A DNA stretch of 64,000 bases from Marinococcus sp. PL1-022 (GTDB lineage Bacteria > Bacillota > Bacilli > Bacillales > Marinococcaceae), in NCBI RefSeq assembly GCF_033845285.1, contig NZ_JAWXCX010000001.1, forward strand, positions 1,441,495 through 1,505,494, written 5' to 3'. A program made the position numbers and the translations under genes. Position 1 is the stretch's first letter. Each line of letters begins with the position of its first letter. Below the pieces are notes generated by a model, which worked only from the letters and a program-made list of their open reading frames with translations, had not been told where the DNA came from and did no database searches. Positions 1 to 64,000 of the stretch are shown piece by piece.

Positions 1-14
1 AAATCAATGTTCAT
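1..14 (-). CDS. 5' end of a gene cut by the window edge (third or later gene of ECF operon)
   Basis: Only the first codons (Met-Asn-Ile-Asp) are inside the window. An ATG reads leftward from position 14, preceded by a strong ribosome site (AAAGGAGCG, six bases upstream) that overlaps the stop codon of the EcfT gene. The spacing implies translational coupling to the ECF transporter operon, so the product may act on the transported substrate. Nothing can be said about its family. Confidence 0.6.
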
Positions 15-27
15 AAAATACGCTCCT

Positions 28-855
28 TTACGTTAAATGGTACCAGTAGCCGCCGGCATGAATCGCAACGAGCATCAGGGCATTCATTGCGATAAAAAGG
101 TATTCGCGCGGGCCAAAGGTTAAATGGGAAAGCTTTTGCTTCTTTGCTTCGCTGCTGTGAAGAGAATAAGAAAAACCCCGAACCTCGAGTGCTTCCACGG
201 TAGTGCGTGTCCGTTTGGCCGTATTAAGCATCATCGGGTAAAACGCTTTGACGACAATAACGGTGTAGTAATAGACGAGCCGCCATTTCAATATGCCATG
301 CCTCTGCGGCGCTTTTCCGCGAAGCCGGAACGACTGAATAATCTGCTGGTATTCATCCATCAGGATAGGCAGCATCCGGTATCCGTATGAAACGGCGAAG
401 CTGAACTGGGCCGGTACACCGAAGCTCAGTAGGGCATCACTCAGCTTTTCCGGGTCCATACTCGCAAATGCCGCCACGCTTGCGATAGACATAATGCTGA
501 TTTTGAATGTTAATAGGAGAAGTGAAGTATAAGCCTCCATATCTCCGCCGAGTATAAACACAACCAGAAAAATATACCCAAGCTCACTGAGAATACCGAT
601 GGATAATAAAAAGATGATCAGCGGACTGACGCGGGTGACGACTGCTAAAACGGACGTGTAAAGCATAAGTCCGAGCAAAATAAAAATGTTGAATGTAAAC
701 CACGGCAGCAGGCTCACGATAAAGTACCAGACGATCACAGTCCGGGGGTCCACCTGTCCGAGGTACGTTTCTTTTTTTCCGTAAGCCGTTTTCAGCAGTT
801 CAAGCTTGATCCATTCGATGTTGTACGTCTTTTTTAATTTATCAACTAACTCCAT
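28..855 (-). CDS. ECF transporter transmembrane (T) component, EcfT/CbiQ family
   Basis: A 275-residue integral membrane protein. It should couple ATPase movement to a substrate-binding S component in an energy-coupling-factor importer. Several hydrophobic segments span roughly residues 40-130 and the C-terminus. An Ala-rich/Arg motif (SFRLRGKA, then RTRTTVEALEVRGF) matches the two coupling helices with the conserved A-R-G signature that contacts the ATPases. The ATG lies inside the 3' end of the ATPase gene (14 bp overlap), so the two are probably co-translated. It is the third gene of a minus-strand operon (S, fused ATPase, T). The substrate is not known from sequence. Confidence 0.88.
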   Translation of the reverse strand: MELVDKLKKTYNIEWIKLELLKTAYGKKETYLGQVDPRTVIVWYFIVSLLPWFTFNIFILLGLMLYTSVLAVVTRVSPLIIFLLSIGILSELGYIFLVVFILGGDMEAYTSLLLLTFKISIMSIASVAAFASMDPEKLSDALLSFGVPAQFSFAVSYGYRMLPILMDEYQQIIQSFRLRGKAPQRHGILKWRLVYYYTVIVVKAFYPMMLNTAKRTRTTVEALEVRGFSYSLHSSEAKKQKLSHLTFGPREYLFIAMNALMLVAIHAGGYWYHLT

Positions 856-2545
856 GAGTAATTTCTTCCTTTATCCAATTGGTGAATTCCTCCACTGAAA
901 GAGGCGGCGGTTCTATATCAAGCTCGAGAGCCAGCTGAACGATTTGAGGGGGAACAAGGCCTGCGCGCTTCCAAATATACTCCTGGTCAAACATATCCCG
1001 GGGAAGGCCGTCGAAAATAAATTCTCCCCGGTCCATGACGATCACCCGGTTCGCCCACTCGGCAACGAGCTGCATATCGTGCGTTGCAATCAATACGGTA
1101 TCTACTTTGTTCATTTGCTGTAAAATACGGACGAGCTCTTTGCGGCTCTGCACGTCAAGGCTTGCGGTCGGTTCATCGAGCATCAGCAGCCTTGGCTCTG
1201 AAGCGAGCCCAACTGCCATGGACGCTCTCCGCTGCTGGCCGCCACTGAGCAGCCTGCCGTCTTTATCGAGCACATCCTCTAAGCGGAACGACTGGATAAG
1301 CTGCTCGATAAAAGCATCATCACTTTGGCCGCGGGAGCGATGATGAAAATATAAATCATTATAGACAGAATCCTGGATAAACATTTCCTCGGGGTTTTGA
1401 AATATGTAGGAGACAACTCCCGCTAGCTGCTCCAGGGATTTCTTTTTAACCGAATCTGCATGAATATCCCAAGAGCCTTCCGTAGGTTTAATCATGCCCG
1501 CAAAGCATTTCATTAATGTTGTCTTGCCTGCCCCGTTGGTGCCGACGAGCGCAATTTTTTCCCCGGGATAAAAGGAGGCGGACAGGTTATTTAAAATGTT
1601 CTTCCGCTCGTTGGCCATGGTTTTGGCGGAGAACGACAGCCGGTTCAGCGTCATAAGCGGCAGTTCTTCGCCTGCTGCTTTCTCTTTCGGACCAGCGGAA
1701 AGCGCAGGAGGATGGACATTTTGTTTAAAGTAGGTGTATCCTTCAGCGACAGTAACAGGAAAATCATGTTCCGGACCGCTATTCATATTTAAGGCGGCCT
1801 GCGTAACCTGAGGCGGGAAAATATCTCTCGACGTTAAATCGTGAATCTGTAAAAGCCCTTCTTTCACAGGGAGATTCCACAGCACGCGGCCGTGATCGAC
1901 GAGCAGTACCCGGGAGCAGAAATCAGCAATGAACTCGGTATGGTGTTCAATGACGATAATTGTCTTTCCGTAGTCGTTTTGGAGTTTTTGAAGCCGGCTG
2001 TAAATGTCTCTGGCATGATGGGGATCAAGCTGGGCTGCCGGTTCATCGATAATCAGTATCTCCGGGTCGAGCGCAAGCACGCCGGCAATAGCTGTTAAAT
2101 GCTTTTGGCCCCCGCTCAGCTGCCAGATGCTTTGGTCTCGTAGATGACTGATGCCAAGCGCTTCGAGCGCCCATTCGGCTTTTTTCATAAAAGCAGGGTC
2201 CCCGAAGTTTAAAGGAGCAAACGCCACGTCATCGAGGACGGTCGGACGCATTAGCTGGTTTTCAAAATCCTGGTACACGTAGCCTACAGCATGGCTCATT
2301 TCGGATACAGTCGTTTGGGAAACGCTCTTTGTGCCTACTCTGATTTCTCCTGAAAACGCTCCGGTGTAATAGTTGGGAATCAGCCCATTGATTGTTTTGC
2401 AGAGCGTCGTTTTGCCGCTTCCATTACCGCCGATGACCGCCGTGAATTCTCCTTGTTCTATCGAAAAATCAGCTCCGTTTAATACATAGTCAGAGGCACC
2501 GGGGTATTTAAAGTGAACATTCACTGCCTCAATAATTGCGCTCAT
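842..2545 (-). CDS. Fused double ATPase of an ECF transporter (EcfA-EcfA')
   Basis: A 567-residue protein with two tandem ABC ATPase domains that should power an ECF importer. Domain 1 (about residues 1-235) has Walker A GGNGSGKTT, signature LSGGQ and Walker B ILIIDEP. Domain 2 (about 295-530) has GTNGAGKTT, LSGGQ and LLMLDEP. Each ends with the switch His (IEHH, ATHD). The fused arrangement resembles YkoD of the thiamine-precursor YkoEDC system, but many ECF systems have it. I chose the ATG at 2545: it follows an AGGAGG site and overlaps the S-component stop by four bases (ATGA). An upstream in-frame extension would read through the S gene and is not believable. Confidence 0.9.
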   Translation of the reverse strand: MSAIIEAVNVHFKYPGASDYVLNGADFSIEQGEFTAVIGGNGSGKTTLCKTINGLIPNYYTGAFSGEIRVGTKSVSQTTVSEMSHAVGYVYQDFENQLMRPTVLDDVAFAPLNFGDPAFMKKAEWALEALGISHLRDQSIWQLSGGQKHLTAIAGVLALDPEILIIDEPAAQLDPHHARDIYSRLQKLQNDYGKTIIVIEHHTEFIADFCSRVLLVDHGRVLWNLPVKEGLLQIHDLTSRDIFPPQVTQAALNMNSGPEHDFPVTVAEGYTYFKQNVHPPALSAGPKEKAAGEELPLMTLNRLSFSAKTMANERKNILNNLSASFYPGEKIALVGTNGAGKTTLMKCFAGMIKPTEGSWDIHADSVKKKSLEQLAGVVSYIFQNPEEMFIQDSVYNDLYFHHRSRGQSDDAFIEQLIQSFRLEDVLDKDGRLLSGGQQRRASMAVGLASEPRLLMLDEPTASLDVQSRKELVRILQQMNKVDTVLIATHDMQLVAEWANRVIVMDRGEFIFDGLPRDMFDQEYIWKRAGLVPPQIVQLALELDIEPPPLSVEEFTNWIKEEITHGVS

Positions 2546-3417
2546 GCACTTTTCCTCCTCTGATCCTTCGTCTTGGTCCGTTTCAGCTGAATGCCAAGAG
2601 AAACAACGGCGATCAGCACAATCGCTGCTGCTGAAATAGGGAGCCAGATGTAGCCTTCCCCGAACTGCTCCAGGAATTCCGGCTGCCACACGGCGAAGTT
2701 AATATCCATTTCCGCCATGAATTCAGACACGATAGCGACGAACATTAAAAATACGGAGAGAATGACAAAGCGCACGGAGATCCATTCCGTCATCGACGCC
2801 TTCACACGTCCCTGTCTCGGTTCAATGCCAAGCAGGGGCTCAATTCGTCCGTAAAGCTTCGGAATAAGATACATAACCGGAATAATACCAAACAGAATCC
2901 CGGAGATAAGCATCTCCGTCACAAAGCTGACTCCTTCTATAGCCAGAATAGAGGCTGGAAGCCCCGGCACCGCTTCTACTTCCTCGATACCAAACCATAC
3001 CTTTCCGACATCCACTACGGTACTGAGCATTTGGTCAATCAAAACGCCTGTGGCTGCGGCCAGGGCAATTTGTTTTCGGCTGTTCAGGTTCGTAACAAGC
3101 AGGCCTGCAATGTACATGGCCAGCGTAAATTCGATAAAGCCCTCCAGTTCACCAAGACCGCCAAAATCACCAAGCAGCAGATCACCGAAAATGATTTCTC
3201 CGACTGATGCTCCAAAGGCGGCGTACAGCGGGTTAAACAGCATCACCAGCGTTAAAGGGATAAAAGCCAGGTACGAAATAGACAATTCGATGGGACCAAA
3301 CGTAAACTCCGGCAGCAGTTCAGTAAATAAATTGGCGAGACCAAACAATGACATCGACAGAATGAAAACCATCATTTTCTGCGACTGGGTGTACTCTGTG
3401 CGTTTTGTTGCTTCCAT
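2542..3417 (-). CDS. ECF transporter substrate-binding (S) component, substrate unknown
   Basis: A 291-residue membrane protein with about six hydrophobic segments and a short charged C-terminus. It is first in the S-ATPase-T operon, so by position it is the substrate-capture subunit. It is longer than typical S components (about 170-200 residues) because of an additional C-terminal membrane segment. The conserved-looking stretch GEIIFGDLLLGDFGGLGELEG is rich in Gly and acidic residues. No TPP, B12 or other riboswitch was seen in the short 5' region, so the substrate cannot be inferred that way. The ATG at 3417 follows AAGGAGG by about ten bases. The divergent RpiR regulator may control it. 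Confidence 0.72.
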   Translation of the reverse strand: MEATKRTEYTQSQKMMVFILSMSLFGLANLFTELLPEFTFGPIELSISYLAFIPLTLVMLFNPLYAAFGASVGEIIFGDLLLGDFGGLGELEGFIEFTLAMYIAGLLVTNLNSRKQIALAAATGVLIDQMLSTVVDVGKVWFGIEEVEAVPGLPASILAIEGVSFVTEMLISGILFGIIPVMYLIPKLYGRIEPLLGIEPRQGRVKASMTEWISVRFVILSVFLMFVAIVSEFMAEMDINFAVWQPEFLEQFGEGYIWLPISAAAIVLIAVVSLGIQLKRTKTKDQRRKSA

Positions 3418-3511
3418 ATGTACAAATCCTCCTTGTGTGTGATTACTTACGATATTACGCAACTAAAATTAAGGACATTTAAGAGAAACGTGAAGCTTAC
3501 GTAAAAAAATT

Positions 3512-3535
3512 AACTTTTTCTAAAGGTTGAAAGTT
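3512..3535. promoter_or_regulatory. Inverted repeat between ECF operon and RpiR gene (possible operator)
   Basis: AACTTT and AAAGTT arms separated by 12 bases lie in the 170 bp divergent region. RpiR regulators bind inverted repeats near their own promoters, so this is a candidate operator. It is AT-rich and could be chance. Confidence 0.25.
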
Positions 3536-3588
3536 TTTTTACATTAGGAAAGGATGAGCGTCTATACTCAACTCAGGAGGCGGTTAAA

Positions 3589-4425
3589 ATGAACGATCTA
3601 TTACAGCTTGACGACCATCAGCTTACCGGCAAGCAGAAGCAGATCGCCGATATTTTATGGAAACGCGGCTTGGGCGTTGCCTATATGAACGAAGCGGAAG
3701 TTGCCCAGGAGGCGGGGGTAAGCATTGCTTCGGTCTCGAGGTTCTGGGCGTTAGCGGGATACAAAAACTTTAAAGCATTTAAAGCAGCTGTCAGAGAGAA
3801 AATTGAAACGACACCGGAAAATAAATTGAAAAATTCGGTAAGCCAGACAAAAGACGATCCGCTTTTTGACCAGCTCGTGGATCAGCACTTTAAAAGCCTG
3901 GCGCTGACGAGCCAGCAGTTTGAAGAACGGACATTTAAGGCAGCTATTTTAACCATTATGAAGGCCACCACTGTCTTTATTCATGCGCCCGCTTCGTCGG
4001 AAGGGCTGGGGACGCTGCTGGAATTCCGGCTGAAGCGCTTCGGCTTTTCGGTGGAGCGGATTGCCAAAAGCGGCGCTGAGATCTATGAGTCTCTCATTCA
4101 CATGAACGAAGCAAGCACGGTCATTGTTTTTCAGTTTGTCGAGCCGCTGCCGGAAACAAAGGTTCTTCTCGATTACGCGCAAAAATGCGGAGCCGGTACG
4201 GTTTTAATTACGGATCGCCTTGTCTCGGAAATGAATGCGTCCGTGGATCATCTTTTGTACGTCTACCGGGGAGAGCAGTGGGAGTTTCACACGATGGTAA
4301 CACCAACCGTCATGCTCGAAGCACTCGTTATCGGAATAGGAAGCGAAATGGAGGAACAGTCCCTCGAGCAGCTAAAGAAAATCAGCCGGATCCGAAACCA
4401 TTACAAGCACATCGTTCCAAAGTGA
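3589..4425 (+). CDS. RpiR/MurR-family transcriptional regulator (HTH + SIS domain)
   Basis: A 278-residue regulator. The N-terminal HTH_6 domain (about residues 5-78) contains EVAQEAGVSIASVSRFW, the RpiR recognition-helix pattern. Residues 115-260 form a SIS sugar-phosphate-binding domain with the internal serine-rich loop APASSEGLGT. Family members sense phosphosugars and act on adjacent genes. It is transcribed divergently from the ECF transporter operon and upstream of the sugar-acid cluster, so either could be its target. The ATG follows CAGGAGG. A terminator lies 210 bp downstream, which separates it from kdgT and makes the ECF operon the more likely target. Confidence 0.88.
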   Translation: MNDLLQLDDHQLTGKQKQIADILWKRGLGVAYMNEAEVAQEAGVSIASVSRFWALAGYKNFKAFKAAVREKIETTPENKLKNSVSQTKDDPLFDQLVDQHFKSLALTSQQFEERTFKAAILTIMKATTVFIHAPASSEGLGTLLEFRLKRFGFSVERIAKSGAEIYESLIHMNEASTVIVFQFVEPLPETKVLLDYAQKCGAGTVLITDRLVSEMNASVDHLLYVYRGEQWEFHTMVTPTVMLEALVIGIGSEMEEQSLEQLKKISRIRNHYKHIVPK

Positions 4426-4637
4426 TGTTACATATGAAAACGAAAGGGAAATCCGTTATTTTTAACAAAAAAATCACTAAGGATTATGACAGAAGCCGTA
4501 AAAAAGATCTGCATAGAGATCGGTGGCCATTCAGTTGCTTGAGGGATTTGCTAACTGGTGTTAGTTATCAGAACGCTGTAAAAAGTAAAAACGCACTAAA
4601 TAGATTAGCTTAAAAAAAGAATTGCCCAAGGAGGCGT

Positions 4638-4667
4638 GAAGCTGGATATTATCCAGCTTCTTTTTTT
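4638..4667 (+). terminator. Rho-independent terminator after RpiR gene region
   Basis: A perfect 10 bp stem (GAAGCTGGAT/ATCCAGCTTC) with a three-base loop, followed by seven T. Confidence 0.9.
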
Positions 4668-4748
4668 GTTTTGTTTAATTTTGCAACTATTTTTAAAAAA
4701 TCCACTTTCACAGTTGAATAATTGATTAATATGTTTTATATTTCAACA

Positions 4749-4766
4749 TGTAAGCGGTATTATAAT
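4749..4766 (+). promoter_or_regulatory. cre-like site overlapping a -10 box upstream of kdgT
   Basis: TGTAAGCGGTATTA matches the CcpA cre consensus TGWAANCGNTNWCA except for the penultimate base. It overlaps TATAAT at 4761-4766. No good -35 is present, which suggests an activator-dependent promoter with possible catabolite repression. Confidence 0.45.
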
Positions 4767-4771
4767 AACTG

Positions 4772-4784
4772 TTGCAAATTGCAA
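4772..4784. promoter_or_regulatory. Paired TTGCAA half-sites upstream of kdgT
   Basis: TTGCAAATTGCAA contains two TTGCAA palindromes one base apart, just downstream of the -10. A further TTGCAA is at 4681-4686. They could be the binding sites of the PrpR-like regulator encoded at 8202-9932, as some family members use TTGC/GCAA elements. This is inference. Confidence 0.3.
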
Positions 4785-4805
4785 ATATTAAAGGGAGGTT
4801 GTATA

Positions 4806-5780
4806 ATGCGTATTAAAGCGAATATGGAGAAAATCCCTGGCGGCATGATGGTAGTCCCATTATTGCTTGGCGCTCTGATTAACACCTTTGCCCCTGGTAT
4901 GCTGAGGATTGGCGGCTTTACCCAGGCGCTTTTTGTCGATGGGGCACTGGTTCTAATTGCTTTGTTTTTACTTTGTGCAGGGGCGCAGATTAATGTACGA
5001 AATGTTGGAACTACTGTGGGGAAAGGCGTTACATTATTAACAGTGAAATGGGTGGTGGGCGCCTCCTTCGGTTTAATTGCCTATGCCTTTGCCGGTACAG
5101 ACGGTTTATTCCTGGGACTGGCTCCACTCGCTATCATCGCAGCTATGACAAACAGTAACGGCGGATTGTACGTAGCGCTTGTCGGCCAGTACGGAAAAGG
5201 AGATGACCGGGCGGCCTATTCCATCCTGGCGCTTAATGACGGTCCTTTTTTAACCATGGTGGCTTTATCGATTTTTGGCGCGATTGGATTTGTGGACGGC
5301 CTTTTCTCGGTCGTTGATTTTGTCGCCGTCCTTTTGCCTATTATTATTGGCGCGGTGCTCGGAAACCTGGATGAAGAAATGAGAGATTTTCTGGATTCCG
5401 GAAGCAATATGCTAATTCCGTTTTTCGCCTTCGCGCTGGGCATGGGGATTAACTTTGCAGACATTTTAGCCGGTGGCCTCGGCGGCATCGTACTCGGATT
5501 TATGACTGTATTTCTCACCGGCACTGCTGGCTACTGGGTATTCAAGCTGTTCAACTGGAACCCGATTGTAGGCGCATCGGAGGGTTCTTCAGCAGGCAAC
5601 TCCGTTGCGACTCCGGCAGCAATAGCTTCAGCCAATGCAGCCTTTGCCAGTGTGGAATCTGTGGCTACCGTCCAGGTGGCAGCGAGCGTTGTAACTACTG
5701 CTATACTACTGCCTATTTATGTAGGCTTTCTTGTGAAGCGTTTAGAGAAAAAAGGAAAACTTCAGACGTATCTTCAATGA
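4806..5780 (+). CDS. kdgT: 2-keto-3-deoxygluconate permease family transporter (KdgT)
   Basis: A 324-residue polytopic membrane protein with about ten hydrophobic segments, of normal length for the KdgT family (proton-coupled sugar-acid uptake). Family-like stretches include GGMMVVPLLLGALINTFAPG at the N-terminus, the TNSNGGLYVAL region, and a small-residue-rich EGSSAGNSVATPAAIA near the C-terminus. The start at 4806 has AAAGGGAGG at 4790-4798; the longer in-frame upstream start has no ribosome site. It precedes a DtnK-type kinase and a PdxA2-type dehydrogenase, so its substrate is probably a four-carbon acid sugar (threonate or erythronate) rather than KDG itself. Confidence 0.87.
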   Translation: MRIKANMEKIPGGMMVVPLLLGALINTFAPGMLRIGGFTQALFVDGALVLIALFLLCAGAQINVRNVGTTVGKGVTLLTVKWVVGASFGLIAYAFAGTDGLFLGLAPLAIIAAMTNSNGGLYVALVGQYGKGDDRAAYSILALNDGPFLTMVALSIFGAIGFVDGLFSVVDFVAVLLPIIIGAVLGNLDEEMRDFLDSGSNMLIPFFAFALGMGINFADILAGGLGGIVLGFMTVFLTGTAGYWVFKLFNWNPIVGASEGSSAGNSVATPAAIASANAAFASVESVATVQVAASVVTTAILLPIYVGFLVKRLEKKGKLQTYLQ

Positions 5781-5796
5781 CATTCAACGTAAAATG

Positions 5797-5830
5797 AGAG
5801 GATTTCAACACATGAAGTCCTCTTATTTTT
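5797..5830 (+). terminator. Hairpin with T-rich tail between kdgT and the kinase gene (attenuator?)
   Basis: An 11 bp stem (5797-5807 with 5813-5823, one G-T pair) and five-base loop, followed by TATTTTT. It sits inside an otherwise continuous operon, so it may reduce downstream expression rather than end transcription. Confidence 0.7.
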
Positions 5831-5851
5831 GCCAGACGAGGTGATTTTAAT

Positions 5852-7141
5852 ATGGATATATGTATTGTGGCTGACGATTTAACAGGAGCCAATGACTCCG
5901 GGGTACAGTGCACCCGGTACGGCTACCGGCCCTCGGTGGCCGTAAATGCACGCGATACAGGTGCTTTTGTGCATAAAAACGCACTTATCATCGACACAGA
6001 TTCAAGGGAAATGAATCCTGCATCCGCCTACCGGACGGTTAAGGATGCTGTCCATCCATTGGCAGTAAGCCCTCCGAAATTAATGTATAAAAAAATTGAT
6101 TCTACGATGAGGGGAAACATCGGAAGGGAATTAGACGCCCTGTATGACGCATTTTTTCCGGATTTTATCCTGATCAATCCCGCCTATCCTGAGAACGGCA
6201 GAACGGTGGTCAACGGGGAGTTATATGTGAACGGCCAGGCGTTAACGGAAACTGGAATAGCAACGCTTCCGAACCAGCGTGTGGGTTCTTCAACAGTTAC
6301 CGACCTGGTGCAGGCGCACAGCAGTAACCAGGCATATCACCTTACGGAGGAGGAAATATCCTCCGGAAGCCTGGAAAAACTACTGGCACAATTGAAAAAT
6401 GAAGGTGTAGTATATCTTAGCTTCGACGGGGAAACGGAGGAGCAGATGCTCCACCAGAGCCGCACGCTTGCAGCTGCCGGATACGATGTTATCTGGGCAG
6501 GCTCTGCGGGTGTGATGAAATTTTTACCGGAGATTTACGATTTAAGCGGGAGGAGTTCATCAGCCGAAAAAGCAGACCGGCTGACCGGGTGCGAATCTGT
6601 GTTGATTGTCGCAGGCAGCCGGAGTGATATTACGCAAAAGCAGAAAGCTCATCTGGAGGCGGAATATCCGGGGTGGACAGTGCCCCCGGAAATTTTTCTG
6701 GATCCCGGATGGCAGTCGGATGCTTCTATCAAAAACATCCTACGAGAGGCTTCCAGACAGAGTCATTCAGTTATGCTTATTTCCACGGATACGACGCCGG
6801 AGGCTGTAGAGAACGTGAAGGCAAAAGCGGAAGCGGTAAATATCCCGATGGTGGAGGCAACGAAAAAAATTGCTGAAGGCCTGGGAAGGTTAACGCGCCT
6901 GGTCTTCGACAGGAACACGTTTGATGCGATCGTCATGACGGGCGGGGACGTAGCGAAGGCGGTTTGTCTTTCGCTGGAAAGTACAGAATTTGAACTGATA
7001 CAGGAATTTGAGCCAGGGATTCCCCTGGGGCGGCTGCGCGGGTATTACAATCCAATTGCCATTACGAAGGCAGGGGCTTTTGGTACGGAAAAAACATTTG
7101 TTCATGCGATCGAAACGCTGAGAGGAGAGATTTTAACATGA
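5852..7141 (+). CDS. dtnK: Four-carbon acid sugar kinase (D-threonate/D-erythronate kinase, DUF1537)
   Basis: A 429-residue kinase of the DUF1537 family, which phosphorylates four-carbon acid sugars such as D-threonate at the 4-hydroxyl. The N-terminal domain begins CIVADDLTGANDSG, the hallmark of the family, with MYKKIDSTMRGNIG around residue 80. The C-terminal nucleotide-binding domain has VIVAGSRSDIT-like and IVMTGGDVA segments near residues 250 and 365. Length is normal. It overlaps the pdxA2-like start by four bases (ATGA). Established work on DtnK-PdxA2 pairs shows conversion of D-threonate to DHAP; this gene pair has the same arrangement. The exact stereoisomer is not readable from sequence. 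Confidence 0.88.
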   Translation: MDICIVADDLTGANDSGVQCTRYGYRPSVAVNARDTGAFVHKNALIIDTDSREMNPASAYRTVKDAVHPLAVSPPKLMYKKIDSTMRGNIGRELDALYDAFFPDFILINPAYPENGRTVVNGELYVNGQALTETGIATLPNQRVGSSTVTDLVQAHSSNQAYHLTEEEISSGSLEKLLAQLKNEGVVYLSFDGETEEQMLHQSRTLAAAGYDVIWAGSAGVMKFLPEIYDLSGRSSSAEKADRLTGCESVLIVAGSRSDITQKQKAHLEAEYPGWTVPPEIFLDPGWQSDASIKNILREASRQSHSVMLISTDTTPEAVENVKAKAEAVNIPMVEATKKIAEGLGRLTRLVFDRNTFDAIVMTGGDVAKAVCLSLESTEFELIQEFEPGIPLGRLRGYYNPIAITKAGAFGTEKTFVHAIETLRGEILT

Positions 7142-8133
7142 CAAAGCCAGTTATTGGGATCACGATGGGAGATGCTGCCGGCGTAGGGCCGGAAATTATT
7201 GTCAAAGCTCTGGCAGGCACCTCGGTTTATGACTACTGCACACCCGTGGTTATTGGCGACACCGGACGTTTGGAGGACGTCATCAAAATAACAGGCACCG
7301 GCCAGACTGTGGTGGCCATCGAAGATCCTTCAGAAGCGAAAGCGGATCCGGCCGTCATTTACTGCATCCAGGTAGGGGATCTAAATCCTGATCTTCCCTA
7401 TGGCCAATTATCCTTTGAAGCAGGGAAGCATGCATTTTTATATTTGGAAAAAGCGGTGCAGCTAGCCATGGCCAAGCGTATTGACGCTATCTGTACAGCG
7501 CCGTTAAATAAGGAAGCTCTTCAGGGAGCGGGCTACAATTATCCGGGGCATACGGAAATTCTGGCGGACCTGACCGGAACCGGGGATTATTCCATGATGC
7601 TCTCCGCGCCCAATCTGAAGGTGATTCATCTAACGACCCATCTGGGACTCAAGGATGCCATTGAAGCGATAACGCCGGAACGAACGTATAATGTGATTCG
7701 TCTTGCACACAGCACGCTTTCCAAGGCCGGCTTTACCGATCCGAAAATTGCCGTATGCGGCATTAATCCGCATGCCGGGGAAAACGGACTATTCGGCTAC
7801 GGCGAAGAAGAAAAACAGCTGCTTCCAGGCATACAAAAAGCCCAGGAGGAGCACATCAATGTGGAGGGGCCGTACCCGGCAGACACTTTATTTTTCCGTG
7901 CGGGACGCGGCGATTTTGACGTCGTCGTAGCGTGCTATCACGACCAGGGCCACGCGCCGGTGAAGGTGCTGGGCCTGGAGGCCGGGGTAAACATTACCGT
8001 TGGATTAAATTACGGCGTCATCCGCACCTCGGTCGATCACGGCACCGCCTTCGACATAGCCGGAAAAAATATCGCGGATGAGCGCAGTCTTCTGGAGGCA
8101 CTCACCATTGCAGCGGAGCTTGCTCCTAAATAA
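7138..8133 (+). CDS. pdxA2: PdxA2-type 4-phospho-threonate/erythronate dehydrogenase
   Basis: A 331-residue NAD-dependent dehydrogenase/decarboxylase of the PdxA family. It opens with KPVIGITMGDAAGVGPEI. It contains TAPLNKEAL (around residue 120), PGHTEILAD, the metal-binding CGINPHAGENGLFG region and YHDQGHAPVK with the catalytic or metal His/Asp. Next to a DUF1537 kinase it is best read as PdxA2, which oxidises and decarboxylates the 4-phospho sugar acid to DHAP, rather than the vitamin B6 enzyme. The ATG overlaps the kinase stop by four bases, so the two are translationally coupled. Confidence 0.87.
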   Translation: MTKPVIGITMGDAAGVGPEIIVKALAGTSVYDYCTPVVIGDTGRLEDVIKITGTGQTVVAIEDPSEAKADPAVIYCIQVGDLNPDLPYGQLSFEAGKHAFLYLEKAVQLAMAKRIDAICTAPLNKEALQGAGYNYPGHTEILADLTGTGDYSMMLSAPNLKVIHLTTHLGLKDAIEAITPERTYNVIRLAHSTLSKAGFTDPKIAVCGINPHAGENGLFGYGEEEKQLLPGIQKAQEEHINVEGPYPADTLFFRAGRGDFDVVVACYHDQGHAPVKVLGLEAGVNITVGLNYGVIRTSVDHGTAFDIAGKNIADERSLLEALTIAAELAPK

Positions 8134-8201
8134 TTCATTCTCCATCATGTGCATTTTTTCGTGTAAAATAGGAGGAAAATTGCATTAAAGGGAGTAAGTA
8201 A

Positions 8202-9932
8202 ATGTTAAAAATAGGAATTATAGCTCCTTATGAAGGCTTAAAGGAAGTAGCAACCAGGATTAGTGCTTCTCACCAGGAAGTCATGATAGACGTAGAGTCA
8301 GCAGATCTGGAGGAGGCTGTGGAGCCGGCCCGGCGTCTGGAGGAGCAGGGGTGCCATGTATTGATCAGCCGGGGAGGGACAGCGCAGATTCTGCGTGAGC
8401 GATCGTCTCTGCCGGTAGTGGAAATTGATGTTTCCGGCTATGATATTTTGCGTACGCTCCTGCTGTTCCAGGACTCGAAGGACCCTATAGAGCTGATTGG
8501 CTTCCCCAATGTGTGCCACGGGGTAAACCAGGTGGCGGAGCTGCTTGGCATATCCATTTCCTATCAGGTTATTCACAGCTCTCAGGAAGTGCATCAGGCC
8601 GTGGAGAATGCTATCAGCCGGGGCATTCAAATCATTATTGGCGACACGGTAACCTTAACAACCGCCCGCCGTTTTGGACTGGAGGGAATCATGATCACCT
8701 CCGGGCCGGAGTCGGTGGAGCAGGCTGTGGTCCAGGCTAAAGAAGTCGGGAGCCTGCTGCTTTACCAGGAAGCCATGAACACAAGCTATCACCATCTGCT
8801 GGAGCATTTACCGGAAAGCATTGCTCTTATTAAAGAAACAGGAGAATTAATGTTTGCCAACCAGCCCTTTTTGAACCTGTTTCAATTAACATCGTATGCA
8901 AATAATCATGCTGATAAAAACGATATTTTACAGAGCCTGCATCAAAAAATGCTGAATTACGCCTTCCTTCAGGAGAACTTTGTCATCGCAGGACGCAGTG
9001 TAATTGCAGAAGGAGAATTTTTGGTTGAAGGAAAGGAACGGCTGTATTTTCTGAAAATCAGTGATGAAAACAGATACAGGGTCGAACAAAGCGGTTTAGT
9101 TATTCAGCCGCTTCAGTCAGACATTGTCTCCTTTGGCCAAATTTCGACAGCCGACGAACGCGTACGTGCCATTGTGGAACAGGCGAAAAGGTTTACGGAG
9201 TCCGTATATTTCCTCCAGGGGGAAGATGGAACAGGGAAGCGTTCCATCGCTGCTGCCCTGCATCATTATCGAAATAACTACATTGAAAATCAATGGGAAG
9301 TAATATTGGACAAACACTTTGATGAAATGGCGATGAAGCGGCTTAAAGCGATGATTCTATCGGGGAATGGAACGTTTTACATCAAAAACTGGGAGGCGCT
9401 TTCAGCTGAACGGCTGGAACAGCTTTTTGAGGCTGCCTTTGATTGTGTGTCGGTAATTATTTTTGCTGCTGACAAAACCAATCTGCCCCTGCTTCAGAAG
9501 AAATTCCAAAGGAAAAGCATCGTGCTTTCGCTTCCGCCCTTGCGGGAGAGAATCGAGCATTTGCCCGAGTATATACGTACATTCATTGCCAGAAACAATT
9601 CAAAATACGGAAAACAGATTGTGGGAGTGGAAAGCGGACTTTTGCTGGAATGGAAATCCTATCACTGGCCGATGAATCTGCATGAGCTGCAGGAGCTGGT
9701 TGAAATGGGAGTAAAAAACGCTGAAGGTCCCTACATTTCCAGAGACGCCGTGCAATTTAATCCAGAATCCGCACACGGAACCAGGGAGCTGCTGGATCTG
9801 AATCAGCCGCTGGACAGCATTGAGAAGCAGGTGATCAACCTGGTGCTGGAGGAAGAAAACATGAACCAGACCCGGGCGGCCCAACGGCTGAATATTAACC
9901 GGTCGACATTGTGGCGCAAGCTTAAAGGCTGA
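8202..9932 (+). CDS. PrpR-like regulator with degenerate sigma-54 activator domain
   Basis: A 576-residue regulator built like PrpR/PrdR: a PrpR_N sensor domain (about residues 5-180, with LISRGGTAQILR), a PAS-like region (about 195-290), an AAA+ remnant (about 305-500) and a Fis-type HTH (about 530-576, RAAQRLNINRSTLWRKLK). The AAA+ part keeps Walker A (GEDGTGKRS) but is shortened. The GAFTGA loop needed to contact sigma-54 is absent and Walker B reads GTFYIKNWE, lacking the DE pair. It therefore should not activate sigma-54 promoters and probably works with the housekeeping sigma factor. It follows the kdgT-dtnK-pdxA2 genes and is their likely regulator. Confidence 0.85.
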   Translation: MLKIGIIAPYEGLKEVATRISASHQEVMIDVESADLEEAVEPARRLEEQGCHVLISRGGTAQILRERSSLPVVEIDVSGYDILRTLLLFQDSKDPIELIGFPNVCHGVNQVAELLGISISYQVIHSSQEVHQAVENAISRGIQIIIGDTVTLTTARRFGLEGIMITSGPESVEQAVVQAKEVGSLLLYQEAMNTSYHHLLEHLPESIALIKETGELMFANQPFLNLFQLTSYANNHADKNDILQSLHQKMLNYAFLQENFVIAGRSVIAEGEFLVEGKERLYFLKISDENRYRVEQSGLVIQPLQSDIVSFGQISTADERVRAIVEQAKRFTESVYFLQGEDGTGKRSIAAALHHYRNNYIENQWEVILDKHFDEMAMKRLKAMILSGNGTFYIKNWEALSAERLEQLFEAAFDCVSVIIFAADKTNLPLLQKKFQRKSIVLSLPPLRERIEHLPEYIRTFIARNNSKYGKQIVGVESGLLLEWKSYHWPMNLHELQELVEMGVKNAEGPYISRDAVQFNPESAHGTRELLDLNQPLDSIEKQVINLVLEEENMNQTRAAQRLNINRSTLWRKLKG

Positions 9933-9965
9933 GAAACAACAACTATATAATGAGAAATAGACAGG

Positions 9966-9988
9966 CACCTCTAGCATGAGGTGTTTTT
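9966..9988 (+). terminator. Terminator after PrpR-like gene
   Basis: Six-bp stem CACCTC/GAGGTG, six-base loop, five T. Confidence 0.85.
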
Positions 9989-10124
9989 CTTATGGAAAAA
10001 TCATGAAGCCTTTTCCTTGCCTTAACGTGGACTTTACGGGTTACACTGAATGCATCACTTGTCCGGGAATGGTGGAAAAGTGAGGATAAAAGCAAACATA
10101 TTAATGACAAGGTGGGTTTCAGCT

Positions 10125-11159
10125 ATGAAGGCAAATATCATGTACGAAGCGGGCGACGTCCGCGTGGAAGACGTACCGAAGCCGCAGCTGCAGGAGCCGG
10201 CAGACAGCGTATTAAAGGTTGTCGCTGCCTGTATCTGCGGAAGCGATCTGCATCCGTACCGCCATATGCATGCCGATGAGCAGGGCGGCGGCGAACCGAT
10301 GGGCCACGAAGTGATCGGCCGCATCGATGAAATGGGCTCCGGCGTGACGGGTTTTAAGAAAGGTGATCTGGTCGTGGTGCCATTCGCGTATGGGGATAAC
10401 ACATGCCCGTACTGCCAGGAAGGGCTGCAGACGTCGTGTGTGAACGGCGGATTTATGAGCGGCTGCCAGGCCGAATACGTACGCATACCGCAGGCGCAGG
10501 GAAGCATGTTTAAGCTTCCGGATGAGATCGGTGATGATTCGCCGCTGCTTCCGTCCCTTCTGACGATTTCGGATGTATACGGCACCGGCTATCACGCTGC
10601 AGTGATGGGCGGCGTAAATGAAAATACAACCGTCACGGTAGTAGGCGACGGAGCCGTTGGACTGCTTGCAGTGCTGTCTGCGAAGAAGCTTGGGGCCCAA
10701 AAGATCATATTAATGGGACGCCACAAGGAGCGCACCGACCTCGGAGTGGAATTCGGCGCCACCGACGTCGTTTCCGAGCGCGGAGATGAGGGCATTGCCA
10801 AGGTTCTTGAGCTGACAAACGGGGAAGGCACCCACGTCGTGCTCGAATGTGTCGGGCTGATGCCGGCGTATGACATGAGTGTGGGCGTTGTCCGTCCCGG
10901 CGGCGTAATCAGCCGTGTGGGGGCGCCGCAGTATGAAGAGGCGGCGGTAGGTTTTGGAAGTCTTTTCAGACACAATATTACGCTTACGGGAGGTCCTGCT
11001 CCGACCCGTGCCTACATGGAGGAGCTGCTGCCGGATATTCTGGACGGCACCCTCAATCCGGGCCGCGTATTCGACGTTACGATGGGAATCGATGACGTTC
11101 CGGAGGGCTACCGGGCGATGAACGACCGTGAAGCGCTTAAAGTACTTGTGAAGCCGTAA
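10125..11159 (+). CDS. Zinc-dependent alcohol dehydrogenase (MDR superfamily)
   Basis: A 344-residue medium-chain dehydrogenase. The N-terminal catalytic domain has the zinc ligands in CICGSDLHPYR and GHEVIGRI, and a partial structural-zinc lobe (CPYCQEGLQTSC). The Rossmann NAD(P)-binding domain has VVGDGAVGLLAVLSA near residue 175. It resembles threonine/alcohol dehydrogenase-like IPR family members acting on small alcohols or aldehydes; the substrate is unknown. The ATG at 10125 with AAGGTGG upstream is preferred to an in-frame ATG at 10050, which lacks a good ribosome site and adds a non-conserved leader. It stands alone after a terminator. Confidence 0.87.
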   Translation: MKANIMYEAGDVRVEDVPKPQLQEPADSVLKVVAACICGSDLHPYRHMHADEQGGGEPMGHEVIGRIDEMGSGVTGFKKGDLVVVPFAYGDNTCPYCQEGLQTSCVNGGFMSGCQAEYVRIPQAQGSMFKLPDEIGDDSPLLPSLLTISDVYGTGYHAAVMGGVNENTTVTVVGDGAVGLLAVLSAKKLGAQKIILMGRHKERTDLGVEFGATDVVSERGDEGIAKVLELTNGEGTHVVLECVGLMPAYDMSVGVVRPGGVISRVGAPQYEEAAVGFGSLFRHNITLTGGPAPTRAYMEELLPDILDGTLNPGRVFDVTMGIDDVPEGYRAMNDREALKVLVKP

Positions 11160-11305
11160 GATAAGCGGAAAATTGCTCAAGGGGAAGCGCATTTAATTGT
11201 GTTTTCTCTTTTTTTATTCTTTTTTGGCTGCAAAGATGCTTATTGGATAATATTTCAATTTATGGGATGATAAAAGAAACGCTGACTAAAGAGGGTGGAG
11301 AACAT

Positions 11306-11710
11306 ATGTCTCCAAATACTGCAATTTTATACTTTTTACTGCTGCTTTTTTCTATCTTTGTTGTCATTGGAGTGGTGGTTCCCTGGTTTGCCCGCAGGTG
11401 GTATATCAGGCGAAACGGGCAGCCAAGGGAGCGGAGGCACGCCAATGACGCACACCGGAAAATGACGTTTGGGATTAGCGCGGTAAGCATTTTGGTATCG
11501 CTGTCTGCGAATGTTCTGCCTATGATGTCACCGGCTCTTGGTTTAATCCTGATTTTTATTTGCTTCGTCTTTTATGTCACAGGCGGCACCTATTTATGGA
11601 AAAAAGAGAGCAGCAATAAAGACGATTACCGCTATGAGCTGCTGGTTAACGGGGGAGCAGGGATCGGGGGCGGCCTGCTTATACTGGCAGGGGCCGCACT
11701 CCTATTTTGA
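11306..11710 (+). CDS. Small four-TM membrane protein, DUF4181-like
   Basis: 134 residues with four hydrophobic segments (about 5-25, 55-73, 77-95 and 113-133). After the first segment comes RRWYIRRN, and before the last WKKESSNKDDYRYE. The protein at 24525-24932 has the same plan (RRWYIKRN, WKKESYNPDDYRYE) and is clearly a paralogue. The pattern resembles DUF4181 membrane proteins of Bacillus, function unknown. The ATG at 11306 follows GGTGGAG. Confidence 0.75.
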   Translation: MSPNTAILYFLLLLFSIFVVIGVVVPWFARRWYIRRNGQPRERRHANDAHRKMTFGISAVSILVSLSANVLPMMSPALGLILIFICFVFYVTGGTYLWKKESSNKDDYRYELLVNGGAGIGGGLLILAGAALLF

Positions 11711-11764
11711 GGAAACGAATTACATACACTATCCAATAGTCATTACGAGCAAAGGAGATTATGT

Positions 11765-11989
11765 ATGATAATCATTTGTATAATGCTCGCGGGAATCGGG
11801 CTATGGATTTACGGCCGAAGGACAAGCTCACGAATGACGGTATTTACCGGAGGCCTGGCGGCAGCAGCCCCGCTGCTGTATATTGCCGGGGGCGGTCTGC
11901 TGTTACCGCTCGCGCCGATGCTCGCGCTTGGTGCTGCGTATTGGAAAGTGGATAGAAACTACGATGAGCGTCAATACGACAAACGGTAA
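11765..11989 (+). CDS. Small membrane protein
   Basis: 74 residues, strongly hydrophobic with two predicted membrane segments (about 1-17 and 27-58) and a charged tail (DRNYDERQYDKR). The ATG follows AAAGGAGATTATGT, a clear ribosome site, 54 bp after the preceding membrane protein, so it may be in the same operon. No family recognised. Its 3' part is antisense to the end of a minus-strand reading frame (11844-12131). Confidence 0.6.
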   Translation: MIIICIMLAGIGLWIYGRRTSSRMTVFTGGLAAAAPLLYIAGGGLLLPLAPMLALGAAYWKVDRNYDERQYDKR

Positions 11990-12131
11990 CGTTAAAATGA
12001 GGCAGGGGACTAACGAAGCGCCGAGCCATATATAAAAAGAAAAACGCAGCCACAGCAACAATCAAGTAGACTAAAGCCATCAGCGGGTGGAACCACGAAT
12101 TTTCCTTCAGTTGGATGTGTTGATTAGCCAA
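11844..12131 (-). CDS. Small membrane protein, TTG start, overlapping antisense gene
   Basis: A TTG at 12131 preceded by AAAGGAGG starts a short protein. It has a hydrophilic N-terminus (ANQHIQLKENSWFHP), one strong membrane segment (residues about 16-34) and MARR. After about residue 45 the frame runs antisense to the gene at 11765-11989 and its composition becomes unlike a real protein. The true C-terminus may have been lost by a frameshift around 11990-12010. The first 40 residues are credible; the full frame is doubtful. Confidence 0.4.
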   Translation of the reverse strand: MANQHIQLKENSWFHPLMALVYLIVAVAAFFFLYMARRFVSPLPHFNVTVCRIDAHRSFYPLSNTQHQARASARAVTADRPRQYTAAGLLPPGLR

Positions 12132-12382
12132 ACAAATTCCTCCTTTAACAAGCTTCTGCATTCCTCCGTTTTACTTTGGTTTCTGGCAGAACGAATATTG
12201 ACTCGGTCATGCTTTTTCCATTAAATAGAAATTTATGAAAGGGAAGAGGTGAGCAGTTCAACGGCAAAAATGAGCAGCAGTTTCATAGCGATATTCCTTT
12301 CCTGAAAAATTAATAGATAGTAAAATCTCGCCAATGAATATGCCGTAACTGGAATGGCACACTTAATAACGAGGAGGCAGTT

Positions 12383-12655
12383 ATGATGACAGAGAAGCTG
12401 GCTTACATCTTTTGCTGGTTATTGCTGGTGGCTGGATTTTCTTTTTATACTCCGTGGATGCCCTTCGGATGGTCCATCTACGAGGGCGGCATCGGTTTGC
12501 TCATACTAATCGTCATTAACTTTTGCTTGTTTGGTATCTTTGCCTTCGTACTGGCCCTGGCTCTGCAAAACAGGCTGCTGATTATGCTCAGTGTCCTGCT
12601 GATACTGATGCCGTTTATTACCGTTGGCTTCTTCTGGGTGCTCCAGTACATCTGA
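12383..12655 (+). CDS. Small membrane protein
   Basis: 90 residues with three hydrophobic segments (about 6-24, 33-60 and 65-88). Ribosome site GAGGAGG lies seven bases before the ATG. A TTGACT/TTAAAT promoter-like pair lies about 170 bp upstream (near 12199-12225). No family recognised. Confidence 0.65.
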   Translation: MMTEKLAYIFCWLLLVAGFSFYTPWMPFGWSIYEGGIGLLILIVINFCLFGIFAFVLALALQNRLLIMLSVLLILMPFITVGFFWVLQYI

Positions 12656-13069
12656 TTAATCGTTTCATATTTTCGTACATAATCAAAGCCGGCGTTTTCC
12701 ATTTTTTATCGGTTGCGGATATTTTTCAAGTGTGCATTGTTGAAATTATCAATGAACCTGTGAGATTATATAAAAACACTAAGCAGCCGACCTTTTGAAT
12801 AGGAAGATTATACCAATGAATACCTTGTCCGCCGCTGAATAAATAAGTCTTTATAATTATCACGTTTAGTTACATTCGCCCGGGGTTATATATAAAGATG
12901 ATAAAGCAATTGGACAGCAGATTGGGAAGATGAAGGAAATGAAGCGGTCGCACCTAATCAAAATCTGACTACGGGGGGAGCACAGGAGAGGTTACGCAGA
13001 AGGTAATGGAAAACAAAAAAAGCATACGAAGTGTGCTGTGGCTTTGTGCTATTGAAAGGGGTATTTTTT
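12656..13069. other. 414 bp stretch without a recognisable gene
   Basis: No frame with a ribosome site is long enough to support, and I see no strong hairpin. It is AT-rich in the middle (12720-12900) and contains the 5' region of the small gene at 13070. Confidence 0.5.
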
Positions 13070-13357
13070 ATGCAGGAGCAATGCGAAAATATCACGCTGG
13101 ACGACATTATGTTAACATTTGACGGATATTTACATGTGGTAATGGAGGGGGAGCGGTCCCTGCATTTAAAGGACAATGACGGCTTTCGTTACTACTATGA
13201 TAAAAAAACACAACGGATTTACGCAGAGAACGGCAGGGGCGGATGGAACTTTCTGGATGTCGTCGAGAAGCCCCAGCCCGCTTCCTATAAAGGAAGCAAT
13301 CTGCTTGAGCGTGCAAAGCTGAGGCTTAAAAAGGTGAAGTGGGCCTTTGATAATTAA
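13070..13357 (+). CDS. Hypothetical small protein
   Basis: 95 residues, soluble, with mixed beta-rich character and aromatic residues (FRYYYDKKTQRIYAENG) and a basic C-terminus (AKLRLKKVKWAF). The ATG at 13070 follows GAAAGGGG by about nine bases. A terminator follows at 13402. No family recognised. Confidence 0.65.
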   Translation: MQEQCENITLDDIMLTFDGYLHVVMEGERSLHLKDNDGFRYYYDKKTQRIYAENGRGGWNFLDVVEKPQPASYKGSNLLERAKLRLKKVKWAFDN

Positions 13358-13401
13358 TGAAGATTAAGTGCTTAGCTTAAATAAATATCTGCGGTAGACA
13401 G

Positions 13402-13435
13402 GCGGAGACTCCTTTTCAGGAACCTCTGCTTTTTT
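13402..13435 (+). terminator. Terminator after small gene at 13070
   Basis: GCGGAG/CTCTGC stem with an inner CC/GG pair, followed by six T. Confidence 0.75.
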
Positions 13436-13441
13436 ATGCTC

Positions 13442-13475
13442 AAAAAAAGCGACCCCGTTTTGGAGGCCGCTTTTT
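13442..13475 (-). terminator. Terminator of alkaline phosphatase gene
   Basis: On the minus strand a nine-pair stem (AGCGGCCTC with GGGGTCGCT, G-T pairs included) ends in seven T. Confidence 0.8.
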
Positions 13476-13486
13476 GAGAAGCTTCG

Positions 13487-14824
13487 TTATTTCATTGCCT
13501 GCTGCATGGCGTCAAATACTTCTGTATTTTGCAAATTGCCGGAGAACGCTTCTTCTCCCGGTCCTTCAGCAAATACGGTAATATCCACAGCCGTATGATT
13601 TGTGCTTGTCCAGTCGATCCCGGCACGTTCGCTTAACACATGGTTAAACCCGAGCTCGAGCGTTTCAGCTTCATCCACCATTGTTTGTTCTTCGCCGGTC
13701 ATGGTCATGCCGGTATGCTCTTCAAAGACTTCATCAGGAGACTCGTCGCCTAGAAGCACCTGCTCCTGCATGGCTGCTCCTGTGGCATCCACGTTTTTCA
13801 GGCTGGAAGGATGGTTTTCCTCTGTGGCCTCACTGGCGCTTCCGCCTGTGTCGTGGTCACTCGCTACGACGACGAGAGTATCTTCGTGTTCCCCGGAGTA
13901 AGCCGTCGCTTCCTCCACGGCTTGTTCAAAGGCTGCGGTATCAGACATCATCCAGGCAGGGTCGTTGGCGTGGCCGGCCCAGTCAATCTGGCTGCCCTCG
14001 ACCATAAGAAAGAAGCCGTCTTCATCCTGCGACAGGTGATCAATGGCCGAGGAGGTCATTTCCGACAGAGAAGGCTGAACCGGGCTCTGCTCCAGGGAGG
14101 TGTTCATGGCGTCATCTGCAAACAATCCCATGATCCGGTCGCCGTCCGCCTCGTCCATGGCGCGCTCGGTTTCCACATATTCAAACCCGGCATTGATCGC
14201 GTGGTCAACATAATTTTCGCCGTCTTCCCGGATGCCGCCCTCCGATTCCGGAAGGAAATGCTCGCGTCCGCCACCGTACATCAGATCAAGGTTTTCATTT
14301 TCGGCCATCTGCTTTGCAATTTCAGTATAGTTGTTCCGGTCCTCCACGTGAGAAGCGAAGACGGCCGGGGTGGCGTGAGTGATTGTCGAAGTAGCTACGA
14401 GGCCGGTGGATTTCCCCATGTCGGCCGCCTCATCCAGAATTGAGGACTTGGACTCGCCGTCCGGAGTCATGCCGATCATGCCGTTATTCGTCCGTTCGCC
14501 GATGGCGTAAGCCGTTCCGGCAGCTGCTGAGTCCGTAATGATGGCGTCAGCGGAGGAGGTATCCACCTTGCCGGTTGTCATGTCGCGCTCCTCCCATACC
14601 GGTTCGCCGTCCTTATAAAGACTGTAGTTTTTCGACACGCTGTCCGAAAAGCCGTCCGGAACCATGAGAATAACGTTTTGAGCCTGCGCTTCCTCGGCAG
14701 CCGTCTGTTTATCGCCGGCCGAATCGTTGCTGCCGTCGTTTTCCGATGCCATTGCAGTGCCTGCTACCAATCCGCTTGCTCCCAACAGCAGGGCTGCTTT
14801 CGTCGAACGCTTCCACTTCGTCAT
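13487..14824 (-). CDS. phoA: Exported alkaline phosphatase
   Basis: A 445-residue secreted phosphomonoesterase. A Sec signal peptide is visible (basic start MTKWKRSTKAALL, hydrophobic core, AMA cleavage near residue 26). The catalytic serine lies in ADAIITDSAAAGTA around residue 100. Metal ligands are in VEGSQIDWAGHAND and VVVASDHDTGG, and the C-terminal TSTNHT supplies the last His. It releases phosphate from organic esters outside the membrane using two Zn and one Mg. The protein is very acidic, as expected for a halophile. The ATG has GGGGGTC upstream. It ends at a convergent terminator pair. A PhoP box was not identified. Confidence 0.92.
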   Translation of the reverse strand: MTKWKRSTKAALLLGASGLVAGTAMASENDGSNDSAGDKQTAAEEAQAQNVILMVPDGFSDSVSKNYSLYKDGEPVWEERDMTTGKVDTSSADAIITDSAAAGTAYAIGERTNNGMIGMTPDGESKSSILDEAADMGKSTGLVATSTITHATPAVFASHVEDRNNYTEIAKQMAENENLDLMYGGGREHFLPESEGGIREDGENYVDHAINAGFEYVETERAMDEADGDRIMGLFADDAMNTSLEQSPVQPSLSEMTSSAIDHLSQDEDGFFLMVEGSQIDWAGHANDPAWMMSDTAAFEQAVEEATAYSGEHEDTLVVVASDHDTGGSASEATEENHPSSLKNVDATGAAMQEQVLLGDESPDEVFEEHTGMTMTGEEQTMVDEAETLELGFNHVLSERAGIDWTSTNHTAVDITVFAEGPGEEAFSGNLQNTEVFDAMQQAMK

Positions 14825-14989
14825 TTAATGACCCCCTATATGTTATTAGCCGTGGATAACTCCACGCCCCTTACTTTAAATGGAATTTATGAAGCGGATG
14901 TTAGCTGTGTTTAAACTTCCTGTAAAGATAAATAATGGGATTTCAACCAGTTGCTTCATAAATAAATGCTTTCTCAGGCACGAGTCAAT

Positions 14990-15050
14990 TAAACGAATGT
15001 TTGACTGTATAATCAAAGAAGTATACTATTTAATTAAACAAACATTTAAT
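14990..15050 (+). promoter_or_regulatory. cadC-cadA promoter and likely CadC operator
   Basis: TTGACT (15001-15006) and TATACT (15022-15027) form a promoter with a 15-base spacer. Two AT-rich inverted repeats flank it: AAAC-GAAT-GTTT at 14991-15002, and ATTAAA-N6-TTTAAT at 15033-15050, overlapping the expected transcription start. ArsR/SmtB repressors bind this kind of site and release on metal binding. Confidence 0.6.
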
Positions 15051-15074
15051 TGTTAAATTGAAGGGAAGATAGAT

Positions 15075-15446
15075 ATGGCTAAAACAAACGATCAGTGTGA
15101 GATATATTGCTATGACCCGGAAAAGGTGACCCGTGTTCAGAATCAGGTGGGGCAGGTGGATGCACGAAGTGCTTCCCAGTGGTTCAAAGTTCTTGCCGAC
15201 GAAACCCGCTATAAGGTAGCTTACGCCCTGAGCGTCGAAGGAGAGCTCTGCGGCTGTGACCTGGCAAATATTCTCGGGACTTCAACCGCGACTGTGTCTC
15301 ATCACTTGCGAATTTTAAAGCAGGCGGGTGCCGTCACCTATCGCCGCGAGGGAAAGCTGGTGTTCTATACCCTGGCCGGAAATCAGATCACTCATCTGCT
15401 TGGAGGCATGGAGCCGGCAAAGGAAGAGAAGCCACTTGGCATCTAA
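15075..15446 (+). CDS. cadC: CadC, metal-sensing ArsR/SmtB repressor
   Basis: A 123-residue winged-helix repressor. The N-terminal cysteines (QCEIYCYDPEKV, residues 8 and 12) and the pair in ELCGCD (about 58 and 60) are the four Cys that bind Cd/Pb/Zn in CadC of staphylococci and bacilli. The recognition region TSTATVSHHLRILKQAG is typical of the family. It should repress its own operon until toxic metal accumulates. The ATG follows GAAGGGAAG. Its end overlaps the TTG start of cadA by 11 bases, so the pair is co-translated. Confidence 0.93.
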   Translation: MAKTNDQCEIYCYDPEKVTRVQNQVGQVDARSASQWFKVLADETRYKVAYALSVEGELCGCDLANILGTSTATVSHHLRILKQAGAVTYRREGKLVFYTLAGNQITHLLGGMEPAKEEKPLGI

Positions 15447-17967
15447 AGAGGAAACGCTTGAACGAAAATCACCGGAGGAAGAATGCTCATGCTGCAGCGA
15501 GGAAGCACCCAGCCGACCGTCTGCTTCACGGTCCTTTTCCATTCAATTGACTCCGGTCGAAGAAACGTCCTGCTGCAGTTCGGATAGTGTGGAGGAAGAC
15601 TGCTGCGCGCCGGAGGAGCAGGCAGAGCAAACGAAGTCAGAAGAAATTTCACTAACGAACGCGTATACCTTTCAGGTGGAGGGGATGGACTGCCCATCGT
15701 GTGCGTCCACACTGCAAAAGGGGATTTCCCGTTTATCCGGTGTGCAGGAGGCGAAGGTGCAGTACCCCTCGGGCAGCATGCAGGTGGCCACTGATGGCAC
15801 ACTGGCTCCGGCAGTGATCCAGCAAACGGTACAGCGGCTCGGGTATGATACAGAGCTTCCGGCAGCGGAGGCGGGGGAAGCGTATAACATTTACGGCATG
15901 GACTGCGGCTCGTGCGCCGCGACGGTGAGCAAACACTTTGCGCAGCTTGACGGCGTGCGCGACGTGCAGGTGCAGTTTGCGACGGGAAAGATGACGCTCG
16001 ATCACGAACTGTCGCAGGAAACAGTGAAAGAGGAGGTCCGCCGGCTCGGGTTTGATGCGGCTCCGGTCGCCGAGCGCCGTGCTTCCTCCGGCCAGCCGGA
16101 AGCTTCCCCGCTCCGTGGAATGGCGAATACAATCATTTCCGGCGGCCTTCTGCTGGCCGGTATTGCCAGCTCGCTGACGCCGGCCCCGGCCCTCATTTCG
16201 ATCATTCTGTATCTCTTGGTCATTGTTGTCGGAGGCTATAAGCCTGCAAAAAGTGCCTATTTTGCCATTAAAAGCCGGTCGCTTGATATGAACGTACTCA
16301 TGATGGGCGCAGCGATCGGGGCACCACTCATCGGAGAATACTTTGAAGGGGCGCTGGTCGTCTGGCTGTTTGCGCTCGGCAATGCGCTGCAGCAGTATTC
16401 GGTGGCGAAAACGCGCAAGTCGATCAGCCACCTGATGGACCTCGCCCCGGCGGAGGCCTGGGTGAAGGCAGGAGACACATGGGCCCGGCGCCCGGTGGAG
16501 GAGGTCCGTCTCGGTCAGACGATGCTCATTAAGCCGGGAGAAAAAATTCCTCTGGACGGCACCATTCGCGAAGGAACCTCGATGGTCGACCAGTCGCCGA
16601 TCACCGGGGAATCGCTCCCGATTGATAAAGCATCCGGAGATAAAGTATACGCCGGCACGCTGAATGACTTTGGCAGCCTGGAGGTTGAGGTGACGGCACG
16701 TCCGGAGGATACAACACTTGCACGGATCATTCATTTAGTGGAGGAAGCCCAGGGGCAGCAGGCACCGACCCAGAGCTTTGTGGACCGGTTTGCGGCTGTG
16801 TACACACCGATTGTGTTTGCCGCTGCGATCGCGGTCATTGTCGTACCGCCGGTCATTGGTCTTGGCGGCTGGGGGGACTGGGTGTACCGGGGATTGGCGC
16901 TGCTCGTGGTGGCCTGCCCATGTGCGCTCGTCATTTCGACACCGGTCGCCATCGTATCGGCTATCGGCAATGCGGCCAAGCAGGGGGTACTGATTAAGGG
17001 CGGAGCCTTTCTTGAAGCTGCCGGGACCCTGAATGCCCTGGCCTTTGATAAAACCGGGACGCTCACCGAAGGCAAACCCGTCGTGGAAAAGGTTTACGCG
17101 GCGGACGGCGACGAGGACCGGCTGCTGTCGGTGACGTCGACGCTGGAGGCATACTCCAATCACCCGATTGCACGCGCAATTACGGCGTATGCCAGGGAAC
17201 AGAAAGTCTCCTCCCTTGATGGGACGAATTTTTATGCGGAACCTGGGAAGGGCGTCGCCGGGACCATTGAAGGCAGAGCGTATGCTGCCGGAAAGCCGGA
17301 GTGGCTGAAGGAGCAGGGCGTCCAGACGGAAAAATTCGAAGAAGAAGTCGGGAAGCTTCAAAACGAAGGAATGACCGTCGTGCTAATCGGCGATGGAGAG
17401 AGCGTTTTGGGCTATGTAGGCGTTGCTGACAAAATCCGCCCGATGTCCTCGGAAGCAGTAAAGTCGCTTCATAACAACGGTATCCGTGAATTGACCGTCC
17501 TTACCGGTGACAATGAAGGCACCGCCGCGAAAATTGCGGGCCAGGCGAACATTGACCGGTACATGGCGGGGCTGCTGCCGGAGGATAAAGCTAAAGCCGT
17601 ACGTACCCTCCAGCAGGAAGGGCGCCGGGTCGGCATGATCGGAGACGGCATCAATGACGCGCCGGCGCTTGCCACCGCGGATATCGGTATTGCGATGGGA
17701 GGAGCCGGGGCGGACACGTCGATGGAAGCGGCAGACATTGTCCTGATGGCGGATAACCTCGAAAAGCTTCCGTATACAATTCGGCTCAGCCGCAAGGCAC
17801 TGCGCATCATTAAGCAGAACATCTGGTTTGCGGTGCTGATCAAAGTAGCAGCACTGGCCCTCATCGTGCCGGATCTGCTGACGCTGTGGATGGCGGTGCT
17901 GAGCGATACCGGAGCAGCACTCATTGTTGTTGCCAACAGTCTGAGGCTGTTCCGGCTGCGGGGATAA
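15436..17967 (+). CDS. cadA: CadA, Cd/Zn/Pb-exporting P-type ATPase
   Basis: 843-residue P1B-type ATPase exporting Zn, Cd and Pb. A Cys-rich leader (CSCC, SCC, DCC within the first 65 residues) precedes two HMA domains with GMDCPSCAS (about residue 77) and GMDCGSCAA (about 155). Core motifs are TGES, the CPC metal site in VACPCALV, phosphorylation DKTGTLTEG, the HP locus SNHPIA and the hinge GDGINDAPAL. The TTG at 15436 has AAAGGAAG upstream and overlaps the cadC stop. No in-frame ATG lies between there and the first HMA domain, and earlier codons would run antiparallel to cadC sense. A strong bidirectional terminator follows. Confidence 0.93.
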   Translation: MASKEETLERKSPEEECSCCSEEAPSRPSASRSFSIQLTPVEETSCCSSDSVEEDCCAPEEQAEQTKSEEISLTNAYTFQVEGMDCPSCASTLQKGISRLSGVQEAKVQYPSGSMQVATDGTLAPAVIQQTVQRLGYDTELPAAEAGEAYNIYGMDCGSCAATVSKHFAQLDGVRDVQVQFATGKMTLDHELSQETVKEEVRRLGFDAAPVAERRASSGQPEASPLRGMANTIISGGLLLAGIASSLTPAPALISIILYLLVIVVGGYKPAKSAYFAIKSRSLDMNVLMMGAAIGAPLIGEYFEGALVVWLFALGNALQQYSVAKTRKSISHLMDLAPAEAWVKAGDTWARRPVEEVRLGQTMLIKPGEKIPLDGTIREGTSMVDQSPITGESLPIDKASGDKVYAGTLNDFGSLEVEVTARPEDTTLARIIHLVEEAQGQQAPTQSFVDRFAAVYTPIVFAAAIAVIVVPPVIGLGGWGDWVYRGLALLVVACPCALVISTPVAIVSAIGNAAKQGVLIKGGAFLEAAGTLNALAFDKTGTLTEGKPVVEKVYAADGDEDRLLSVTSTLEAYSNHPIARAITAYAREQKVSSLDGTNFYAEPGKGVAGTIEGRAYAAGKPEWLKEQGVQTEKFEEEVGKLQNEGMTVVLIGDGESVLGYVGVADKIRPMSSEAVKSLHNNGIRELTVLTGDNEGTAAKIAGQANIDRYMAGLLPEDKAKAVRTLQQEGRRVGMIGDGINDAPALATADIGIAMGGAGADTSMEAADIVLMADNLEKLPYTIRLSRKALRIIKQNIWFAVLIKVAALALIVPDLLTLWMAVLSDTGAALIVVANSLRLFRLRG

Positions 17968-17986
17968 TCGGTGATGATATAAACGT

Positions 17987-18018
17987 AAAAGCCAGACGGG
18001 CAGCCCGTCTGGCTTTTT
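17987..18018. terminator. Bidirectional terminator between cadA and znuA
   Basis: AGCCAGACGGG/CCCGTCTGGCT stem with a three-base loop, A-rich on the left and T-rich on the right, serving both convergent genes. Confidence 0.92.
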
Positions 18019-18023
18019 GCTGT

Positions 18024-19061
18024 TTAGTCATTCAGTGCCTGCTCGAGGCTTTCAATATTTTCCTCCATTAATGATACATAGGTGGCTTCGTTTTCAATAT
18101 CCTCCTCCATCACGGTGGAAAGATTATGCAGGTAGGCCACATCTGCACCGATTTCCTTCTGCACGGTTTCTGCTGTTTTTGATGGAATATTTTGCTCAAG
18201 CAGCACCGTGTTAATATCATTTTCTTCTGCCGTAGCCACAATGTCATTGATTTCCTGCACAGAAGGCTCATCCTGGGCATTAATGCCGCTGACCGGGATC
18301 TGTTCGAAGCCGTACCGCTCCTCCCAGTAGCCGTAAGCTGCGTGGGAGACAATGAATTGGTTATTATCATTGTTTTCAGCGGCCTCAGTGAATCCCTGGT
18401 CAATTTCCTCAAGGTCGGACACGAGCGCCTGATAGTTTTCCTCAAACGTTTCTTCCTGATCCGGCATTTGGCGGGCTAACTCGTTTTTGATACTTTCAGC
18501 AGCCTCCTGGGCACGGACCGGGTCAAGCCATACGTGCGGATCGACGCCGCCGTGGCTGTGCCCTTGTTCTTCTTCGTCGTGACTGTGATTGTGTCCTTCT
18601 TCATCATGCCCGTGGTCATGCTCTTCTTCCTCGTGGCTGTGATCGTGCCCCGTCGACGTTTCCAGAAGATCCATGTTATTTGTCAGCTCCAGCACTTCCA
18701 CATTTTCGCCCTCTACCGTACTTTTCGCTTCATCCGCAAAGCCTTCCATACCGCTGCCGGTCATAATAAACATGTCACCCTCGGAAATGTCGGTCAGGGT
18801 CTGGGGTGTCGGGTCAAAGGAATGAGCATTGGAGCCAGGCGGAACGACGTTTTCGACATTCACATAGTCGCCGCCGATCTGTTTGGCAAAATCCTCCCAG
18901 GCAAACAGGGTGGTGTAAACGTCCAGCTTTTCATTTTGATTCTGTTGATCTTGATTACCATCACCGGAGGCGTTTTGCTGATTATCGTCACTGGTGCTGC
19001 AGGCTTGGAGCATGAGAGCTCCGGCCACGATTGAGGCACCTAAAGCAGTTTGTTTTCTCAT
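18024..19061 (-). CDS. znuA: Zinc ABC transporter substrate-binding lipoprotein (ZnuA/AdcA)
   Basis: A 345-residue zinc-binding lipoprotein of the cluster 9 family. The lipobox LQAC is at residue 20. A long His/Asp/Glu-rich loop of repeated HSHDEEE type spans about residues 145-180 and marks zinc-specific members. Metal ligands include HSFDPTPQ, GGVDPHVWLDP and HAAYGYWEERYG. It captures zinc outside the membrane for ZnuBC. No znuB or znuC is adjacent, so the permease and ATPase must be elsewhere. It lies 43 bp after zinT on the same strand with no promoter between, so both should be controlled by the Zur box at 19908. Confidence 0.93.
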   Translation of the reverse strand: MRKQTALGASIVAGALMLQACSTSDDNQQNASGDGNQDQQNQNEKLDVYTTLFAWEDFAKQIGGDYVNVENVVPPGSNAHSFDPTPQTLTDISEGDMFIMTGSGMEGFADEAKSTVEGENVEVLELTNNMDLLETSTGHDHSHEEEEHDHGHDEEGHNHSHDEEEQGHSHGGVDPHVWLDPVRAQEAAESIKNELARQMPDQEETFEENYQALVSDLEEIDQGFTEAAENNDNNQFIVSHAAYGYWEERYGFEQIPVSGINAQDEPSVQEINDIVATAEENDINTVLLEQNIPSKTAETVQKEIGADVAYLHNLSTVMEEDIENEATYVSLMEENIESLEQALND

Positions 19062-19104
19062 TGTATTCGTTCCTTTCGTCAGTAGAATGCTGCCGGGGGC
19101 AGGA

Positions 19105-19884
19105 TTAATGTGCGATCATTTCATGAGTAATTTCTTCGCCGTCCATGTCTGAGGGGTAGTAGGTTGGCCAATTTTCCACTTCCTCGAGCAGTTCGTCGCT
19201 GTCATCGCCCCAGTAGAGATGATAGTGGCCGGCATCGGTCGGAGCGATGCTGTGGTCGCTGAATTGAATGTATTCAGGCATTCCATCGTCACCTTCTTCT
19301 AATTCGAAAATAAACCTTACTCCTCGGTTGCCAGCCTCGTATTCAAGAATTTCATGGCCGCCCGAAACGTAGTCACCGGTCATTTCTTCTCCGTTTTTAA
19401 TGAAGGTAACCGTTCCGTCTTCTTTAATGGTGATTTCACCCACGTTGGTCTGATAGCCTTCCTCATAATATTCTTTGTATTCTTCCTGCGTCATTTCTCC
19501 GTCTTCTTCCGCTTTATGAGCGAATACTTCATCGAGCGTGCCGTCTTCCAAATAAGGATACACAGACTGCCAGTCGCCGGCCCAATCGGAAAGCGGGCGA
19601 TCTTCTACTTCCTCATTATAGAAAAAGCCGTTATAAATACGCTCAGACTCGGCGTCCTGGCCATGGCTGTGATCATGATCATGCTCCTCGCTAGCTGCTT
19701 CCTCGCCGTCACTCTGGTCCTGTTCATTGCTTTGGGATTCTTCGTTCGAACTTTCCTGATTCTGCTCCTCGGATTCTGAAGCATTTTCGTTTCCTGAGCC
19801 TTCCTCCGTATCGTTGCCGCACCCTGTAATAATCATTGCGCTGACAGTCAGGGCACTTAGCCCTTTAATTGGAAACTTTCTCAT
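19105..19884 (-). CDS. zinT: ZinT/YodA-family zinc-binding lipoprotein
   Basis: 259 residues. A signal peptide ends in the lipobox ITGC. Then come an acidic, low-complexity linker with a HDHDHSHG metal-binding patch (about residues 65-75) and a ZinT lipocalin domain (about 85-259). The domain has ERIYNGFFY, WQSVYPYL and the zinc-site residues in GHYHLYWG. ZinT binds zinc and hands it to ZnuA, which matches the next gene. I chose the ATG at 19884 because AAGGAG (19893-19898) is correctly spaced for it and overlaps the earlier ATG at 19893. It is headed by a near-perfect Zur box. Confidence 0.9.
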   Translation of the reverse strand: MRKFPIKGLSALTVSAMIITGCGNDTEEGSGNENASESEEQNQESSNEESQSNEQDQSDGEEAASEEHDHDHSHGQDAESERIYNGFFYNEEVEDRPLSDWAGDWQSVYPYLEDGTLDEVFAHKAEEDGEMTQEEYKEYYEEGYQTNVGEITIKEDGTVTFIKNGEEMTGDYVSGGHEILEYEAGNRGVRFIFELEEGDDGMPEYIQFSDHSIAPTDAGHYHLYWGDDSDELLEEVENWPTYYPSDMDGEEITHEMIAH

Positions 19885-19907
19885 GAATACCACTCCTTAT
19901 TTGTATT

Positions 19908-19929
19908 TAATCGTAGTCATTACGATTTA
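19908..19929. promoter_or_regulatory. Zur box upstream of zinT-znuA
   Basis: TCGTAGTCATTACGA with AT-rich flanks matches the B. subtilis Zur operator TCGTAATNATTACGA at all but one or two positions, 24 bp before the zinT start codon. Zinc-loaded Zur would repress the operon. Confidence 0.88.
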
Positions 19930-19947
19930 TTGATTAAAAATATATAG

Positions 19948-21120
19948 CTATAGGAAAACATGCCGGGCTTCCTGCTGAATGCGGGATGCTGCCGTACGGG
20001 CTCCGGAAATGTTCCTGGCTGTGGGCCCAATCGCAAAGTCGGCAAGCGGTCCGCTCACGTACAGCCCTTCAGTCCACGCGAGTGAATGTGGAGCAAGCGC
20101 CGGGTAACCGCAGGGAGTGAGTGGCAGCCGGCAAGAATCGATAAGCCGGGCGAGAAGGGGACTGCGGGACGGATGGTACTGATCGCCGGTGGCACAAAGA
20201 ACAGCCCGGGCTTCCCAAGTCGTTTGCCTGCCGTGAATAAGCCAGTTTTCCGGGCCGGGGGTAACGCTGTGAACAGCTTCCTGTTTCACCTCAAGGTGTC
20301 CAAGGTTTTGCTCGCGCCGGACCTGGCGGTAAAGATTTTTCGTAATTGACCCTGGCCGGCGTGCCCGGCTGATAACATTTCTTCGTTCGGAAAATGTTAG
20401 GGTCCGCCTGCACAGCTGTTTGTATTTGCCGCCCATCCATTCGGGGGCTGAATCATATTCCCATATGCGAAGTGGATGACGAATAGCGAGAGTGACCCGG
20501 GACGGATATCGGCGCCCAAGCTCCAGAGCAGTCTGCACACCACTCATCCCGCCGCCTACAATGGTGACAGGCGGAGCAACGGTGGTTAACTCCTGCTTTT
20601 GGTGAAGGTGACAGGCGTGTTGGTCACCTTCGGAAGGAAGCCACGATGGGAGCTGGCAGTGCTCTTTTGTTCCCGTCGCAATCACGACCCGTCTCGTGAA
20701 AAAGAGGCCCCGATCGGTTTCGACTCGCCACCCAGCCGCGCAGCGGTCTATGTGGAAAGCAGAGGCCTGTTCGAAACAGGGCGTAAGGTTCATCTCATCC
20801 AGTACTTTCGCACAATGATCGCGAAAGAGGAGAACCGAAGGCTTTCTGCTTGTGCCGGAAAAATGGGTTAAATCATAATCATTACGTTTTGAGAAGCGAA
20901 ATAAATCCCGGGCATCAGGATGCAGATGGTGAACGCCAGGCGATCGCAGGTATTTCATGCCTACCCGTTTGGTCAGCCTGTCCCAGGCTGAAAGCGGTCT
21001 GGCCTCTGAATCAATCAGCAATAGTTTTTTATCGCTTGTCAAAGAAGGATCGGCATATGCCAGATGGGCGGCTGTTGTACATCCGTGGATGCCGGCACCG
21101 ATAATGAGCCATTCAAGCAT
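19948..21120 (-). CDS. FAD-dependent NAD(P)-binding oxidoreductase in Zur-controlled operon
   Basis: A 390-residue flavoprotein. The N-terminal FAD motif is WLIIGAGIHGCTTAAHLA and a second dinucleotide motif is VTIVGGGMSGVQTALELG near residue 190. A final ATG motif (LCATGDQYHPS) lies near residue 310. The plan resembles lysine/ornithine N-monooxygenase-like and FAD/NAD(P)-binding proteins; the substrate is not recognisable. Its ATG overlaps the end of the COG0523 GTPase gene by eight bases, so it is expressed with it under a Zur box. A role in zinc starvation, such as metallophore synthesis or redox release of metal, is inference only. Confidence 0.78.
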   Translation of the reverse strand: MLEWLIIGAGIHGCTTAAHLAYADPSLTSDKKLLLIDSEARPLSAWDRLTKRVGMKYLRSPGVHHLHPDARDLFRFSKRNDYDLTHFSGTSRKPSVLLFRDHCAKVLDEMNLTPCFEQASAFHIDRCAAGWRVETDRGLFFTRRVVIATGTKEHCQLPSWLPSEGDQHACHLHQKQELTTVAPPVTIVGGGMSGVQTALELGRRYPSRVTLAIRHPLRIWEYDSAPEWMGGKYKQLCRRTLTFSERRNVISRARRPGSITKNLYRQVRREQNLGHLEVKQEAVHSVTPGPENWLIHGRQTTWEARAVLCATGDQYHPSRSPLLARLIDSCRLPLTPCGYPALAPHSLAWTEGLYVSGPLADFAIGPTARNISGARTAASRIQQEARHVFL

Positions 21121-22339
21121 GAGGGTGTTCGTCCCCGGGATTCACATGATCCTGCGGTGAAACGAGCCACGGGAAAGGATCGCGAAAGGCACGTTCGTCC
21201 AACTGCTGTTCCTCTTCGGTCAACAGGCACGCCGTCAGTTCCCGGGTCACCTGCTGCTGATCCAGATGCTGGCCGATAATCACCAGCTCGGTGCCCTTGT
21301 CACCGACTGTCGGGTCCCAGCTGGCTTTTAGCTCCGGCTGTTCGTTGAGCATACGCTGCTGCTCGCCGGCAGGAAAGGAGGAGACCCAGTACGACACCGG
21401 CTCAAGCTGAATCGACGTGCCGGCCTGCGAAAGTAAAAGCGCTGTATCATTGCGGGTGACACACCAAATAATGCCCTTCGCCCGGATCACCTGCCGGGGG
21501 AAGGCTTCCAAATACTCCAGCAGCCGTCCGGAATGAAAGGGGATCCGGCTCCGGAAAACGAAGGAGGAAATGTGATACTCCTCGGTTTCCGGCTCATGCT
21601 CCTGTTCGAGCTCCTGCAGCCAGCCCGGGGCCTGAAGAGCTTCATCAAACGAAAATTTTCCGGTGCCGAGCACCCTTGCAGGCTCTACGCGCCCATACGC
21701 GGTCTCAATGATTTCAGCTTTTGGCTGAAGCGCCCGCAGCATGCTTCTCAGATGCCGGGTCTGCTCCCGGCTAAGCAGGTCTGTTTTGTTTAAAATCAGC
21801 ACATCGCAAAACTCGATCTGTTCAATCAGCAGGTCGGCAATTTCGCGCTCATCGTCGTCTTCCGCACCTTGCTTGCGCTCCTGCAGCGTTTCGCCCGACG
21901 TATAATCGGCCCAGAAGCGGGCGGCATCGACCATGGTGACCATCGTATCGAGCCGGCAGCTGCCGGTAAGGTCAATTCCCGATGTCTCATCCTCGTATGT
22001 AAACGTCTGGGCAACCGGAATAGGCTCGCTGATGCCGGTGGATTCGATTAAAATATAATCCACGCCGCCGCGTTCAGCAATCTGCTGGACCTCCTGAAGC
22101 AGGTCGTCTCTCAGCGTGCAGCAGATGCAGCCGTTCGACATTTCCACCAGGTTCTCCTCCGTCCGGGAAAGGGAGCTGCCGCGTTCAATCAAATCGGCAT
22201 CGATATTAATTTCGCTCATATCGTTAACGATCACGGCTATTTTCCAATCCGACTGTTCATGGAGCAGGTGATTCAGCAGGGTCGTTTTCCCGGAGCCTAA
22301 ATATCCGCTCAGCACAGTCACCGGTATAGTTGAAGACAT
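21113..22339 (-). CDS. COG0523 family GTPase, zinc metallochaperone (ZagA/YciC-like)
   Basis: A 408-residue G3E-family GTPase. It has Walker A GYLGSGKTTLL, the metal motif GCICC (CXCC, about residue 72), ESTG switch II and NKTD for guanine recognition, followed by a CobW C-terminal domain (about 250-350). Members induced by zinc limitation deliver zinc to essential proteins such as FolE. The ATG follows AAGGAGGAATCAAGT. A near-perfect Zur box lies 27 bp upstream, supporting the zinc role over cobalt. It is the first gene of a two-gene operon with the FAD oxidoreductase. Confidence 0.9.
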   Translation of the reverse strand: MSSTIPVTVLSGYLGSGKTTLLNHLLHEQSDWKIAVIVNDMSEINIDADLIERGSSLSRTEENLVEMSNGCICCTLRDDLLQEVQQIAERGGVDYILIESTGISEPIPVAQTFTYEDETSGIDLTGSCRLDTMVTMVDAARFWADYTSGETLQERKQGAEDDDEREIADLLIEQIEFCDVLILNKTDLLSREQTRHLRSMLRALQPKAEIIETAYGRVEPARVLGTGKFSFDEALQAPGWLQELEQEHEPETEEYHISSFVFRSRIPFHSGRLLEYLEAFPRQVIRAKGIIWCVTRNDTALLLSQAGTSIQLEPVSYWVSSFPAGEQQRMLNEQPELKASWDPTVGDKGTELVIIGQHLDQQQVTRELTACLLTEEEQQLDERAFRDPFPWLVSPQDHVNPGDEHPHA

Positions 22340-22365
22340 ACTTGATTCCTCCTTATGTAAAATGT

Positions 22366-22386
22366 AAATCGTAATTGTTACGATTT
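22366..22386. promoter_or_regulatory. Zur box upstream of COG0523 GTPase gene
   Basis: AAATCGTAATTGTTACGATTT is a 21 bp inverted repeat agreeing with the Zur consensus TCGTAATNATTACGA except for one base in the centre. Confidence 0.92.
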
Positions 22387-22471
22387 GCGCGCTGCAATTA
22401 CTTTATAAAACATTTGTTATCATGTCAACGCCTGTTTATGTATTTTTTTAATAGAAATGAATGAACCAAAA

Positions 22472-22500
22472 AGAAAAACCCCTGCGCGATAGGGGTTTTA
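22472..22500 (-). terminator. Terminator of usp gene at 22545
   Basis: AAAACCCCT/AGGGGTTTT stem with T-rich tail on the minus strand. Confidence 0.88.
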
Positions 22501-22544
22501 CCGGAGGGTGTGTCAGGAGCTGATTTTTTTAAATAAAGAGAGCT

Positions 22545-23450
22545 TCATGTTTCCGGCTGATGCTGGTTCCGTACCACCAGTACATCGCAGGAAGCCCTGC
22601 GAACGGTGCTTTCAGAGACACTTCCGAGAATGAACCGCTGCGTGCGTCCCATGCCCGAAGCGCCGACCACAATCAGGTCAGCCTGGTGTTTGCGGGCGAC
22701 CTCCCCAGGAACAGTCGTTTTAGGCGTGCCGTATTCGATAGAGTACTGCATGGACTTGAGGCCGTGGTTTTCTGCGTCACTTAACGTCCGGTATTCGTGG
22801 AGCAATGCTTCCGCGCGTTCTTTATAAACGTCGATGAGGTCATTGGTGTAGGGCTCAAGTGAGGACAGCGACTGCGTGTTCAGGACGTAAATGACCTGAG
22901 CCTGGCTCTGGTGCTTTTTGGCCATGTCGAGCCCGGCATAGAAGGCGCTTTTAGATGCATCGGAGCCGTCGACGGCGATTAACACCGAACGATAAACGGC
23001 CGTACTGTCGCTGTTTTTCACGACCCAGACGTCGCAGGAGGCACGCCGGACAATACCGGCGGACACACTGCCAAGACGCTTCTTTTCGCCTGTGCTGGCA
23101 CCGGAGCCGCCCGTTACGATCAGATCCGGCCCGAAGGACCTTGCAATATCATCTGCGACGGCTGTCTTGGGAATGCCTTCTTTAATGAACACGCGCACGT
23201 GGTAGATACCGGCGTTCTCGGCCTGTTCTTTGCCCCGAGTAACGATGTCGCTTCCTTTTTTATTTAAGGCATGAAGCATTAAATCCGGGTACTGCCTTCG
23301 CAGCTCCTTAATATTATGGTAGTCGACAATATGACAAATCCCCAGGGTGCTCTTATAGGCCAATGCGGCATCGATGCCTTTGGCTAAAGCGGCTTCGGAT
23401 TCCTCCGATCCATCCAGCGCTACGAGTATCCGTCGGTAAGGGAGAGGCAT
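22545..23450 (-). CDS. Tandem universal stress protein (UspA x2)
   Basis: A 301-residue protein with two USP domains. Domain 1 covers about residues 5-145, with ILVALDGSEES and the ATP-binding run GGSGASTGEKKRLGSVS. Domain 2 covers about 152-295, with VLIAVDGSDAS and GASGMGRTQRFILGSVSES. Both keep the G-2x-G-9x-G(S/T) nucleotide motif, so both may bind ATP. Closest relative in the window is 49950-50843 (same VDYHN/IDYHN and RRQ/RRES segment in domain 1). Such proteins support survival under starvation or oxygen limitation. No Fnr box was found upstream of this copy. Confidence 0.92.
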   Translation of the reverse strand: MPLPYRRILVALDGSEESEAALAKGIDAALAYKSTLGICHIVDYHNIKELRRQYPDLMLHALNKKGSDIVTRGKEQAENAGIYHVRVFIKEGIPKTAVADDIARSFGPDLIVTGGSGASTGEKKRLGSVSAGIVRRASCDVWVVKNSDSTAVYRSVLIAVDGSDASKSAFYAGLDMAKKHQSQAQVIYVLNTQSLSSLEPYTNDLIDVYKERAEALLHEYRTLSDAENHGLKSMQYSIEYGTPKTTVPGEVARKHQADLIVVGASGMGRTQRFILGSVSESTVRRASCDVLVVRNQHQPET

Positions 23451-23503
23451 AGGGCTTCTTCCTTTCTGTAATCCATCATTTGTGAATCAGTGGAAAGGAC
23501 TGC

Positions 23504-23734
23504 TTATATTTCACGCCTGTCGTTACATATTTTGCGAAGGGTGGTGTAAAGGATGTAGATGAAGGAGGTGAGGGCCGTGGCCTGTATCAGCCGGAGCTCT
23601 GAGCGGAGGGGACGGGCATACTTAACACCCGTCCATAAACCAATCGCAAACAGGCAGATCTTTAACACACCAAAATCCAGCACAGAGTACCTGCGGGCAG
23701 CCCTGTGTACACGTTCAATTAACTGCTTCATCAT
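23504..23734 (-). CDS. Small two-TM membrane protein
   Basis: 76 residues with two hydrophobic segments (about 19-38 and 50-64) between basic termini (RVHRAARR, RKICNDRR). ATGGAGGGG supplies the ribosome site before the ATG. It lies between two stress-type genes on the same strand. No family recognised. Confidence 0.65.
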   Translation of the reverse strand: MMKQLIERVHRAARRYSVLDFGVLKICLFAIGLWTGVKYARPLRSELRLIQATALTSFIYILYTTLRKICNDRREI

Positions 23735-23777
23735 AACCCCTCCATTTTAAAGGTTTTGAAAAAAGGTACTAAACAGA

Positions 23778-24101
23778 TCACATAAGCGGGAAATGCTCTG
23801 AGGCTACATAATAGGTGATTAATTTTTCCTCCGTTGTGGTGGAAGGACAGGAGGAAAGGGGCAAGGACTCAATAGCCACCACATACATCACAGACTTCCG
23901 GAAGCGAATTTCCTCTCCCAGCTCAAAGCTGACCTCTGTGTAATGATTCAGGAAAAGCTCCTCCTGCAGCTCCAGGGGACTGCCGATAAACCACAGCTTG
24001 TTCGGCTGCTCCGTATCCGCAGAAAGGTACACGAACCGGACGAGAGAGTATTGCTCTGCATGAAAGGGCTCGCCCGAATATTTTTGTTCCGATATGTCCA
24101 T
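23778..24101 (-). CDS. Hypothetical protein, paralogue of gene at 51540
   Basis: 107 residues, soluble and beta-rich. It shares with the protein at 51540-51863 an aligned core: YSLVRFVYL/YIRFVYI, LWFIG/LYIG, HYTEVSFELGE/HLNIELELAD, MYVVAIESLP/FKIVGIERVP and a closing TYYV..HFPL/TYYF..DLPL. Both lie near universal stress protein genes, which suggests a linked role. Function unknown. The ATG follows AAAGGAGCACGCTAT. Confidence 0.7.
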   Translation of the reverse strand: MDISEQKYSGEPFHAEQYSLVRFVYLSADTEQPNKLWFIGSPLELQEELFLNHYTEVSFELGEEIRFRKSVMYVVAIESLPLSSCPSTTTEEKLITYYVASEHFPLM

Positions 24102-24524
24102 ATAGCGTGCTCCTTTCCGGTGAAAATTTGGGCTTACGGCCAGCAGGCGTCATAAAATAAATTGAATTATGTAAAAATAAAAGCGGTAGTAAATGCCAGG
24201 GCCTTATTACCTTTATATTTACCAGTATACACTGAAAATAGGGAATTACATCATGAAAAAGTCCTTTAGTATGTACTCACGACTAAATATGCACAAGCAA
24301 TAGTGAGTTTATCAAAATTATGCGTTAATGCATACAATTATTTTATTTGGGAAATCCACATTTTAAAGGGAATACAGGGAGATCATGCGATCGTTAGCTG
24401 TCAAAGGAGACTTCAGCATGTGTAAAAATAATGATACATTTAATAGAGATAAAGGAATAATTTAACAGCAGTATCCTGTGTTAGAAGGAACATAAAAATT
24501 GGAAATTGTAAGGGGGAGAAGAAG
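24102..24524. other. 423 bp divergent intergenic region without a gene
   Basis: AT-rich, with a short inverted repeat TATGC-N6-GCATA at 24319-24334. A TGTGA/TCACA-like pair near 24303 has the wrong spacing. I see no coding frame with a ribosome site. Confidence 0.5.
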
Positions 24525-24932
24525 ATGCCGCCCGAAGCAGCATTCAGTTTAAGAATACTTATCCTGGCCGTGGTCGTAACGATTGCATTGATTGGGACCA
24601 TTCACGGGCTGAGCCGGAGGTGGTATATCAAGCGTAACGACGGTTACAGAGAAAAAAACTATGCAAACAGAAGTCATCTCGTCATTAGATACATCTTTTC
24701 GGGGTTGCTTGTAGCAGGAAGTCTTCTAGTAAATGTCTTTCAGGATTTTTTTGAGCCCTCTATCTTTGTCGTTTTTTTATTGTTTTACGCTTTGTATACG
24801 GCCATAAGCGTGCATATGTGGAAAAAAGAAAGTTATAATCCGGACGATTACCGGTATGAGTGGTTCGTGCAGGGAGGGACGCTGCTTGTGGCAGCCGTTG
24901 GCATCACTGCGGCCCTGCTGATATTGGAGTAG
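24525..24932 (+). CDS. Small four-TM membrane protein, DUF4181-like (paralogue of 11306)
   Basis: 135 residues, four hydrophobic segments, sharing RRWYIKRN after the first segment and WKKESYNPDDYRYE before the last with the protein at 11306-11710. The ribosome site is AAGGGGGAG. Function unknown. Confidence 0.75.
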   Translation: MPPEAAFSLRILILAVVVTIALIGTIHGLSRRWYIKRNDGYREKNYANRSHLVIRYIFSGLLVAGSLLVNVFQDFFEPSIFVVFLLFYALYTAISVHMWKKESYNPDDYRYEWFVQGGTLLVAAVGITAALLILE

Positions 24933-25010
24933 GTAAAAAGCTTAGCAAAATAAAAAAAGAAAGCCCGGCTGCGGCGGTTCCACAGGGGCTTTTCTATCGA
25001 CACGGCTTTT

Positions 25011-25349
25011 TTAAGACTGCTGCTTCTCTGTCCCGAATTTCCGGTCGTATTCCCTTCCGTAATGCCGGCGTGCGTGGAATTCGTGAATGAGCCGGATAGA
25101 CGGGCGAATGAGAAATTGAAAGCTGGCCACGACAAACAGGGTGACCCCGAGGATGCGCCAGGGGCCTTCAAAATAGAAGCAGATGCTGCCGATGAAAAAC
25201 CATAAGCCTAATAGAAAATCGTTAATCGTATAAAGGGTGTTGTAAATTTTTTTGAAAAAAGGAGTGTGGTTTTTCATCCGGCTTTCAATATATTCGTTTC
25301 TGGAACTATAATCCTGGCTGCTTTGATTGGCTGCTTGTTCTGCGTTCAT
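25011..25349 (-). CDS. YrhK-family small membrane protein
   Basis: 112 residues with a hydrophilic first 35 residues, then two membrane segments containing NDFLLGLWFFIGSICFYFE and LFVVASFQFLIRPSIRL. The ND(F/L)LxGxxFxxGSxxF plus Q-L-hRPxIRL pattern is that of the YrhK domain, function unknown. The start at 25349 follows GGGAGGAG; an earlier in-frame ATG overlaps that site. Confidence 0.75.
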   Translation of the reverse strand: MNAEQAANQSSQDYSSRNEYIESRMKNHTPFFKKIYNTLYTINDFLLGLWFFIGSICFYFEGPWRILGVTLFVVASFQFLIRPSIRLIHEFHARRHYGREYDRKFGTEKQQS

Positions 25350-25766
25350 GCTGACTCCTCCCTTCATCTGATTTTTGTAATATCACACATATATATTAAC
25401 GAATGTCGGCAGGTTGAAACGTCATCGGAGCATCGATAGTTTGCTTTCTGGCATTTCACAGGAGACAAAGGGTATGCAGTGCTCGTCATGCAGCCGAAAA
25501 AGTAATAGCCTGATAAGACAGGATTAAAAAACAGTGAGCACCTGCCGGCTTAGCCGGTGGGCGCTTTTTGGTGCGGGAAATGGGAGCTGTACTCAAGCTC
25601 AACCATAGGATGGCTTCAGTCATTATTGCTAACGCGGAATTCATTTTTCCAGGCCTAAATGGTAATTCACATTGAAAAGCGATTAGTCTAAAGCAATTTA
25701 GCGGGAGCCGGAAAAAAGACAAGAGCAAAACCGGGAACGTTAAAGGACGAAAAAGAAGCTGCCGAC
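25350..25766. other. 417 bp intergenic region with an orphan terminator
   Basis: No gene is supported. A plus-strand intrinsic terminator at 25538-25569 has no recognised gene before it. The remainder (25570-25766) shows nothing I can name. Confidence 0.5.
25538..25569 (+). terminator. Orphan plus-strand terminator (possible small RNA end)
   Basis: CCGGC/GCCGG core extended by G-T and C-G pairs to an 11-12 bp stem with one mismatch, followed by five T. Confidence 0.75.
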
Positions 25767-26726
25767 TCAGCCGGCAGCTTCTTCGTTCACGTAGCGGATG
25801 TATTTGGTGAGCGTGAGCATCGACTGCAGCCCGAGCCGGTCCATCAGTTCCTCCGGTGACACGCCGCTTTCGAGCTCGCGCACGATGTAGCTGTTGCGGA
25901 AATGAGTCGCAGAAATCGCGCGTTCGATGCCGGCACGCTTGCGCTCCTCGCGGATCATTTTCTGGATCGCGACCTCGGTTAAATTTTTCGGCTGGTCGTT
26001 TTCATAGCTCCAGCGGTACGTCTGGCGCTGAAAGTCAAACGCGACAAACAGCGGCTCGCCGTCAAAGGACGGGCGCACGGCCTGCGGGATGACGTCGAGG
26101 TAATAGTACAGCTGCTTCTGGAGCTCCTTGGTCAGCTGGAGCGTCCGCGGGTTGCCCTCGGTAATGTCAAGCTCCCTGCGGGTCAGGTGCAGGTGCTCGA
26201 TCCGGATCGAGGCGAGCTCGTGCATGCGGAGCCCGTAGTCGTAAAACAGCTTTAAAATCACGATGTTTCGCGGGGCAAGCATCGGGCGCACGGCCTGCTG
26301 CTTGTCGGACAGCCCGGAATCGGACTCGAGCGTGTCCATGAGCCGCCTCATTTCCTTCGGGGCGATCAGCTCCTCCTCCTTGAGTACGTTCCAGACGCTG
26401 TCATCGACGGGGAGCTCTGCCATCGGGTTGGAGGCGATCCGTTGTGTGTCGCGCAGGAAGCGGAAGTAGCGGACGAGTACGGTCTGGATGCGCTTCAAGG
26501 TCCGGAGCTGGTAGTGGCGCTCCTCGGCCAGAATATGAAAATAGGTGGTAATGTCGTCGGGTTTAACGGCCGCCTCCTCGCCGTCGAGGACGACGTCGAT
26601 GAACCGGTGAAAGTCGGCCAGGTCGTATTCGTAGCGCTTCAGCGTGCTCGGCTTGCGCCCCCGGGACTGCAGGAAGGAAAGAAAGGCCTGCATGCCGTCC
26701 GGAAGGAGCTCGGGTTGCAAATTCAT
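25767..26726 (-). CDS. Tyrosine recombinase-like protein with altered active site
   Basis: A 319-residue protein with the integrase fold. A SAM-like DNA-binding N-domain (about residues 8-100, RKPSTLKRYEYDL) precedes a catalytic-like C-domain (about 115-315). The first Arg is in YDYGLRMHELASI and the nucleophile Tyr in LTKYIRYV. The HxxR box reads ATHFRNSY, with Thr at the His position. The second His (LGH in XerC/D) is Leu in LGLQSM, and the beta-hairpin Lys is not evident. It may be inactive or use altered chemistry. The ATG at 26726 gives correct spacing from AGGAGG. It is divergent from hflX and no attachment site was seen. Confidence 0.78.
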   Translation of the reverse strand: MNLQPELLPDGMQAFLSFLQSRGRKPSTLKRYEYDLADFHRFIDVVLDGEEAAVKPDDITTYFHILAEERHYQLRTLKRIQTVLVRYFRFLRDTQRIASNPMAELPVDDSVWNVLKEEELIAPKEMRRLMDTLESDSGLSDKQQAVRPMLAPRNIVILKLFYDYGLRMHELASIRIEHLHLTRRELDITEGNPRTLQLTKELQKQLYYYLDVIPQAVRPSFDGEPLFVAFDFQRQTYRWSYENDQPKNLTEVAIQKMIREERKRAGIERAISATHFRNSYIVRELESGVSPEELMDRLGLQSMLTLTKYIRYVNEEAAG

Positions 26727-26835
26727 TGTCATTCCTCCTGCTTCGTTTGCCGATTAAGCATCGCGGCTTGTTTGTTTGGCACTTAACCCATATTATAGTA
26801 TGTAGAGGACAGGAAAAACAGGAGGATCTAAACTA

Positions 26836-28125
26836 TTGCAGGATTTTGAGAACCAACAGGTAGATAAAGAACGGGTGGTACTGGTTGCCGTCCACAAGGA
26901 TGATACCGATGAAGCGACGTTTGAAGCGTCCCTCACCGAGCTTGAACAGCTGGTGGAGACGGCGGGAGGCACGGTCACGGCCGTACTGACGCAGAGCAGG
27001 CGTTCGCTTGATTCGAAGACGTACGTCGGGAAAGGCAAGCTCGAGGAAGCGGTGGCGACCGCCGAAGAGCAGGAAGCGGATCTTTTGATCTTTAACGATG
27101 AGCTCTCGCCCGGCCAGATTTCCACGATTACAAACCAGACCGGCTTGTACATCATTGACCGCACGCAGCTGATACTCGATATTTTCGCCGGCCGTGCGGC
27201 GTCGAATGAAGGGAAAATGCAGGTGGAGCTCGCGCAGCTGAACTACATGCTGCCGCGCCTCCGCGGGCAGGGCGAATCCCTGTCCCGGCTCGGCGGCGGG
27301 ATCGGCACACGCGGACCCGGGGAAACGAAGCTTGAGACCGACCGGCGCCATATTCAGAAGCGGATGGATGACGTACGTAAAAAGCTCAAGCAGGTGAAAA
27401 ACCGGCGCGAGCAGTACCGCGAACGGCGCAAGGAAAAGAACGTGCTGCAGTTTGCGCTCGTCGGCTACACGAACGCCGGCAAATCCACGATTTTAAATGC
27501 GCTCACCGAAGCGGACACGCTCGAGGAGAACGCGCTGTTTGCCACGCTTGACCCGCTGACGCGCCGGGTGGAGCTTCCATCGGGTCTTGAAGTGCTCGTC
27601 ACCGATACGGTCGGGTTTATTCAGGACCTGCCGACGTCACTGATTGCAGCGTTCCAGGCGACTCTGGAAGAAGTAAAGGAAGCAGACGTACTGCTTCATG
27701 TGATTGACGGCTCGCACCCGCGGGCTGACGAGCAGGCCTCCACAGTGCGCGGGCTGTTAAAGGAGCTCGAAGCAAGCCACATTCCGGCGCTTACGGTCGT
27801 TAACAAGCGCGACGCCGTCGAAGACGGACCGGTCGTAGCGGCAGACAAGCCGTCGATTTCCATCTCGGCCCGCAAGGACGAGGACGTGGAGCTGTTGCGG
27901 GAGTCGATGGAAAGCGTGCTGCTTGAGCAGCTGCAGCCGTACCATGTGGAAATTCCGCTTGCCGACGGCCATATCATGCAGCGGTTCAAGCATGAAACCC
28001 TCGTGCGCGAGGAAACGCTTGATGAAGAAAACGAAAGTTGGATTCTGTCCGGATATGTGCAGAGCGACCAGGCGATCCACCGGGAGATCAAGCAGTATGC
28101 TAAAGGAGATGCGGGGGCGAAATGA
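26836..28125 (+). CDS. hflX: HflX, ribosome-associated GTPase
   Basis: A 429-residue GTPase that splits or rescues ribosomes under stress. The N-terminal HflX domain (about residues 15-195) has LDSKTYVGKGKLEE, the glycine-rich RLGGGIGTRGPGETKLE, and a coiled linker. The G domain has GYTNAGKSTILNAL, DTVGFIQDLP and NKRD. The start is TTG at 26836, nine bases after GGAGGA. It is followed with a four-base overlap by ynbB, then glnR and glnA, the B. subtilis ynbA-ynbB-glnRA order. Confidence 0.95.
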   Translation: MQDFENQQVDKERVVLVAVHKDDTDEATFEASLTELEQLVETAGGTVTAVLTQSRRSLDSKTYVGKGKLEEAVATAEEQEADLLIFNDELSPGQISTITNQTGLYIIDRTQLILDIFAGRAASNEGKMQVELAQLNYMLPRLRGQGESLSRLGGGIGTRGPGETKLETDRRHIQKRMDDVRKKLKQVKNRREQYRERRKEKNVLQFALVGYTNAGKSTILNALTEADTLEENALFATLDPLTRRVELPSGLEVLVTDTVGFIQDLPTSLIAAFQATLEEVKEADVLLHVIDGSHPRADEQASTVRGLLKELEASHIPALTVVNKRDAVEDGPVVAADKPSISISARKDEDVELLRESMESVLLEQLQPYHVEIPLADGHIMQRFKHETLVREETLDEENESWILSGYVQSDQAIHREIKQYAKGDAGAK

Positions 28126-29354
28126 CACGCGATATGTTGGAACAAAAGCAGGTGCAGCAGGCCGAGCGCCGGATTGCGCCGCAGCTCGAAGCGATTGCGG
28201 AACGCGAGCTAGTGAACCAGCAGCGAATGCTCGACATTTTCCGGAAGCACAACGTGTCGGCGTTTCATTTCCAGCACTCCACCGGCTACGGCTATGATGA
28301 TACCGGGCGCGAGGTGCTGGACCGGGTGTATGCCGATGTGTTCGGCACCGAGGCGGCCATGGTGCGCCAGCAGTTTATTTCCGGGACGCATGCGATCAGC
28401 ACGGCGCTGTTTGCGGCGCTCCGTCCGAGCGGACGGCTGTTGTATGCCACCGGCACGCCGTACGACACGCTGAACACGGTGATCGGCCTCGACGGCAGCG
28501 AAGCAGGGACGATGAACGAATGGGGCATCGGCTGCGACGTGGTGCCGCTTGCCGGCGGCCGCGTGGATATGGGAGCCGTGCATGAGGCGGTCACGCCGGA
28601 CACACAGGTAATTGCGTTTCAGCGCTCGCGCGGCTACGACGATCGTCCGTCGATCGGCCTGGACGAAATGAAGGAGTACATGGCGGAGCTGAAACAGGCA
28701 TATCCCCACATCGTGCTGTTTGTGGACAACTGCTACGGAGAGTTCGTGGAAACGACCGAGCCGGGCCATATCGGAGCGGATCTGATGGCGGGCTCGCTCA
28801 TTAAAAACCCGGGCGGCGGCATTACCCGCACCGGCGGCTACATTGCCGGCCGGAACGACCTGATTGAAAGGGCGGGGGCAGGCTTTGCCGCGCCCGGCAT
28901 CGGCCTGGAAGGCGGTGCGACGCTCGGCATGCTCCAGGAAATGTTTCAGGGGCTGTTTCTCGCGCCGCACGTCGTGGCGGAAGCCCACAAGGGAGCGGTG
29001 CTGACCGCGGCGCTGATGGAGGACGCCGGGCTGCAGGCATCACCGGCGTCCGGGGAGGAGCGGACCGATCTGATCCAGTCCGTGCAGTTTGGCGACCGGG
29101 ACAAAATGATCCGGTTCTGCCAGGCGGTGCAGATGTATTCCCCGGTGGACTCCGGCGTTACACCTCAGCCGAGCCCAATGCCCGGCTACAACGATGACGT
29201 GATCATGGCTGCCGGCGCTTTCATCCAGGGCTCAAGCATCGAGCTTTCCGCCGATGGGCCGATCCGGCCGCCGTATACAGCCTTCGTGCAGGGCGGATTA
29301 ACGTATGCGCACGTGAAAATTGCCGTTAGCGAAGCGTTAAAGGCGATACAATAA
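28122..29354 (+). CDS. ynbB: PLP-dependent methionine gamma-lyase family protein (YnbB)
   Basis: A 410-residue fold-type I PLP enzyme of the YnbB/aluminum-resistance family. The cofactor Lys is in AGSLIKNPGGGI (about residue 230). FQHSTGYGYDD near the N-terminus, QFISGTHAIS and VDNCYGEFVE are family features. Its physiological substrate in Bacillus is not settled; cystathionine or methionine lyase-like activity is the usual annotation. The ATG overlaps the hflX stop by four bases (ATGA). Terminator at 29367. Confidence 0.92.
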   Translation: MTRDMLEQKQVQQAERRIAPQLEAIAERELVNQQRMLDIFRKHNVSAFHFQHSTGYGYDDTGREVLDRVYADVFGTEAAMVRQQFISGTHAISTALFAALRPSGRLLYATGTPYDTLNTVIGLDGSEAGTMNEWGIGCDVVPLAGGRVDMGAVHEAVTPDTQVIAFQRSRGYDDRPSIGLDEMKEYMAELKQAYPHIVLFVDNCYGEFVETTEPGHIGADLMAGSLIKNPGGGITRTGGYIAGRNDLIERAGAGFAAPGIGLEGGATLGMLQEMFQGLFLAPHVVAEAHKGAVLTAALMEDAGLQASPASGEERTDLIQSVQFGDRDKMIRFCQAVQMYSPVDSGVTPQPSPMPGYNDDVIMAAGAFIQGSSIELSADGPIRPPYTAFVQGGLTYAHVKIAVSEALKAIQ

Positions 29355-29366
29355 CCGACAGAAGGG

Positions 29367-29396
29367 CAGGTCCTCCGAAAGAGGGCCTGTTTTTTC
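29367..29396 (+). terminator. Terminator of hflX-ynbB
   Basis: CAGG-T-CCTC/GAGG-G-CCTG stem with CGAAA loop and six T. Confidence 0.92.
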
Positions 29397-29457
29397 TGTA
29401 CATTTGACGGGGAATAAGCGAAAATAGAAAAGAGACAATAAGTTCTGAAAATTTTGA

Positions 29458-29474
29458 TGTAAAAATAGCTTACA
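29458..29474. promoter_or_regulatory. GlnR/TnrA box 1
   Basis: TGTAAAAATAGCTTACA fits TGTNAN7TNACA perfectly, upstream of the glnR promoter. Confidence 0.92.
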
Positions 29475-29479
29475 TGAAC

Positions 29480-29508
29480 TTGACGGAAAAGCTTACATCA
29501 TGTAGGAT
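29480..29508 (+). promoter_or_regulatory. glnRA promoter with GlnR box 2 over the -35
   Basis: The -35 is TTGACG (29480-29485) and the -10 TAGGAT (29503-29508), with a 17-base spacer. A second GlnR site, TGACGGAAAAGCTTACA (29481-29497), overlaps the -35, as in the autoregulated B. subtilis glnRA operon. Confidence 0.88.
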
Positions 29509-29540
29509 ATACTTAGTTTCAATGAAAGGGGGCGTAACGC

Positions 29541-29936
29541 ATGAATGATCATGTACGCCGGAATACCCCTTTATTTCCGATTGGTATCGTCCAGAAGCTG
29601 ACGGAGCTCACCCCAAGGCAGATTCGCTACTACGAAGAACACGGCCTGGTGTTTCCGACACGGACCGAAGGCAACCAGCGGTTGTTTTCCTTCCGCGATG
29701 TGGATCGTCTGCTTGAAATCAAAGCGATGATGGAGCGGGGCGTGAACCTTTCAGGCATCAAGGAAATCTATGAATTAAAAACGTATTCAGAGGAACCAAA
29801 GCAGCCCTCTGCACCAAGAAATCATGATATGACCGACCGTGAACTGCGCAGGCACCTCCGCAAGGAAGTGATGATGGCAGGCAAATATTCGCGTCCGTCC
29901 ATGATTCAGGGACAGCTGTCGCGGTTTTTCGACTAA
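29541..29936 (+). CDS. glnR: GlnR, MerR-family nitrogen repressor
   Basis: A 131-residue regulator. The MerR winged helix (about residues 15-80) contains TPRQIRYYEEHGLV and the wing residues following. The C-terminal tail (ELRRHLRKEVMMAG...QGQLSRFF) is the segment through which feedback-inhibited glutamine synthetase activates GlnR in B. subtilis. It represses glnRA in nitrogen excess. The two sites at 29458 and 29481 are its expected autoregulatory operators. The ATG follows AAAGGGGGCG. Confidence 0.95.
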   Translation: MNDHVRRNTPLFPIGIVQKLTELTPRQIRYYEEHGLVFPTRTEGNQRLFSFRDVDRLLEIKAMMERGVNLSGIKEIYELKTYSEEPKQPSAPRNHDMTDRELRRHLRKEVMMAGKYSRPSMIQGQLSRFFD

Positions 29937-30024
29937 CAGCAGGATTAACTTTTTTCCGGCTGCGGCCGGGGAAAAGATCTAATAATTCACTATTCTAGTT
30001 TTTTAGAGAGGAGTCACAATTAAC

Positions 30025-31371
30025 ATGGCAAACACGAAAAAAGACATTTTAAAGTTTGCAGAAGAGGAAAACGTTAAGTTTATCCGCCTTCAGTTTACTG
30101 ACTTGCAAGGAATTATTAAAAACGTAGAGATTCCGATGGACCAGCTTGATAAAGCACTGGACAACCTGATGATGTTCGACGGTTCTTCCATCGAAGGATT
30201 TGTACGTATTGAAGAATCCGATATGTACCTCTATCCGGATCTTGATACCTGGATCGTCTTCCCATGGACGCCGGAAAAGGGCAAAGTCGCACGTTTAATT
30301 TGTGACATATATGAGCCGGGCAAGCCTGGCGAAGAGCCAACGCCATTTGAGGGTGACCCGCGCGGTATTTTGAAGCGTGTACTTAAAGAAGCAGAGAAAT
30401 TAGGCTTCTCCGCCTTCAATATCGGACCAGAGCCTGAGTTCTTCCTTTTCAAAAACGATGAAAAAGGCGAGCCGACCACAACCCTGAACGACAAGGGCGG
30501 TTACTTTGACCTTGCGCCGACAGACCTCGGCGAAAACTGCCGCCGCGACATCGTGCTTGAGCTTGAAGACATGGGATTTGAAATCGAAGCCTCCCACCAC
30601 GAAGTGGCGCCGGGACAGCACGAAATCGACTTCAAATACGCAGACGCCATCACGGCCTGCGACAACATCCAGACGTTTAAGCTCGTTGTTAAAACGATCG
30701 CACGTAAGCACGGCCTGCACGCCACCTTTATGCCAAAGCCATTGTTCGGCGTAAACGGCTCCGGCATGCACTGCAACATGTCACTGTTCAAAGGCAAAGA
30801 GAACGCGTTCTACGACAAGAAGACCGATTCTCAGCTGAGCACAACGGCTATGCAGTTCCTCGCAGGTACACTCGAGCACGCGAAGGCGTTCACGGCGCTG
30901 ACGAACCCAATCGTCAACTCCTACAAGCGTCTTGTGCCAGGCTACGAAGCACCAGTATACGTAGCATGGTCCCTGCGTAACCGCAGCCCGCTCGTACGTA
31001 TTCCGTCTTCCCGTGGTATGAGCACGCGTATCGAAACGCGCAGCCCGGACCCATCAGCTAACCCGTACCTTGCCATCGCAGCAATGCTTGCTTCCGGCCT
31101 GGACGGCGTCAAGCGGAAGCTCGAGGCTCCAGAGCCGACAGACCGCAACATCTACGTGATGGAAAAAGCAGAACGCGAAGAACTCGGCATCGAGGACCTG
31201 CCGGCGGACTTGAACGAAGCGCTTCAGCACCTGCTGAACGACGAAGTTCTTGTTAACGCCATCGGCCCGCACGCCATCGAGCACTTCGCCGAAGCAAAAG
31301 AAATCGAGTGGGACATGTTCCGCAGCCAGGTACACCCTTGGGAACGCGAACAGTTCCTGTCCACGTACTAA
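30025..31371 (+). CDS. glnA: Glutamine synthetase, type I
   Basis: A 448-residue GSI-alpha enzyme making glutamine from glutamate, ammonia and ATP. Motifs visible are [15 protein letters not shown] (N-terminal beta-grasp/latch), GPEPEFFLF, the ATP site around [23 protein letters not shown] and the glutamate-binding [30 protein letters not shown] region. It also tethers to GlnR/TnrA to report nitrogen excess. The ribosome site is GAGAGGAG. A terminator is at 31379. Confidence 0.97.
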
Positions 31372-31378
31372 AATAGAG

Positions 31379-31413
31379 AAAACCCTTCAGCCGCAATGGC
31401 TGGAGGGTTTTTT
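31379..31413 (+). terminator. Terminator of glnRA
   Basis: A 12-pair stem, AACCCTTCAGCC/GGCTGGAGGGTT with one G-T, and seven T. Confidence 0.92.
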
Positions 31414-31516
31414 TGTGTTTTGGCGTATATTTTCATTTCATAGGAGGTGCCCTAATTACAAAATACAAGAAACATTATTCTTTGCATCTTAAAAAAGTCT
31501 TGAACATAGTAGTTCC

Positions 31517-32287
31517 TTAATACACTAACGACTGACTGCCTTTAGCTTTGAAACCTTGAATAATATATTCTTCTGAACTAGTGGCTACTACTACATGTAA
31601 ATCGTAATAATTATACAATTCTCCAAGATTATTTTTATCAGGACTCTCTAAGTCTTCGTTTCCGTAAATACTGGCTCCCGAAGATAAAGAACGTATAAAA
31701 GAATCAGCTAAATCTTTAGCGTAGTCTTCATTGGTCGCACTTTCTACTACTATAGCTAAGCTAATAGTTTTACTGTCTTCATCAAACGCAGCGTGAACAT
31801 CTTTTACGCCTTCATAATCAAGCATGATACCGTAAGAATGGTCAAGCACATAGTCGTTAATCATTTCTGAGGAACTTTTATCACTATTTTCTTGTTTCTT
31901 TTCTTTCTCTTTAGCGGCCTGTTTCTCAGCTGCTTCTTGTTCCTTAACTTTTTGTTCTTCCTGTTCCTTTTCTTCTTTAGCTTTCTGTTCTTCCTCTCGA
32001 GCTTTTTGCTTTTCAGTTTCTTCTATTTCTTTAGCAGCTTGTTCTTCTGCTTTCTCTTGTTCTTTGGCTTCTTGGACTTTGCGTTCTTCTTCAGCCTCGA
32101 CTTTTTCTGCTTCAATGGCTTCTTCACTAGCGTTTTCTTCTAAGGTAGGAGCAGGTTCATCTACAAAAATAACACCGACAATGTTAAAAAGAAGAAAAAG
32201 GTAAAAAGCAGAAGCTAATGTAGCTTTCCACTTTGAGCCTGAGCGATAGCCAAGGATGCGCCGATACCACTTTCTTTTCTCCTGCAT
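31517..32287 (-). CDS. Membrane-anchored coiled-coil protein, shared-anchor family member A
   Basis: 256 residues. The N-terminal anchor is KRKWYRRILGYRSGSKWK followed by a membrane segment (about residues 24-42). Then comes a highly charged Glu/Lys/Ala/Gln coiled coil (about 50-145), and a compact C-terminal domain (about 150-256) of unrecognised family ending in YIIQGFKAKGSQS. The anchor matches the starts of the proteins at 40451 and 45800. Even the upstream sequence (AGGCAAC, then AGGGGGGAGTT and ATGCAG) matches that of 45800, so part of the gene was duplicated. The coiled coil should project from the cell surface. Function unknown. Confidence 0.75.
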   Translation of the reverse strand: MQEKRKWYRRILGYRSGSKWKATLASAFYLFLLFNIVGVIFVDEPAPTLEENASEEAIEAEKVEAEEERKVQEAKEQEKAEEQAAKEIEETEKQKAREEEQKAKEEKEQEEQKVKEQEAAEKQAAKEKEKKQENSDKSSSEMINDYVLDHSYGIMLDYEGVKDVHAAFDEDSKTISLAIVVESATNEDYAKDLADSFIRSLSSGASIYGNEDLESPDKNNLGELYNYYDLHVVVATSSEEYIIQGFKAKGSQSLVY

Positions 32288-32571
32288 AGAACTCCCCCCT
32301 GAGTTTGTTGCCTATATCTAATTATACCTAGGATTAAAGCAATGTAGTTATAATTATTATGCCGTTTTTCTTTTTTTATTTAAGTCAATTTGAATTTCGT
32401 CATTACCAGGGTAATATGTGAGGTTTACGCCACTTCAATTCGAGTGTGGCATTACTTGAACGATATCTAAGAACTAGGAGGAGCTAGTTTATTTATTATT
32501 GGGACCGGCATTAAGCAGGATGAATATTAGAAAAGAAATTACTGGAACAATGCGGAAATTTACTCAATGGA

Positions 32572-32655
32572 ATGTTGATCACCGTAATATTTACGGTACT
32601 ACTAGTCACTGTCGCAGAATTAGGATGGAAAGCGGTTCAGTGGGCGTGGAGCTGA
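32572..32655 (+). pseudogene. Relic of a short TM-peptide gene (copy 1)
   Basis: 27 codons encode a single hydrophobic segment (MLITVIFTVLLV) ending GWKAVQWAWS. The matching segment in copy 2 (35576-35631) is the 3' end of a longer open frame ending GLGWKVIE. The N-terminus here has been lost by frameshift (an upstream frame reads WNNAEIY). Probably a remnant of a phage small membrane protein. Confidence 0.4.
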
Positions 32656-32887
32656 AACACAAGCAAAGGGACGGTATCATGGGCGAATGCATGAAAGGAA
32701 TTAAATAAGATAAAATCACAGTGAAACTAAATTTTGATATACTTAGGACAGAAGAACCAGTCGTCCTGGTGGTGTCTGAGGGATGCGTTCGTTGCGTTCT
32801 TTTACCGGCCATGGGGAGACGAAGATTGTGACGCAGTAGGGTAAAGTGAAGCGGGTGAAAAGGGACGAGGGAGGGGGGAGAGTTTTG
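32583..32887 (+). repeat. 305 bp duplicated 5' segment, copy 1
   Basis: Aligns end to end with 35576-35880 (also 305 bp). The longest identical run I see is 40 bases (32725-32764 = 35718-35757). It begins in a small TM-protein relic, continues through an XtrA-like relic and ends at the start codon region of the downstream gene (GGGGGGAGAGTTTTG). It precedes an unrelated AT-rich gene. Confidence 0.9.
32679..32884 (+). pseudogene. XtrA/YqaO-like phage gene relic (copy 1)
   Basis: Begins at ATG 32679 after AAGGGACGG. Pieces in different frames spell NFDILRTEEPVVLVVSEG, then VRCVLLP, then HGETKIVT and GKVKRVK, the pattern I recall for the small XtrA/YqaO phage family. It is broken by an in-frame stop near the start, a frameshift between LLP and HGET, and a TAG replacing the codon before GKVKRV. 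The function of intact XtrA is not established. Confidence 0.65.
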
Positions 32888-33706
32888 AATGAAGGATTGA
32901 ATTCTGATCTGGTTAGATTTGCTCTAGGTGTATCTTCTGAAAATAATAGGTATTATGAAGAAATAATCAATAATTCTAAAATAAGAAGAACTTCGAAAGA
33001 AGGATTTTATTTAAAGAATCTATCGATAGAACAGAAACTTCAATATGCTGAAATAATTTTTTATGATTGTTTACAGGAAATAGTAATTTCAATAGATTAT
33101 GCTAATCATGCATTAGAAACAAGTAACTTCGGCGTAGCTTTTTCTTTAGTAAGAAAACCATTTAGAGATTTATTAGCATGTATGGAATACTTAACTTTTG
33201 ATTGGCAAGGTTATATTGAAGGGATATTAGATAACGATATCGAAAGAATCGATGTTTCAATGAAAAATAATAAAGATAAAATAGAAAAAAATATGGTATT
33301 TTTAATGCAGGAAAATGAGTCCTTTTTCAAAGGGATGAAAGTTGAGGATTTGAAAGCAATAAATCTTCATAGGTATGGTCCTGATAAAGCTAAAAACACA
33401 CTTTCAACAGCTTTAAGTCAGTCTTTGCATTTAGTTACCAATAACCCAGCATACAAAACGCCTAAAAATAGACTGAATTTTATACCATTAGTTAGTAATC
33501 AAGTTTTTGAACAAAATTATTTAGTCATTTATTTAGGGTTTTTGCCTATGTTTTACGCATATTTAAATCGATTAGTAGCGTTCAATACGTTAATGACATT
33601 TAATCATAATAATGAAAGTACAGTGAGACAAGTTATAAAATATCCAAAAATAGAAAATAAATTTCTTGAATTTACCACAGAAATAGAAAATGCATTTTTA
33701 AAGTAG
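32885..33706 (+). CDS. AT-rich cargo gene 1, unknown function
   Basis: 273 residues, largely alpha-helical, Asn/Lys/Ile-rich, and about 30% GC against about 50% around it, so acquired. A central stretch (FGVAFSLVRKPFRDLLACMEYLTFD, about residues 85-110) recalls helical HEPN/DUF5677-like proteins, but this is weak. The TTG start at 32885 is chosen because GGAGGGGGGAG lies directly upstream and the same junction occurs before cargo 2. The frame stays open into the XtrA relic upstream. It is closed by a strong terminator at 33732. It could be a phage or defence accessory gene; there is no motif evidence for either. Confidence 0.65.
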   Translation: MNEGLNSDLVRFALGVSSENNRYYEEIINNSKIRRTSKEGFYLKNLSIEQKLQYAEIIFYDCLQEIVISIDYANHALETSNFGVAFSLVRKPFRDLLACMEYLTFDWQGYIEGILDNDIERIDVSMKNNKDKIEKNMVFLMQENESFFKGMKVEDLKAINLHRYGPDKAKNTLSTALSQSLHLVTNNPAYKTPKNRLNFIPLVSNQVFEQNYLVIYLGFLPMFYAYLNRLVAFNTLMTFNHNNESTVRQVIKYPKIENKFLEFTTEIENAFLK

Positions 33707-33731
33707 TAAAAATTCTACCACCCACTGGGGG

Positions 33732-33776
33732 ACACTGAGCCACAATATAATGCTGTGGTTCAGTGTGCACTTTTTT
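33732..33776 (+). terminator. Terminator of cassette 1
   Basis: A 13 bp stem, ACACTGAGCCACA/TGTGGTTCAGTGT, with six T. The surrounding 70 bp is related to the end of cassette 2 (36550-36620). Confidence 0.92.
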
Positions 33777-33817
33777 GTGTTTGGCCGTATATAGGATTTA
33801 TTTTCTCTCTTTGTATA

Positions 33818-33845
33818 TAAAAAATCCCTGCTCGAAAGCAGGGGA
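33818..33845 (-). terminator. Terminator of DUF4064 gene
   Basis: CCCTGC/GCAGGG stem with T-rich tail on the minus strand. Confidence 0.88.
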
Positions 33846-33852
33846 ATTATAT

Positions 33853-34194
33853 TTATGCGGTTGCTGTTTTGTCTTTGCGGGCTACGCCCATAATTCCTGC
33901 AATCAATAAAAGGATACCTGAAATAATAAAGAAAGCAGAGACACTGATAAAACCGCCTACAGCAGCTACAATCATTAGTATGCCGCCAAGCTTTGCTTTA
34001 TTTCGTACTAATACTGAGCCAACAATTCCTAATACCGAAAATAGTAAAGCACCGAAACCAAGCCCTGTAACACTACTTGTACCTGTTTCTGAAAATCCGG
34101 CGTCAATTGCCCCGAAAAGGAGGGCGAAAACACCAGCGAACAATCCTAAAATGCCCCCGATCAAACCTAAAACAAATTCGCCTGTTCTGTTCAT
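33853..34194 (-). CDS. DUF4064-type small membrane protein
   Basis: 113 residues with an N-terminal NRTGEFVLGLIGGILGLFAG and three or four Gly/Ile-rich membrane segments, ending ARKDKTATA. This is the DUF4064 pattern, function unknown. It follows the DUF4352 gene by 14 bp on the same strand, so the two form an operon lying between the two cassettes. The ribosome site is AAAGGGG. Confidence 0.75.
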   Translation of the reverse strand: MNRTGEFVLGLIGGILGLFAGVFALLFGAIDAGFSETGTSSVTGLGFGALLFSVLGIVGSVLVRNKAKLGGILMIVAAVGGFISVSAFFIISGILLLIAGIMGVARKDKTATA

Positions 34195-34208
34195 TTTATA
34201 ATACCCCT

Positions 34209-35099
34209 TTATTTCAATGTAATATGGGAAGAGTTAGTGCCGAAAATACCTTCAGTCACTTCTGCTTCCAGATGATCTTCTTCCGCTACTTCATCTGTTA
34301 CATCAAAGACCACTTGGCCCTCGATGGATGAGCCTGGATTGACTTCAGAAAAGAAAAAGTCTGCAGCTTGACTAGGATCCTCGGAAGAATTCGCATAAGT
34401 ACTGGCAGTAGCATCGGCTTCAAATGTTTTTCCATCCTGTTTTAAACGAACCTGCGAAGAATCGACCATTGCCGCTTCGCTTCCGTTATTGGTATAAACC
34501 ATGTCGAGAATAATGTACGTTCCTTCTGCTGTCTCAGAGAGGTATTCGTCACCAACTGTAGAAGCTGTTGAAACATTATTAATTTGAAAGGAAACTGCTC
34601 CGACTGTTACCTTTTCGCCTAATTCATCGGAAGATTCAGTTTCACCGGAATTTTCGGAGCTTTCTTCGCCCTCTGCTTCTGAAGAGTCGTCGCTGGAGTC
34701 CGGTTCTTCATTTGCTTCTTCGCTTTCACCACCAGCTTGTGCCTCTTCTTCTTCCTGCAACTCTTGCTCCCGTTCTTCTAATTCTTGCTCACGCTGATCT
34801 AATTCTTCAGCGCGTTGTTCTTGTTCCTCTGTTTCGCTAGTAGATTCTGTTTCCGCTTCTGCTTTTTCAGTAGTCTCTTCTTCTTGTGCCTGTTGATTAC
34901 TGGTAGCAGAGTTGTCTGAGACTAATGCGTACCCACCGAAGCCAATCGCGAACAATCCGACAAAAGCAATAACATAATGCTTGGTCCGGATTTTTTCAAA
35001 AAGTGCTCGTTTGGCAACTAGCCGCATAACCGCATGTACGGCCCAAACAGCAAGTACTAGAAATGACAAAATAAATAGAAGCAAAAAGAAATTTTCCAT
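34209..35099 (-). CDS. Membrane-anchored DUF4352 (telokin-like) protein with coiled linker
   Basis: 296 residues. Two membrane segments (about 4-25 and 43-60) are followed by an acidic Glu/Gln/Ser linker with coiled-coil repeats (EELDQREQELEEREQELQ, residues about 95-120). The C-terminal beta-sandwich (about 165-296) has GEKVTVGAVSFQINNV and IILDMVYTNNGSEAAMV, typical of DUF4352. It is probably exposed outside the membrane. First gene of a two-gene operon with the DUF4064 protein. Function unknown. Confidence 0.78.
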   Translation of the reverse strand: MENFFLLLFILSFLVLAVWAVHAVMRLVAKRALFEKIRTKHYVIAFVGLFAIGFGGYALVSDNSATSNQQAQEEETTEKAEAETESTSETEEQEQRAEELDQREQELEEREQELQEEEEAQAGGESEEANEEPDSSDDSSEAEGEESSENSGETESSDELGEKVTVGAVSFQINNVSTASTVGDEYLSETAEGTYIILDMVYTNNGSEAAMVDSSQVRLKQDGKTFEADATASTYANSSEDPSQAADFFFSEVNPGSSIEGQVVFDVTDEVAEEDHLEAEVTEGIFGTNSSHITLK

Positions 35100-35390
35100 G
35101 CTCTATTCCCCCTTTAAATATTTAATTACTTTTAACAGGGAGAACGTAGAACATACCGTAATCCCCTCAATTGGAATATCCCCCTTTATATGTAAATGAA
35201 TGAACCTTTTTCATTTTACCAACACATAGTCCTAGAAACAATTACGTGCAAAAATTTTTAATTTGTGATTTCCGTACTAAAGTAATAGGAAATATTGTAT
35301 TTATTTTGTTAGTTGGGGTTGCCGCATGGCTATAAGAAAGCCTTTTGTGTATAAGTGTAAAAATAATTCTAGCTTTAAGAAGTGGTGTGG

Positions 35391-35535
35391 GTGCAATGCG
35401 AACTAGGGACACGGGTGTTAAGTGAGAAGCGGGAAGCATGGGGGGACGTTTTAGAATATGCACAAAGGACCGGAGATTTACTACTATAAGTTTACCCCGG
35501 TCCGTTGGCATCGCTATAGCGATATTGGGAAATCT
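35391..35535 (+). pseudogene. Relic of a gene like that at 47342
   Basis: Reads LGTRVLSEKREAWGDV in one frame and then YYYKFTPVRWHRYSD in another. This parallels PGTRVFSEARQQWGVV and WYYVKFTPVRSGWHHESD of the intact protein at 47342-47551. It is broken by a frameshift with a stop between. It lies directly before the duplicated segment of cassette 2. Confidence 0.75.
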
Positions 35536-35575
35536 ATGAAAAGATTCGGAATGTACTTTTCGGAGTACTAATCGA

Positions 35576-35880
35576 CGTAATATTTACAGTACTTTTGGTA
35601 AGTATCGCAGGGTTAGGATGGAAAGTGATCGAGTAGACATGGAGCTAAAACAGAAACAAAGGGGCGGTACCATGAGCGAACGCATGGGAGAAATTCAATG
35701 GGATAAAGTCACAGAGCAACTAAATTTTGATATACTTAGGACAGAAGAACCAGTCGTACTGGTGGTGTCGGAGGAGGCGTGTTCGTTGCGCTCCATTGCC
35801 GGGAGCACGGAGAGACAAAGATTGTGACGCACCAGGGAAAGGTGAAGCGCGTGAAATGGTATGAGGGGGGAAGAGTTCTG
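35576..35880 (+). repeat. 305 bp duplicated 5' segment, copy 2
   Basis: Second copy of 32583-32887, same length, ending GGGGGGAAGAGTTCTG at the start region of an unrelated membrane protein gene. Confidence 0.9.
35672..35877 (+). pseudogene. XtrA/YqaO-like phage gene relic (copy 2)
   Basis: Begins at ATG 35672. The first frame reads WDKVTEQLNFDILRTEEPVVLVVSE and then goes out of frame. The +1 frame continues GGVFVALHCREHGETKIVTHQ and GKVKRVKWYEGG. A single frameshift near 35770 separates them. The break differs from that in copy 1. The 3' part remains in frame with the downstream cargo gene. Confidence 0.68.
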
Positions 35881-36552
35881 AATAGAGATGCATTTGTAGG
35901 ACTAGTGGTTTTTGTAATAACAATATTCTTATTAGTGTATTGGAGAGGTATTATTGAAGCCGTGGGTTTGGAAAGTGTAGACGGCGGGACATGGTTGCAA
36001 ACCTCTGGAACTATCATTGGTGCTTTTTTAGGTGCTTTGTTAGCTGGAATGATTTCATTGAAAAGCGTAGAAAAACAAATTGAATATAACAAAAAAAGAG
36101 AAGCTAAAAAAGAAAATCAGTATTTAGGCAATGTATCTTCACAATTAGGGTTTTATTTTTCGGAAGTTGTTAAACAGTTACGAGAAATTAAAGAAATCCA
36201 CGATGGACATCAGTTTGGAATAGCTTATTCAGAAATTAAGTTCAGATTTAATAGACTTAACGATTTAAACAGAACTATTGAAAAGATAGACCTTAGCGGT
36301 TTGACTGTCAATGAAAATCACTCCCTACAACATAGCAAATTAACTATCGTTTATAGACTTACTGATATTGAAGATTTATTACGGAGAATTGAAACACCTG
36401 ATGGTTTTTTATTAATACATCGATTACCGTCCGGAGAAAATAGTTATGAAGAAAATCATAATGGGATTATTATGCAGATTGGAATGAATATTAAAACAAT
36501 CAATGATACTAAAAAAATGATAGACGAAATAAATAAGAAATACTCAAAATAA
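35878..36552 (+). CDS. AT-rich cargo gene 2, two-TM membrane protein
   Basis: About 224 residues. Two membrane segments (about 6-22 and 45-62, the latter SGTIIGAFLGALLAGMISL) are followed by a Lys/Glu-rich cytoplasmic helical region without a known domain. It is AT-rich, as cargo 1 is. The start is uncertain: by comparison with cargo 1 it is the CTG at 35878, after GAGGGGGGAAGAG. A GTG at 35851 in the same frame would add part of the XtrA relic, and the frame stays open back to about 35740. Terminator at 36573. No function recognised. Confidence 0.6.
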   Translation: MNRDAFVGLVVFVITIFLLVYWRGIIEAVGLESVDGGTWLQTSGTIIGAFLGALLAGMISLKSVEKQIEYNKKREAKKENQYLGNVSSQLGFYFSEVVKQLREIKEIHDGHQFGIAYSEIKFRFNRLNDLNRTIEKIDLSGLTVNENHSLQHSKLTIVYRLTDIEDLLRRIETPDGFLLIHRLPSGENSYEENHNGIIMQIGMNIKTINDTKKMIDEINKKYSK

Positions 36553-36572
36553 AAGTTTTACCAGTCAACTGG

Positions 36573-36620
36573 AGGATACTGAAAGACAGCACAACGCTGT
36601 GGTTTGGTGTCCTCTTTTTT
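36573..36620 (+). terminator. Terminator of cassette 2
   Basis: GGATAC/GTGTCC outer stem and CAGC/GCTG inner stem, then CTCTTTTTT. Homologous to the terminator region of cassette 1 (shared GCTGTGGTT and flanks). Confidence 0.75.
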
Positions 36621-36817
36621 GTTAGGAGGCATGTATGGAACAGAAACCGCAGTAGAGGAAGAAGCAGCTTGGCGAGAGAGGTTAAAGAGTTGATAGGCGT
36701 ACACAAACTAACTTTTGCTTTTTGCATGACTTTTATCCCGAAAACTCATTAAGACGTTTGCTTTCCCCGTATAAAGAGGTAGAGAGGAATACATAAAAAA
36801 ATAAGGGATGATAAAAA

Positions 36818-36955
36818 ATGAATAAAGCACACTTGATTACGGAGAAAATGGCGCTGGAGGAAGAGTACGATAAAGGTGAGGTTCCGCATGATGAATATAT
36901 TGAGCGTGTGGAGGAGCTGCAGCAGCAACTGGAGCAGCCAAACTTTGTAAAATAA
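36818..36955 (+). CDS. Very small hypothetical protein
   Basis: 45 residues: NKAHLITEKMALEEEY, then a helix-rich acidic sequence ending LEQPNFVK. TAAGGGATG precedes the ATG. Its composition is protein-like and charged. The gene at 37011 follows 55 bp downstream. No family recognised. Confidence 0.55.
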   Translation: MNKAHLITEKMALEEEYDKGEVPHDEYIERVEELQQQLEQPNFVK

Positions 36956-37010
36956 ATGTAATGATGAAAAACTAGAATAGTATGGTAATGTGTAAGCAGA
37001 AGGTGATAAA

Positions 37011-37250
37011 ATGAGTAACTTTGCTTACATCAAACGCGGAAAAACCAATGAAATTCTCATCGGAGCGTACAAGGAAATGATTAATGCGTATTACGGAGAA
37101 GACATTTATTCGTTTGAAACCGAAGAGGAATTGTTTCACAGCATTCAAACGTACCGGCAAAAGGAATATATTATCACCCGTCTGAGCGAATTACCCATCA
37201 TTGATGTGCTGTGGAAAAAGACAGGAAGCGCCCGCTACGAAACCGAGTAG
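37011..37250 (+). CDS. Hypothetical small protein, paralogue of gene at 57401
   Basis: 79 residues. The second half, FETEEELFHSIQTYRQKEYIITRLSELPII, aligns with FNTEEELLKGIREFRENERIISVVSDLPVL of the protein at 57401-57625. The starts also match (MSNFAYI versus ISQFSYV). The ATG follows AAGGTGATAAA. The terminator stem begins inside the last codons. Function unknown. Confidence 0.68.
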   Translation: MSNFAYIKRGKTNEILIGAYKEMINAYYGEDIYSFETEEELFHSIQTYRQKEYIITRLSELPIIDVLWKKTGSARYETE

Positions 37251-37261
37251 CGGGTTTTTTT
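37231..37261 (+). terminator. Terminator overlapping end of gene at 37011
   Basis: CCCGCTAC/GTAGCGGG stem whose right arm contains the stop codon, followed by seven T. Confidence 0.92.
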
Positions 37262-37418
37262 GTGCTTAATTGGAGGCTGTATTGAACCAGGACTGGAAAA
37301 AATTCATCTTACATAACAGTTTTTGATCCCCCGAAACGAACCATCCAGACAATATACAACGTGGGGAAGACGAAAAATAACGCGATGTTTTTTTGAAATT
37401 TATAAAGAGGTGAAAAGT

Positions 37419-38264
37419 GTGAGCAAGCATCAGGAACTGCGGGCCATCATGAAGAAAATGAGCGGACAGGATCATATCATCACGGTGCCGCGTATCTTTA
37501 TCGAATTTTTGGACGGCGATTTGAACACGGCGCTCGTTTTAAATCAGCTCGTGTTTTACGCCGACAAAACGAAGCGCACCGACGGCTTCTTTTATAAAAG
37601 CTACGGCGAATGGGAGACAGAGACGGGATTAACCCGGCGCAAAATCAAGGGATCGATCGATAAGCTGATCAACAAAGAGCTGGTCGCCACCAAGCTGAAA
37701 AAGGCGAACGGGGCGCCGACGCTGCACTATGCGCTGGATTACGGCAAAATGCTTGCTTCCATTACGGCAAAATGTGCAAATCCATCTGAACAGCCTGTCA
37801 CTAACCCGGATTCGAACAAAGTGCCGGATTCCATAACAGATGATTTGCAGTTGAATTCAACAGATGAGTTAAACAGTAGTCCCCGCGCCATCGCAAGCGT
37901 TGTTCCGTTTTATGAGGAGAATTTTGACGGAACGATGACGGCCTATCACCGGGAGCGGCTGGGTGATTGGTGCGAGGTGCTTTCTCCGGAGATTGTGCTT
38001 CGGGCGTTGGAGATCACGATTCTACAGGGCGGCCGCAGACTGAAATACGCTGAGCAGATCCTGAATGATTGGCAGCGGTTCGGCTGTCGCACGCTTGATG
38101 ATGTAGAAAAATACGAAGAAACGAAAAAACAGCAGAAGGAGGCACGCCGACATGGAAGAAGCAGCCAAAGGCATGCAGGAGGTACTCGCCAGTCTCGAAA
38201 AGAAATCAGCGGAAATGAAAAGCAATCCACTCTCGGTAACGGATGGTACCGACCGGGAACCTGA
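37419..38264 (+). CDS. Phage-type replication protein with DnaD-like domain
   Basis: 281 residues. The N-terminal winged-helix region (about residues 15-110; TALVLNQLVFYADKT, GLTRRKIKGSIDKLI) is typical of phage replisome organisers. A DnaD/DnaB_2-like C-terminal domain (about 160-240; VVPFYEENF ... LKYAEQILNDWQRFG) recruits helicase loaders. The GTG at 37419 follows AAAGAGGTG. The last 38 residues overlap the next gene's start by 113 bp in another frame and are basic and atypical, so the ancestral stop may have been lost. It pairs with the DnaC-like gene as a phage replication module without other phage genes. Confidence 0.82.
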   Translation: MSKHQELRAIMKKMSGQDHIITVPRIFIEFLDGDLNTALVLNQLVFYADKTKRTDGFFYKSYGEWETETGLTRRKIKGSIDKLINKELVATKLKKANGAPTLHYALDYGKMLASITAKCANPSEQPVTNPDSNKVPDSITDDLQLNSTDELNSSPRAIASVVPFYEENFDGTMTAYHRERLGDWCEVLSPEIVLRALEITILQGGRRLKYAEQILNDWQRFGCRTLDDVEKYEETKKQQKEARRHGRSSQRHAGGTRQSRKEISGNEKQSTLGNGWYRPGT

Positions 38265-39024
38265 GTACCAGTGTCCGGTATGCAAAGATCAGACCGGCTG
38301 GCTGGAAAAGGTGGAGGGAGTCGAGAAATGGGTCATCTGTCCGTGTATTCGCGAGCGCCGGACGCAGCGGCTGCTCCAATTTAGTGAGATCACCGAAAGC
38401 TTCCGGAACGTTACCTTCGGGCAGTTTCAGACCGACAACGCAGATCCGCAGGTAGCGAGCATGAAAGAAGCCGCGCTCGCCTACTACAGCCATTACCAGG
38501 ATCTGCGGAAGCAGCGGGAGAACAGCATGCTGCTCATGGGTGTGCCGGGCTGCGGCAAAACGCATATTCTCACAGCGCTCAGCAACAACCTGATGCAGCG
38601 CAAAAAGCTCGAGGACGAGGGCGGACAGCAGCAGGGCGTATCCGTCCAGTATTTTCCTTACGTTGAAGGGTTCAACGACCTGCGGGACGACTTTAATCTG
38701 CTGGAGCGGAAAATGGAGCGCATGAAAAAGGCGGACGTGCTGTTTATCGATGATTTGTTCAAGCCGGTGAAGCAGTGGACAAAGGATGGGTATGAGCGGA
38801 TGCCGCGGGCAACCGCCTGGCAGATCGAGCAGATGTACGCCGTGATTAATCACCGGTATCTGAATCACCTGCCGATTCTCGTTTCCACGGAGCTGATCAT
38901 GGAAGAGCTCGTGGAGGTGGACGACGCGCTCGCGTCCCGGATCGTGCAGATGTGCAAATCCTTCCTGGTGACGATCACCGGGCCGAAGAATGACTTAAAC
39001 TACCGACTCAAAGGAGTGTATTAA
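38152..39024 (+). CDS. DnaC/DnaI-like helicase loader ATPase, phage type
   Basis: 290 residues. An N-terminal zinc finger (CPVCKDQTGW, then CPC, about residues 42-65) precedes an AAA+ domain with Walker A GVPGCGKTH (about 129) and Walker B VLFIDDLFKP (about 195). The ending resembles phage and DnaI loaders that bring the replicative helicase to the origin. AGGAGGCACGCCGAC lies before the ATG, inside the preceding gene. The overlap indicates coupled translation with the DnaD-like protein. Confidence 0.88.
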   Translation: MEEAAKGMQEVLASLEKKSAEMKSNPLSVTDGTDREPEYQCPVCKDQTGWLEKVEGVEKWVICPCIRERRTQRLLQFSEITESFRNVTFGQFQTDNADPQVASMKEAALAYYSHYQDLRKQRENSMLLMGVPGCGKTHILTALSNNLMQRKKLEDEGGQQQGVSVQYFPYVEGFNDLRDDFNLLERKMERMKKADVLFIDDLFKPVKQWTKDGYERMPRATAWQIEQMYAVINHRYLNHLPILVSTELIMEELVEVDDALASRIVQMCKSFLVTITGPKNDLNYRLKGVY

Positions 39025-39174
39025 ATGGTGCCAGCGTGCGCGATAGTGATGCAGGGGAGAAGGCTGAATGAAGTGGAAGAGCAGCTGCGAAAGGAGCGGG
39101 TGCAGCGGAATTTGGAGCGCTTCAAAGAAGCGGAACGGAAATTTGGCAGGCAGAAACTGGTGGCGGAAGGGTAA
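39025..39174 (+). CDS. Very small basic coiled protein after DnaC-like gene
   Basis: 49 residues. The ATG immediately follows the DnaC-like stop codon, with AAGGAGTG correctly placed. The product is a helix of alternating basic and acidic residues (RLNEVEEQLRKERVQRNLERFKEAERKF). Likely translated with the loader; function unknown. Confidence 0.6.
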   Translation: MVPACAIVMQGRRLNEVEEQLRKERVQRNLERFKEAERKFGRQKLVAEG

Positions 39175-39253
39175 AATTATAGTTAATAAAATAAAAATCG
39201 GGTTAAACCCTCCAAACATTAGGGGATAGATGAATACATAGCGGAGTGGTGTA

Positions 39254-39634
39254 ATGAAAAGAAGGATCAGGCTCATAGCGCTTTACGGCGGTACGTTTCT
39301 TATTATTAGTACGATTATGAGCTACATATTTAATGGAGATCTGGATACAATGCTTGTGGCCGGCCAGACCATCGGAGGCATAATTATTGGATTGTTTATA
39401 GCTCCGCACTTTCGGCAGGAGTCTGAGGAGAAGGCGCTGAGGCTGATACGAATCAACAGAATTATTACGAATACGTTGTATATCTTTCTGGTACTATTTT
39501 TAATTATGTTCAGCTTGAATTTTATCTCCGATTCTATTGATTGGAAGGCTGTGTCGTACTTTGCGATTCCTCTGGTTATAACTGTGGTAGTTAAGCTTAT
39601 TTATCGATGGCGTGTTAAGAAAGTGATGGGGTAG
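39254..39634 (+). CDS. Small four-TM membrane protein
   Basis: 126 residues with hydrophobic segments at about 8-24, 36-52, 75-92 and 98-115, and a conserved-looking loop APHFRQESEEKALRLIRINR. The ribosome site is GCGGAGTGG. No family recognised with confidence. Confidence 0.65.
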   Translation: MKRRIRLIALYGGTFLIISTIMSYIFNGDLDTMLVAGQTIGGIIIGLFIAPHFRQESEEKALRLIRINRIITNTLYIFLVLFLIMFSLNFISDSIDWKAVSYFAIPLVITVVVKLIYRWRVKKVMG

Positions 39635-39665
39635 GGGGAATTGCCGTAAATATGCTTGTAAATAC

Positions 39666-39705
39666 AGAACCCCTGCAGTCATTACGGCTACAGGGGTTCT
39701 TGTAT
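39666..39705. terminator. Bidirectional terminator
   Basis: AGAACCCCTG/CAGGGGTTCT stem with a 14-base loop; serves both convergent genes. Confidence 0.85.
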
Positions 39706-39724
39706 TCGCTCAAATTGCATTTAC

Positions 39725-40276
39725 TTAATCTGACAACTCAAGCTGATCCTCCTGCTCCGGCCCGTTCTCAATTTCAATATCGCTGTCCTCCGCAATATCC
39801 CCTAAAACCAGCGGCACTTCCGTATTTGGGGCAAATCCATCGAAGCCGCCGTACAGTGCTATGGTTAAACCAACCTTCAGATAACTACCCTCCGGGGCAG
39901 TGACTAAATAAGTATCTTTATCCCCCGAAGGTGCATGCATCCTGTAAACACGTTCATCATAGGGGTTAAAATTCTCATGGGGCGAATATTCATGAGTGAT
40001 CTCGCCCTCAACAACGATAGGAGCGCCTTCCTGCATATTGTCGTAATAGGGTTCAGACGCGTTTTTTAAATTCTCCTCATAATCACCTTCATCAGGCGGC
40101 TGGGCCACTGATTCCCCTGGAGGAGGAGTTTCTTCCGTATTATTATCGGGCTGTTCTTCTGAAGCTTCCTGCTCCATGCTTTCTTCCTCCGGGGAAGCAT
40201 TTTCTCCCATACTGCAGCCTGAGGAAAAAATACCGAAAGAAGCTCCCAGGGCGAGTAACATAGCTTTCTTCTGCAT
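39725..40276 (-). CDS. Acidic lipoprotein of unknown function
   Basis: 183 residues. The signal peptide MQKKAMLLALGASFG ends in the lipobox SSGC. An acidic Glu/Pro/Asn linker follows (about residues 25-65), then a beta-rich domain (about 75-165) with YLVTAPEGSYLKVGLTIALYGG. The ATG at 40276 follows GGAGGGA; an earlier ATG adds a leader without ribosome site. Probably displayed on the outer face of the membrane. No family recognised. Confidence 0.7.
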   Translation of the reverse strand: MQKKAMLLALGASFGIFSSGCSMGENASPEEESMEQEASEEQPDNNTEETPPPGESVAQPPDEGDYEENLKNASEPYYDNMQEGAPIVVEGEITHEYSPHENFNPYDERVYRMHAPSGDKDTYLVTAPEGSYLKVGLTIALYGGFDGFAPNTEVPLVLGDIAEDSDIEIENGPEQEDQLELSD

Positions 40277-40399
40277 CGAATCCCTCCAGCCTGTCCTAAA
40301 TATATATAAAAGCATTCTTTTCATTTATAATACTACTATTATTTATACTTTCATGCTTTTTATATAGATTCCTTCATTTAGATCAGCCGCTGCGAGGAC

Positions 40400-40429
40400 A
40401 AAAAAGCCCTAAGAAATCTCTTAGGACTT
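40400..40429 (-). terminator. Terminator of gene at 40451
   Basis: CCTAAGA/TCTTAGG stem (minus strand) with T tail. Confidence 0.88.
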
Positions 40430-40450
40430 GTACTTTCATATATTTGAGCA

Positions 40451-41425
40451 TTATTCACAACCAGTTCCATCTCCGTCCCGGTCTAAGTGGCTGCCGTATC
40501 CTGGATCTCCTTCCTGCACCGGGGCTGCACCAGCTTCTCGCGCAGCAGTACAATTTTCAAAATATACATTTTCAGAGGAGGAGTCACCGGAATCATCAGA
40601 AGGTTCGCTGGTAGTATCAAAATAGGATTCACAAGGATCACCGTCTGAGTCTGCATCCAGATTATGAGGATCATTACTGGCGCTGTAATCATTGTCGTTC
40701 CAAAATTGATCCACTTCGGCCTGACTGGAAAAATCCCCGCAATCCATGTCGGCAGAGACAGAAGAGGAAGAATCATCGCCTTCATTACTGGAAGCTTCGT
40801 CGTTACTGCTGGAGGATGCCTCATTGTTTGACGGAGCATCGCTGCTCGAGGAGCGAAGGTCTTCTACATCCGCTGTTAATTCTTCAATCCGCTGGTCTTT
40901 TTCCTCGAGCTCTTCGTTCAAGTTATCGATTTCTTCCTGCTCACTACTGTCTTCTTTCAGTGTGGATATTTCTTGATTTAAGTCTTTTTTTTCATCTTCC
41001 AGGTTCGACACCTGCTGCGTCGCTTCTTCATTTTCTGTTTCAAGATCATTAATTGTTGCATTCAATTGCTTTTTATCACTCTTTAATGCGTTCACTTTAT
41101 CCTGGAGATTGTCGATCTTTGCAGTATTTTCTTCTGCTTCATCAGCTTCTGCATTGTTAGTGTCTGAAGTCTTTTCCAGGCTTTGATTTTCGTCTTCTAA
41201 ATTATTTACACGCTGGTTTAACTGCTCTTTCTCTTCTTCAAGAGTAGAGATTTCTTCCTGCTGCTGAGTGATTGTTTGATTCGAACCGACCCCAGCGGCT
41301 GCCAGGCCGATCGCTAATAAGAAGAGAAGGATAAACCCATAACCGGCTGCAGCCAGAAGCATTTTCCACCAGCGCCGCGTACGAAACCCCGGAATTTTTT
41401 TATGCCATTTCTGTCGTTCGCTCAT
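40451..41425 (-). CDS. Coiled-coil excalibur-domain membrane protein, shared-anchor family member B
   Basis: 324 residues. The anchor is RQKWHKKIPGFRTRRWWK plus a membrane segment (about residues 22-45). A long coiled coil (about 55-190) follows, then a Ser/Asp linker, an excalibur-like calcium motif (DADSDGDPCE) and a canonical C-terminal excalibur domain ending DRDGDGTGCE. The same excalibur ending occurs in the nuclease lipoprotein at 48711. The anchor is shared with 31517 and 45800. The coiled coil and calcium-binding ends should lie outside the membrane. Function unknown. Confidence 0.8.
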   Translation of the reverse strand: MSERQKWHKKIPGFRTRRWWKMLLAAAGYGFILLFLLAIGLAAAGVGSNQTITQQQEEISTLEEEKEQLNQRVNNLEDENQSLEKTSDTNNAEADEAEENTAKIDNLQDKVNALKSDKKQLNATINDLETENEEATQQVSNLEDEKKDLNQEISTLKEDSSEQEEIDNLNEELEEKDQRIEELTADVEDLRSSSSDAPSNNEASSSSNDEASSNEGDDSSSSVSADMDCGDFSSQAEVDQFWNDNDYSASNDPHNLDADSDGDPCESYFDTTSEPSDDSGDSSSENVYFENCTAAREAGAAPVQEGDPGYGSHLDRDGDGTGCE

Positions 41426-41441
41426 TGCTGAGCCCCCTAAA

Positions 41442-42416
41442 TTACCTCAATAATTTCGCTTTCTCGGCCTCGAATTCCTTTGCAGACAGAATGCCTTTTT
41501 CTTTTAAACCATGAATACGCTCGACCTCGGCGTATTTATCAAACGCTGGCGGCGCACTTTGCTCATTCCCGAAATTCAGGTGGGCGCTTGTCTGAAATTC
41601 AGACAGTTTACTGAATTTCTTGCTGTTACATTTGGCAATGACCGCGTATTTGGTATTGTTTTCTTTATCAATAAGAAAAAGCACAGCAGTGGACAGGTCT
41701 TTGCCTGAAGTGGAACCGATGGCCATCGCCATTGCTCCTTGGTTTCCCTCTAGAAATTTTCCTGGATTTGCATTTTCCATCGCGTGGTATGTACTTCGTT
41801 TAATATTCTGGGTCCGGTCATAATCGTACAATTCAAAAAGGGAAGTGGCGTTTCCAATTTCTTTAAAGTAAACGTATCCGTTTTCCAGCTGAATTAATTT
41901 AGCGCCTTTGGATTTGAGCCCGACTTCTTTATGTCCATTTACGAATTCCAGTGAAACCTTCTTAGAAACCTTTCCTGTGGCAGTTTTTGATGGAGAAAAC
42001 TGAAGTTGAATTTCTTCGATATCCACTCCAGTTTTTTGAGCTATAGTCTGAATAGATCGAAAATTTAACCTATTATTCGGAAAGGAAAGCGTAACTCCGT
42101 CTGCATCGCCGTTAAATTCAAACATAATCTTTTTCATGTTCTTGCGAATACCTGAAAATGCGTCCTTAGAAGAAGAGTAATTAATGATTTTAGATTTTTT
42201 CAAACCCGAGTTAATTACATAGATAAATCTCGTATCGGTCAAAGCAAGAAGCTTTAAATCATCAGTCATCTTAGCAGAGGCGCATAAAGTTATTAAAGCT
42301 TCTTTCTCATCGAGTTCTTTTGAGAGCAATTCCGCTTCTTTTTCCAAGGCTTTCATTGCAAACTTTCCGTAAGGTGCTAAAGCTGCATCGACTTCTGCGT
42401 ATTGAGTCACCATCAT
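41442..42416 (-). CDS. PH-like domain protein with C-terminal SHOCT motif
   Basis: 324 residues. A bacterial PH-like fold in the first half (about 45-130; LKLLALTDTRFIYVIN) is followed by a second beta-rich region. The end, EVERIHGLKEKGILSAKEFEAEKAKLL, is a SHOCT oligomerisation motif. The usual role of such proteins is unknown; many are phage- or stress-related. Two adjacent ATGs (42416 and 42413) fit GGGGGA; the second has better spacing. It lies 16 bp before the excalibur protein gene on the same strand, so the two may be one operon. Confidence 0.75.
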   Translation of the reverse strand: MMVTQYAEVDAALAPYGKFAMKALEKEAELLSKELDEKEALITLCASAKMTDDLKLLALTDTRFIYVINSGLKKSKIINYSSSKDAFSGIRKNMKKIMFEFNGDADGVTLSFPNNRLNFRSIQTIAQKTGVDIEEIQLQFSPSKTATGKVSKKVSLEFVNGHKEVGLKSKGAKLIQLENGYVYFKEIGNATSLFELYDYDRTQNIKRSTYHAMENANPGKFLEGNQGAMAMAIGSTSGKDLSTAVLFLIDKENNTKYAVIAKCNSKKFSKLSEFQTSAHLNFGNEQSAPPAFDKYAEVERIHGLKEKGILSAKEFEAEKAKLLR

Positions 42417-42502
42417 TCCCCCGGTTTTTTTATTAATGGAACTCGATAATTATTTGCAATGTTCAACTTCTTTGGACAAATTTTACTATTTAAGGAGAAG
42501 AA

Positions 42503-42536
42503 ATGATAGTCTTAAAGGCACAATTTTATTTCTTAG
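42503..42536 (+). pseudogene. 5' fragment of a small gene, cut by IS30
   Basis: AAGGAGAAG then ATG at 42503 opens MIVLKAQFYFL and runs into the left end of the IS30 element. The probable continuation is the decayed sequence from 43584. Confidence 0.5.
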
Positions 42537-43583
42537 ATTGTCAATTTAAGCGCAACACTTCTTCATGAAACACATTTTCCGTGGTATTCCCATGTAGACA
42601 ATTTCTGGGGCGGCGATGAATCAGTCCGATGACGTAGTCCACTTCCTGCTGGCTGAGGCGAGCTAAATCCATGCCCTTCGGGAAAAATTCCCGGAGAAGG
42701 CCGTTGGTATTTTCATTGGTTCCCCGCTGCCAGGCGGCATAGGGGTCGGCGAAATAGACGGGCACGCTCCGGGCTTCGAGGGCGGGAAAGCAGGCGAATT
42801 CTTTGCCCCGGTCCACCGTTATGCTTTCAAAGACACCACGAGGATACTGGTCCATCAGTGTTTCCACGGCAGTGGCTACGGTTCCGGACCGCCGGTCCGG
42901 CATGGGAACAGCTAACAGGTACCGGCTTTTGCGTTCGGTGAGCGTCACCAGGCAGCCCTTGCTTTTTCCACGCGATGAAACAATGGTATCCATTTCCCAG
43001 TGGCCAAAGGTTTGTCGGGTCTCGACCACGGCAGGGCGTTCCTCGATGCGCCGGCCGACCGTGAAACGGCCACGGCTTTCCCGCACTTTCTTCCGTTTGC
43101 CCTTCTGGCGAAGGCAGCGCAGGTCTCCCTTCGCCAATAACCCCTGGTACAGCCATCGATAGATCGTCCCGCATCCCACCGTAACCCCCGGGGCGTACCG
43201 GGCAATTTGTTCGGGCGACCAGGTGGCATGGAGATGATGGGTAATGGCTTGAAGCAGCTCGGGCGTCGCTTTGCCTTTTCGCCCGCAGGCCTTCCGCCGT
43301 TGATGATAGGCTTTCTGCGCCTGAGCGGCCTGATACGTATCGGAGGATGCCTGGCGCCGGCGTTCCCGGGAAATGGTCGATGGATGCCGGCCCAGAAAAG
43401 CCGCAATTCGCCGGATCGACCAGTGGAGGCTCGTCAGAGCCTCTAGTTGTCCTCGTTCGATCATGGTAAGATGAGAGTAGCTCATGGTATCCCTCCGTGT
43501 GAGTGTTTGGTGGTACTTTCATTTTACACTGGGATACCATGGGTGTTTTTTATTTTTTTACGTGTTGCACTTAATATTACAAT
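42537..43583 (-). mobile_element. IS30-family insertion sequence
   Basis: A 1047 bp element bounded by 22 bp imperfect inverted repeats (42537-42558 and 43562-43583; 18 of 22 match, both ending GCAACAC inward). It carries one intact transposase whose stop codon lies in the left repeat. No convincing target-site duplication is visible, so the ends may be off by a base or a flank has changed. Confidence 0.88.
42541..43485 (-). CDS. IS30-family transposase
   Basis: 314 residues, normal for the family. The N-terminal HTH has RIAAFLGRHPSTISRERRR. The DDE catalytic core has D in WEMDTIV, D in TVDRGKEF and E in NENTNGLLREFFPKG. The ATG follows GGAGGG. The frame is uninterrupted, so the element may still be active. 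Confidence 0.95.
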   Translation of the reverse strand: MSYSHLTMIERGQLEALTSLHWSIRRIAAFLGRHPSTISRERRRQASSDTYQAAQAQKAYHQRRKACGRKGKATPELLQAITHHLHATWSPEQIARYAPGVTVGCGTIYRWLYQGLLAKGDLRCLRQKGKRKKVRESRGRFTVGRRIEERPAVVETRQTFGHWEMDTIVSSRGKSKGCLVTLTERKSRYLLAVPMPDRRSGTVATAVETLMDQYPRGVFESITVDRGKEFACFPALEARSVPVYFADPYAAWQRGTNENTNGLLREFFPKGMDLARLSQQEVDYVIGLIHRRPRNCLHGNTTENVFHEEVLRLN

Positions 43584-43846
43584 TCAAGATTTAAAAATGC
43601 TGGTAGAGAAGGTGAAGGGTATTTGTGATGCGCTGTATGTTATGGGGCGTGGTGATATTTTAGAAGATGCATTAAGGGCTTGAATGGGACGAGGCGTATG
43701 GTATATTGAGCACCGCTGACACGGAATTACAATTGCTTGGTTAGGTGCTAATCCAGCTGTAAGCTTATGATTATGAAGAAATAGTTGCCTTGGTGAGCGA
43801 GCGAAAATCGCGTGTGTATACGTTGATTGAAGCATGAGCTCATCAA
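43584..43846 (+). pseudogene. Decayed 3' part of a small gene beside IS30
   Basis: Frames read in series give DLKMLVEKVKGICDALYVMG and DILEDALRA, then after a frameshift WDEAYGILSTADTELQLLG, and after another, YDYEEIVALVSERKSRVYTL. Together they look like one helical protein of about 90 residues inactivated by frameshifts and stops, with its 5' end on the other side of the IS30. No family recognised. Confidence 0.6.
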
Positions 43847-44042
43847 CTGATCGATAATACATATGGTTATTTACAGAGAGAACGAAGCCTTAGTTGTGGA
43901 TTTAACATTTTCCGGACCCTTTTTCACTCCTGGGCGCGGGCCGTCCTTTTTTATGAATTAATGTAAGTAAATAGAAGGAAATCCTCTGAATTTGGCGAAA
44001 GTTAAAGCTGTAGAGTGATATTGCTATCTTAGGAGGATGGAA

Positions 44043-44216
44043 ATGACAAAAACGATTCAAGTAGGAGACACGTATCGCGATAGGGACAGCGGAAAGGAAT
44101 ATAAGGTCACGAGTTTTAACGGCAACTCAGTGCTGCTTACAAAAGAAGAAACGTCACTGGCTGTAATACCAGTTATAGACGAGGAGATTCAGCTGCCAGG
44201 ATTTGTAAAAGTATAA
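44043..44216 (+). CDS. Hypothetical small beta-rich protein
   Basis: 57 residues (TIQVGDTYRDRDSGKEYKVT at the start, LPGFVKV at the end), probably a small SH3-like barrel. The ribosome site AGGAGG lies six bases before the ATG. A good terminator follows. No family recognised. Confidence 0.65.
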   Translation: MTKTIQVGDTYRDRDSGKEYKVTSFNGNSVLLTKEETSLAVIPVIDEEIQLPGFVKV

Positions 44217-44241
44217 GTCATTACTATAATTTCAACGTTTT

Positions 44242-44267
44242 GACGCTCTTCGGAGTGTCTATTTTTT
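44242..44267 (+). terminator. Terminator after gene at 44043
   Basis: GACGCTC-TTCG-GAGTGTC hairpin, then TATTTTTT. Confidence 0.9.
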
Positions 44268-44344
44268 ATAAGCAGTAAATAGTAAGAGATAATAGGTTTT
44301 CAGAATTCAACTTTAAAGGTTTTTCTGGTTTTAGCGTATCGATC

Positions 44345-44899
44345 CTATTTTCCAAAAATCTCCCTGCTCAGCTCCTTGATGGAGGGGGCGTATTCCCCTG
44401 AGGTGTCAATATGAAAGGTAGAAACATCGATCCGGGGTTCCTCGTAGGGGGTTGCGCTAAGATCCATTCCCTTTCTGGCCATGTCCATTCCCTTATCACC
44501 ATGGAAGTACTCCCGGAGCGGGTTATCGAGCCCGCGGCGGACGTATCTGTCCAGCGCTGTCTGTTCATCAGTCTGGCAGATGAGGAGATGGATCTGCGCC
44601 TTATCCATGAACCGTTCAAGCATGGTTGACCAAATGTGGTGCTGGAACGCTGCTTCGGCAATCACGGACACATTATTGGATATCAGCCCCATGAGCGTAT
44701 CAAAGAAGATTTCCGTGGCTGTTATATTGACCTCCGGAGGCAGCTCATTATGGCTTTTGCCGAACGTGTGCACATATCCTTCCTTAATCCGGTCCCGGCT
44801 GATTACTGGCATAAAGATTTCATTTCCAAGCTTCCTGGAGAATGTGGTTTTTCCTGCACCTGGCCGGCCGGTGACAATGATTAAATACGGCTTGGACAT
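44345..44899 (-). CDS. P-loop kinase-like ATPase (AAA_33 type)
   Basis: 184 residues. Walker A GRPGAGKTTFSRKLG is near the N-terminus, with DRI following, EAAF in the middle, and an Arg-rich lid (RYVRRGLDNP). It resembles AAA_33/zeta-toxin-fold small-molecule kinases such as chloramphenicol or nucleoside-type phosphotransferases; the substrate is unknown. The ATG at 44899 has AAAGGAG at correct spacing. It stands alone between terminators, so it could be a resistance or metabolite-salvage gene. Confidence 0.78.
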   Translation of the reverse strand: MSKPYLIIVTGRPGAGKTTFSRKLGNEIFMPVISRDRIKEGYVHTFGKSHNELPPEVNITATEIFFDTLMGLISNNVSVIAEAAFQHHIWSTMLERFMDKAQIHLLICQTDEQTALDRYVRRGLDNPLREYFHGDKGMDMARKGMDLSATPYEEPRIDVSTFHIDTSGEYAPSIKELSREIFGK

Positions 44900-44995
44900 T
44901 CGTTTCACTCCTTTAAGAAAAAATAAAATCGCAAAAGGTTTCCCTCTTTCAATTAAAGGCTATAGTGACCACTACTAATAGTGGGAGGGATTTCA

Positions 44996-45406
44996 ATGAA
45001 GGAAAAAGAAATAATGGCAAAATTAGAGGAGCTCGAAGCTGGGCTGGACCGCTCAAGTGATACGCTGGAAAACGATCATGATGTGCCTGTTCATAAAACA
45101 AAGGCGGAGGACGGAGCGACTGTCATATATGAATATGGAGACAAAGACAATAGCAAGTCCGCAGATGAAGAGACCAATCTTCGTATTGCATATGACAGGA
45201 AGCCAGCCGGCGAATACAGTGCAAGGGCTGACCTCCAGACAAACCGGCATAACACGGAAATCGCGGGCGGGGAAAAGCCGTTTGAAGCGTTGTATTTAAC
45301 TGAAGAGGGCACATGGAGCATTGATGCAGCGGATGGAAAAGAGCTGGAGCAGAATGATCTGGACAAGATCCTGGCCTATACCTTTCAAAGCTATTTACTG
45401 AAGTAA
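44996..45406 (+). CDS. Hypothetical acidic protein
   Basis: 136 residues, soluble, rich in Asp/Glu, opening with a helix (KEKEIMAKLEELEAGLDR) and then beta-rich sequence (EALYLTEEGTWSIDAADGKEL) with a final helix. GGGAGGG lies before the ATG at 44996. No family recognised. Confidence 0.62.
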   Translation: MKEKEIMAKLEELEAGLDRSSDTLENDHDVPVHKTKAEDGATVIYEYGDKDNSKSADEETNLRIAYDRKPAGEYSARADLQTNRHNTEIAGGEKPFEALYLTEEGTWSIDAADGKELEQNDLDKILAYTFQSYLLK

Positions 45407-45454
45407 GCTGCTGTCAGCCGGTAGTTTATTTAGGAACATTGTTTGCATGAAAAC

Positions 45455-45481
45455 AAAAAAAGACCCCGTGCACGCACAGGG
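45455..45481 (-). terminator. Orphan minus-strand terminator
   Basis: CCCTGTGC/GCACGGGG eight-pair stem and seven T on the minus strand. Confidence 0.8.
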
Positions 45482-45637
45482 CAATCTGAGGGAATATACC
45501 TTTAAGCAAACTTTCATCGTTTCCTTCCACCAAGGAGACAATTTAGGAAAGCGGTACATGCTTTATATTAAAGCGCTTTCACATAAAAATCACGAGGCAA
45601 TAGTCCCTTTTTAGGAATTGAGACTATTCTGCTAAAC

Positions 45638-45668
45638 AAAAAAGGGCCCCGCGGGGAACACGGGGCCG
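45638..45668 (-). terminator. Orphan minus-strand terminator
   Basis: GGCCCCG/CGGGGCC stem and six T on the minus strand. Confidence 0.85.
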
Positions 45669-45766
45669 GTCTCAGGAGTGGGATGACATATTCATCCCAT
45701 AAGCACTTTATCGGATGAATGAGGTTCATTAATGAGTCATTTGATATAAATAATGTCAAAAATCTT

Positions 45767-45799
45767 AAAAAAACCTCCGGGCGGCTGCCGAAGGAGCCG
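45767..45799 (-). terminator. Terminator of gene at 45800
   Basis: GC-rich hairpin (CTCC/GGAG base with inner GC pairs) followed by seven T on the minus strand, directly after the stop codon. Confidence 0.7.
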
Positions 45800-46708
45800 T
45801 TAACGATTGCTGGCTTTTTGAATCGCCTGCTCGACCTTTTCTTTGGACACGCCGAATTTGTCCGCAGTTGCTTCCACCGGGCTGGTCTTCGAATCGCTGC
45901 TTTCTTCGTATGCAGGACCTGCCCAGTAAAAATACATGTCCAGCTGTTTGTCGGTCGGGTAGTTCTTCTCCTGCTTCGGCAGCCCGGGATTGTTGATGGA
46001 GCCGTACACCGTGACTATTTCATGATCGCTGTAATCGCCGGGTTCGTAATTTTCAGCCGCATCAATTTCCCCGTTAGGAAAATAATCCGTTTTTCCGTAA
46101 ACGTAGCTGCCGTAATCCATCGCCTCTTCGTCGTCGATAAAGCTGACCGTGAGCAGGGTGAACTCTTCTTTTTCTTTGACGTCAATGATTACCTCATCAC
46201 TGATTGTATCAATGTCGGCTTTATCAATGGAAGTCGGATCCGCATCCAGAATCACGAAATAATTAACATAAACGACACCATCGTAGCTGGTGCGTTCGCC
46301 CTCCTGCAGGGTGTAGGAGGGAAGCTGTGCTTCAGAAGCCCCGCCGGTCTGTTCTTTTTCGTAGGCAGTGAATTCGCCCTCCATATCCTCGGACAGCACG
46401 GCGCACGGCACTCCGTCCCCATTCGCATCAAGATCACCCGGATCATTTTCAGAGCTGTAGCCATGCTCTGTCCAGTAGTCATACAGCTGCTGATCGTCTT
46501 CAAAGTCGCTGCAGCTTTGTAGATCTGTATCGGCGGCTGCATCTTCTTCGCTGAAATTTTCCGCCGTGTCATCTGCCGGCGTCCCCCTGAATACTGCAGC
46601 GATAACACCAATAAGAACCAGGGCATAAACGAGCGTGGCGAGTGTAAGCTTCCACCTGGTGCCTGAGCGGAAGCCGGGCAGCTGCCGCCATTTTTTATTT
46701 TTCTGCAT
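45800..46708 (-). CDS. Excalibur-like membrane protein, shared-anchor family member C
   Basis: 302 residues. The anchor is NKKWRQLPGFRSGTRWK plus a membrane segment (about residues 20-40). An excalibur-like region with paired Cys (CSDFEDDQQLYDYW ... DANGDGVPC, about 62-100) follows, then a larger acidic beta-rich domain (about 125-265) and a C-terminal helix. The 5' flank and anchor are shared with 31517, and the WxxxxYSxxNDPxxLDAxxDGxPC motif is shared with 40451. So the three genes mix the same parts. Location: membrane, with the domains outside. Confidence 0.75.
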   Translation of the reverse strand: MQKNKKWRQLPGFRSGTRWKLTLATLVYALVLIGVIAAVFRGTPADDTAENFSEEDAAADTDLQSCSDFEDDQQLYDYWTEHGYSSENDPGDLDANGDGVPCAVLSEDMEGEFTAYEKEQTGGASEAQLPSYTLQEGERTSYDGVVYVNYFVILDADPTSIDKADIDTISDEVIIDVKEKEEFTLLTVSFIDDEEAMDYGSYVYGKTDYFPNGEIDAAENYEPGDYSDHEIVTVYGSINNPGLPKQEKNYPTDKQLDMYFYWAGPAYEESSDSKTSPVEATADKFGVSKEKVEQAIQKASNR

Positions 46709-46738
46709 GAAACTCCCCCCTGGAAACGTTGCCTGTCG

Positions 46739-47050
46739 CTATATATGATTCTCCTGCTTTATGGTTTTTAAAAAGTGCTCTTCCTTTGATTTGAACTCCA
46801 GCTCACGGACTCTGCTTAAAATAAAATGATATTTAGCAATTTCCCCGCTGATTTTTAAATTTCTTAGAAAGGCATCCACGGCCTGTCTGATTTCTGCTGT
46901 CTCGAGCAGGCTTTCAAATACGATGACATTCCGGGTAACAAGCCTTGCTTTATCATGCACGGATAAGTGTGTGATGACATCTAGCAGATCGTCGTAGTTG
47001 CTGGTTTTGGTGTTGTTGATTAAATCAACACTAATCAGAAAAACGCCCAC
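46739..47050 (-). CDS. Hypothetical protein with Cas2/SinR-like N-terminus
   Basis: 103 residues from a GTG at 47050 preceded by GGGGGGATG. The opening GVFLISVDLINNTKTSNYDDLLDVI resembles the ferredoxin-like start of Cas2/VapD and the small SinR-type proteins (FLISYDL...Y..L). The rest is helical and no CRISPR array or cas gene is near. An ATG 33 bp upstream in frame is less well supported. Function unknown. Confidence 0.55.
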   Translation of the reverse strand: MGVFLISVDLINNTKTSNYDDLLDVITHLSVHDKARLVTRNVIVFESLLETAEIRQAVDAFLRNLKISGEIAKYHFILSRVRELEFKSKEEHFLKTIKQENHI

Positions 47051-47112
47051 GAAGCATCCCCCCATGGAAGTAGTAGGCGGGCCCATTGCCTTCAATTCAG
47101 CGGCCGGCCCGT

Positions 47113-47138
47113 AAAAACCCCGTTTCTTCCAACGGGGT
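47113..47138 (-). terminator. Terminator of tiny gene at 47138
   Basis: ACCCCGTT/AACGGGGT stem with five-T tail on the minus strand. Confidence 0.85.
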
Positions 47139-47221
47139 CAGTCCTGCTTTGCCTTTTTCTTTTTCGTGTACGCTGGCCACCCAAGGTAAATGACAATCAA
47201 AGCGGCAATAATGGAAGCCAC
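47138..47221 (-). CDS. Tiny membrane peptide
   Basis: 27 residues: a single hydrophobic segment (ASIIAALIVIYLGWPAY) followed by TKKKKAKQD. The GTG start follows GAAGGCGGG and the stop is directly followed by a terminator, so it looks like a complete one-gene unit. Too short for family assignment. Confidence 0.45.
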   Translation of the reverse strand: MASIIAALIVIYLGWPAYTKKKKAKQD

Positions 47222-47341
47222 CCTATCCCGCCTTCCGTAGTTGGTTAAGGCTATTGTACCACAGGAAAATAGCGGAGGGGGTTGTCAAATACGCCTGCGG
47301 CCTGCCTTTTGAACGTATAGCTTTAAATGAAAGGGATGGTT

Positions 47342-47551
47342 ATGGTGTATTACGAACCAGGCACTCGGGTGTTCAGTGAGGCGAGACAGCAGTGGGGTGT
47401 GGTGATGATCCGGAATCACCATCAGGGACCGGAATGGTACTACGTTAAATTTACGCCGGTCCGCTCGGGATGGCATCACGAAAGTGACCTGTGGGAAGCA
47501 GGGGAGGTGTTTGCGTTCAGCTGGGACCGGCACCGGGCCGGGCAAATCTGA
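47342..47551 (+). CDS. Hypothetical small SH3-like protein
   Basis: 69 residues, with YYEPGTRVFSEARQQWGVV and EWYYVKFTPVRSGW, a pattern of small beta-barrel (KOW/SH3-like) proteins. A frameshifted relic of a relative lies at 35391-35535. GAAAGGGATGG precedes the ATG at 47342. Function unknown. Confidence 0.62.
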   Translation: MVYYEPGTRVFSEARQQWGVVMIRNHHQGPEWYYVKFTPVRSGWHHESDLWEAGEVFAFSWDRHRAGQI

Positions 47552-47643
47552 CCGCAGCGGCGCCATTTTTTCTTAATTGGTGGTCGTTTGGCCCAATTAT
47601 ATGTAAAATAGACGGCGGTGCTATAAATTTGGGAGGGATCGTT

Positions 47644-47850
47644 ATGTACACATCTATTATCTTTTTCATCGAAGACGGGGACCGGCTGATTGTGCCGAAG
47701 TCCAACGAGACCCCGAGCGTGGATGAAATTATTGAAAAGCTGAAAAAGGGCAAAAAGCAGGATCTGAAAATGTCCGAGGTATTCAGCGAATGGTTCAACA
47801 CCGAAGTGGAATGCAAAAAAGTAACAAGCGTCAGCGTCAACTTCATTTAA
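47644..47850 (+). CDS. Hypothetical small protein
   Basis: 68 residues, soluble (YTSIIFFIEDGDRLIVPKSN, a Lys-rich helix, VTSVSVNFI). GGGAGGG lies seven bases before the ATG. A terminator follows seven bases after the stop. No family recognised. Confidence 0.65.
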   Translation: MYTSIIFFIEDGDRLIVPKSNETPSVDEIIEKLKKGKKQDLKMSEVFSEWFNTEVECKKVTSVSVNFI

Positions 47851-47856
47851 CACTGA

Positions 47857-47884
47857 GCATCTGCCTGCGGGCGGATGCTTTTTT
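47857..47884 (+). terminator. Terminator after gene at 47644
   Basis: GCATC-T-GCC/GGC-G-GATGC stem and six T. Confidence 0.9.
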
Positions 47885-47996
47885 CATCAATGAAAAAATT
47901 TCGGCAAATGGTTGTAAAAAGCAGCGTCCGGGTTCCTTTACTGGGTAGGGCGGCAAAAAGCCGGCACCTATTCGCTTCAGGAAAGGATGATGAGCA

Positions 47997-48641
47997 TTGG
48001 CACACACATTGGGGCATCAGCTGATTACGTACGGGGAGGATCATCTCGGCACGCCGTATGAATTCGGCGGCGACGGTACGGACACCTTTGACTGCAGCGG
48101 CTTTGTCCGCTATGTGCTCGAGTACGTGACCGGCGAGATTATCCCGCGGACCGCAGCGAGCCAGTCGGAGACGGGTACGCCCATTGCGGAGGAAGATCTG
48201 CGGACCGGCGATCTGCTGTTCTGGAAGGACACCCGCTCGGAGGATCTGAACCATAACGAAGTGACCCATGTCGGCTTTTACGTGGACGGCCAGACGTTTT
48301 TAGGCGCGCAGGGCTCCACCGGGGTGGCATTCGCCGATTCGACGCGCGACTACTGGCAGGCCCGCTACGTCGGGGCACGGCGCGTCGTTGACAGCACAGC
48401 GGGCCCGCTCACCAACGTCGGCGGAAAGGGAGACCTGCTCCGGGTTGTCGCGAGCCAGGTGAATTACCGCAGCGAACCGTCCTGGGACAGCGGAGCCGTA
48501 GCGGGGAAAGTCACTGAGGGAGAGGTGTTTACGATCGAGCGCCGCGTGCCGATGGAGGAACGCTCGGATCTGTTTGAACTCATCTCGGGCACGTATATTA
48601 CGACGCATGAAAACTATGTGGAGGTGCTGCCTCAGGATTAA
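47997..48641 (+). CDS. NlpC/P60 peptidase with SH3-like tail, no signal peptide
   Basis: 214 residues. The NlpC/P60 domain (about residues 5-125) has the catalytic Cys in TFDCSGFVRYVL, His in THVGFYVDG and a GDLLFW motif. These enzymes cut gamma-D-Glu-diamino acid bonds in peptidoglycan peptides. A bacterial SH3-like segment follows (about 140-210; VASQVNYRSEPSWDS). The start is TTG at 47997 after GGAAAGGATG. A stop codon lies two codons upstream in frame, so no signal peptide can be recovered. It may be cytoplasmic, released by lysis, or have lost its export signal. Confidence 0.85.
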   Translation: MAHTLGHQLITYGEDHLGTPYEFGGDGTDTFDCSGFVRYVLEYVTGEIIPRTAASQSETGTPIAEEDLRTGDLLFWKDTRSEDLNHNEVTHVGFYVDGQTFLGAQGSTGVAFADSTRDYWQARYVGARRVVDSTAGPLTNVGGKGDLLRVVASQVNYRSEPSWDSGAVAGKVTEGEVFTIERRVPMEERSDLFELISGTYITTHENYVEVLPQD

Positions 48642-48661
48642 ATTGAGACGGCAGCAGCAAT

Positions 48662-48703
48662 AAAAAGCAGGCCCGGCGTACGCTGCCGGGGCCTGCTTTT
48701 TTT
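48662..48703. terminator. Bidirectional terminator
   Basis: GCAGGCCCCGGC-type stem, with A-rich left and T-rich right flanks, between convergent genes. Confidence 0.9.
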
Positions 48704-48710
48704 ATCCTAT

Positions 48711-49676
48711 TTACGTTTCACAGCCGACACCGTCGCCGTCACGATCCAGGTGACCGCCGTAGCCCGGGTCCCCTTCGCGGACCGGATCAGCTCCGGCTTC
48801 ACGGGCAGCGTCGCAGTTTTCATAATACACGTCGTCAGAGGAGCCTTCGCTGCCGGAGGAGTCAGTGTCTTCCGAAGAACCGGAATCCCCGGAGGATTCC
48901 TCCGGTTCCTCATCCTGCTCCACGTAGCCGTCGTCGGTCACATAATCCTCGCGCGACCAGATGCCGATGCCGGCCGACCGGGCTTCTTCCTCCGCGGCTT
49001 CAAATTCGTCGAGGTACTCCGTGTTCGGCGGATAGACAGCGACCCGGGCGAGCCCTTCCTCAATCAGCTGCTGATTGAAGTTTTCCCCGTCTACGAACAC
49101 GTAGGCAAGCAGCCGTCCGTAGTAGTCGCGTTCCTCGACGCCGAGCTCGAGCCGCACGTCTTCACCGGCCAGCTCGCTTGTCGTAAAATCGGTCGCCTCC
49201 GGGCCGAACGGCTGCACGCCCATCTGCGGGTGCTTAGTCTCCGGAGTGTCGACAAGAATGAGACGGATGCGCTCCTCGCCGCCCTTGTAGTCTACATCAA
49301 TGGTATCGCCGTCGACGACGTTGGTGACGGTCGCGTTGGTGTCGTCAGCGGCTGTATCTTCATTCGTACTGCCGCTGTCGGAGGATGTATTTTCAGTGGA
49401 GGCTTCTTCAGCTTCACTGGCATTTTCCTCATTTGAAGTGTCCTCCTGCTTGTCTTCCTCCGTTGTTTCATCGCTGTCACTGCCGGAAGCTTCCCCGTTT
49501 TCAACATCTTCGTTATGTTCTTCTGTCTGCTCCTCCGAGTCCGTAGAGCTTTCCTCTTGTGATGCCTGGTCGCTCGTCTGCTCCTCCGCAGCGTCGCCGC
49601 CGGGTTCTTCACTGCATGCAGTAAGAAGGAGCGTGAGTGCCAGGGCGGAGCACAAAAGCCTGACTGGTTTTTTCAA
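48711..49676 (-). CDS. Thermonuclease-like (SNase) lipoprotein with excalibur domain
   Basis: 321 residues. The signal peptide ends in lipobox LTAC. An acidic Ser/Glu/Thr linker covers about residues 25-115. The SNase domain (about 118-255) has VVDGDTIDV, the catalytic RLILVDTPE and ERDYYGRLLAYVF arginines and glutamate, and GLARVAVYPPN. An acidic spacer and a C-terminal excalibur domain (NCDAAREAG ... DRDGDGVGCE) follow. It should degrade nucleic acid outside the membrane in a calcium-dependent way. The start is TTG at 49676 with GGGGTG upstream. The excalibur end nearly matches the one at 40451. Confidence 0.9.
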   Translation of the reverse strand: MKKPVRLLCSALALTLLLTACSEEPGGDAAEEQTSDQASQEESSTDSEEQTEEHNEDVENGEASGSDSDETTEEDKQEDTSNEENASEAEEASTENTSSDSGSTNEDTAADDTNATVTNVVDGDTIDVDYKGGEERIRLILVDTPETKHPQMGVQPFGPEATDFTTSELAGEDVRLELGVEERDYYGRLLAYVFVDGENFNQQLIEEGLARVAVYPPNTEYLDEFEAAEEEARSAGIGIWSREDYVTDDGYVEQDEEPEESSGDSGSSEDTDSSGSEGSSDDVYYENCDAAREAGADPVREGDPGYGGHLDRDGDGVGCET

Positions 49677-49902
49677 TAGAATCACCCCGCTGCATAATTG
49701 GTTGCGTATAGATAGGAAATAGATGGACATCATCTGTGAAAAAAGTAGCGGTTATTAGCGTTATTCATAGTGTACAAGAAAGCATGGGAAAAGAAAATAA
49801 CCAAAACTACAGGGTTTTTCGCCGACAGCAATCAACAGAATATAACTACAATAAAAGGTACACAGTTGAAAAGAGGTAACACCTATTCATGGTAACGGCA
49901 GT

Positions 49903-49938
49903 AAAAAAAGCCCGCTGCGCCTTTGCAGCGAAGCGGGC
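49903..49938 (-). terminator. Terminator of usp gene at 49950
   Basis: GCCCGCT/AGCGGGC stem with seven T on the minus strand. Confidence 0.9.
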
Positions 49939-49949
49939 CGAAAGCAATG

Positions 49950-50843
49950 CTATTTCGGCAGATAGTCGTTTCGGATAATCAGCACATCGCAGGAGGCACG
50001 GCGGACGATGCCCTCCGAGACGCTGCCGAGAAACAGGCGCTCGGCGCGTCCCATCCCGGAGGAGCCGGCAACAATCAGATCCGCGTCAAATTTGTTGGCT
50101 GCCTCGGTCGGAATCACTACCTTCGGCGCTCCGTATTCGACGGAAAAATCAATGGCGGCAATGTCTGCCCCGGCGCTCAGCGTGCGGTATTCCTCGAGCA
50201 GCTCCCTGCCGCGGTCCCGGTACATCTGAATAATTTCCTCGGTATGGTATTCGGCCGAGGAAATAAACGGCGTATTCAGCACGTACACGACCTGCACCCG
50301 GCTTTTCTCCCGTTTGGCAATGTCGAGCCCGGCATATAAAGCGCTCGTGGACACCTCGGAGCCGTCGACAGCGATCAGCACAGAGCGGTACGGCGCTGGC
50401 GGCTCTTCGTTTTTGACAATCCAGACGTCGCAGGAGGCATGGCGGACGATGCTTGCAGCCACGCTTCCAAAAATCCTTTTTTCAAACGTGCCGGCCCCGG
50501 AGCCGCCGGAGAGAATCAGGTCGGCTCCGAACTCATGGGCAATTTCGCCGGGAATTATCGCTTTGGGAGGGCCTTCCTTTAAAAACGTCAGCACCTGTTT
50601 TACGCCCTGGTCCTCGGCGCTTTGTTTGGCCCGGTTTAAAATGTCGGTGCCGATACGCTCCGATGCGCTTAACAGATCCGGCGACTCCCGGCGGAGCTCG
50701 CGGATGTTGTGATAGTCGATAATGTAGCAGAACGCGAGTGCGCTTTTGTAGGTGAGGGCGGTTTCGATGCCTTTTTGAAGAGCGTATTCCGCTTCATCCG
50801 ACCCGTCGAGAGCGACGAGAATACGTTCATAGTGCAGCGTCAT
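49950..50843 (-). CDS. Tandem universal stress protein, Fnr-controlled
   Basis: 297 residues, two USP domains (ILVALDGSDEA / VLIAVDGSEVS) each ending in the G-2x-G-9x-G(S/T) nucleotide motif (GGSGAGTFEKRIFGSVA and GSSGMGRAERLFLGSVS). It is a close relative of 22545-23450. A perfect Fnr-type box lies 65-80 bp upstream, about -41.5 from a TAAACT -10 at 50881-50886. It is therefore probably induced when oxygen runs out, like Usp proteins in other anaerobically induced regulons. Confidence 0.92.
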   Translation of the reverse strand: MTLHYERILVALDGSDEAEYALQKGIETALTYKSALAFCYIIDYHNIRELRRESPDLLSASERIGTDILNRAKQSAEDQGVKQVLTFLKEGPPKAIIPGEIAHEFGADLILSGGSGAGTFEKRIFGSVAASIVRHASCDVWIVKNEEPPAPYRSVLIAVDGSEVSTSALYAGLDIAKREKSRVQVVYVLNTPFISSAEYHTEEIIQMYRDRGRELLEEYRTLSAGADIAAIDFSVEYGAPKVVIPTEAANKFDADLIVAGSSGMGRAERLFLGSVSEGIVRRASCDVLIIRNDYLPK

Positions 50844-50907
50844 TGCAATCAGTCCCTTCTGGCTTTTTGATGGTACCTATAGTTTAGCTCATTTTTTCCT
50901 TCCGGCG

Positions 50908-50923
50908 TGTGAGGAACCTCACA
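50908..50923. promoter_or_regulatory. Perfect Fnr/Crp-type box between divergent promoters
   Basis: TGTGAGGAACCTCACA is a perfect TGTGA-N6-TCACA site. Its centre is 41.5 bp from the predicted start (50957) given by TATAAT at 50945-50950 on the plus strand. It is also 41.5 bp from the start (50874) given by TAAACT at 50886-50881 on the minus strand. This is class II activation geometry in both directions. The Fnr gene at 53602 is the obvious regulator. Confidence 0.88.
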
Positions 50924-51027
50924 TCCAACCGGGACTTTTCTATTTATAATGGCCTCACAAGCAGCTATAAACAAAAGCTGGTGCAGCCTGCATCGGCTTT
51001 GAAAATAAAGCACAAAGGAGCTTCGGT

Positions 51028-51474
51028 ATGAAGGATGGATTAAAGCAGATTGTCTGGAAGGAAATGTGGAATGAATGCAGGGACGTGCCGCGTACGCTGC
51101 CGGAGTTAAACGACCGGGCGGACGGCAATCCGGAAGTCGCCTGCCTGCTTCCCTTTTACGTGTATTACTTTCATACGCAGGAATGGCAGGAATATTCGCT
51201 CATGACAGAGCGTGCGCTCCCCGGGACGCTGAACCACGCCGCCTTTATCGCGCTTGACACGCCGTCGCTGCAGGCCTCGGCGCAGATGAAGCGGTACTTT
51301 TACGGGCTGTCGTTTATCAGCAGGCTCCCGGAGGACGGGGCAACGGCGTTCAGCCTGGAGGAGTGGACCCTGCACGTGTTCCGGAAATACTATTACTTAA
51401 CGACAAAGGCAGCCCTGCCGGCCGGGGATGCGAAGCAGAGACGGACGAACACGTGGACCTTCCGGGTGATGTAG
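51028..51474 (+). CDS. Hypothetical protein, first gene of Fnr-controlled operon
   Basis: 148 residues, soluble and helix-rich, aromatic (LLPFYVYYFHTQEWQEY, FRKYYYL). AAAGGAGC lies before the ATG. Downstream are the genes at 51540 and 51909 on the same strand with gaps of 65 and 45 bp, so they probably share the Fnr-dependent promoter. No family recognised. Confidence 0.7.
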   Translation: MKDGLKQIVWKEMWNECRDVPRTLPELNDRADGNPEVACLLPFYVYYFHTQEWQEYSLMTERALPGTLNHAAFIALDTPSLQASAQMKRYFYGLSFISRLPEDGATAFSLEEWTLHVFRKYYYLTTKAALPAGDAKQRRTNTWTFRVM

Positions 51475-51539
51475 GCACTGCCGGAGCAGAGGAGCACATT
51501 TGCGAAGCGCACAAGTAATAAAGGGGGGACTGCTCGACC

Positions 51540-51863
51540 ATGCAGAAGCACCACTGGGAATATGCCGGAGAGAGGGCGGAAGAGGCAGGAGAAGAGGAGT
51601 ATATACGGTTTGTATACATTTTTGACGAGCCGCACCGGCGAGAGGAAGTGCTTTACATCGGCACGAGGGAGCACGTTCGAAAATGGGCCCGGGTGGACCA
51701 TTTAAATATCGAGCTGGAGCTTGCAGACGCTGTTACGGTGGGAGAGCGGACGTTTAAAATTGTCGGAATTGAACGGGTTCCGCCGTTTGAGACGGTATAC
51801 CGGACGCACCGGGGCGGCATGGTGACGTATTATTTTTCGGAAGCAGATCTGCCGCTGTCCTGA
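51540..51863 (+). CDS. Hypothetical protein, paralogue of gene at 23778
   Basis: 107 residues. Shares YIRFVYI, LYIGTREH, IELELAD, FKIVGIERVPPF and TYYFSEADLPLS with the protein at 23778-24101. It lies between a hypothetical gene and a usp gene in the Fnr-controlled operon; its paralogue also lies beside a usp gene. Function unknown. The ribosome site is AAGGGGGG. Confidence 0.72.
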   Translation: MQKHHWEYAGERAEEAGEEEYIRFVYIFDEPHRREEVLYIGTREHVRKWARVDHLNIELELADAVTVGERTFKIVGIERVPPFETVYRTHRGGMVTYYFSEADLPLS

Positions 51864-51908
51864 AGGCAGAAAACACAACAAAAAATTAACGTACAGAGGA
51901 GATGCGAT

Positions 51909-52793
51909 ATGTATAAAACCATTCTTGCTGCAGTGGACCGGTCCGAGGAAGCAAAGCGGGCAGCCCGGACGGCTGTATTGCTTGCCGGCCGTTTTGAGGC
52001 ATCGCTTGTGTTTGCCCATGTAGTCAATGAACGGGATTTCAGCGCGTTTCAGTATTACGTTCCGTCCGCCTGGGAGGAAACGAAGAAAACGAACGAAGCA
52101 ATGCTGCAGCAGTTTACCGCCGAAGCCGAAAGCGTGGGTGTGACGAAGGTGGAGACGGTGCTTCGCTCCGGCGCTCCCAAGTCGACGGTGCCAAGAGAGC
52201 TCGCCCCTGAATTCGGTGCTGATCTGATCGTAACCGGGGCCTCCGGCATGGGCACGGTGGAAAAGCTGGTGATGGGAAGTGTGTCGAGCGGCATTCTCCG
52301 CAAAGCCAGGGAGGACGTGCTCATCGTCCGGAAGGAAAGCGCGGGCGGATATAAAAGGGTTCTGATAGCCGTGGACGGATCCGAGGAAGCGGGCCTGGCG
52401 TTTGAAAAGGGCATCCAGCTCTCGCTGCAGACAGGGGCGGACCTGTTTATCGTGCACGTGTTTAACTCGCACCTGCTGTATTCCACGTCCCTGAACGCCT
52501 ATATTCTGAAGACCATCGAGGACGATGACCGGAAAATGCTGGAGGATTATAAAGCCGAAGCGGAGCGTCTCGGTGTTACAAATGTAACGACGTCGCTTCT
52601 CTACGGGGCGGCCAAGCTGATTATTCCACAGGAATATGCCATCCAGCATGAAATTGACCTGATCGTAAGCGGCGCGTCCGGCATGAACAGGACGGAGCGG
52701 CTGCTGCTTGGAAGCGTGGCTGAAGGAATCGCACACCGGGCGATCTGTGACGTGCTGGTGGTGCGCCAGCCGCTCGAGCATAGAGAGCAGTAG
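51909..52793 (+). CDS. Tandem universal stress protein
   Basis: 294 residues with two USP domains (ILAAVDRSEEA / VLIAVDGSEEA). Nucleotide motifs are GASGMGTVEKLVMGSVSSG and GASGMNRTERLLLGSVAEG. The first domain starts VDRS rather than VDGS. It is the last gene of the operon starting at 51028, with AGAGGAG before its ATG, and convergent with the regulator at 52796, leaving only two bases between the stops. Confidence 0.92.
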   Translation: MYKTILAAVDRSEEAKRAARTAVLLAGRFEASLVFAHVVNERDFSAFQYYVPSAWEETKKTNEAMLQQFTAEAESVGVTKVETVLRSGAPKSTVPRELAPEFGADLIVTGASGMGTVEKLVMGSVSSGILRKAREDVLIVRKESAGGYKRVLIAVDGSEEAGLAFEKGIQLSLQTGADLFIVHVFNSHLLYSTSLNAYILKTIEDDDRKMLEDYKAEAERLGVTNVTTSLLYGAAKLIIPQEYAIQHEIDLIVSGASGMNRTERLLLGSVAEGIAHRAICDVLVVRQPLEHREQ

Positions 52794-52795
52794 GG

Positions 52796-53419
52796 CTATT
52801 TGCTGGAATGAATCAGCCCGGTTTGATAGGCGTACTCCACGAGCTCCCTCCGGGTTTTCATCGCGAGCTTTTCCATGAGATTGGTGCGGTGGGCCTCCAC
52901 GGTTTTGACGCTGATCACGAGCGTATCGGCAATTTCTTTATTGGCGTAGCCAAGGGTGATATAGTAAAGCACCTCCCACTCCCGCGGAGACAGCCGCCTC
53001 GGAGGTCGGGTGGCAGGAGGCATGCCCCGGGCCTCAATCAAGGCGCGAAAGGAAGCAGAGGCGTAACGGGTACGCCGGGCGGCAGCCCGGATAGCTTCGT
53101 ATAACTCGTCCAGGGAATCGGTGTGCAGCAGGCAGCCGGTGGACGCTCGTTCGTATAGCTGCTGCAGAAAAGCGGGCGTTTCCTCCCCGGAGACTAAAAA
53201 TACAGCTGGGAGCAGGGGACGGTTTGCGATCGCCGAAACCGGGGACAGCGTGCCGGCATCAACGACACAGACAACCCTCGGGTCCCCGGCCGGGAAAGCC
53301 TCTGCCGACGGCCAGTCAGCTGTTTCTTTGACGACGGTACAGTCCGGAGCTTCGTCGAGCAGTGCTCGCAGCGCTTTGCGGTAAATCGGACGTCTGCTTA
53401 TTAAAACGATCGAAGTCAT
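52796..53419 (-). CDS. NarL/LuxR-type regulator with atypical receiver domain
   Basis: 207 residues. A response-regulator-like N-domain (about 1-120) is followed by a LuxR HTH (about 140-200; LSPREWEVLYYITLGYANKEIADTLVISVKTVEAHRTNLMEK split across helices). The receiver keeps a candidate phospho-Asp (VVDAG) but the acidic pair that binds Mg (DD) is SR (LISRRP), and the usual Lys is His (LLHTD). Phosphorylation is therefore doubtful, and no kinase gene is adjacent. It may sense something else or act constitutively on the stress cluster. Divergent from fnr. Confidence 0.85.
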   Translation of the reverse strand: MTSIVLISRRPIYRKALRALLDEAPDCTVVKETADWPSAEAFPAGDPRVVCVVDAGTLSPVSAIANRPLLPAVFLVSGEETPAFLQQLYERASTGCLLHTDSLDELYEAIRAAARRTRYASASFRALIEARGMPPATRPPRRLSPREWEVLYYITLGYANKEIADTLVISVKTVEAHRTNLMEKLAMKTRRELVEYAYQTGLIHSSK

Positions 53420-53601
53420 ACTGTCACCTTCTTAGGCATGGTTAGGCATTCATACAATCAGGCGCTCCGGGAGCTCCTGCCCAGAGGATTAACCATGAAG
53501 TGTTAAAAAAGCAGGAAAAAATAATTAAGGGTTTTCCCTTATATTTTTTAAAAATACCCTTTGATAGTATCATGGTAATACTATCGAAGGAGATGGAAAT
53601 A

Positions 53602-54342
53602 ATGAGCAGGCCCCTTCAGAGTCTTCCAGTGCACGAGAAGCCGGGCGGATCCTTTGCGAGTATGCTCTCACCTGAAGAATTTGACCGTTTCCAGGCGCGC
53701 ACGCAGCCGGCGCATAAACGGGCCGGCACGTACCTGTATTTAGAAGGAGACCCTTCTGATTATTTCTATTTTCTCTACAACGGAACCGTGAAAATCCAAA
53801 AAAGCACGAGCGACGGCAAGGAGCTGACGATCACGCTGCTTGGAAGCGGAGATCTGGCCGGTGAATACGGCGATCTGAATGCGGTGCGCCACGATTTTTC
53901 CGCGAAAGTCGCCACCGACAGCCTGGTCGGCGTGATCAAAAAAACACAAATCGAAGCGCTGATCACAGAATCCGGCACCTTTTCCCTGAAAATGATGCAG
54001 TGGATGGGCAGCAATACGTTAAAGGAACAGTCGAAATTCCGGGATCTGCTGCTGTACGGGAAAAACGGAGCCCTCGCATCCACGCTGATCCGGCTCAGCA
54101 CCACGTACGGCGCCGGCACGGAAAATGGAACCGTGCTTCAGCTGAAGCTCACGAATGCCGAGCTTGGGGAATACATTGGCTTATCAAGAGAGGGCGTGAA
54201 CCGCTGCCTGAATGAATGGAAAAAGGCCGGCGTGCTCTCCTATGAGAACGGACGTATCGTCATTCACGATATGCTTTACCTGCGCAGGCTGTGCAACTGC
54301 CCGCTGCACAATCTCTGCTCGAGCGAAATCTGCCGTCTGTAG
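53602..54342 (+). CDS. fnr: Fnr, Crp-family oxygen sensor of Gram-positive type
   Basis: 246 residues. The cyclic-nucleotide-binding-like domain (about 35-150; YLYLEGDPSDYFYFLYNGTVKI) is followed by a dimer helix and a Crp HTH (about 190-225; TNAELGEYIGLSREGVNRCLNEWK). The C-terminal tail CNCPLHNLCSSEIC has four cysteines, as in Bacillus Fnr, whose 4Fe-4S cluster is bound by C-terminal Cys plus an Asp. In anaerobiosis it binds TGTGA-N6-TCACA sites; such a site is at 50908. The ATG at 53602 has AAGGAG at correct spacing. Confidence 0.87.
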   Translation: MSRPLQSLPVHEKPGGSFASMLSPEEFDRFQARTQPAHKRAGTYLYLEGDPSDYFYFLYNGTVKIQKSTSDGKELTITLLGSGDLAGEYGDLNAVRHDFSAKVATDSLVGVIKKTQIEALITESGTFSLKMMQWMGSNTLKEQSKFRDLLLYGKNGALASTLIRLSTTYGAGTENGTVLQLKLTNAELGEYIGLSREGVNRCLNEWKKAGVLSYENGRIVIHDMLYLRRLCNCPLHNLCSSEICRL

Positions 54343-54353
54343 TGATGTAAATT

Positions 54354-54387
54354 TCCCCGGAAGCCTCCTTCAGGCCCCGGGATTTTT
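54354..54387. terminator. Terminator between fnr and convergent usp gene
   Basis: CCCGG/CCGGG outer and GCCT/AGGC inner stem, then ATTTTTC; weak T tail on the other strand. Confidence 0.75.
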
Positions 54388-54400
54388 CATATTTACCAGA

Positions 54401-54835
54401 CTATAGCCGTACGACCATCACACTGCAGTGGGCATTTTTTGTAATGTGCTCGGAGACGCTGCCAAGAAACATCTTCTCGACGGCGTTTAAACCAGTCGCT
54501 CCTGTGACAATTAGATCGACATGATATTTTGGCACAAGATCGTGTGGAATAGCTGTTTTCGGCGAACCGTATTCAATATCAGCCACCACATCCGTGAGGC
54601 CAAACTCTTCTGCCTGCTTTTTGTATTTGTCGAGCAGCTGGCGTGCGTCATCCTCTACGTTACTGATAACGGTGGAGTCGTAATTGCTCATCGGCCGGTA
54701 GGCATTGCGGTTGATCACCTGAGTGATCACAAGCTGGGACCCCTGGGCCTTAGCAATCGGAAGAGTAGTTTCAAACGCATAATCTGCTTCCTCGGAACCA
54801 TCTACAGCAACCAAAATAACGTTCATCGTATGCAT
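54401..54835 (-). CDS. Single-domain universal stress protein
   Basis: 144 residues, one USP domain (VILVAVDGSEEADYAFE at the start, GATGLNAVEKMFLGSVSEH nucleotide motif near the end). The ATG at 54835 follows AGGAGG; an earlier ATG at 54850 overlaps it. A TATAAC -10 lies upstream, with a GGGAAATTTTCACCC element near -41 that only loosely resembles an Fnr site. Convergent with fnr. Confidence 0.9.
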   Translation of the reverse strand: MHTMNVILVAVDGSEEADYAFETTLPIAKAQGSQLVITQVINRNAYRPMSNYDSTVISNVEDDARQLLDKYKKQAEEFGLTDVVADIEYGSPKTAIPHDLVPKYHVDLIVTGATGLNAVEKMFLGSVSEHITKNAHCSVMVVRL

Positions 54836-55105
54836 AATCCGCCTCCTCATAAGTTGATGGGGTTAACTGTTTACTTCTAGGTTATAAGCGGAGTTTCCTG
54901 TTTTCGAGGGTGAAAATTTCCCTTTGGCTGCTTAAAGCAGAAGATGGCCGGGAATGAAATCCAACAGCGTATTATTGAAGAGGGCTTTTCATTTAATAAA
55001 TAATATGATTATGTTAACTGCTGGGCAGAAAAAGGATTACCCCGGCAGTAAAAGCGGGTAAAAGGGATTAACGGTGATGAAACGTATGATAAAGGAGGAA
55101 AGGCC

Positions 55106-55333
55106 GTGAATAAAAAGCAGAAAAAGCAGCTGGACAAACTGATTGTCGACTATCTGAAGGACCGGGGAAAATCCCATGAACTGAAGGTGGCAGACGAGCT
55201 GTCAGAGCGGTTTGAAGGAAAGCTGCATGCAGCCACAGTGCTTGTGAGAATCGACCGAATGAAAAAAAGCAACGAGCTGCGGCATGAGGCGAAAGCTGTC
55301 CATGACACGATCGTCTGGGCTAAAAAACTGTAG
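55106..55333 (+). CDS. Hypothetical small basic protein
   Basis: 75 residues, Lys/Glu-rich helical sequence (KKQKKQLDKLIVDYLKDRG ... VRIDRMKKSNELRHEA) that could be a small winged-helix-like fold. GTG start after AAAGGAGG. First of a run of short genes. No family recognised. Confidence 0.65.
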   Translation: MNKKQKKQLDKLIVDYLKDRGKSHELKVADELSERFEGKLHAATVLVRIDRMKKSNELRHEAKAVHDTIVWAKKL

Positions 55334-55455
55334 TTTCCTTTATAAAAAATGAGGATCCTGGTTTTTAATCCGCCCGGAACAGGGAAAGACGGGTATAGGA
55401 AGAACGGCAGGCTAACGCTTCTCTGCCGCACAGCACACGGAGGAGGACACCGGGA

Positions 55456-55734
55456 ATGGAAAAACTGGAATTTCAATTTATAACATGTGATAAACGGGGA
55501 GAAATCCCGATAGAAAGCGGTATATTGACGATTGAAGACGATAATACCTGGCAGGCGGAATTAATTAATTTCACCGGAGGCATGGAGCTGTTTTCGGATC
55601 AGGGCAACGAGTTCCGCATTAAGGACAACAGCCTGGCGGAGTATGAAGGAACAGGCAGGGCGTCGAAAGCAGGCGACGAAGAGTCGGAAGGAAATATTAT
55701 TATCAAAGGCCAGGGGAAAATTAGCAAGTACTAA
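55456..55734 (+). CDS. Hypothetical small beta-rich protein
   Basis: 92 residues, acidic, with ESGILTIEDDNTWQAELINF and a GNIIIKGQGKI ending. Loosely similar in plan to the proteins at 58107 and 58885 (a W-x-hydrophobic strand, then an acidic beta-rich half), but the similarity is weak. The ribosome site is GGAGGAGG. Terminator follows. Confidence 0.62.
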   Translation: MEKLEFQFITCDKRGEIPIESGILTIEDDNTWQAELINFTGGMELFSDQGNEFRIKDNSLAEYEGTGRASKAGDEESEGNIIIKGQGKISKY

Positions 55735-55737
55735 TAA

Positions 55738-55761
55738 AGCATCCCGCGTGGGGTGCTTTTT
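55738..55761 (+). terminator. Terminator after gene at 55456
   Basis: AGCATCCC/GGGGTGCT stem, GCGT loop, five T. Confidence 0.9.
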
Positions 55762-55864
55762 CAATGAGCATGCCGGCCAAAGCGGCCGGAAAGAGACAAT
55801 CTAAAGAAATGTGAAGACCCGGGATACTAACCAGCAGCATAAAACGTTTCTACAGGAGGTAAAC

Positions 55865-56194
55865 ATGTCATTTCGAGATTCCATAGGAAAAAATGTTAGA
55901 ATCGCTCTCGCGGATGTAGCCAAGGAGGATAAAGTACTGCAGTTGATTTTGGCGCCTAAGACAATGGAAAAGTTTATTATCGTCAAAATTGATTCCATCG
56001 ATGAGATGGGCATATGGATCGAACATGAAATCGAAGCCGAGCTTGATGAAGATGAAGACGGGGAAAAGCTGCTGCAGACGCAGCGCGAGAAAAAGTTCGT
56101 CCGGTCAAAATTCCTCATCAAGTGGCACTACATCGAAGGGGCCTACGCGCCGCTCGATGATGATGTGAATAGCAAAATGAAATTCCTGCGATAA
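55865..56194 (+). CDS. Hypothetical protein
   Basis: 109 residues, beta-rich first part (RIALADVAKEDKVLQLILAP, KFIIVKIDSIDEMGIWIEHE) with an acidic middle, possibly a small PilZ- or Sm-like barrel, ending KWHYIEGAYAPL. AGGAGG lies before the ATG at 55865. Fifteen bases separate it from the next gene, so they form an operon. No family assigned. Confidence 0.68.
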   Translation: MSFRDSIGKNVRIALADVAKEDKVLQLILAPKTMEKFIIVKIDSIDEMGIWIEHEIEAELDEDEDGEKLLQTQREKKFVRSKFLIKWHYIEGAYAPLDDDVNSKMKFLR

Positions 56195-56209
56195 AGGGAG
56201 GGGTCTTAC

Positions 56210-56659
56210 ATGGACAATTGGATTCATCAGTTATCAAGCACGGCCCGCCAGAATAAAAAACAGGCGTCCACCGTGGAAGAGGAAAAGCAGATGGAAAGCA
56301 TACGTGCCTGCTCGGAGGAGCTGACAGGCATGTTTGATGAATTAATGGGGACCATTAACGGACGGTCAGATTTAAAAGTAGAAAAGGTAAAAAGCAACAA
56401 GCACGTAAAATATTTTTACGGCGTTTCGGAGCTTATTATTGAATCCGGTGAGATTTTCACCCGTAAAGGCTTTCTGGAAATGAACTTTAAGATTCGTATT
56501 AACGACTCTGCCTATAACGTCAGCGACGTCCGGCCGCGCAGTGCTTACCTGAAGGACTTAAACTCGTGCCGATGGGAAACGGAAACGGGCACTGTATTTA
56601 ATGAAGAACAGGCATCAATATTATTTAAACAGGCGCTTCTTCCCTATATTGAAGAATAA
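56210..56659 (+). CDS. Hypothetical protein, operon partner of 55865
   Basis: 149 residues, with a helical N-terminal half (about 1-50) and an alpha/beta C-terminal half containing VKYFYGVSELIIESGEIF and VRPRSAYLKDLNSCRWE. AAAGGGAGGGG precedes the ATG. Terminator follows. No family recognised. Confidence 0.68.
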   Translation: MDNWIHQLSSTARQNKKQASTVEEEKQMESIRACSEELTGMFDELMGTINGRSDLKVEKVKSNKHVKYFYGVSELIIESGEIFTRKGFLEMNFKIRINDSAYNVSDVRPRSAYLKDLNSCRWETETGTVFNEEQASILFKQALLPYIEE

Positions 56660-56671
56660 AAGCAACAGATG

Positions 56672-56699
56672 CAGTCCGGAAACATTCCGGGCTGTTTTT
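56672..56699 (+). terminator. Terminator of 55865-56659 operon
   Basis: CAG-T-CCGG/CCGG-G-CTG stem and five T. Confidence 0.9.
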
Positions 56700-56893
56700 A
56701 TGGATTTTAAAATTGTAGTTAATTATATACAAAAAATTAAATTGTGCAGTGTTTCTTAAAAGATACACACGATATACAGCGGTAAAAATATAAACCGGGT
56801 TAAAAAGAACCGGAAAATAAATTTCGTAATTCGAAAAATAATAGTACTTTATTACTTGGAATTGAAGTATCATTAAAGAGAGGGGGCTAAGCG

Positions 56894-57115
56894 ATGGCTG
56901 TCGTGTATGTCAACCGTCACGTCCGTTATGTGCAGGTGCTGTTAAGCGATGAGGGGAGTCTTTTGCACTGTTTAACGTGGGAGAGCGATGAGGGATTTGT
57001 ATTTGACATACATGCTCTTGATGACAGCTCGTTTTCCCCGAAGTACGACCGGATCTATATGCCATTTGACCAGGAAACGATGACGCTCCATGGAAACACT
57101 TATATTTTGTATTAG
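56894..57115 (+). CDS. Hypothetical small protein
   Basis: 73 residues, beta-rich (VVYVNRHVRYVQVLLSDEGS, PFDQETMTLHGNTYILY). GAGAGGGGG lies before the ATG. A hairpin at 57142 may end the transcript. No family recognised. Confidence 0.62.
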   Translation: MAVVYVNRHVRYVQVLLSDEGSLLHCLTWESDEGFVFDIHALDDSSFSPKYDRIYMPFDQETMTLHGNTYILY

Positions 57116-57141
57116 CAATAGCCAGGGGGAAATAAATCAGG

Positions 57142-57177
57142 GGATACGCCGGGGTGTCGGGTATCCTTTGTATTTTT
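57142..57177 (+). terminator. Possible terminator after gene at 56894
   Basis: GGATAC/GTATCC stem with a 13-base loop, then an interrupted T stretch (TTTGTATTTTT). Confidence 0.5.
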
Positions 57178-57400
57178 ACATATACATTTTTGCGCTACGG
57201 ATAACTGTTGTCGTGTATGCATTTTGTTGATGGATTTATGTTTATTTTTATATACAATAGCATCACTTCTGTTGGAAAGGAGTTTTATCATTTTAGCAGG
57301 GCCTGCATGTTTACTGCGGCAGGCTGCGGCTCGTTCCTATACAATAGGGCGTAGGAGTGTTATGCTTTGAGCGGAACAGAAGTTGAAAGGAGCATGCGCT

Positions 57401-57625
57401 ATCTCTCAATTTTCTTACGTGATCGATGAAGAAGGAAATGAAGTTTTCGTAGGGACAGAAGAAGACATCAAGGAAAAATTCCCGGCAAGAAAAAAACATA
57501 TTTTTAATACCGAAGAGGAGCTGCTGAAGGGCATACGGGAGTTCCGGGAAAATGAACGAATTATTTCGGTAGTAAGTGATCTGCCGGTCTTAAATGAGCA
57601 CTGGAAAGATAAGGACAATATGTAA
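57401..57625 (+). CDS. Hypothetical small protein, paralogue of 37011, with a non-ATG start
   Basis: 74 residues. The second half aligns with the protein at 37011-37250 (FNTEEELLKGIREF versus FETEEELFHSIQTY). The aligned start is ATC at 57401 (ISQFSYV against MSNFAYI), eight bases after AAAGGAG. The nearest standard in-frame starts are TTG at 57383, which has no ribosome site and lies upstream of AAAGGAG, and a GTG 12 codons into the alignment. ATC initiation, or a mutated start, is the simplest reading. Confidence 0.6.
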   Translation: MSQFSYVIDEEGNEVFVGTEEDIKEKFPARKKHIFNTEEELLKGIREFRENERIISVVSDLPVLNEHWKDKDNM

Positions 57626-57686
57626 AAACCGGACATGCTTATGGTGCACGGGAGTAGGCGGACATTTTATATTACGCAGGTGCGGA

Positions 57687-57717
57687 CCGGACTTTTTCCA
57701 GAAAGTCCGGTTTTTTT
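57687..57717 (+). terminator. Terminator after gene at 57401
   Basis: CCGGACTTT/AAAGTCCGG stem and seven T. Confidence 0.93.
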
Positions 57718-57799
57718 ATTAGATAGAAAACTTTTAAAAGCGCTGGCGTAGTATAATGAACAAAGTACCTCCCAGTCTTTGTCAGAGAGGAAGATGATG

Positions 57800-57979
57800 A
57801 TGAACAAGAAAAGAAACACCGCTTGGCTGCTGGTGCCGCTGCTGCTTCTGCAGGCCTGGTGGCTTTACCGGGAAGCAGAAAAGCAGGGAAAAGCAAAATG
57901 GAAATGGGGCCTTTGGGGATTAACGCAGTTTCCGACCCCGGCAGTCGCTTTTTATGTCATTCACAAATGGAAGGAGTGA
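57800..57979 (+). CDS. Small membrane protein, PLDc_N-like
   Basis: 59 residues with two hydrophobic segments. The pattern WWLYREAEKQGKAKWKWGLWG and the following FPTPAVAFYVIHKW recalls the PLDc_N type of two-TM Bacillus proteins. Of three consecutive ATGs (57794, 57797, 57800) the last has the best spacing from AGAGGAAG. Function unknown. Confidence 0.6.
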   Translation: MNKKRNTAWLLVPLLLLQAWWLYREAEKQGKAKWKWGLWGLTQFPTPAVAFYVIHKWKE

Positions 57980-58106
57980 CCCGGGCCTTCTGCCCGGCCG
58001 CTGCTTTTCCGAGGTTTCAAATCGTCTCCCGGGTGTAATAGGATAAAAAGAAGCCGGTGATTCTGCCGGCACGTGCAGCACCTATTAGAGTGAAGGGGCG
58101 ACAAAA

Positions 58107-58409
58107 ATGAAACAGGAAACCCAGGAAATTAACGAAATTGTACTCGACGAATCGGAGCTTCGGTTTGATTCTGCGTACTTGTATCTCGAAACGTCCGATC
58201 CGGACCGGATTGGGGAAAGTGCCTGGACCATAGTCATTTATAATGCGGAGCAGGAATTTTCCGGGGAGTTTACGAGCCGAAACAGCATAAGCATCCGGAT
58301 CAAAACCGAAGAAGCAGAGTATCAGGGACTCGTTCAATTCAAAAACATTGAAGGCAGCGAGAAGAAGCACTGCCACCTCGACGGTCTCGATGAACTCGTG
58401 CAGATATAA
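58107..58409 (+). CDS. Hypothetical small beta-rich protein (family with 58885)
   Basis: 100 residues, acidic, no membrane segment. It shares a plan with 58885-59178: W-T-I/V-x-I strand, acidic F-S-G-E-F/F-H-Q-A-F step, then Y-Q-G-L-V-Q/F-G-G-Q-V-Y and a C-terminal L-D/E-G. GAAGGGG precedes the ATG. Function unknown. Confidence 0.65.
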   Translation: MKQETQEINEIVLDESELRFDSAYLYLETSDPDRIGESAWTIVIYNAEQEFSGEFTSRNSISIRIKTEEAEYQGLVQFKNIEGSEKKHCHLDGLDELVQI

Positions 58410-58552
58410 AGCAGGACTGAAGAACGGGCGGCAGCTGAAGCTGGCGCCTGTTTTTGTATGCTGGGAAGCTGGCATCCGAACGTTTAATACACGTGAATTC
58501 GGGGATTATAGCTGTGAAAAGATGCTCCACGATGGAGAAAGGAGAGAAAGCC

Positions 58553-58795
58553 ATGAGTCCGAGAAAAGAAGCGATGGCCCAGCTCGCCGGAAGAGTCGAG
58601 CGCGGGGAAATCGGGGCCAAATGGTCGCCGGCAGATGAAATCGAACAGGACCGTTTTCAGGAGCTTGCGGAGCACGGATACGTGACGTATGACGATGCCT
58701 CCGGAGAGAAAGATCAGGCGGTTTACAGCGGCATCGCGATTACAAAAGAAGGCCGCGAGCTTTATGAAGAATATAAGCGGCAGGTGGACGAATAG
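58553..58795 (+). CDS. Small winged-helix-like protein
   Basis: 80 residues with an ending (VYSGIAITKEGRELYEEYKRQ) like the last helix and wing of YjcQ/PadR-type small winged-helix proteins, but the DNA-binding part is short. AAAGGAG precedes the ATG at 58553. Terminator follows. Confidence 0.62.
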   Translation: MSPRKEAMAQLAGRVERGEIGAKWSPADEIEQDRFQELAEHGYVTYDDASGEKDQAVYSGIAITKEGRELYEEYKRQVDE

Positions 58796-58812
58796 AAATT
58801 AATGTACCAAGC

Positions 58813-58841
58813 AGGCGGTTTTAAACAAGCCGCCTTTTTTT
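58813..58841 (+). terminator. Terminator after gene at 58553
   Basis: AGGCGG/CCGCCT stem, 11-base loop, seven T. Confidence 0.9.
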
Positions 58842-58884
58842 AAAGAATGAAGCCAAAAGAAATAACGACACCCAGGAGGACGCA

Positions 58885-59178
58885 ATGCCGACATTAGCAC
58901 TTGAATCCGTTAAAACAATCTCCACAAATGAAATTATTCATGTAAATGAAGGGAAGCTGCAGGCAGGTGACGGGCCGCTGGAGCGCTGGACCGTCACCAT
59001 TACAGACTGCGAAAACGAGAAATTTTTCCATCAGGCGTTCGACAGTGCTTCCCCTGCACTGGATCTGTATTTTTACACCCGGGAGGGATTTCAGTTTGGC
59101 GGTCAGGTGTATATTACCCGGGTGGATCAGGAAAGCATCGAGCTCGAAGGGAGCAGCGCGCTCCAGGAACAGTCGTAA
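58885..59178 (+). CDS. Hypothetical small beta-rich protein (family with 58107)
   Basis: 97 residues: INEG-type start (HVNEGKLQAGDGPLERWTVT), DLYFYTREGFQFGGQVYITRV and IELEGSSAL. Plan matches 58107-58409. CAGGAGGACGCA precedes the ATG. The next gene begins 21 bp after its stop, so the two are co-transcribed. Confidence 0.66.
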   Translation: MPTLALESVKTISTNEIIHVNEGKLQAGDGPLERWTVTITDCENEKFFHQAFDSASPALDLYFYTREGFQFGGQVYITRVDQESIELEGSSALQEQS

Positions 59179-59199
59179 TTGGATGAAAGGAGGATGACT

Positions 59200-59526
59200 A
59201 TGGCACAGGAACCGGGTTTTTCCGAGGAGGGGCTGAAAGGCTACCGCGTACGTCCGATCCATTTTGCCGGAGAATCAGTCGAAGTGTATCAGGAGGAAGA
59301 GCTGGTGCTGCTCGTCCAGGTAACCACCTCGGCGATGGCAGCCGAAGCCAGTTTAAAGGAAGAAAACGTGCCGGAATGGCTGTGGAATATCGGTATGGAC
59401 TATCTGGAGCAGGAAGAGCCGACGGAAAGAAAGCGTCTCGTCATCACCGTTCAGGACGTGACCGACGGAGAATTAAACAAAACGTACGACAATTTATTGA
59501 GAGAGTTCGAAGCGCCCTCCAGCTGA
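59200..59526 (+). CDS. Hypothetical protein (family with 60443)
   Basis: 108 residues, with VEVYQEEELVLLVQVTTSAM and PEWLWNIGMDYLEQEEPTE. The protein at 60443-60757 aligns along this stretch (LHIFERERLLLSMQITAEAL; YEWLWLRGLEFIEREHITS) and in the D-x-x-x-x-x-x-x-x-Y-x-x-L ending. The ATG at 59200 follows AAAGGAGG. Its last codons form the left arm of a terminator. Function unknown. Confidence 0.68.
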   Translation: MAQEPGFSEEGLKGYRVRPIHFAGESVEVYQEEELVLLVQVTTSAMAAEASLKEENVPEWLWNIGMDYLEQEEPTERKRLVITVQDVTDGELNKTYDNLLREFEAPSS

Positions 59527-59539
59527 GAGGGTGCTTTTT
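59511..59539 (+). terminator. Terminator overlapping end of gene at 59200
   Basis: AGCGCCCTC/GAGGGTGCT stem spanning the stop codon, five T. Confidence 0.9.
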
Positions 59540-59699
59540 GTTTCTATTTATATAGAAGAAACAGGCTGATTGCTTTTTGGGCAGCAGGCGTTGAGAGAAA
59601 CGGCTTTCACCGGGTACGAAGGGAAATTCTTTCTGAAAAAAACGGGCGGGTGTCTTCTCGAACAGCATAAACTGTGGTATAAATAAGTGGAGGGGGTGG

Positions 59700-59999
59700 A
59701 TGACAGTGGCTTTAGTGGAATTCAAATGCAGAACGCAGCCGCAGGTGACGTATAGCAGTGACGGTCATGAAATTCATTACAAGGTGATTGAATACGCCGA
59801 TGGCTATGAAGTGGTGCTTCATTCGATGAGTGATTTTCAGCCGGCCGATGAAAAACTGTTATTTCATCAGGGAAGTCAGGTCATTCACGCCAAAGAGCAT
59901 ACTTACGTATTAGATACCTGCGATTGTGTGTACAGCGGTGAATCCGATGAAACGATCGATCATTCGATCTGTCACAAACCGTATTCTAAATCCATGTAA
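59700..59999 (+). CDS. Hypothetical small protein, Cys-rich tail
   Basis: 99 residues, beta-rich (VEFKCRTQPQVTYSSDGHEIH, YADGYEVVLHSMSDF) with four cysteines, three of them in LDTCDCVYSG and SICHKP near the C-terminus, which might bind metal. GGAGGGGGTGG precedes the ATG closely. No family recognised. Confidence 0.62.
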   Translation: MTVALVEFKCRTQPQVTYSSDGHEIHYKVIEYADGYEVVLHSMSDFQPADEKLLFHQGSQVIHAKEHTYVLDTCDCVYSGESDETIDHSICHKPYSKSM

Positions 60000-60009
60000 A
60001 CGCTAAGCG

Positions 60010-60038
60010 GAGCTTTCCTTCCCGGGAGGCTCTTTTTT
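60010..60038 (+). terminator. Probable terminator after gene at 59700
   Basis: Imperfect GAGC...GCTC hairpin with inner CC/GG pairs, then six T. Confidence 0.65.
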
Positions 60039-60088
60039 GTGGCGGGCACAGGTGAAAAAAATTACGGAAAACAGAAAGGGGCATACTA

Positions 60089-60313
60089 ATGCTGCATTTT
60101 GAAAAGAAGGATCTTCACAATTTAAACCACGCGGAGGCGCCGTATGTATCCATTTACCAATACGGAAAAACGGACATCAGCAGCCACCCGTCCGACAGCA
60201 GCCGGGTGGGGCTCTCCAAGAAGGGCATGATGAAGCTGATGAGCTACTGGATCGAGGAAGGCAATCTTGATGATAACGACAAGCAGCAGATTAAAGAATG
60301 GCTTGACCAGTAG
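60089..60313 (+). CDS. Hypothetical small protein
   Basis: 74 residues, with VSIYQYGKTDISSHPSDSSR in the middle and an acidic helical tail (NLDDNDKQQIKEWLDQ). GAAAGGGG lies before the ATG. No family recognised. Confidence 0.62.
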   Translation: MLHFEKKDLHNLNHAEAPYVSIYQYGKTDISSHPSDSSRVGLSKKGMMKLMSYWIEEGNLDDNDKQQIKEWLDQ

Positions 60314-60442
60314 CCTTTCAGGAGGTGTGGAAGAAATTCGGGTTTAGCAGCAGAGGTGCAGGGAAAAGGAATCACAATTCACCAATAGAAAAACGAACTT
60401 CGGGCATGGATCAGTCCTGAAGTCGTTAAAGGGGGAAGAGTG

Positions 60443-60757
60443 ATGGCACGCCTGCTTGACTTTTACCACGGATCGTATGAAGGCAGCCCGGGAGAGTCTG
60501 AACATTTTAATGGACCGGTGCTTCACATTTTTGAACGTGAACGATTGCTGCTGTCGATGCAGATTACGGCAGAGGCGCTTCAAAAAAACGAACTGGATGT
60601 AGATATGACAACGGTGTATGAGTGGCTCTGGCTCCGGGGGCTCGAATTTATTGAACGGGAACACATTACGTCAGCCACGGTAGTGGTAATTACTGATCGG
60701 GATATTCGAAAAGACAAAATTGTTACGGAATACCGGACGCTTGCTGCACGGGCATAA
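60443..60757 (+). CDS. Hypothetical protein (family with 59200)
   Basis: 104 residues; the alignment with 59200-59526 runs through the LLLSMQIT and EWLW motifs and the D-R-D-I strand. The ATG at 60443 (a GTG precedes it directly) follows AAAGGGGGAAG. Convergent with lexA, sharing a terminator. Confidence 0.68.
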   Translation: MARLLDFYHGSYEGSPGESEHFNGPVLHIFERERLLLSMQITAEALQKNELDVDMTTVYEWLWLRGLEFIEREHITSATVVVITDRDIRKDKIVTEYRTLAARA

Positions 60758-60763
60758 TATAGA

Positions 60764-60805
60764 ACAGGCCGCCTGCTTTTTAAAAATTGCAGGCGGCCTG
60801 TTTTG
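60764..60805. terminator. Bidirectional terminator between 60443 gene and lexA
   Basis: ACAGGCCGCCTGC/GCAGGCGGCCTGT 13 bp perfect stem. Confidence 0.93.
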
Positions 60806-60810
60806 TGTGA

Positions 60811-61437
60811 TTAAAAGATGGTGCGGAAAACGCCGGTGACTCTGCCGAGTATCGTACAGTTTTCTAAAATAATCGGATCCATGGTGGCATTTTCAGGCTG
60901 CAGCCGGATAAAGTTTTCTTCTTTATAAAACCGTTTAACCGTTGCTTCCATTTCATCGGTCATAGCGACAATGATATCGCCGTTATCGGCGGTCTGCTGT
61001 TTTTGCACAACAACAAGATCCCCGTCAAAAATCCCGGCCTCAATCATGCTGTCGCCCTGGATGGTAAGCATGTATACCTGCTCTTCATCGGTCACCATGC
61101 GCTCTGGAAGAGGGATGTATTCTTCGACATTTTCCACCGCAGTAATAGGTTCCCCGGCCGTTACTTTACCAATGACCGGCACGTATACGGCTTTGCTTTC
61201 GTGGATCGGCTCACTGCCCTGGTCCTCAAGCTCAAGCACTTCAATCGCCCGTGGCTTTGTCGGGTCGCGGCGGATTAAATTTTTATTTTCAAGGCGGGCG
61301 AGGTGCCCGTGAACCGTAGAACTCGAAGCGAGTCCGACAGCTTCCCCGATCTCCCGTACCGAAGGCGGATAGCCTTTTTCTTTTACTTCTTCTTTTATAT
61401 AATCAAGAATTTGCTGCTGGCGCTTGGATAGCTTCAT
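60811..61437 (-). CDS. lexA: LexA, SOS repressor
   Basis: 208 residues. The N-terminal winged helix has [32 protein letters not shown] around residues 4-36. The cleavage site is the Ala-Gly pair in GKVTAGEP. The catalytic Ser is in GDSMIEAGI and the Lys in [10 protein letters not shown]. It self-cleaves on RecA filaments to derepress DNA-damage genes. The ATG at 61437 follows AAGGAGG; an upstream ATG would add 47 unrelated residues across the promoter. Divergent from yneA-yneB, with SOS boxes between. Confidence 0.97.
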
Positions 61438-61522
61438 CTCCGCACCTCCTTTTGAGGAATTTTTCTGAATAAAGTATAGCATGAGGGGAACAAAAACGCA
61501 AACACCCGTTCTAATATTTTTG

Positions 61523-61550
61523 TTGACGGGAACAGGTATTCTGGTATACT
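61523..61550 (+). promoter_or_regulatory. yneA promoter with LexA box between -35 and -10
   Basis: TTGACG (61523-61528) and TATACT (61545-61550) have a 16-base spacer. GAACAGGTATTC at 61530-61541, between them, resembles the Bacillus SOS box GAACN4GTTC with one changed base. Confidence 0.72.
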
Positions 61551-61562
61551 GGATGAATATAA

Positions 61563-61574
61563 GAACATACATTC
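61563..61574. promoter_or_regulatory. LexA (SOS) box 2
   Basis: GAACATACATTC is close to the Bacillus consensus GAACATATGTTC (10 of 12), just upstream of the yneA start. Confidence 0.75.
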
Positions 61575-61595
61575 TCATTCAGGGGGAACATGCAC

Positions 61596-61838
61596 ATGAA
61601 TAAACTCAAAGCTTTTACTTTCACGGACTGGACCATGCTGGCCTTGTTTGCATTTGCACTTTTATTTCTGGTATATTCAGCGGACGCTTCGATCACGCCG
61701 GAAACGCTGGACGACACGGAAGCAGACCGTCCGGCAGAAATCGTCTATGAGCAGGAGCATCCGGTTTTAAAGGACAGGATAGGCTATCAGGAAGAGCCGT
61801 GGGAACGAACGGTTACATTTGACGCTCCCGAACAGTAA
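61596..61838 (+). CDS. yneA: YneA-position SOS division inhibitor, short form without LysM
   Basis: 80 residues: a membrane segment (about 14-32) then an acidic tail. It sits exactly where yneA lies in B. subtilis (divergent from lexA, before yneB) and has SOS boxes. YneA normally has an N-terminal membrane helix and a LysM domain and halts septation during DNA damage. Here no LysM motif is visible (tail EADRPAEIVYEQEHP...), so it is a divergent or reduced form. The ATG at 61596 is better spaced from AGGGGGA than the one at 61590. Confidence 0.7.
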   Translation: MNKLKAFTFTDWTMLALFAFALLFLVYSADASITPETLDDTEADRPAEIVYEQEHPVLKDRIGYQEEPWERTVTFDAPEQ

Positions 61839-61862
61839 AACACGAACAGAAAGGATCACTGA

Positions 61863-62525
<663 letters not shown>

Positions 62526-62592
62526 TTTGTTTGCGGTGCGATGCTGTTTTTAATATAATGAATAGGGAATGCCATTTTAAGGGAGGCAACTT

Positions 62593-62832
62593 ATGCTTTC
62601 GAAAGAAAAAATTGACCGGATTAATGAATTGGCCAAACGTCAAAAATCAACGGGGCTGACGGCCGAAGAAGAGGAAGAACAGCATGCGCTGCGTCAGGAA
62701 TATTTAAGCAAATTCCGTTCTTCATTTAAAAACCAGCTTGAAAACGTTAAAGTGGTGGATGAAGAAGGCACGGATGTAACTCCGAACAAGCTTGAACGTG
62801 TCAAACGACGGAACCGCAGCTTTCGGCATTAA
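62593..62832 (+). CDS. ynzC: YnzC, DUF896 protein
   Basis: 79 residues, a helical hairpin protein: KEKIDRINELAKRQKSTGLTAEEEEEQHALR is the DUF896 signature, with a basic C-terminus. The ATG follows AAGGGAGG. It is in the conserved position between yneB and tkt. Function unknown. Confidence 0.93.
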   Translation: MLSKEKIDRINELAKRQKSTGLTAEEEEEQHALRQEYLSKFRSSFKNQLENVKVVDEEGTDVTPNKLERVKRRNRSFRH

Positions 62833-62842
62833 GATAAAAGAG

Positions 62843-62873
62843 AGGCCTGGTCTTAACAAAGAGCAGGCCTTTT
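62843..62873 (+). terminator. Terminator after ynzC
   Basis: AGGCCTG/CAGGCCT stem with a 14-base loop and a T-rich tail. Confidence 0.85.
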
Positions 62874-63019
62874 GATTTTATTCTTTCTCCGTAAACCCGC
62901 TTGTGTAATCGTTTTAAAACCTTTATCATAAAAGCGTACATGAACACGGAATTTCCCGCGGGGTCAACCTACAGATGCGGGTTTCCACCCAAAAATACAT
63001 ACAGTGGAGGGACATATGC

Positions 63020-64000
63020 ATGGCAATTAGCACAGAACAATTAGCAATTAACACGATCCGGACGTTGTCCATCGAAAGCATTGAGAAAGCCCAGTCGGGT
63101 CACCCGGGGCTTCCGATGGGCGCCGCGCCGATGGCGTACGCGCTCTGGACGAAAGCGATGAACCACAACCCGGCCAACCCGGACTGGTTTAACCGCGACC
63201 GCTTCGTGCTGTCCGCCGGCCACGGATCGATGCTCCTATACAGCATGCTGCACCTGAGCGGCTACGACCTCTCGCTCGAGGAGCTGAAAAACTTCCGCCA
63301 GTGGGGAAGCCAGACGCCGGGCCACCCGGAATACGGCCACACCGCCGGCGTGGAAGCCACCACCGGCCCGCTCGGCCAGGGTCTGGCCATGGGGACCGGC
63401 ATGGCGATGGCCGAACGCCATCTGGCAGCCAAGTACAACACGGACGATCACTCCGTGGTCGACCATTTCACGTACGTGCTCTGCGGCGACGGCGACCTGA
63501 TGGAAGGCGTGGCGTCGGAATCAGCTTCGCTCGCCGGCCACTTACAGCTCGGCAACCTGGTGGTGCTGTATGACTCCAACGACGTGTCGCTCGACGGCGC
63601 GCTCCACCAGTCGTTTTCCGAAAACGTGCTGCAGCGCTATGAAGCGTACGGCTGGCACACGGTCTTTATCGAGGACGGCAACGACGTCGATGCCCTGGAG
63701 GCAGCGATCGAAGAAGCGAAGCAGTCCCCGAAGCCATCCATGATCGAAGTGAAAACCGTGATCGGCTACGGCGCACCGAACAAAGGCGGCACCAATGCCG
63801 CCCACGGCGCGCCGATCGGCGACGACGAGTACAATTTGGTAAAGGAAGCCTACCAGTGGGAATACGACGCGTTTCACATTCCGCCGGAGGTGACCGAACT
63901 GTTTGACGAAGTCAAACAGGGCGGCGCGAAGGCCGAAAAGGAATGGAACGAGCTGTTTGACGCCTACAAGCAGGAGAATCCGGAACTTGCCGACGAGCTC
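63020..64000 (+). CDS. tkt: Transketolase, 5' part (runs off window)
   Basis: The first 327 codons of transketolase, which moves two-carbon units in the pentose phosphate pathway using thiamine diphosphate. The N-terminal half is intact: [21 protein letters not shown], the catalytic His of [27 protein letters not shown], and the ThDP motif [13 protein letters not shown] through YDSND. The ATG at 63020 follows GGAGGG; an ATG four bases earlier is out of frame and meets a stop. GC content and codon use are high, as expected for a highly expressed gene. The 3' half lies beyond the window. Confidence 0.96.

Follow-up and report, generated by a model that had tools for sequence, protein, structure and literature searches.

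Organization of the two units

The window, a 64,000-nt stretch of Marinococcus sp. PL1-022 (GCF_033845285.1, NZ_JAWXCX010000001.1, positions 1,441,495-1,505,494, forward strand), carries two chromosomal units that have in common a leader of ~355 bp, which is a broken phage xtrA gene, and a terminator element of ~73 bp, with unrelated cargo between them (Table 1). The phage-type helicase loader genes that adjoin the slot are kept at 91-94% in loci L035, L036 and L156. The same site after glnA is found in five Marinococcus genomes with differing content.

Table 1. Features of the two units and of the adjoining genes (positions in the window)
Feature	Position	Strand	Description	Basis
Unit 1 shared 5' segment	32535..32891	+	End of a small membrane-protein gene (our own reading) and broken xtrA	Aligns with 35529-35884; xtrA HMM 32691-32828 and 32801-32878, in different frames
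Unit 1 promoter-like site	32715..32743	+	Within xtrA remnant; ATCACA-17-TATACT, TG before second hexamer	
Unit 1 Shine-Dalgarno-like stretch	32868..32882	+	G-rich, directly 5' of the shared start codon	Sequence
Unit 1 cargo	32885..33706	+	273 aa from a TTG start; soluble helical protein of no known family	
Unit 1 conserved box and terminator	33707..33779	+		
Unit 2 shared 5' segment	35529..35884	+	Broken xtrA	Alignment; xtrA HMM 35684-35788 and 35803-35874; PF17356 27.5 bits
Unit 2 promoter-like site	35708..35736	+	Within xtrA remnant; GTCACA-17-TATACT with TG	
Unit 2 Shine-Dalgarno-like stretch	35863..35875	+		Sequence
Unit 2 cargo	35878..36552	+	224 aa, CTG start; two membrane helices, then a helical domain	
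Unit 2 conserved box and terminator	36550..36623	+		
DnaD-like and DnaC-like genes	37323..39024	+	Phage-type; helicase loader genes adjoining the slot	PHROGs

An earlier note, made without database searches, had claimed that a 305 bp segment at 32583-32887 recurs at 35576-35880 with the same length, a 40-base identical run and a conserved start-codon junction. All of this held, with the precision that the homology is slightly longer (282 identities, 68 mismatches and 11 gap positions in a gapped alignment of the segments of Table 1) and that the equal length results from balancing indels. The identical run lies at 32725 and 35718; when 305-bp stretches were simulated at 79% identity, 0.4% of them contained so long a run. 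The TTG (32885) and CTG (35878) start codons occupy the same position relative to the xtrA tail. The identification of the segments as broken xtrA also held, with a correction: Pfam recognition by PF17356 (XtrA) is weak and does not reach the cut-off of 29.7 bits (27.5 bits for unit 2; 28.5 and 23 bits in a second scan). Intact xtrA copies are present in relatives. The related terminators claimed after each gene (33710-33776 and 36550-36620) are confirmed by an alignment that begins at the cargo stop codons and comprises 55 identities, 17 mismatches and 1 gap; its score is 36, against a maximum of 16 among 500 mononucleotide shuffles. Unit 2 is not a simple duplication of unit 1, because unit 1 is collinear with a site in genome G001 while the upstream flank of unit 2 (35172-35531) is collinear with M. 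luteus.

The claim that the units share both ends and differ only in the middle is supported by these alignments and by the absence of cargo homology. No DNA alignment between the two cargos was found beyond a 24-bp AT-rich match. At the protein level the best BLASTP piece has 21 bits (E 0.016, single comparison) and profile comparison gives a probability of 0.3%, so that the homology by profile search that would have refuted the cassette structure did not occur. Searches with both proteins in PADLOC, Pfam, PHROGs and NCBIfam yielded no convincing match; the matches of cargo 1 to the PADLOC models Csm5 (E 0.005) and PDC-M08B (E 0.03) and the weak ones of cargo 2 in Pfam and PHROGs (best E outside the xtrA tail, 0.0014 and 0.0021) were put down to chance or low complexity. 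Their structure models are all-helical with mean pLDDT of 70 and 71 (4-sequence alignments only), and Foldseek found no match at E<=0.001 for cargo 1 against the PDB or for cargo 2 against BFVD. The weak Foldseek match of cargo 2 is a 159-residue protein of phage AP45 (E 0.013, TM 0.62 on target). Note that 159 residues is also the length of the AP45 slot protein gp26, the identity of the two proteins being unconfirmed. Cargo 1 has a near full-length homologue (32%) in another genus, inside a decayed xtrA-terminator slot. When homologues were found by protein alone, they were located in slots in 1/3 (cargo 1) and 5/9 (cargo 2) of the fetched loci; the cargo 2 homologues between xtrA and terminator are N-terminal matches.

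A fixed pair of ends with many cargos

The survey used the best 80 hits of 144 and of 160, nearest to the Marinococcus-type XtrA; the two sets overlap, with 27 identical units in common. At loci ascertained by the XtrA protein, the terminator element lies downstream on the same strand in 73/79 genome and 79/80 viral loci, upstream on the same strand in only 3/79 and 2/80, and on the minus strand in 11/79 and 14/80, respectively. The downstream sequence covered in the six genome loci without the element is 444 bp and 2,319 bp for two and 6 kb for the other four, one of which is apparently interrupted by an IS, one enters a ribD-like region and two are unexplained. Conversely, xtrA is found upstream in 68 of the 101 loci ascertained by the motif, and less than 1.6 kb of upstream sequence was covered in 32 of the 33 others. 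Sequence-pattern matches can be due to chance: xtrA precedes 10 of the 19 examined on the same strand and is missing there from the other 9. The finding of xtrA elsewhere without a conserved downstream terminator, which would have refuted the proposal, was thus not made in this survey.

The 220 units (190 exact-distinct) were reduced to 151 at 95% identity, of which 143 are filled and 8 near-empty (<150 bp between xtrA and element). The filled slots carry 227 ORFs (222 on the + strand) that belong to 134 sequence clusters, with 0-6 ORFs per slot followed by one terminator element; one filled unit lacks any ORF reaching 50 aa. This bears out the earlier proposal that xtrA loci are a swap site, for which many cargos between equal ends were expected. 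Both ends flank differing cargo in the great majority of sampled loci, from many genera. Cargo mean G+C is 29% versus 38% upstream and 36% downstream, and is below that of the downstream sequence in 126/132 cases. A membrane helix, assigned by a simple hydropathy rule, is found in 122/222 cargo ORFs versus 17/302 upstream and 53/335 downstream ORFs. The slot usually precedes genes coding late regulators, either of the ArpU family or a positive control sigma-like factor. Among isolated phages XtrA was found only in the two AP45 records, and a search of plasmids with a 229-bp xtrA segment gave no match.

The xtrA tail as a putative leader

The promoter-like site of unit 1 contains TTTTGATATA, which is identical across 5 aligned Marinococcus copies. 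The stretch TGATATAAT is part of the xtrA tail and is relevant to the leader model. Codon choice in xtrA is biased where an extended -10 promoter and a Shine-Dalgarno sequence would form, although the bias is not confined to these places. The most biased column is the isoleucine of the D-I-M motif (ATA in 110/121 Ile), while at the Shine-Dalgarno place (148 genes) GAG is used in 127/142 and GGG in 117/147. The bias of these three columns is 0.92, 0.69 and 0.49, but it also reaches 0.85 in column 1, 0.67 and 0.64 in columns 27 and 24, and ~0.5 in several others, all figures being without correction for phylogeny. A perfect TGN-TATAAT is found in merely 25/68 xtrA genes, and the region has barely more promoter-like sites than shuffles do (18 vs 14). 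The cargo start is a TTG or CTG overlapping the xtrA stop in 80/140 units, in 68 of which the first in-frame ATG is at least 30 nt away.

The conserved box and the terminator

Conservation of the 3' element begins at box base 1, and bases G9, C14, T15, A18 and G19 are invariant in 150/150 units. The box can form a 9-bp hairpin, GUUCU-A-CCAG-NNNN-CUGG-AGGAC, whose features include a T-G wobble and a bulged base (stem pairing was counted on 87/150 units; alignment A1 took in 15/21 terminator sequences). The outer five pairs use AGGAC, which is the start of the terminator stem, while the inner four can coexist with the terminator (fold of locus L041). An Rfam search of positions 32300-37000 of the window gave no match.

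Matches of the cargos to defence models

The PADLOC scan covered 123/134 cargo cluster representatives and the two window cargos (+ strand, >=70 aa only). Twenty cargos, selected for their larger size, were scanned singly, and 9 of them match one or more models at E<=1e-5. The matched cargos include a reverse transcriptase of the DRT4/DRT6/AbiK kind (DRT/AbiK-like), RosmerTA (RmrA/RmrT), SIR2/ThsA-like (PDC-S25 with ThsA similarity), ApeA-type HEPN and AbiC/AbiP-like proteins, and weaker ones. For the flank control 110/179 representatives were sampled and 109 scanned, L156:7275-7895 being omitted because it is itself cargo. The number of PADLOC families is not higher in the slot (143 for 125 slot proteins vs 219 for 109 flanking proteins); among the families inspected the kinds differ, those of the flanks being mostly methyltransferases. 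Family counts were accordingly rejected as proof of defence enrichment. The earlier suggestion that the cargos are possibly defence genes is supported for a part of the cargos only, the two window cargos having no accepted match. Representatives of the two largest cargo clusters have no Pfam match. Many of the 134 clusters are apparently without a named function.

Junctions, turnover and tandem slots

Close pairs, defined by xtrA >=90% identical, amount to 34 unit pairs, 30 of which have different cargo and were used for the junctions. In these, mean identity over 30 nt falls from 94% ahead of the xtrA stop to 30% beyond it, and rises from 36% in the 30 nt preceding the box to 97% in its first 25 nt. 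Twenty of these pairs had been hand-picked as among the most similar; the means given here take in all 30. The cargo cluster is common to 4/34 pairs, while the downstream gene is common to 17/24 and the upstream gene to 15/29. Since the upstream early genes also turn over, part of this pattern reflects the mosaicism of phages in general. Internal xtrA tails (E<0.01) are present in 10/143 slots and in none when the sequence is reversed. Tandem cassettes are also found in L156, with a ragged joint, and in L035.

Proposed mechanism and alternative explanations

The fixed ends, the many cargos, the sharp junctions, the near-empty and tandem states and the codon bias are shown by the sequences. The likely reading (~0.82) is that the Marinococcus units are worn relics of a slot from which temperate Bacillales phages express accessory genes, and that homologous recombination at its ends is the probable route by which these genes are exchanged. 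Expression, exchange and a defence role are all inferences and have not been demonstrated. The usual order in intact phages would be xtrA, cargo, conserved box and terminator, late-gene regulator. The 3' part of xtrA would double as leader, with an internal extended -10 promoter, whose use is inferred, and a Shine-Dalgarno sequence in the last codons; an ORF joined to the TTG start that overlaps the xtrA stop in over half of the units would be translated from that start. The cargo transcript is predicted to end at the terminator, before the late regulator, and the slot would therefore tolerate many unrelated genes. Recombination between two phages, or between a phage and the remnant of a prophage, via the xtrA tail and the terminator element would replace the cargo; where it is unequal, tandem cargos separated by a truncated xtrA tail would result. 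Expression of many cargos in the lysogen, with an action directed at other phages, is probable but inferred. In Marinococcus the slot would persist in the chromosome as a remnant after glnA, with xtrA decaying but promoter, start and terminator retained because they serve the cargo.

Three other explanations were considered. A recombinase acting at the box, and perhaps also at the xtrA end, could exchange ORFs precisely in the manner of integron cassettes. The sharp junctions with unrelated cargo, the conservation of the box from its first base with five invariant positions, and the tandem cassettes speak for it. Yet the wobble and the bulged base are more in keeping with an RNA hairpin than with a DNA dimer site, equally sharp edges result when homologous recombination takes place within the two conserved arms, and the L156 joint is ragged, so that this possibility is considered unlikely. 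Ordinary mosaicism of the early region, in which the interval from xtrA to the late regulator holds fast-evolving small genes with phage functions and no accessory or defence slot, finds support in the differing upstream genes of close relatives, in the many cargos without known function and in the PADLOC flank control. It is also improbable: turnover in the slot exceeds that on either side, membrane helices are far more frequent in the cargo ORFs, near-empty slots exist and several cargos match known defence proteins. Finally, the decay of both units and their vicinity to phage replication genes suggest a local accident without general meaning, in which a prophage fragment was duplicated and chance divergence or replacement altered the middles. 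It is all but excluded by the survey, as both ends flank differing cargo in most sampled loci.

A bolder extension of the expression slot reading is possible, inferred without binding data, according to which XtrA and the box form a dedicated switch. The box would be an RNA antiterminator hairpin that is incompatible with the terminator through its outer pairs, and the choice between stop and read-through after the cargo would rest with a factor of the phage, perhaps XtrA (a guess); no antiterminator protein has been identified. In lysogeny the cargo might then be on and the late regulator off, while lytic growth might bring read-through into the ArpU or sigma-like regulator. That the box hairpin and the terminator are only partly exclusive weakens this view. 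If it is true, phages would have tied a universal slot for the expression of swappable immunity genes to their own lysis-lysogeny control.

Relation to known systems and significance

P2-like phages and P4-like satellites of E. coli carry defence hotspots, with variable anti-phage genes at a fixed locus (PMC9122126). The slot resembles them in its variable cargo at a fixed phage locus, and exchange by recombination was proposed there too (PMC9122126). It differs in that its ends are a shared expression unit (leader with start codon, box, terminator) with sharp junctions; the word "terminator" is absent from the main text of that article. Compared with a phage defence hotspot in general, the slot has many unrelated cargos between conserved flanks and matches to known defence systems among them, but no enrichment of defence families over flanking genes. 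A phage moron is a gene of foreign origin that sits among phage genes, differs from them in composition and has a promoter and a terminator. The slot shares with morons the G+C difference and the presence of an extra gene between genes that are adjacent in relatives (8/151 units); promoter-like and terminator sequences are present but shared with the slot, their activity being unmeasured and lysogenic expression inferred. Unlike in a moron, the promoter, ribosome site and start codon appear to lie within the adjacent phage gene and serve different, unrelated cargos.

Rad52-like recombinases of lambdoid phages generate mosaics from defective prophages (PMC3945230). Such relaxed homologous recombination between phage and prophage remnant would be a sufficient exchange mechanism, shown for lambdoid phages and not for the slot (PMC3945230). 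Tha of Staphylococcus prophages is a single-gene defence expressed in lysogeny; unlike the slot genes it lies in the cI operon with antisense control and not after xtrA (PMC11087260). RAT switches of the LicT/SacY type feature a conserved imperfect hairpin that overlaps the 5' arm of a terminator. The box of the slot can form a hairpin of this arrangement, while its sequence is not known to match theirs and no antiterminator protein is known here.

If the expression slot reading is correct, the xtrA tail and GTTCTACCAGNNNNCTGGAGGAC are two landmarks bounding an accessory gene in many Bacillales phages. They would predict the true cargo start codon, which annotation can miss; the annotated start of AP45 gp26 is ~75 nt after xtrA. 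The slot would give a handle for finding unknown anti-phage and superinfection genes, and xtrA would be a possible case of a coding gene shaped as expression leader for its neighbour. It also offers the testable view that the exchange of immunity genes by prophage remnants goes on even once the prophage itself has decayed.

The two units of the window and their genome

The window lies in a 3.2-Mb genome whose nearest named relatives are Marinococcus. The earlier note had described two units with shared ends and unrelated middles, and this held on alignment: units 1 and 2 have in common a leader of ~355 bp (~80% identity) and a 73-bp 3' element, composed of a conserved box and a terminator, with no other similarity between them. 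By our reading of the sequence the leader starts at the end of a small membrane-protein gene. It contains a broken xtrA (Pfam PF17356), whose profile matches are split over two frames in both copies. The two window cargos use a TTG/CTG junction at the xtrA stop, and the tests made revealed no homology between their proteins. The slot copies on either side of the two intervening genes apparently have different ancestry.

Features of the two slot units in the window
Feature	Position (window)	Strand	Description
Unit 1	32535-33779		leader, cargo and 3' element
Unit 1 cargo			273 residues, soluble protein
Two genes separating the units	33853-35099	-	small membrane protein (reading of sequence) and DUF4352 protein
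Unit 2	35529-36623		leader, cargo and 3' element
Unit 2 cargo			224 residues, two membrane helices

A third xtrA remnant is found on the opposite strand of the same genome (G000:C1:2364671-2364853; stretches L003 and L052), adjoining an ORF read as RecF/OLD-type ATPase-like and a 346-aa ORF. The profile search found no terminator element in the 20 kb retrieved for this locus.

Pairing of xtrA and the 3' element

Among 101 genomes (100 relatives and the window's own) the leader was matched in 13, many over its last 75 bp only, and the 3' element, searched separately, in 11. Profiles of xtrA and of the element identified the ordered pair, as in the window, in 15 of the 20 stretches fetched, at a distance of a few hundred to a few thousand bp. 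The exact DNA motif of the 3' element, TTCTACCAGNNNNCTGGAGGACA, matched 101 stretches of the viral collection, and in 68 of them a same-strand xtrA precedes the motif; for 32 of the other 33 the available sequence reaches less than 1.6 kb upstream. Loci found through the XtrA protein alone (the best 80 of 144 and the best 80 of 160 matches; 27 units are identical in the genome and viral sets) carry the element downstream in 73/79 genome and 79/80 viral cases. A same-strand element upstream of xtrA is seen in just 3/79 and 2/80, respectively; minus-strand matches number 11/79 and 14/80. For two of the six genome loci without an element the sequence extends 444 and 2,319 bp downstream. As read from the sequence, one of the remaining four is apparently broken by an IS, one enters a ribD-like region and two are unexplained.

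At locus L205 an insertion sequence apparently interrupts the xtrA slot shortly into the cargo (reading of the sequence). Locus L166 (NZ_QWLJ01000006.1), titled Roseburia sp. 1XD42-34, has an xtrA slot of the Bacillales kind, being either a mislabelled genome or a wide host jump.

Diversity of cargo and sharp junctions

Removal of redundancy left 151 units with gaps of 4 to 7,378 bp between xtrA and the element. Eight are near-empty (xtrA stop and element <150 bp apart) and 143 are filled, with a single ORF in 93. The filled slots hold 227 ORFs (222 on the plus strand) that fall into 134 clusters. A cargo cluster is shared in only 4/34 unit pairs whose xtrA genes are at least 90% identical; for this class of pairs the downstream gene is shared in 17/24 and the upstream gene in 15/29. 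When xtrA is divergent (<60% identity), a cargo cluster is still shared in 152/3048 pairs. We read the locus as a phage accessory-gene expression slot with exchangeable contents, both expression and exchange being inferred.

Averaged over 30 close pairs with different cargo, identity is 94% across the last 30 nt up to the xtrA stop and 30% across the next 30 nt; at the other end it rises from 36% in the 30 nt preceding the box to 97% in the first 25 nt of the box. In 20 aligned pairs the switch points are no more than a few bases from the stop codon at one end and from the first base of the box at the other; in some pairs the stop codon itself is split, or the switch comes only after the first two to three box bases. 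An internal plus-strand xtrA tail occurs in ten of the 143 filled slots (none in the reversed control), and an internal 3' element in one. The order at locus L156 is xtrA, cargo, truncated element, xtrA tail, second cargo and complete element; the N-terminus of this second cargo is related to that of the window unit 2 cargo.

xtrA as a proposed leader

The strongest amino-acid-conditioned codon bias among 148 xtrA genes concerns the Ile of D-I-M (ATA in 110/121), which together with the following ATG gives TGATATAAT. The E-G near the XtrA C-terminus is also biased (GAG 127/142, GGG 117/147), yielding a Shine-Dalgarno-like GAGGGG. These figures are not corrected for phylogeny, and other columns are biased as well (columns 1, 27 and 24 at 0.85, 0.67 and 0.64 bits, several near 0.5). 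A promoter scan placed this promoter-like site, with a 17-nt spacer and TG, in both window units, but the whole region has 18 predicted sites versus a mean of 14 in shuffles. The stretch TTTTGATATA is identical across five aligned Marinococcus copies, broken ones included.

In 80/140 units the start codon of the first cargo ORF is TTG (76) or CTG (4), made up of the final base of the Phe codon plus the first two bases of the xtrA stop; in 68 of these 80 no in-frame ATG follows for at least 30 nt. In Aeribacillus phage AP45 (NC_048651; L347) the annotated gp26 start is ~75 nt past the xtrA stop. The shared TTG start lies earlier, suggesting that the protein is probably longer than annotated.

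The 3' element: box and terminator

Scored over 150 of the 151 units, element positions 0-24 are conserved, except for loop 10-13, and conservation sets in abruptly on the left. Further on, 145/150 units have four or more T in a row, and the variable stem mostly pairs, through many pair types, in the 87 units with both arms anchored. The box can fold into a hairpin of 9 bp in which one base is bulged (A in 141/150) and one pair is a T-G wobble (135/150). Its right arm, AGGAC, is also the beginning of the terminator stem, and therefore the outer five pairs of the box compete with the terminator; the inner four can coexist with it, as they do in the L041 fold.

Changes at inner pairs mostly preserve pairing. 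Pair 6-17 is T-A in six units (five from Domibacillus, perhaps one event), T-G in two and the non-pair C-A in one, while pair 8-15 is G-T in three and the non-pair T-T in one. In the viral collection, the pattern with both bases of 6-17 changed has seven xtrA-linked matches and the G-T variant of 8-15 was found three times; the other single-change box patterns tried gave no xtrA-linked match. The outer pairs are less well preserved (137/150 and 140/150). This pattern is more in keeping with an RNA element than with a DNA palindrome, an inference drawn from sequence alone, and the reader of the element is unidentified.

Genomic context in phages and in Marinococcus

One of two protein clusters occurs among the first three downstream ORFs in 116 of the 136 units with at least 1.2 kb past the element. 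Of three members tested from the first cluster, NCBIfam assigns one to the ArpU family of regulators; it names both tested members of the second positive control sigma-like factors. The order in the isolated phage AP45 is XtrA/YqaO family protein, hypothetical protein and RNA polymerase sigma factor.

Five Marinococcus genomes have a slot or its trace downstream of glnA. The upstream flank is 92-96% identical and the downstream flank 91-94% in three of four relatives; in M. luteus the latter matches over only 273 bp at 87%, 7.8 kb further on. The site holds two units in the window genome, a different pair of cargos in G001, an intact xtrA with another cargo in M. luteus, a tandem in G101 (labelled as the same species) and the 3' element only in G003. 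DnaD-like and DnaC-like genes lie beyond the slot. A promoter-like stretch and the terminators are retained in Marinococcus while xtrA decays, as does the unit 1 box. This is consistent with a domesticated remnant kept for its cargo, although the inference rests on sequence alone and promoter use is itself inferred.

Functions of the cargo

The 125 cargo representatives matched 55 Pfam families. Among the matches are a DRT4/DRT6/AbiK-type reverse transcriptase (L259), RmrA and RmrT (L069, L079), a PDC-S25 protein with similarity to ThsA (L270), an AriA/GajA-like ATPase supported by weak matches (L253), an ApeA-type HEPN protein (L210), an AbiP/AbiC-like membrane protein (L071) and RelA/SpoT-type domains. 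A role in defence remains inferred. The 109 flanking proteins used as control match more PADLOC families than the cargo does (largely methyltransferases in the part listed), and the counts therefore do not establish a defence enrichment of the cargo. A simple hydropathy rule predicts a membrane helix in 122/222 cargo ORFs, beginning within the first 80 residues in 117, as compared to 17/302 upstream and 53/335 downstream ORFs.

Searches with the window proteins alone placed homologues of cargo 1 in a slot at one of three fetched loci, a decayed tandem slot of another genus, and those of cargo 2 at five of nine, two of which (L342, L346) are on contigs already in the set. No description of this slot was found in the titles and abstracts of the literature searched (xtrA, YqaO, prophage hotspots, ArpU, morons), most subscription papers being out of reach, and the sections examined of papers mentioning XtrA merely name it. 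The two cargo clusters with the most members (21 and 12), whose representatives L144 and L213 have no Pfam match, are good first targets for function tests.
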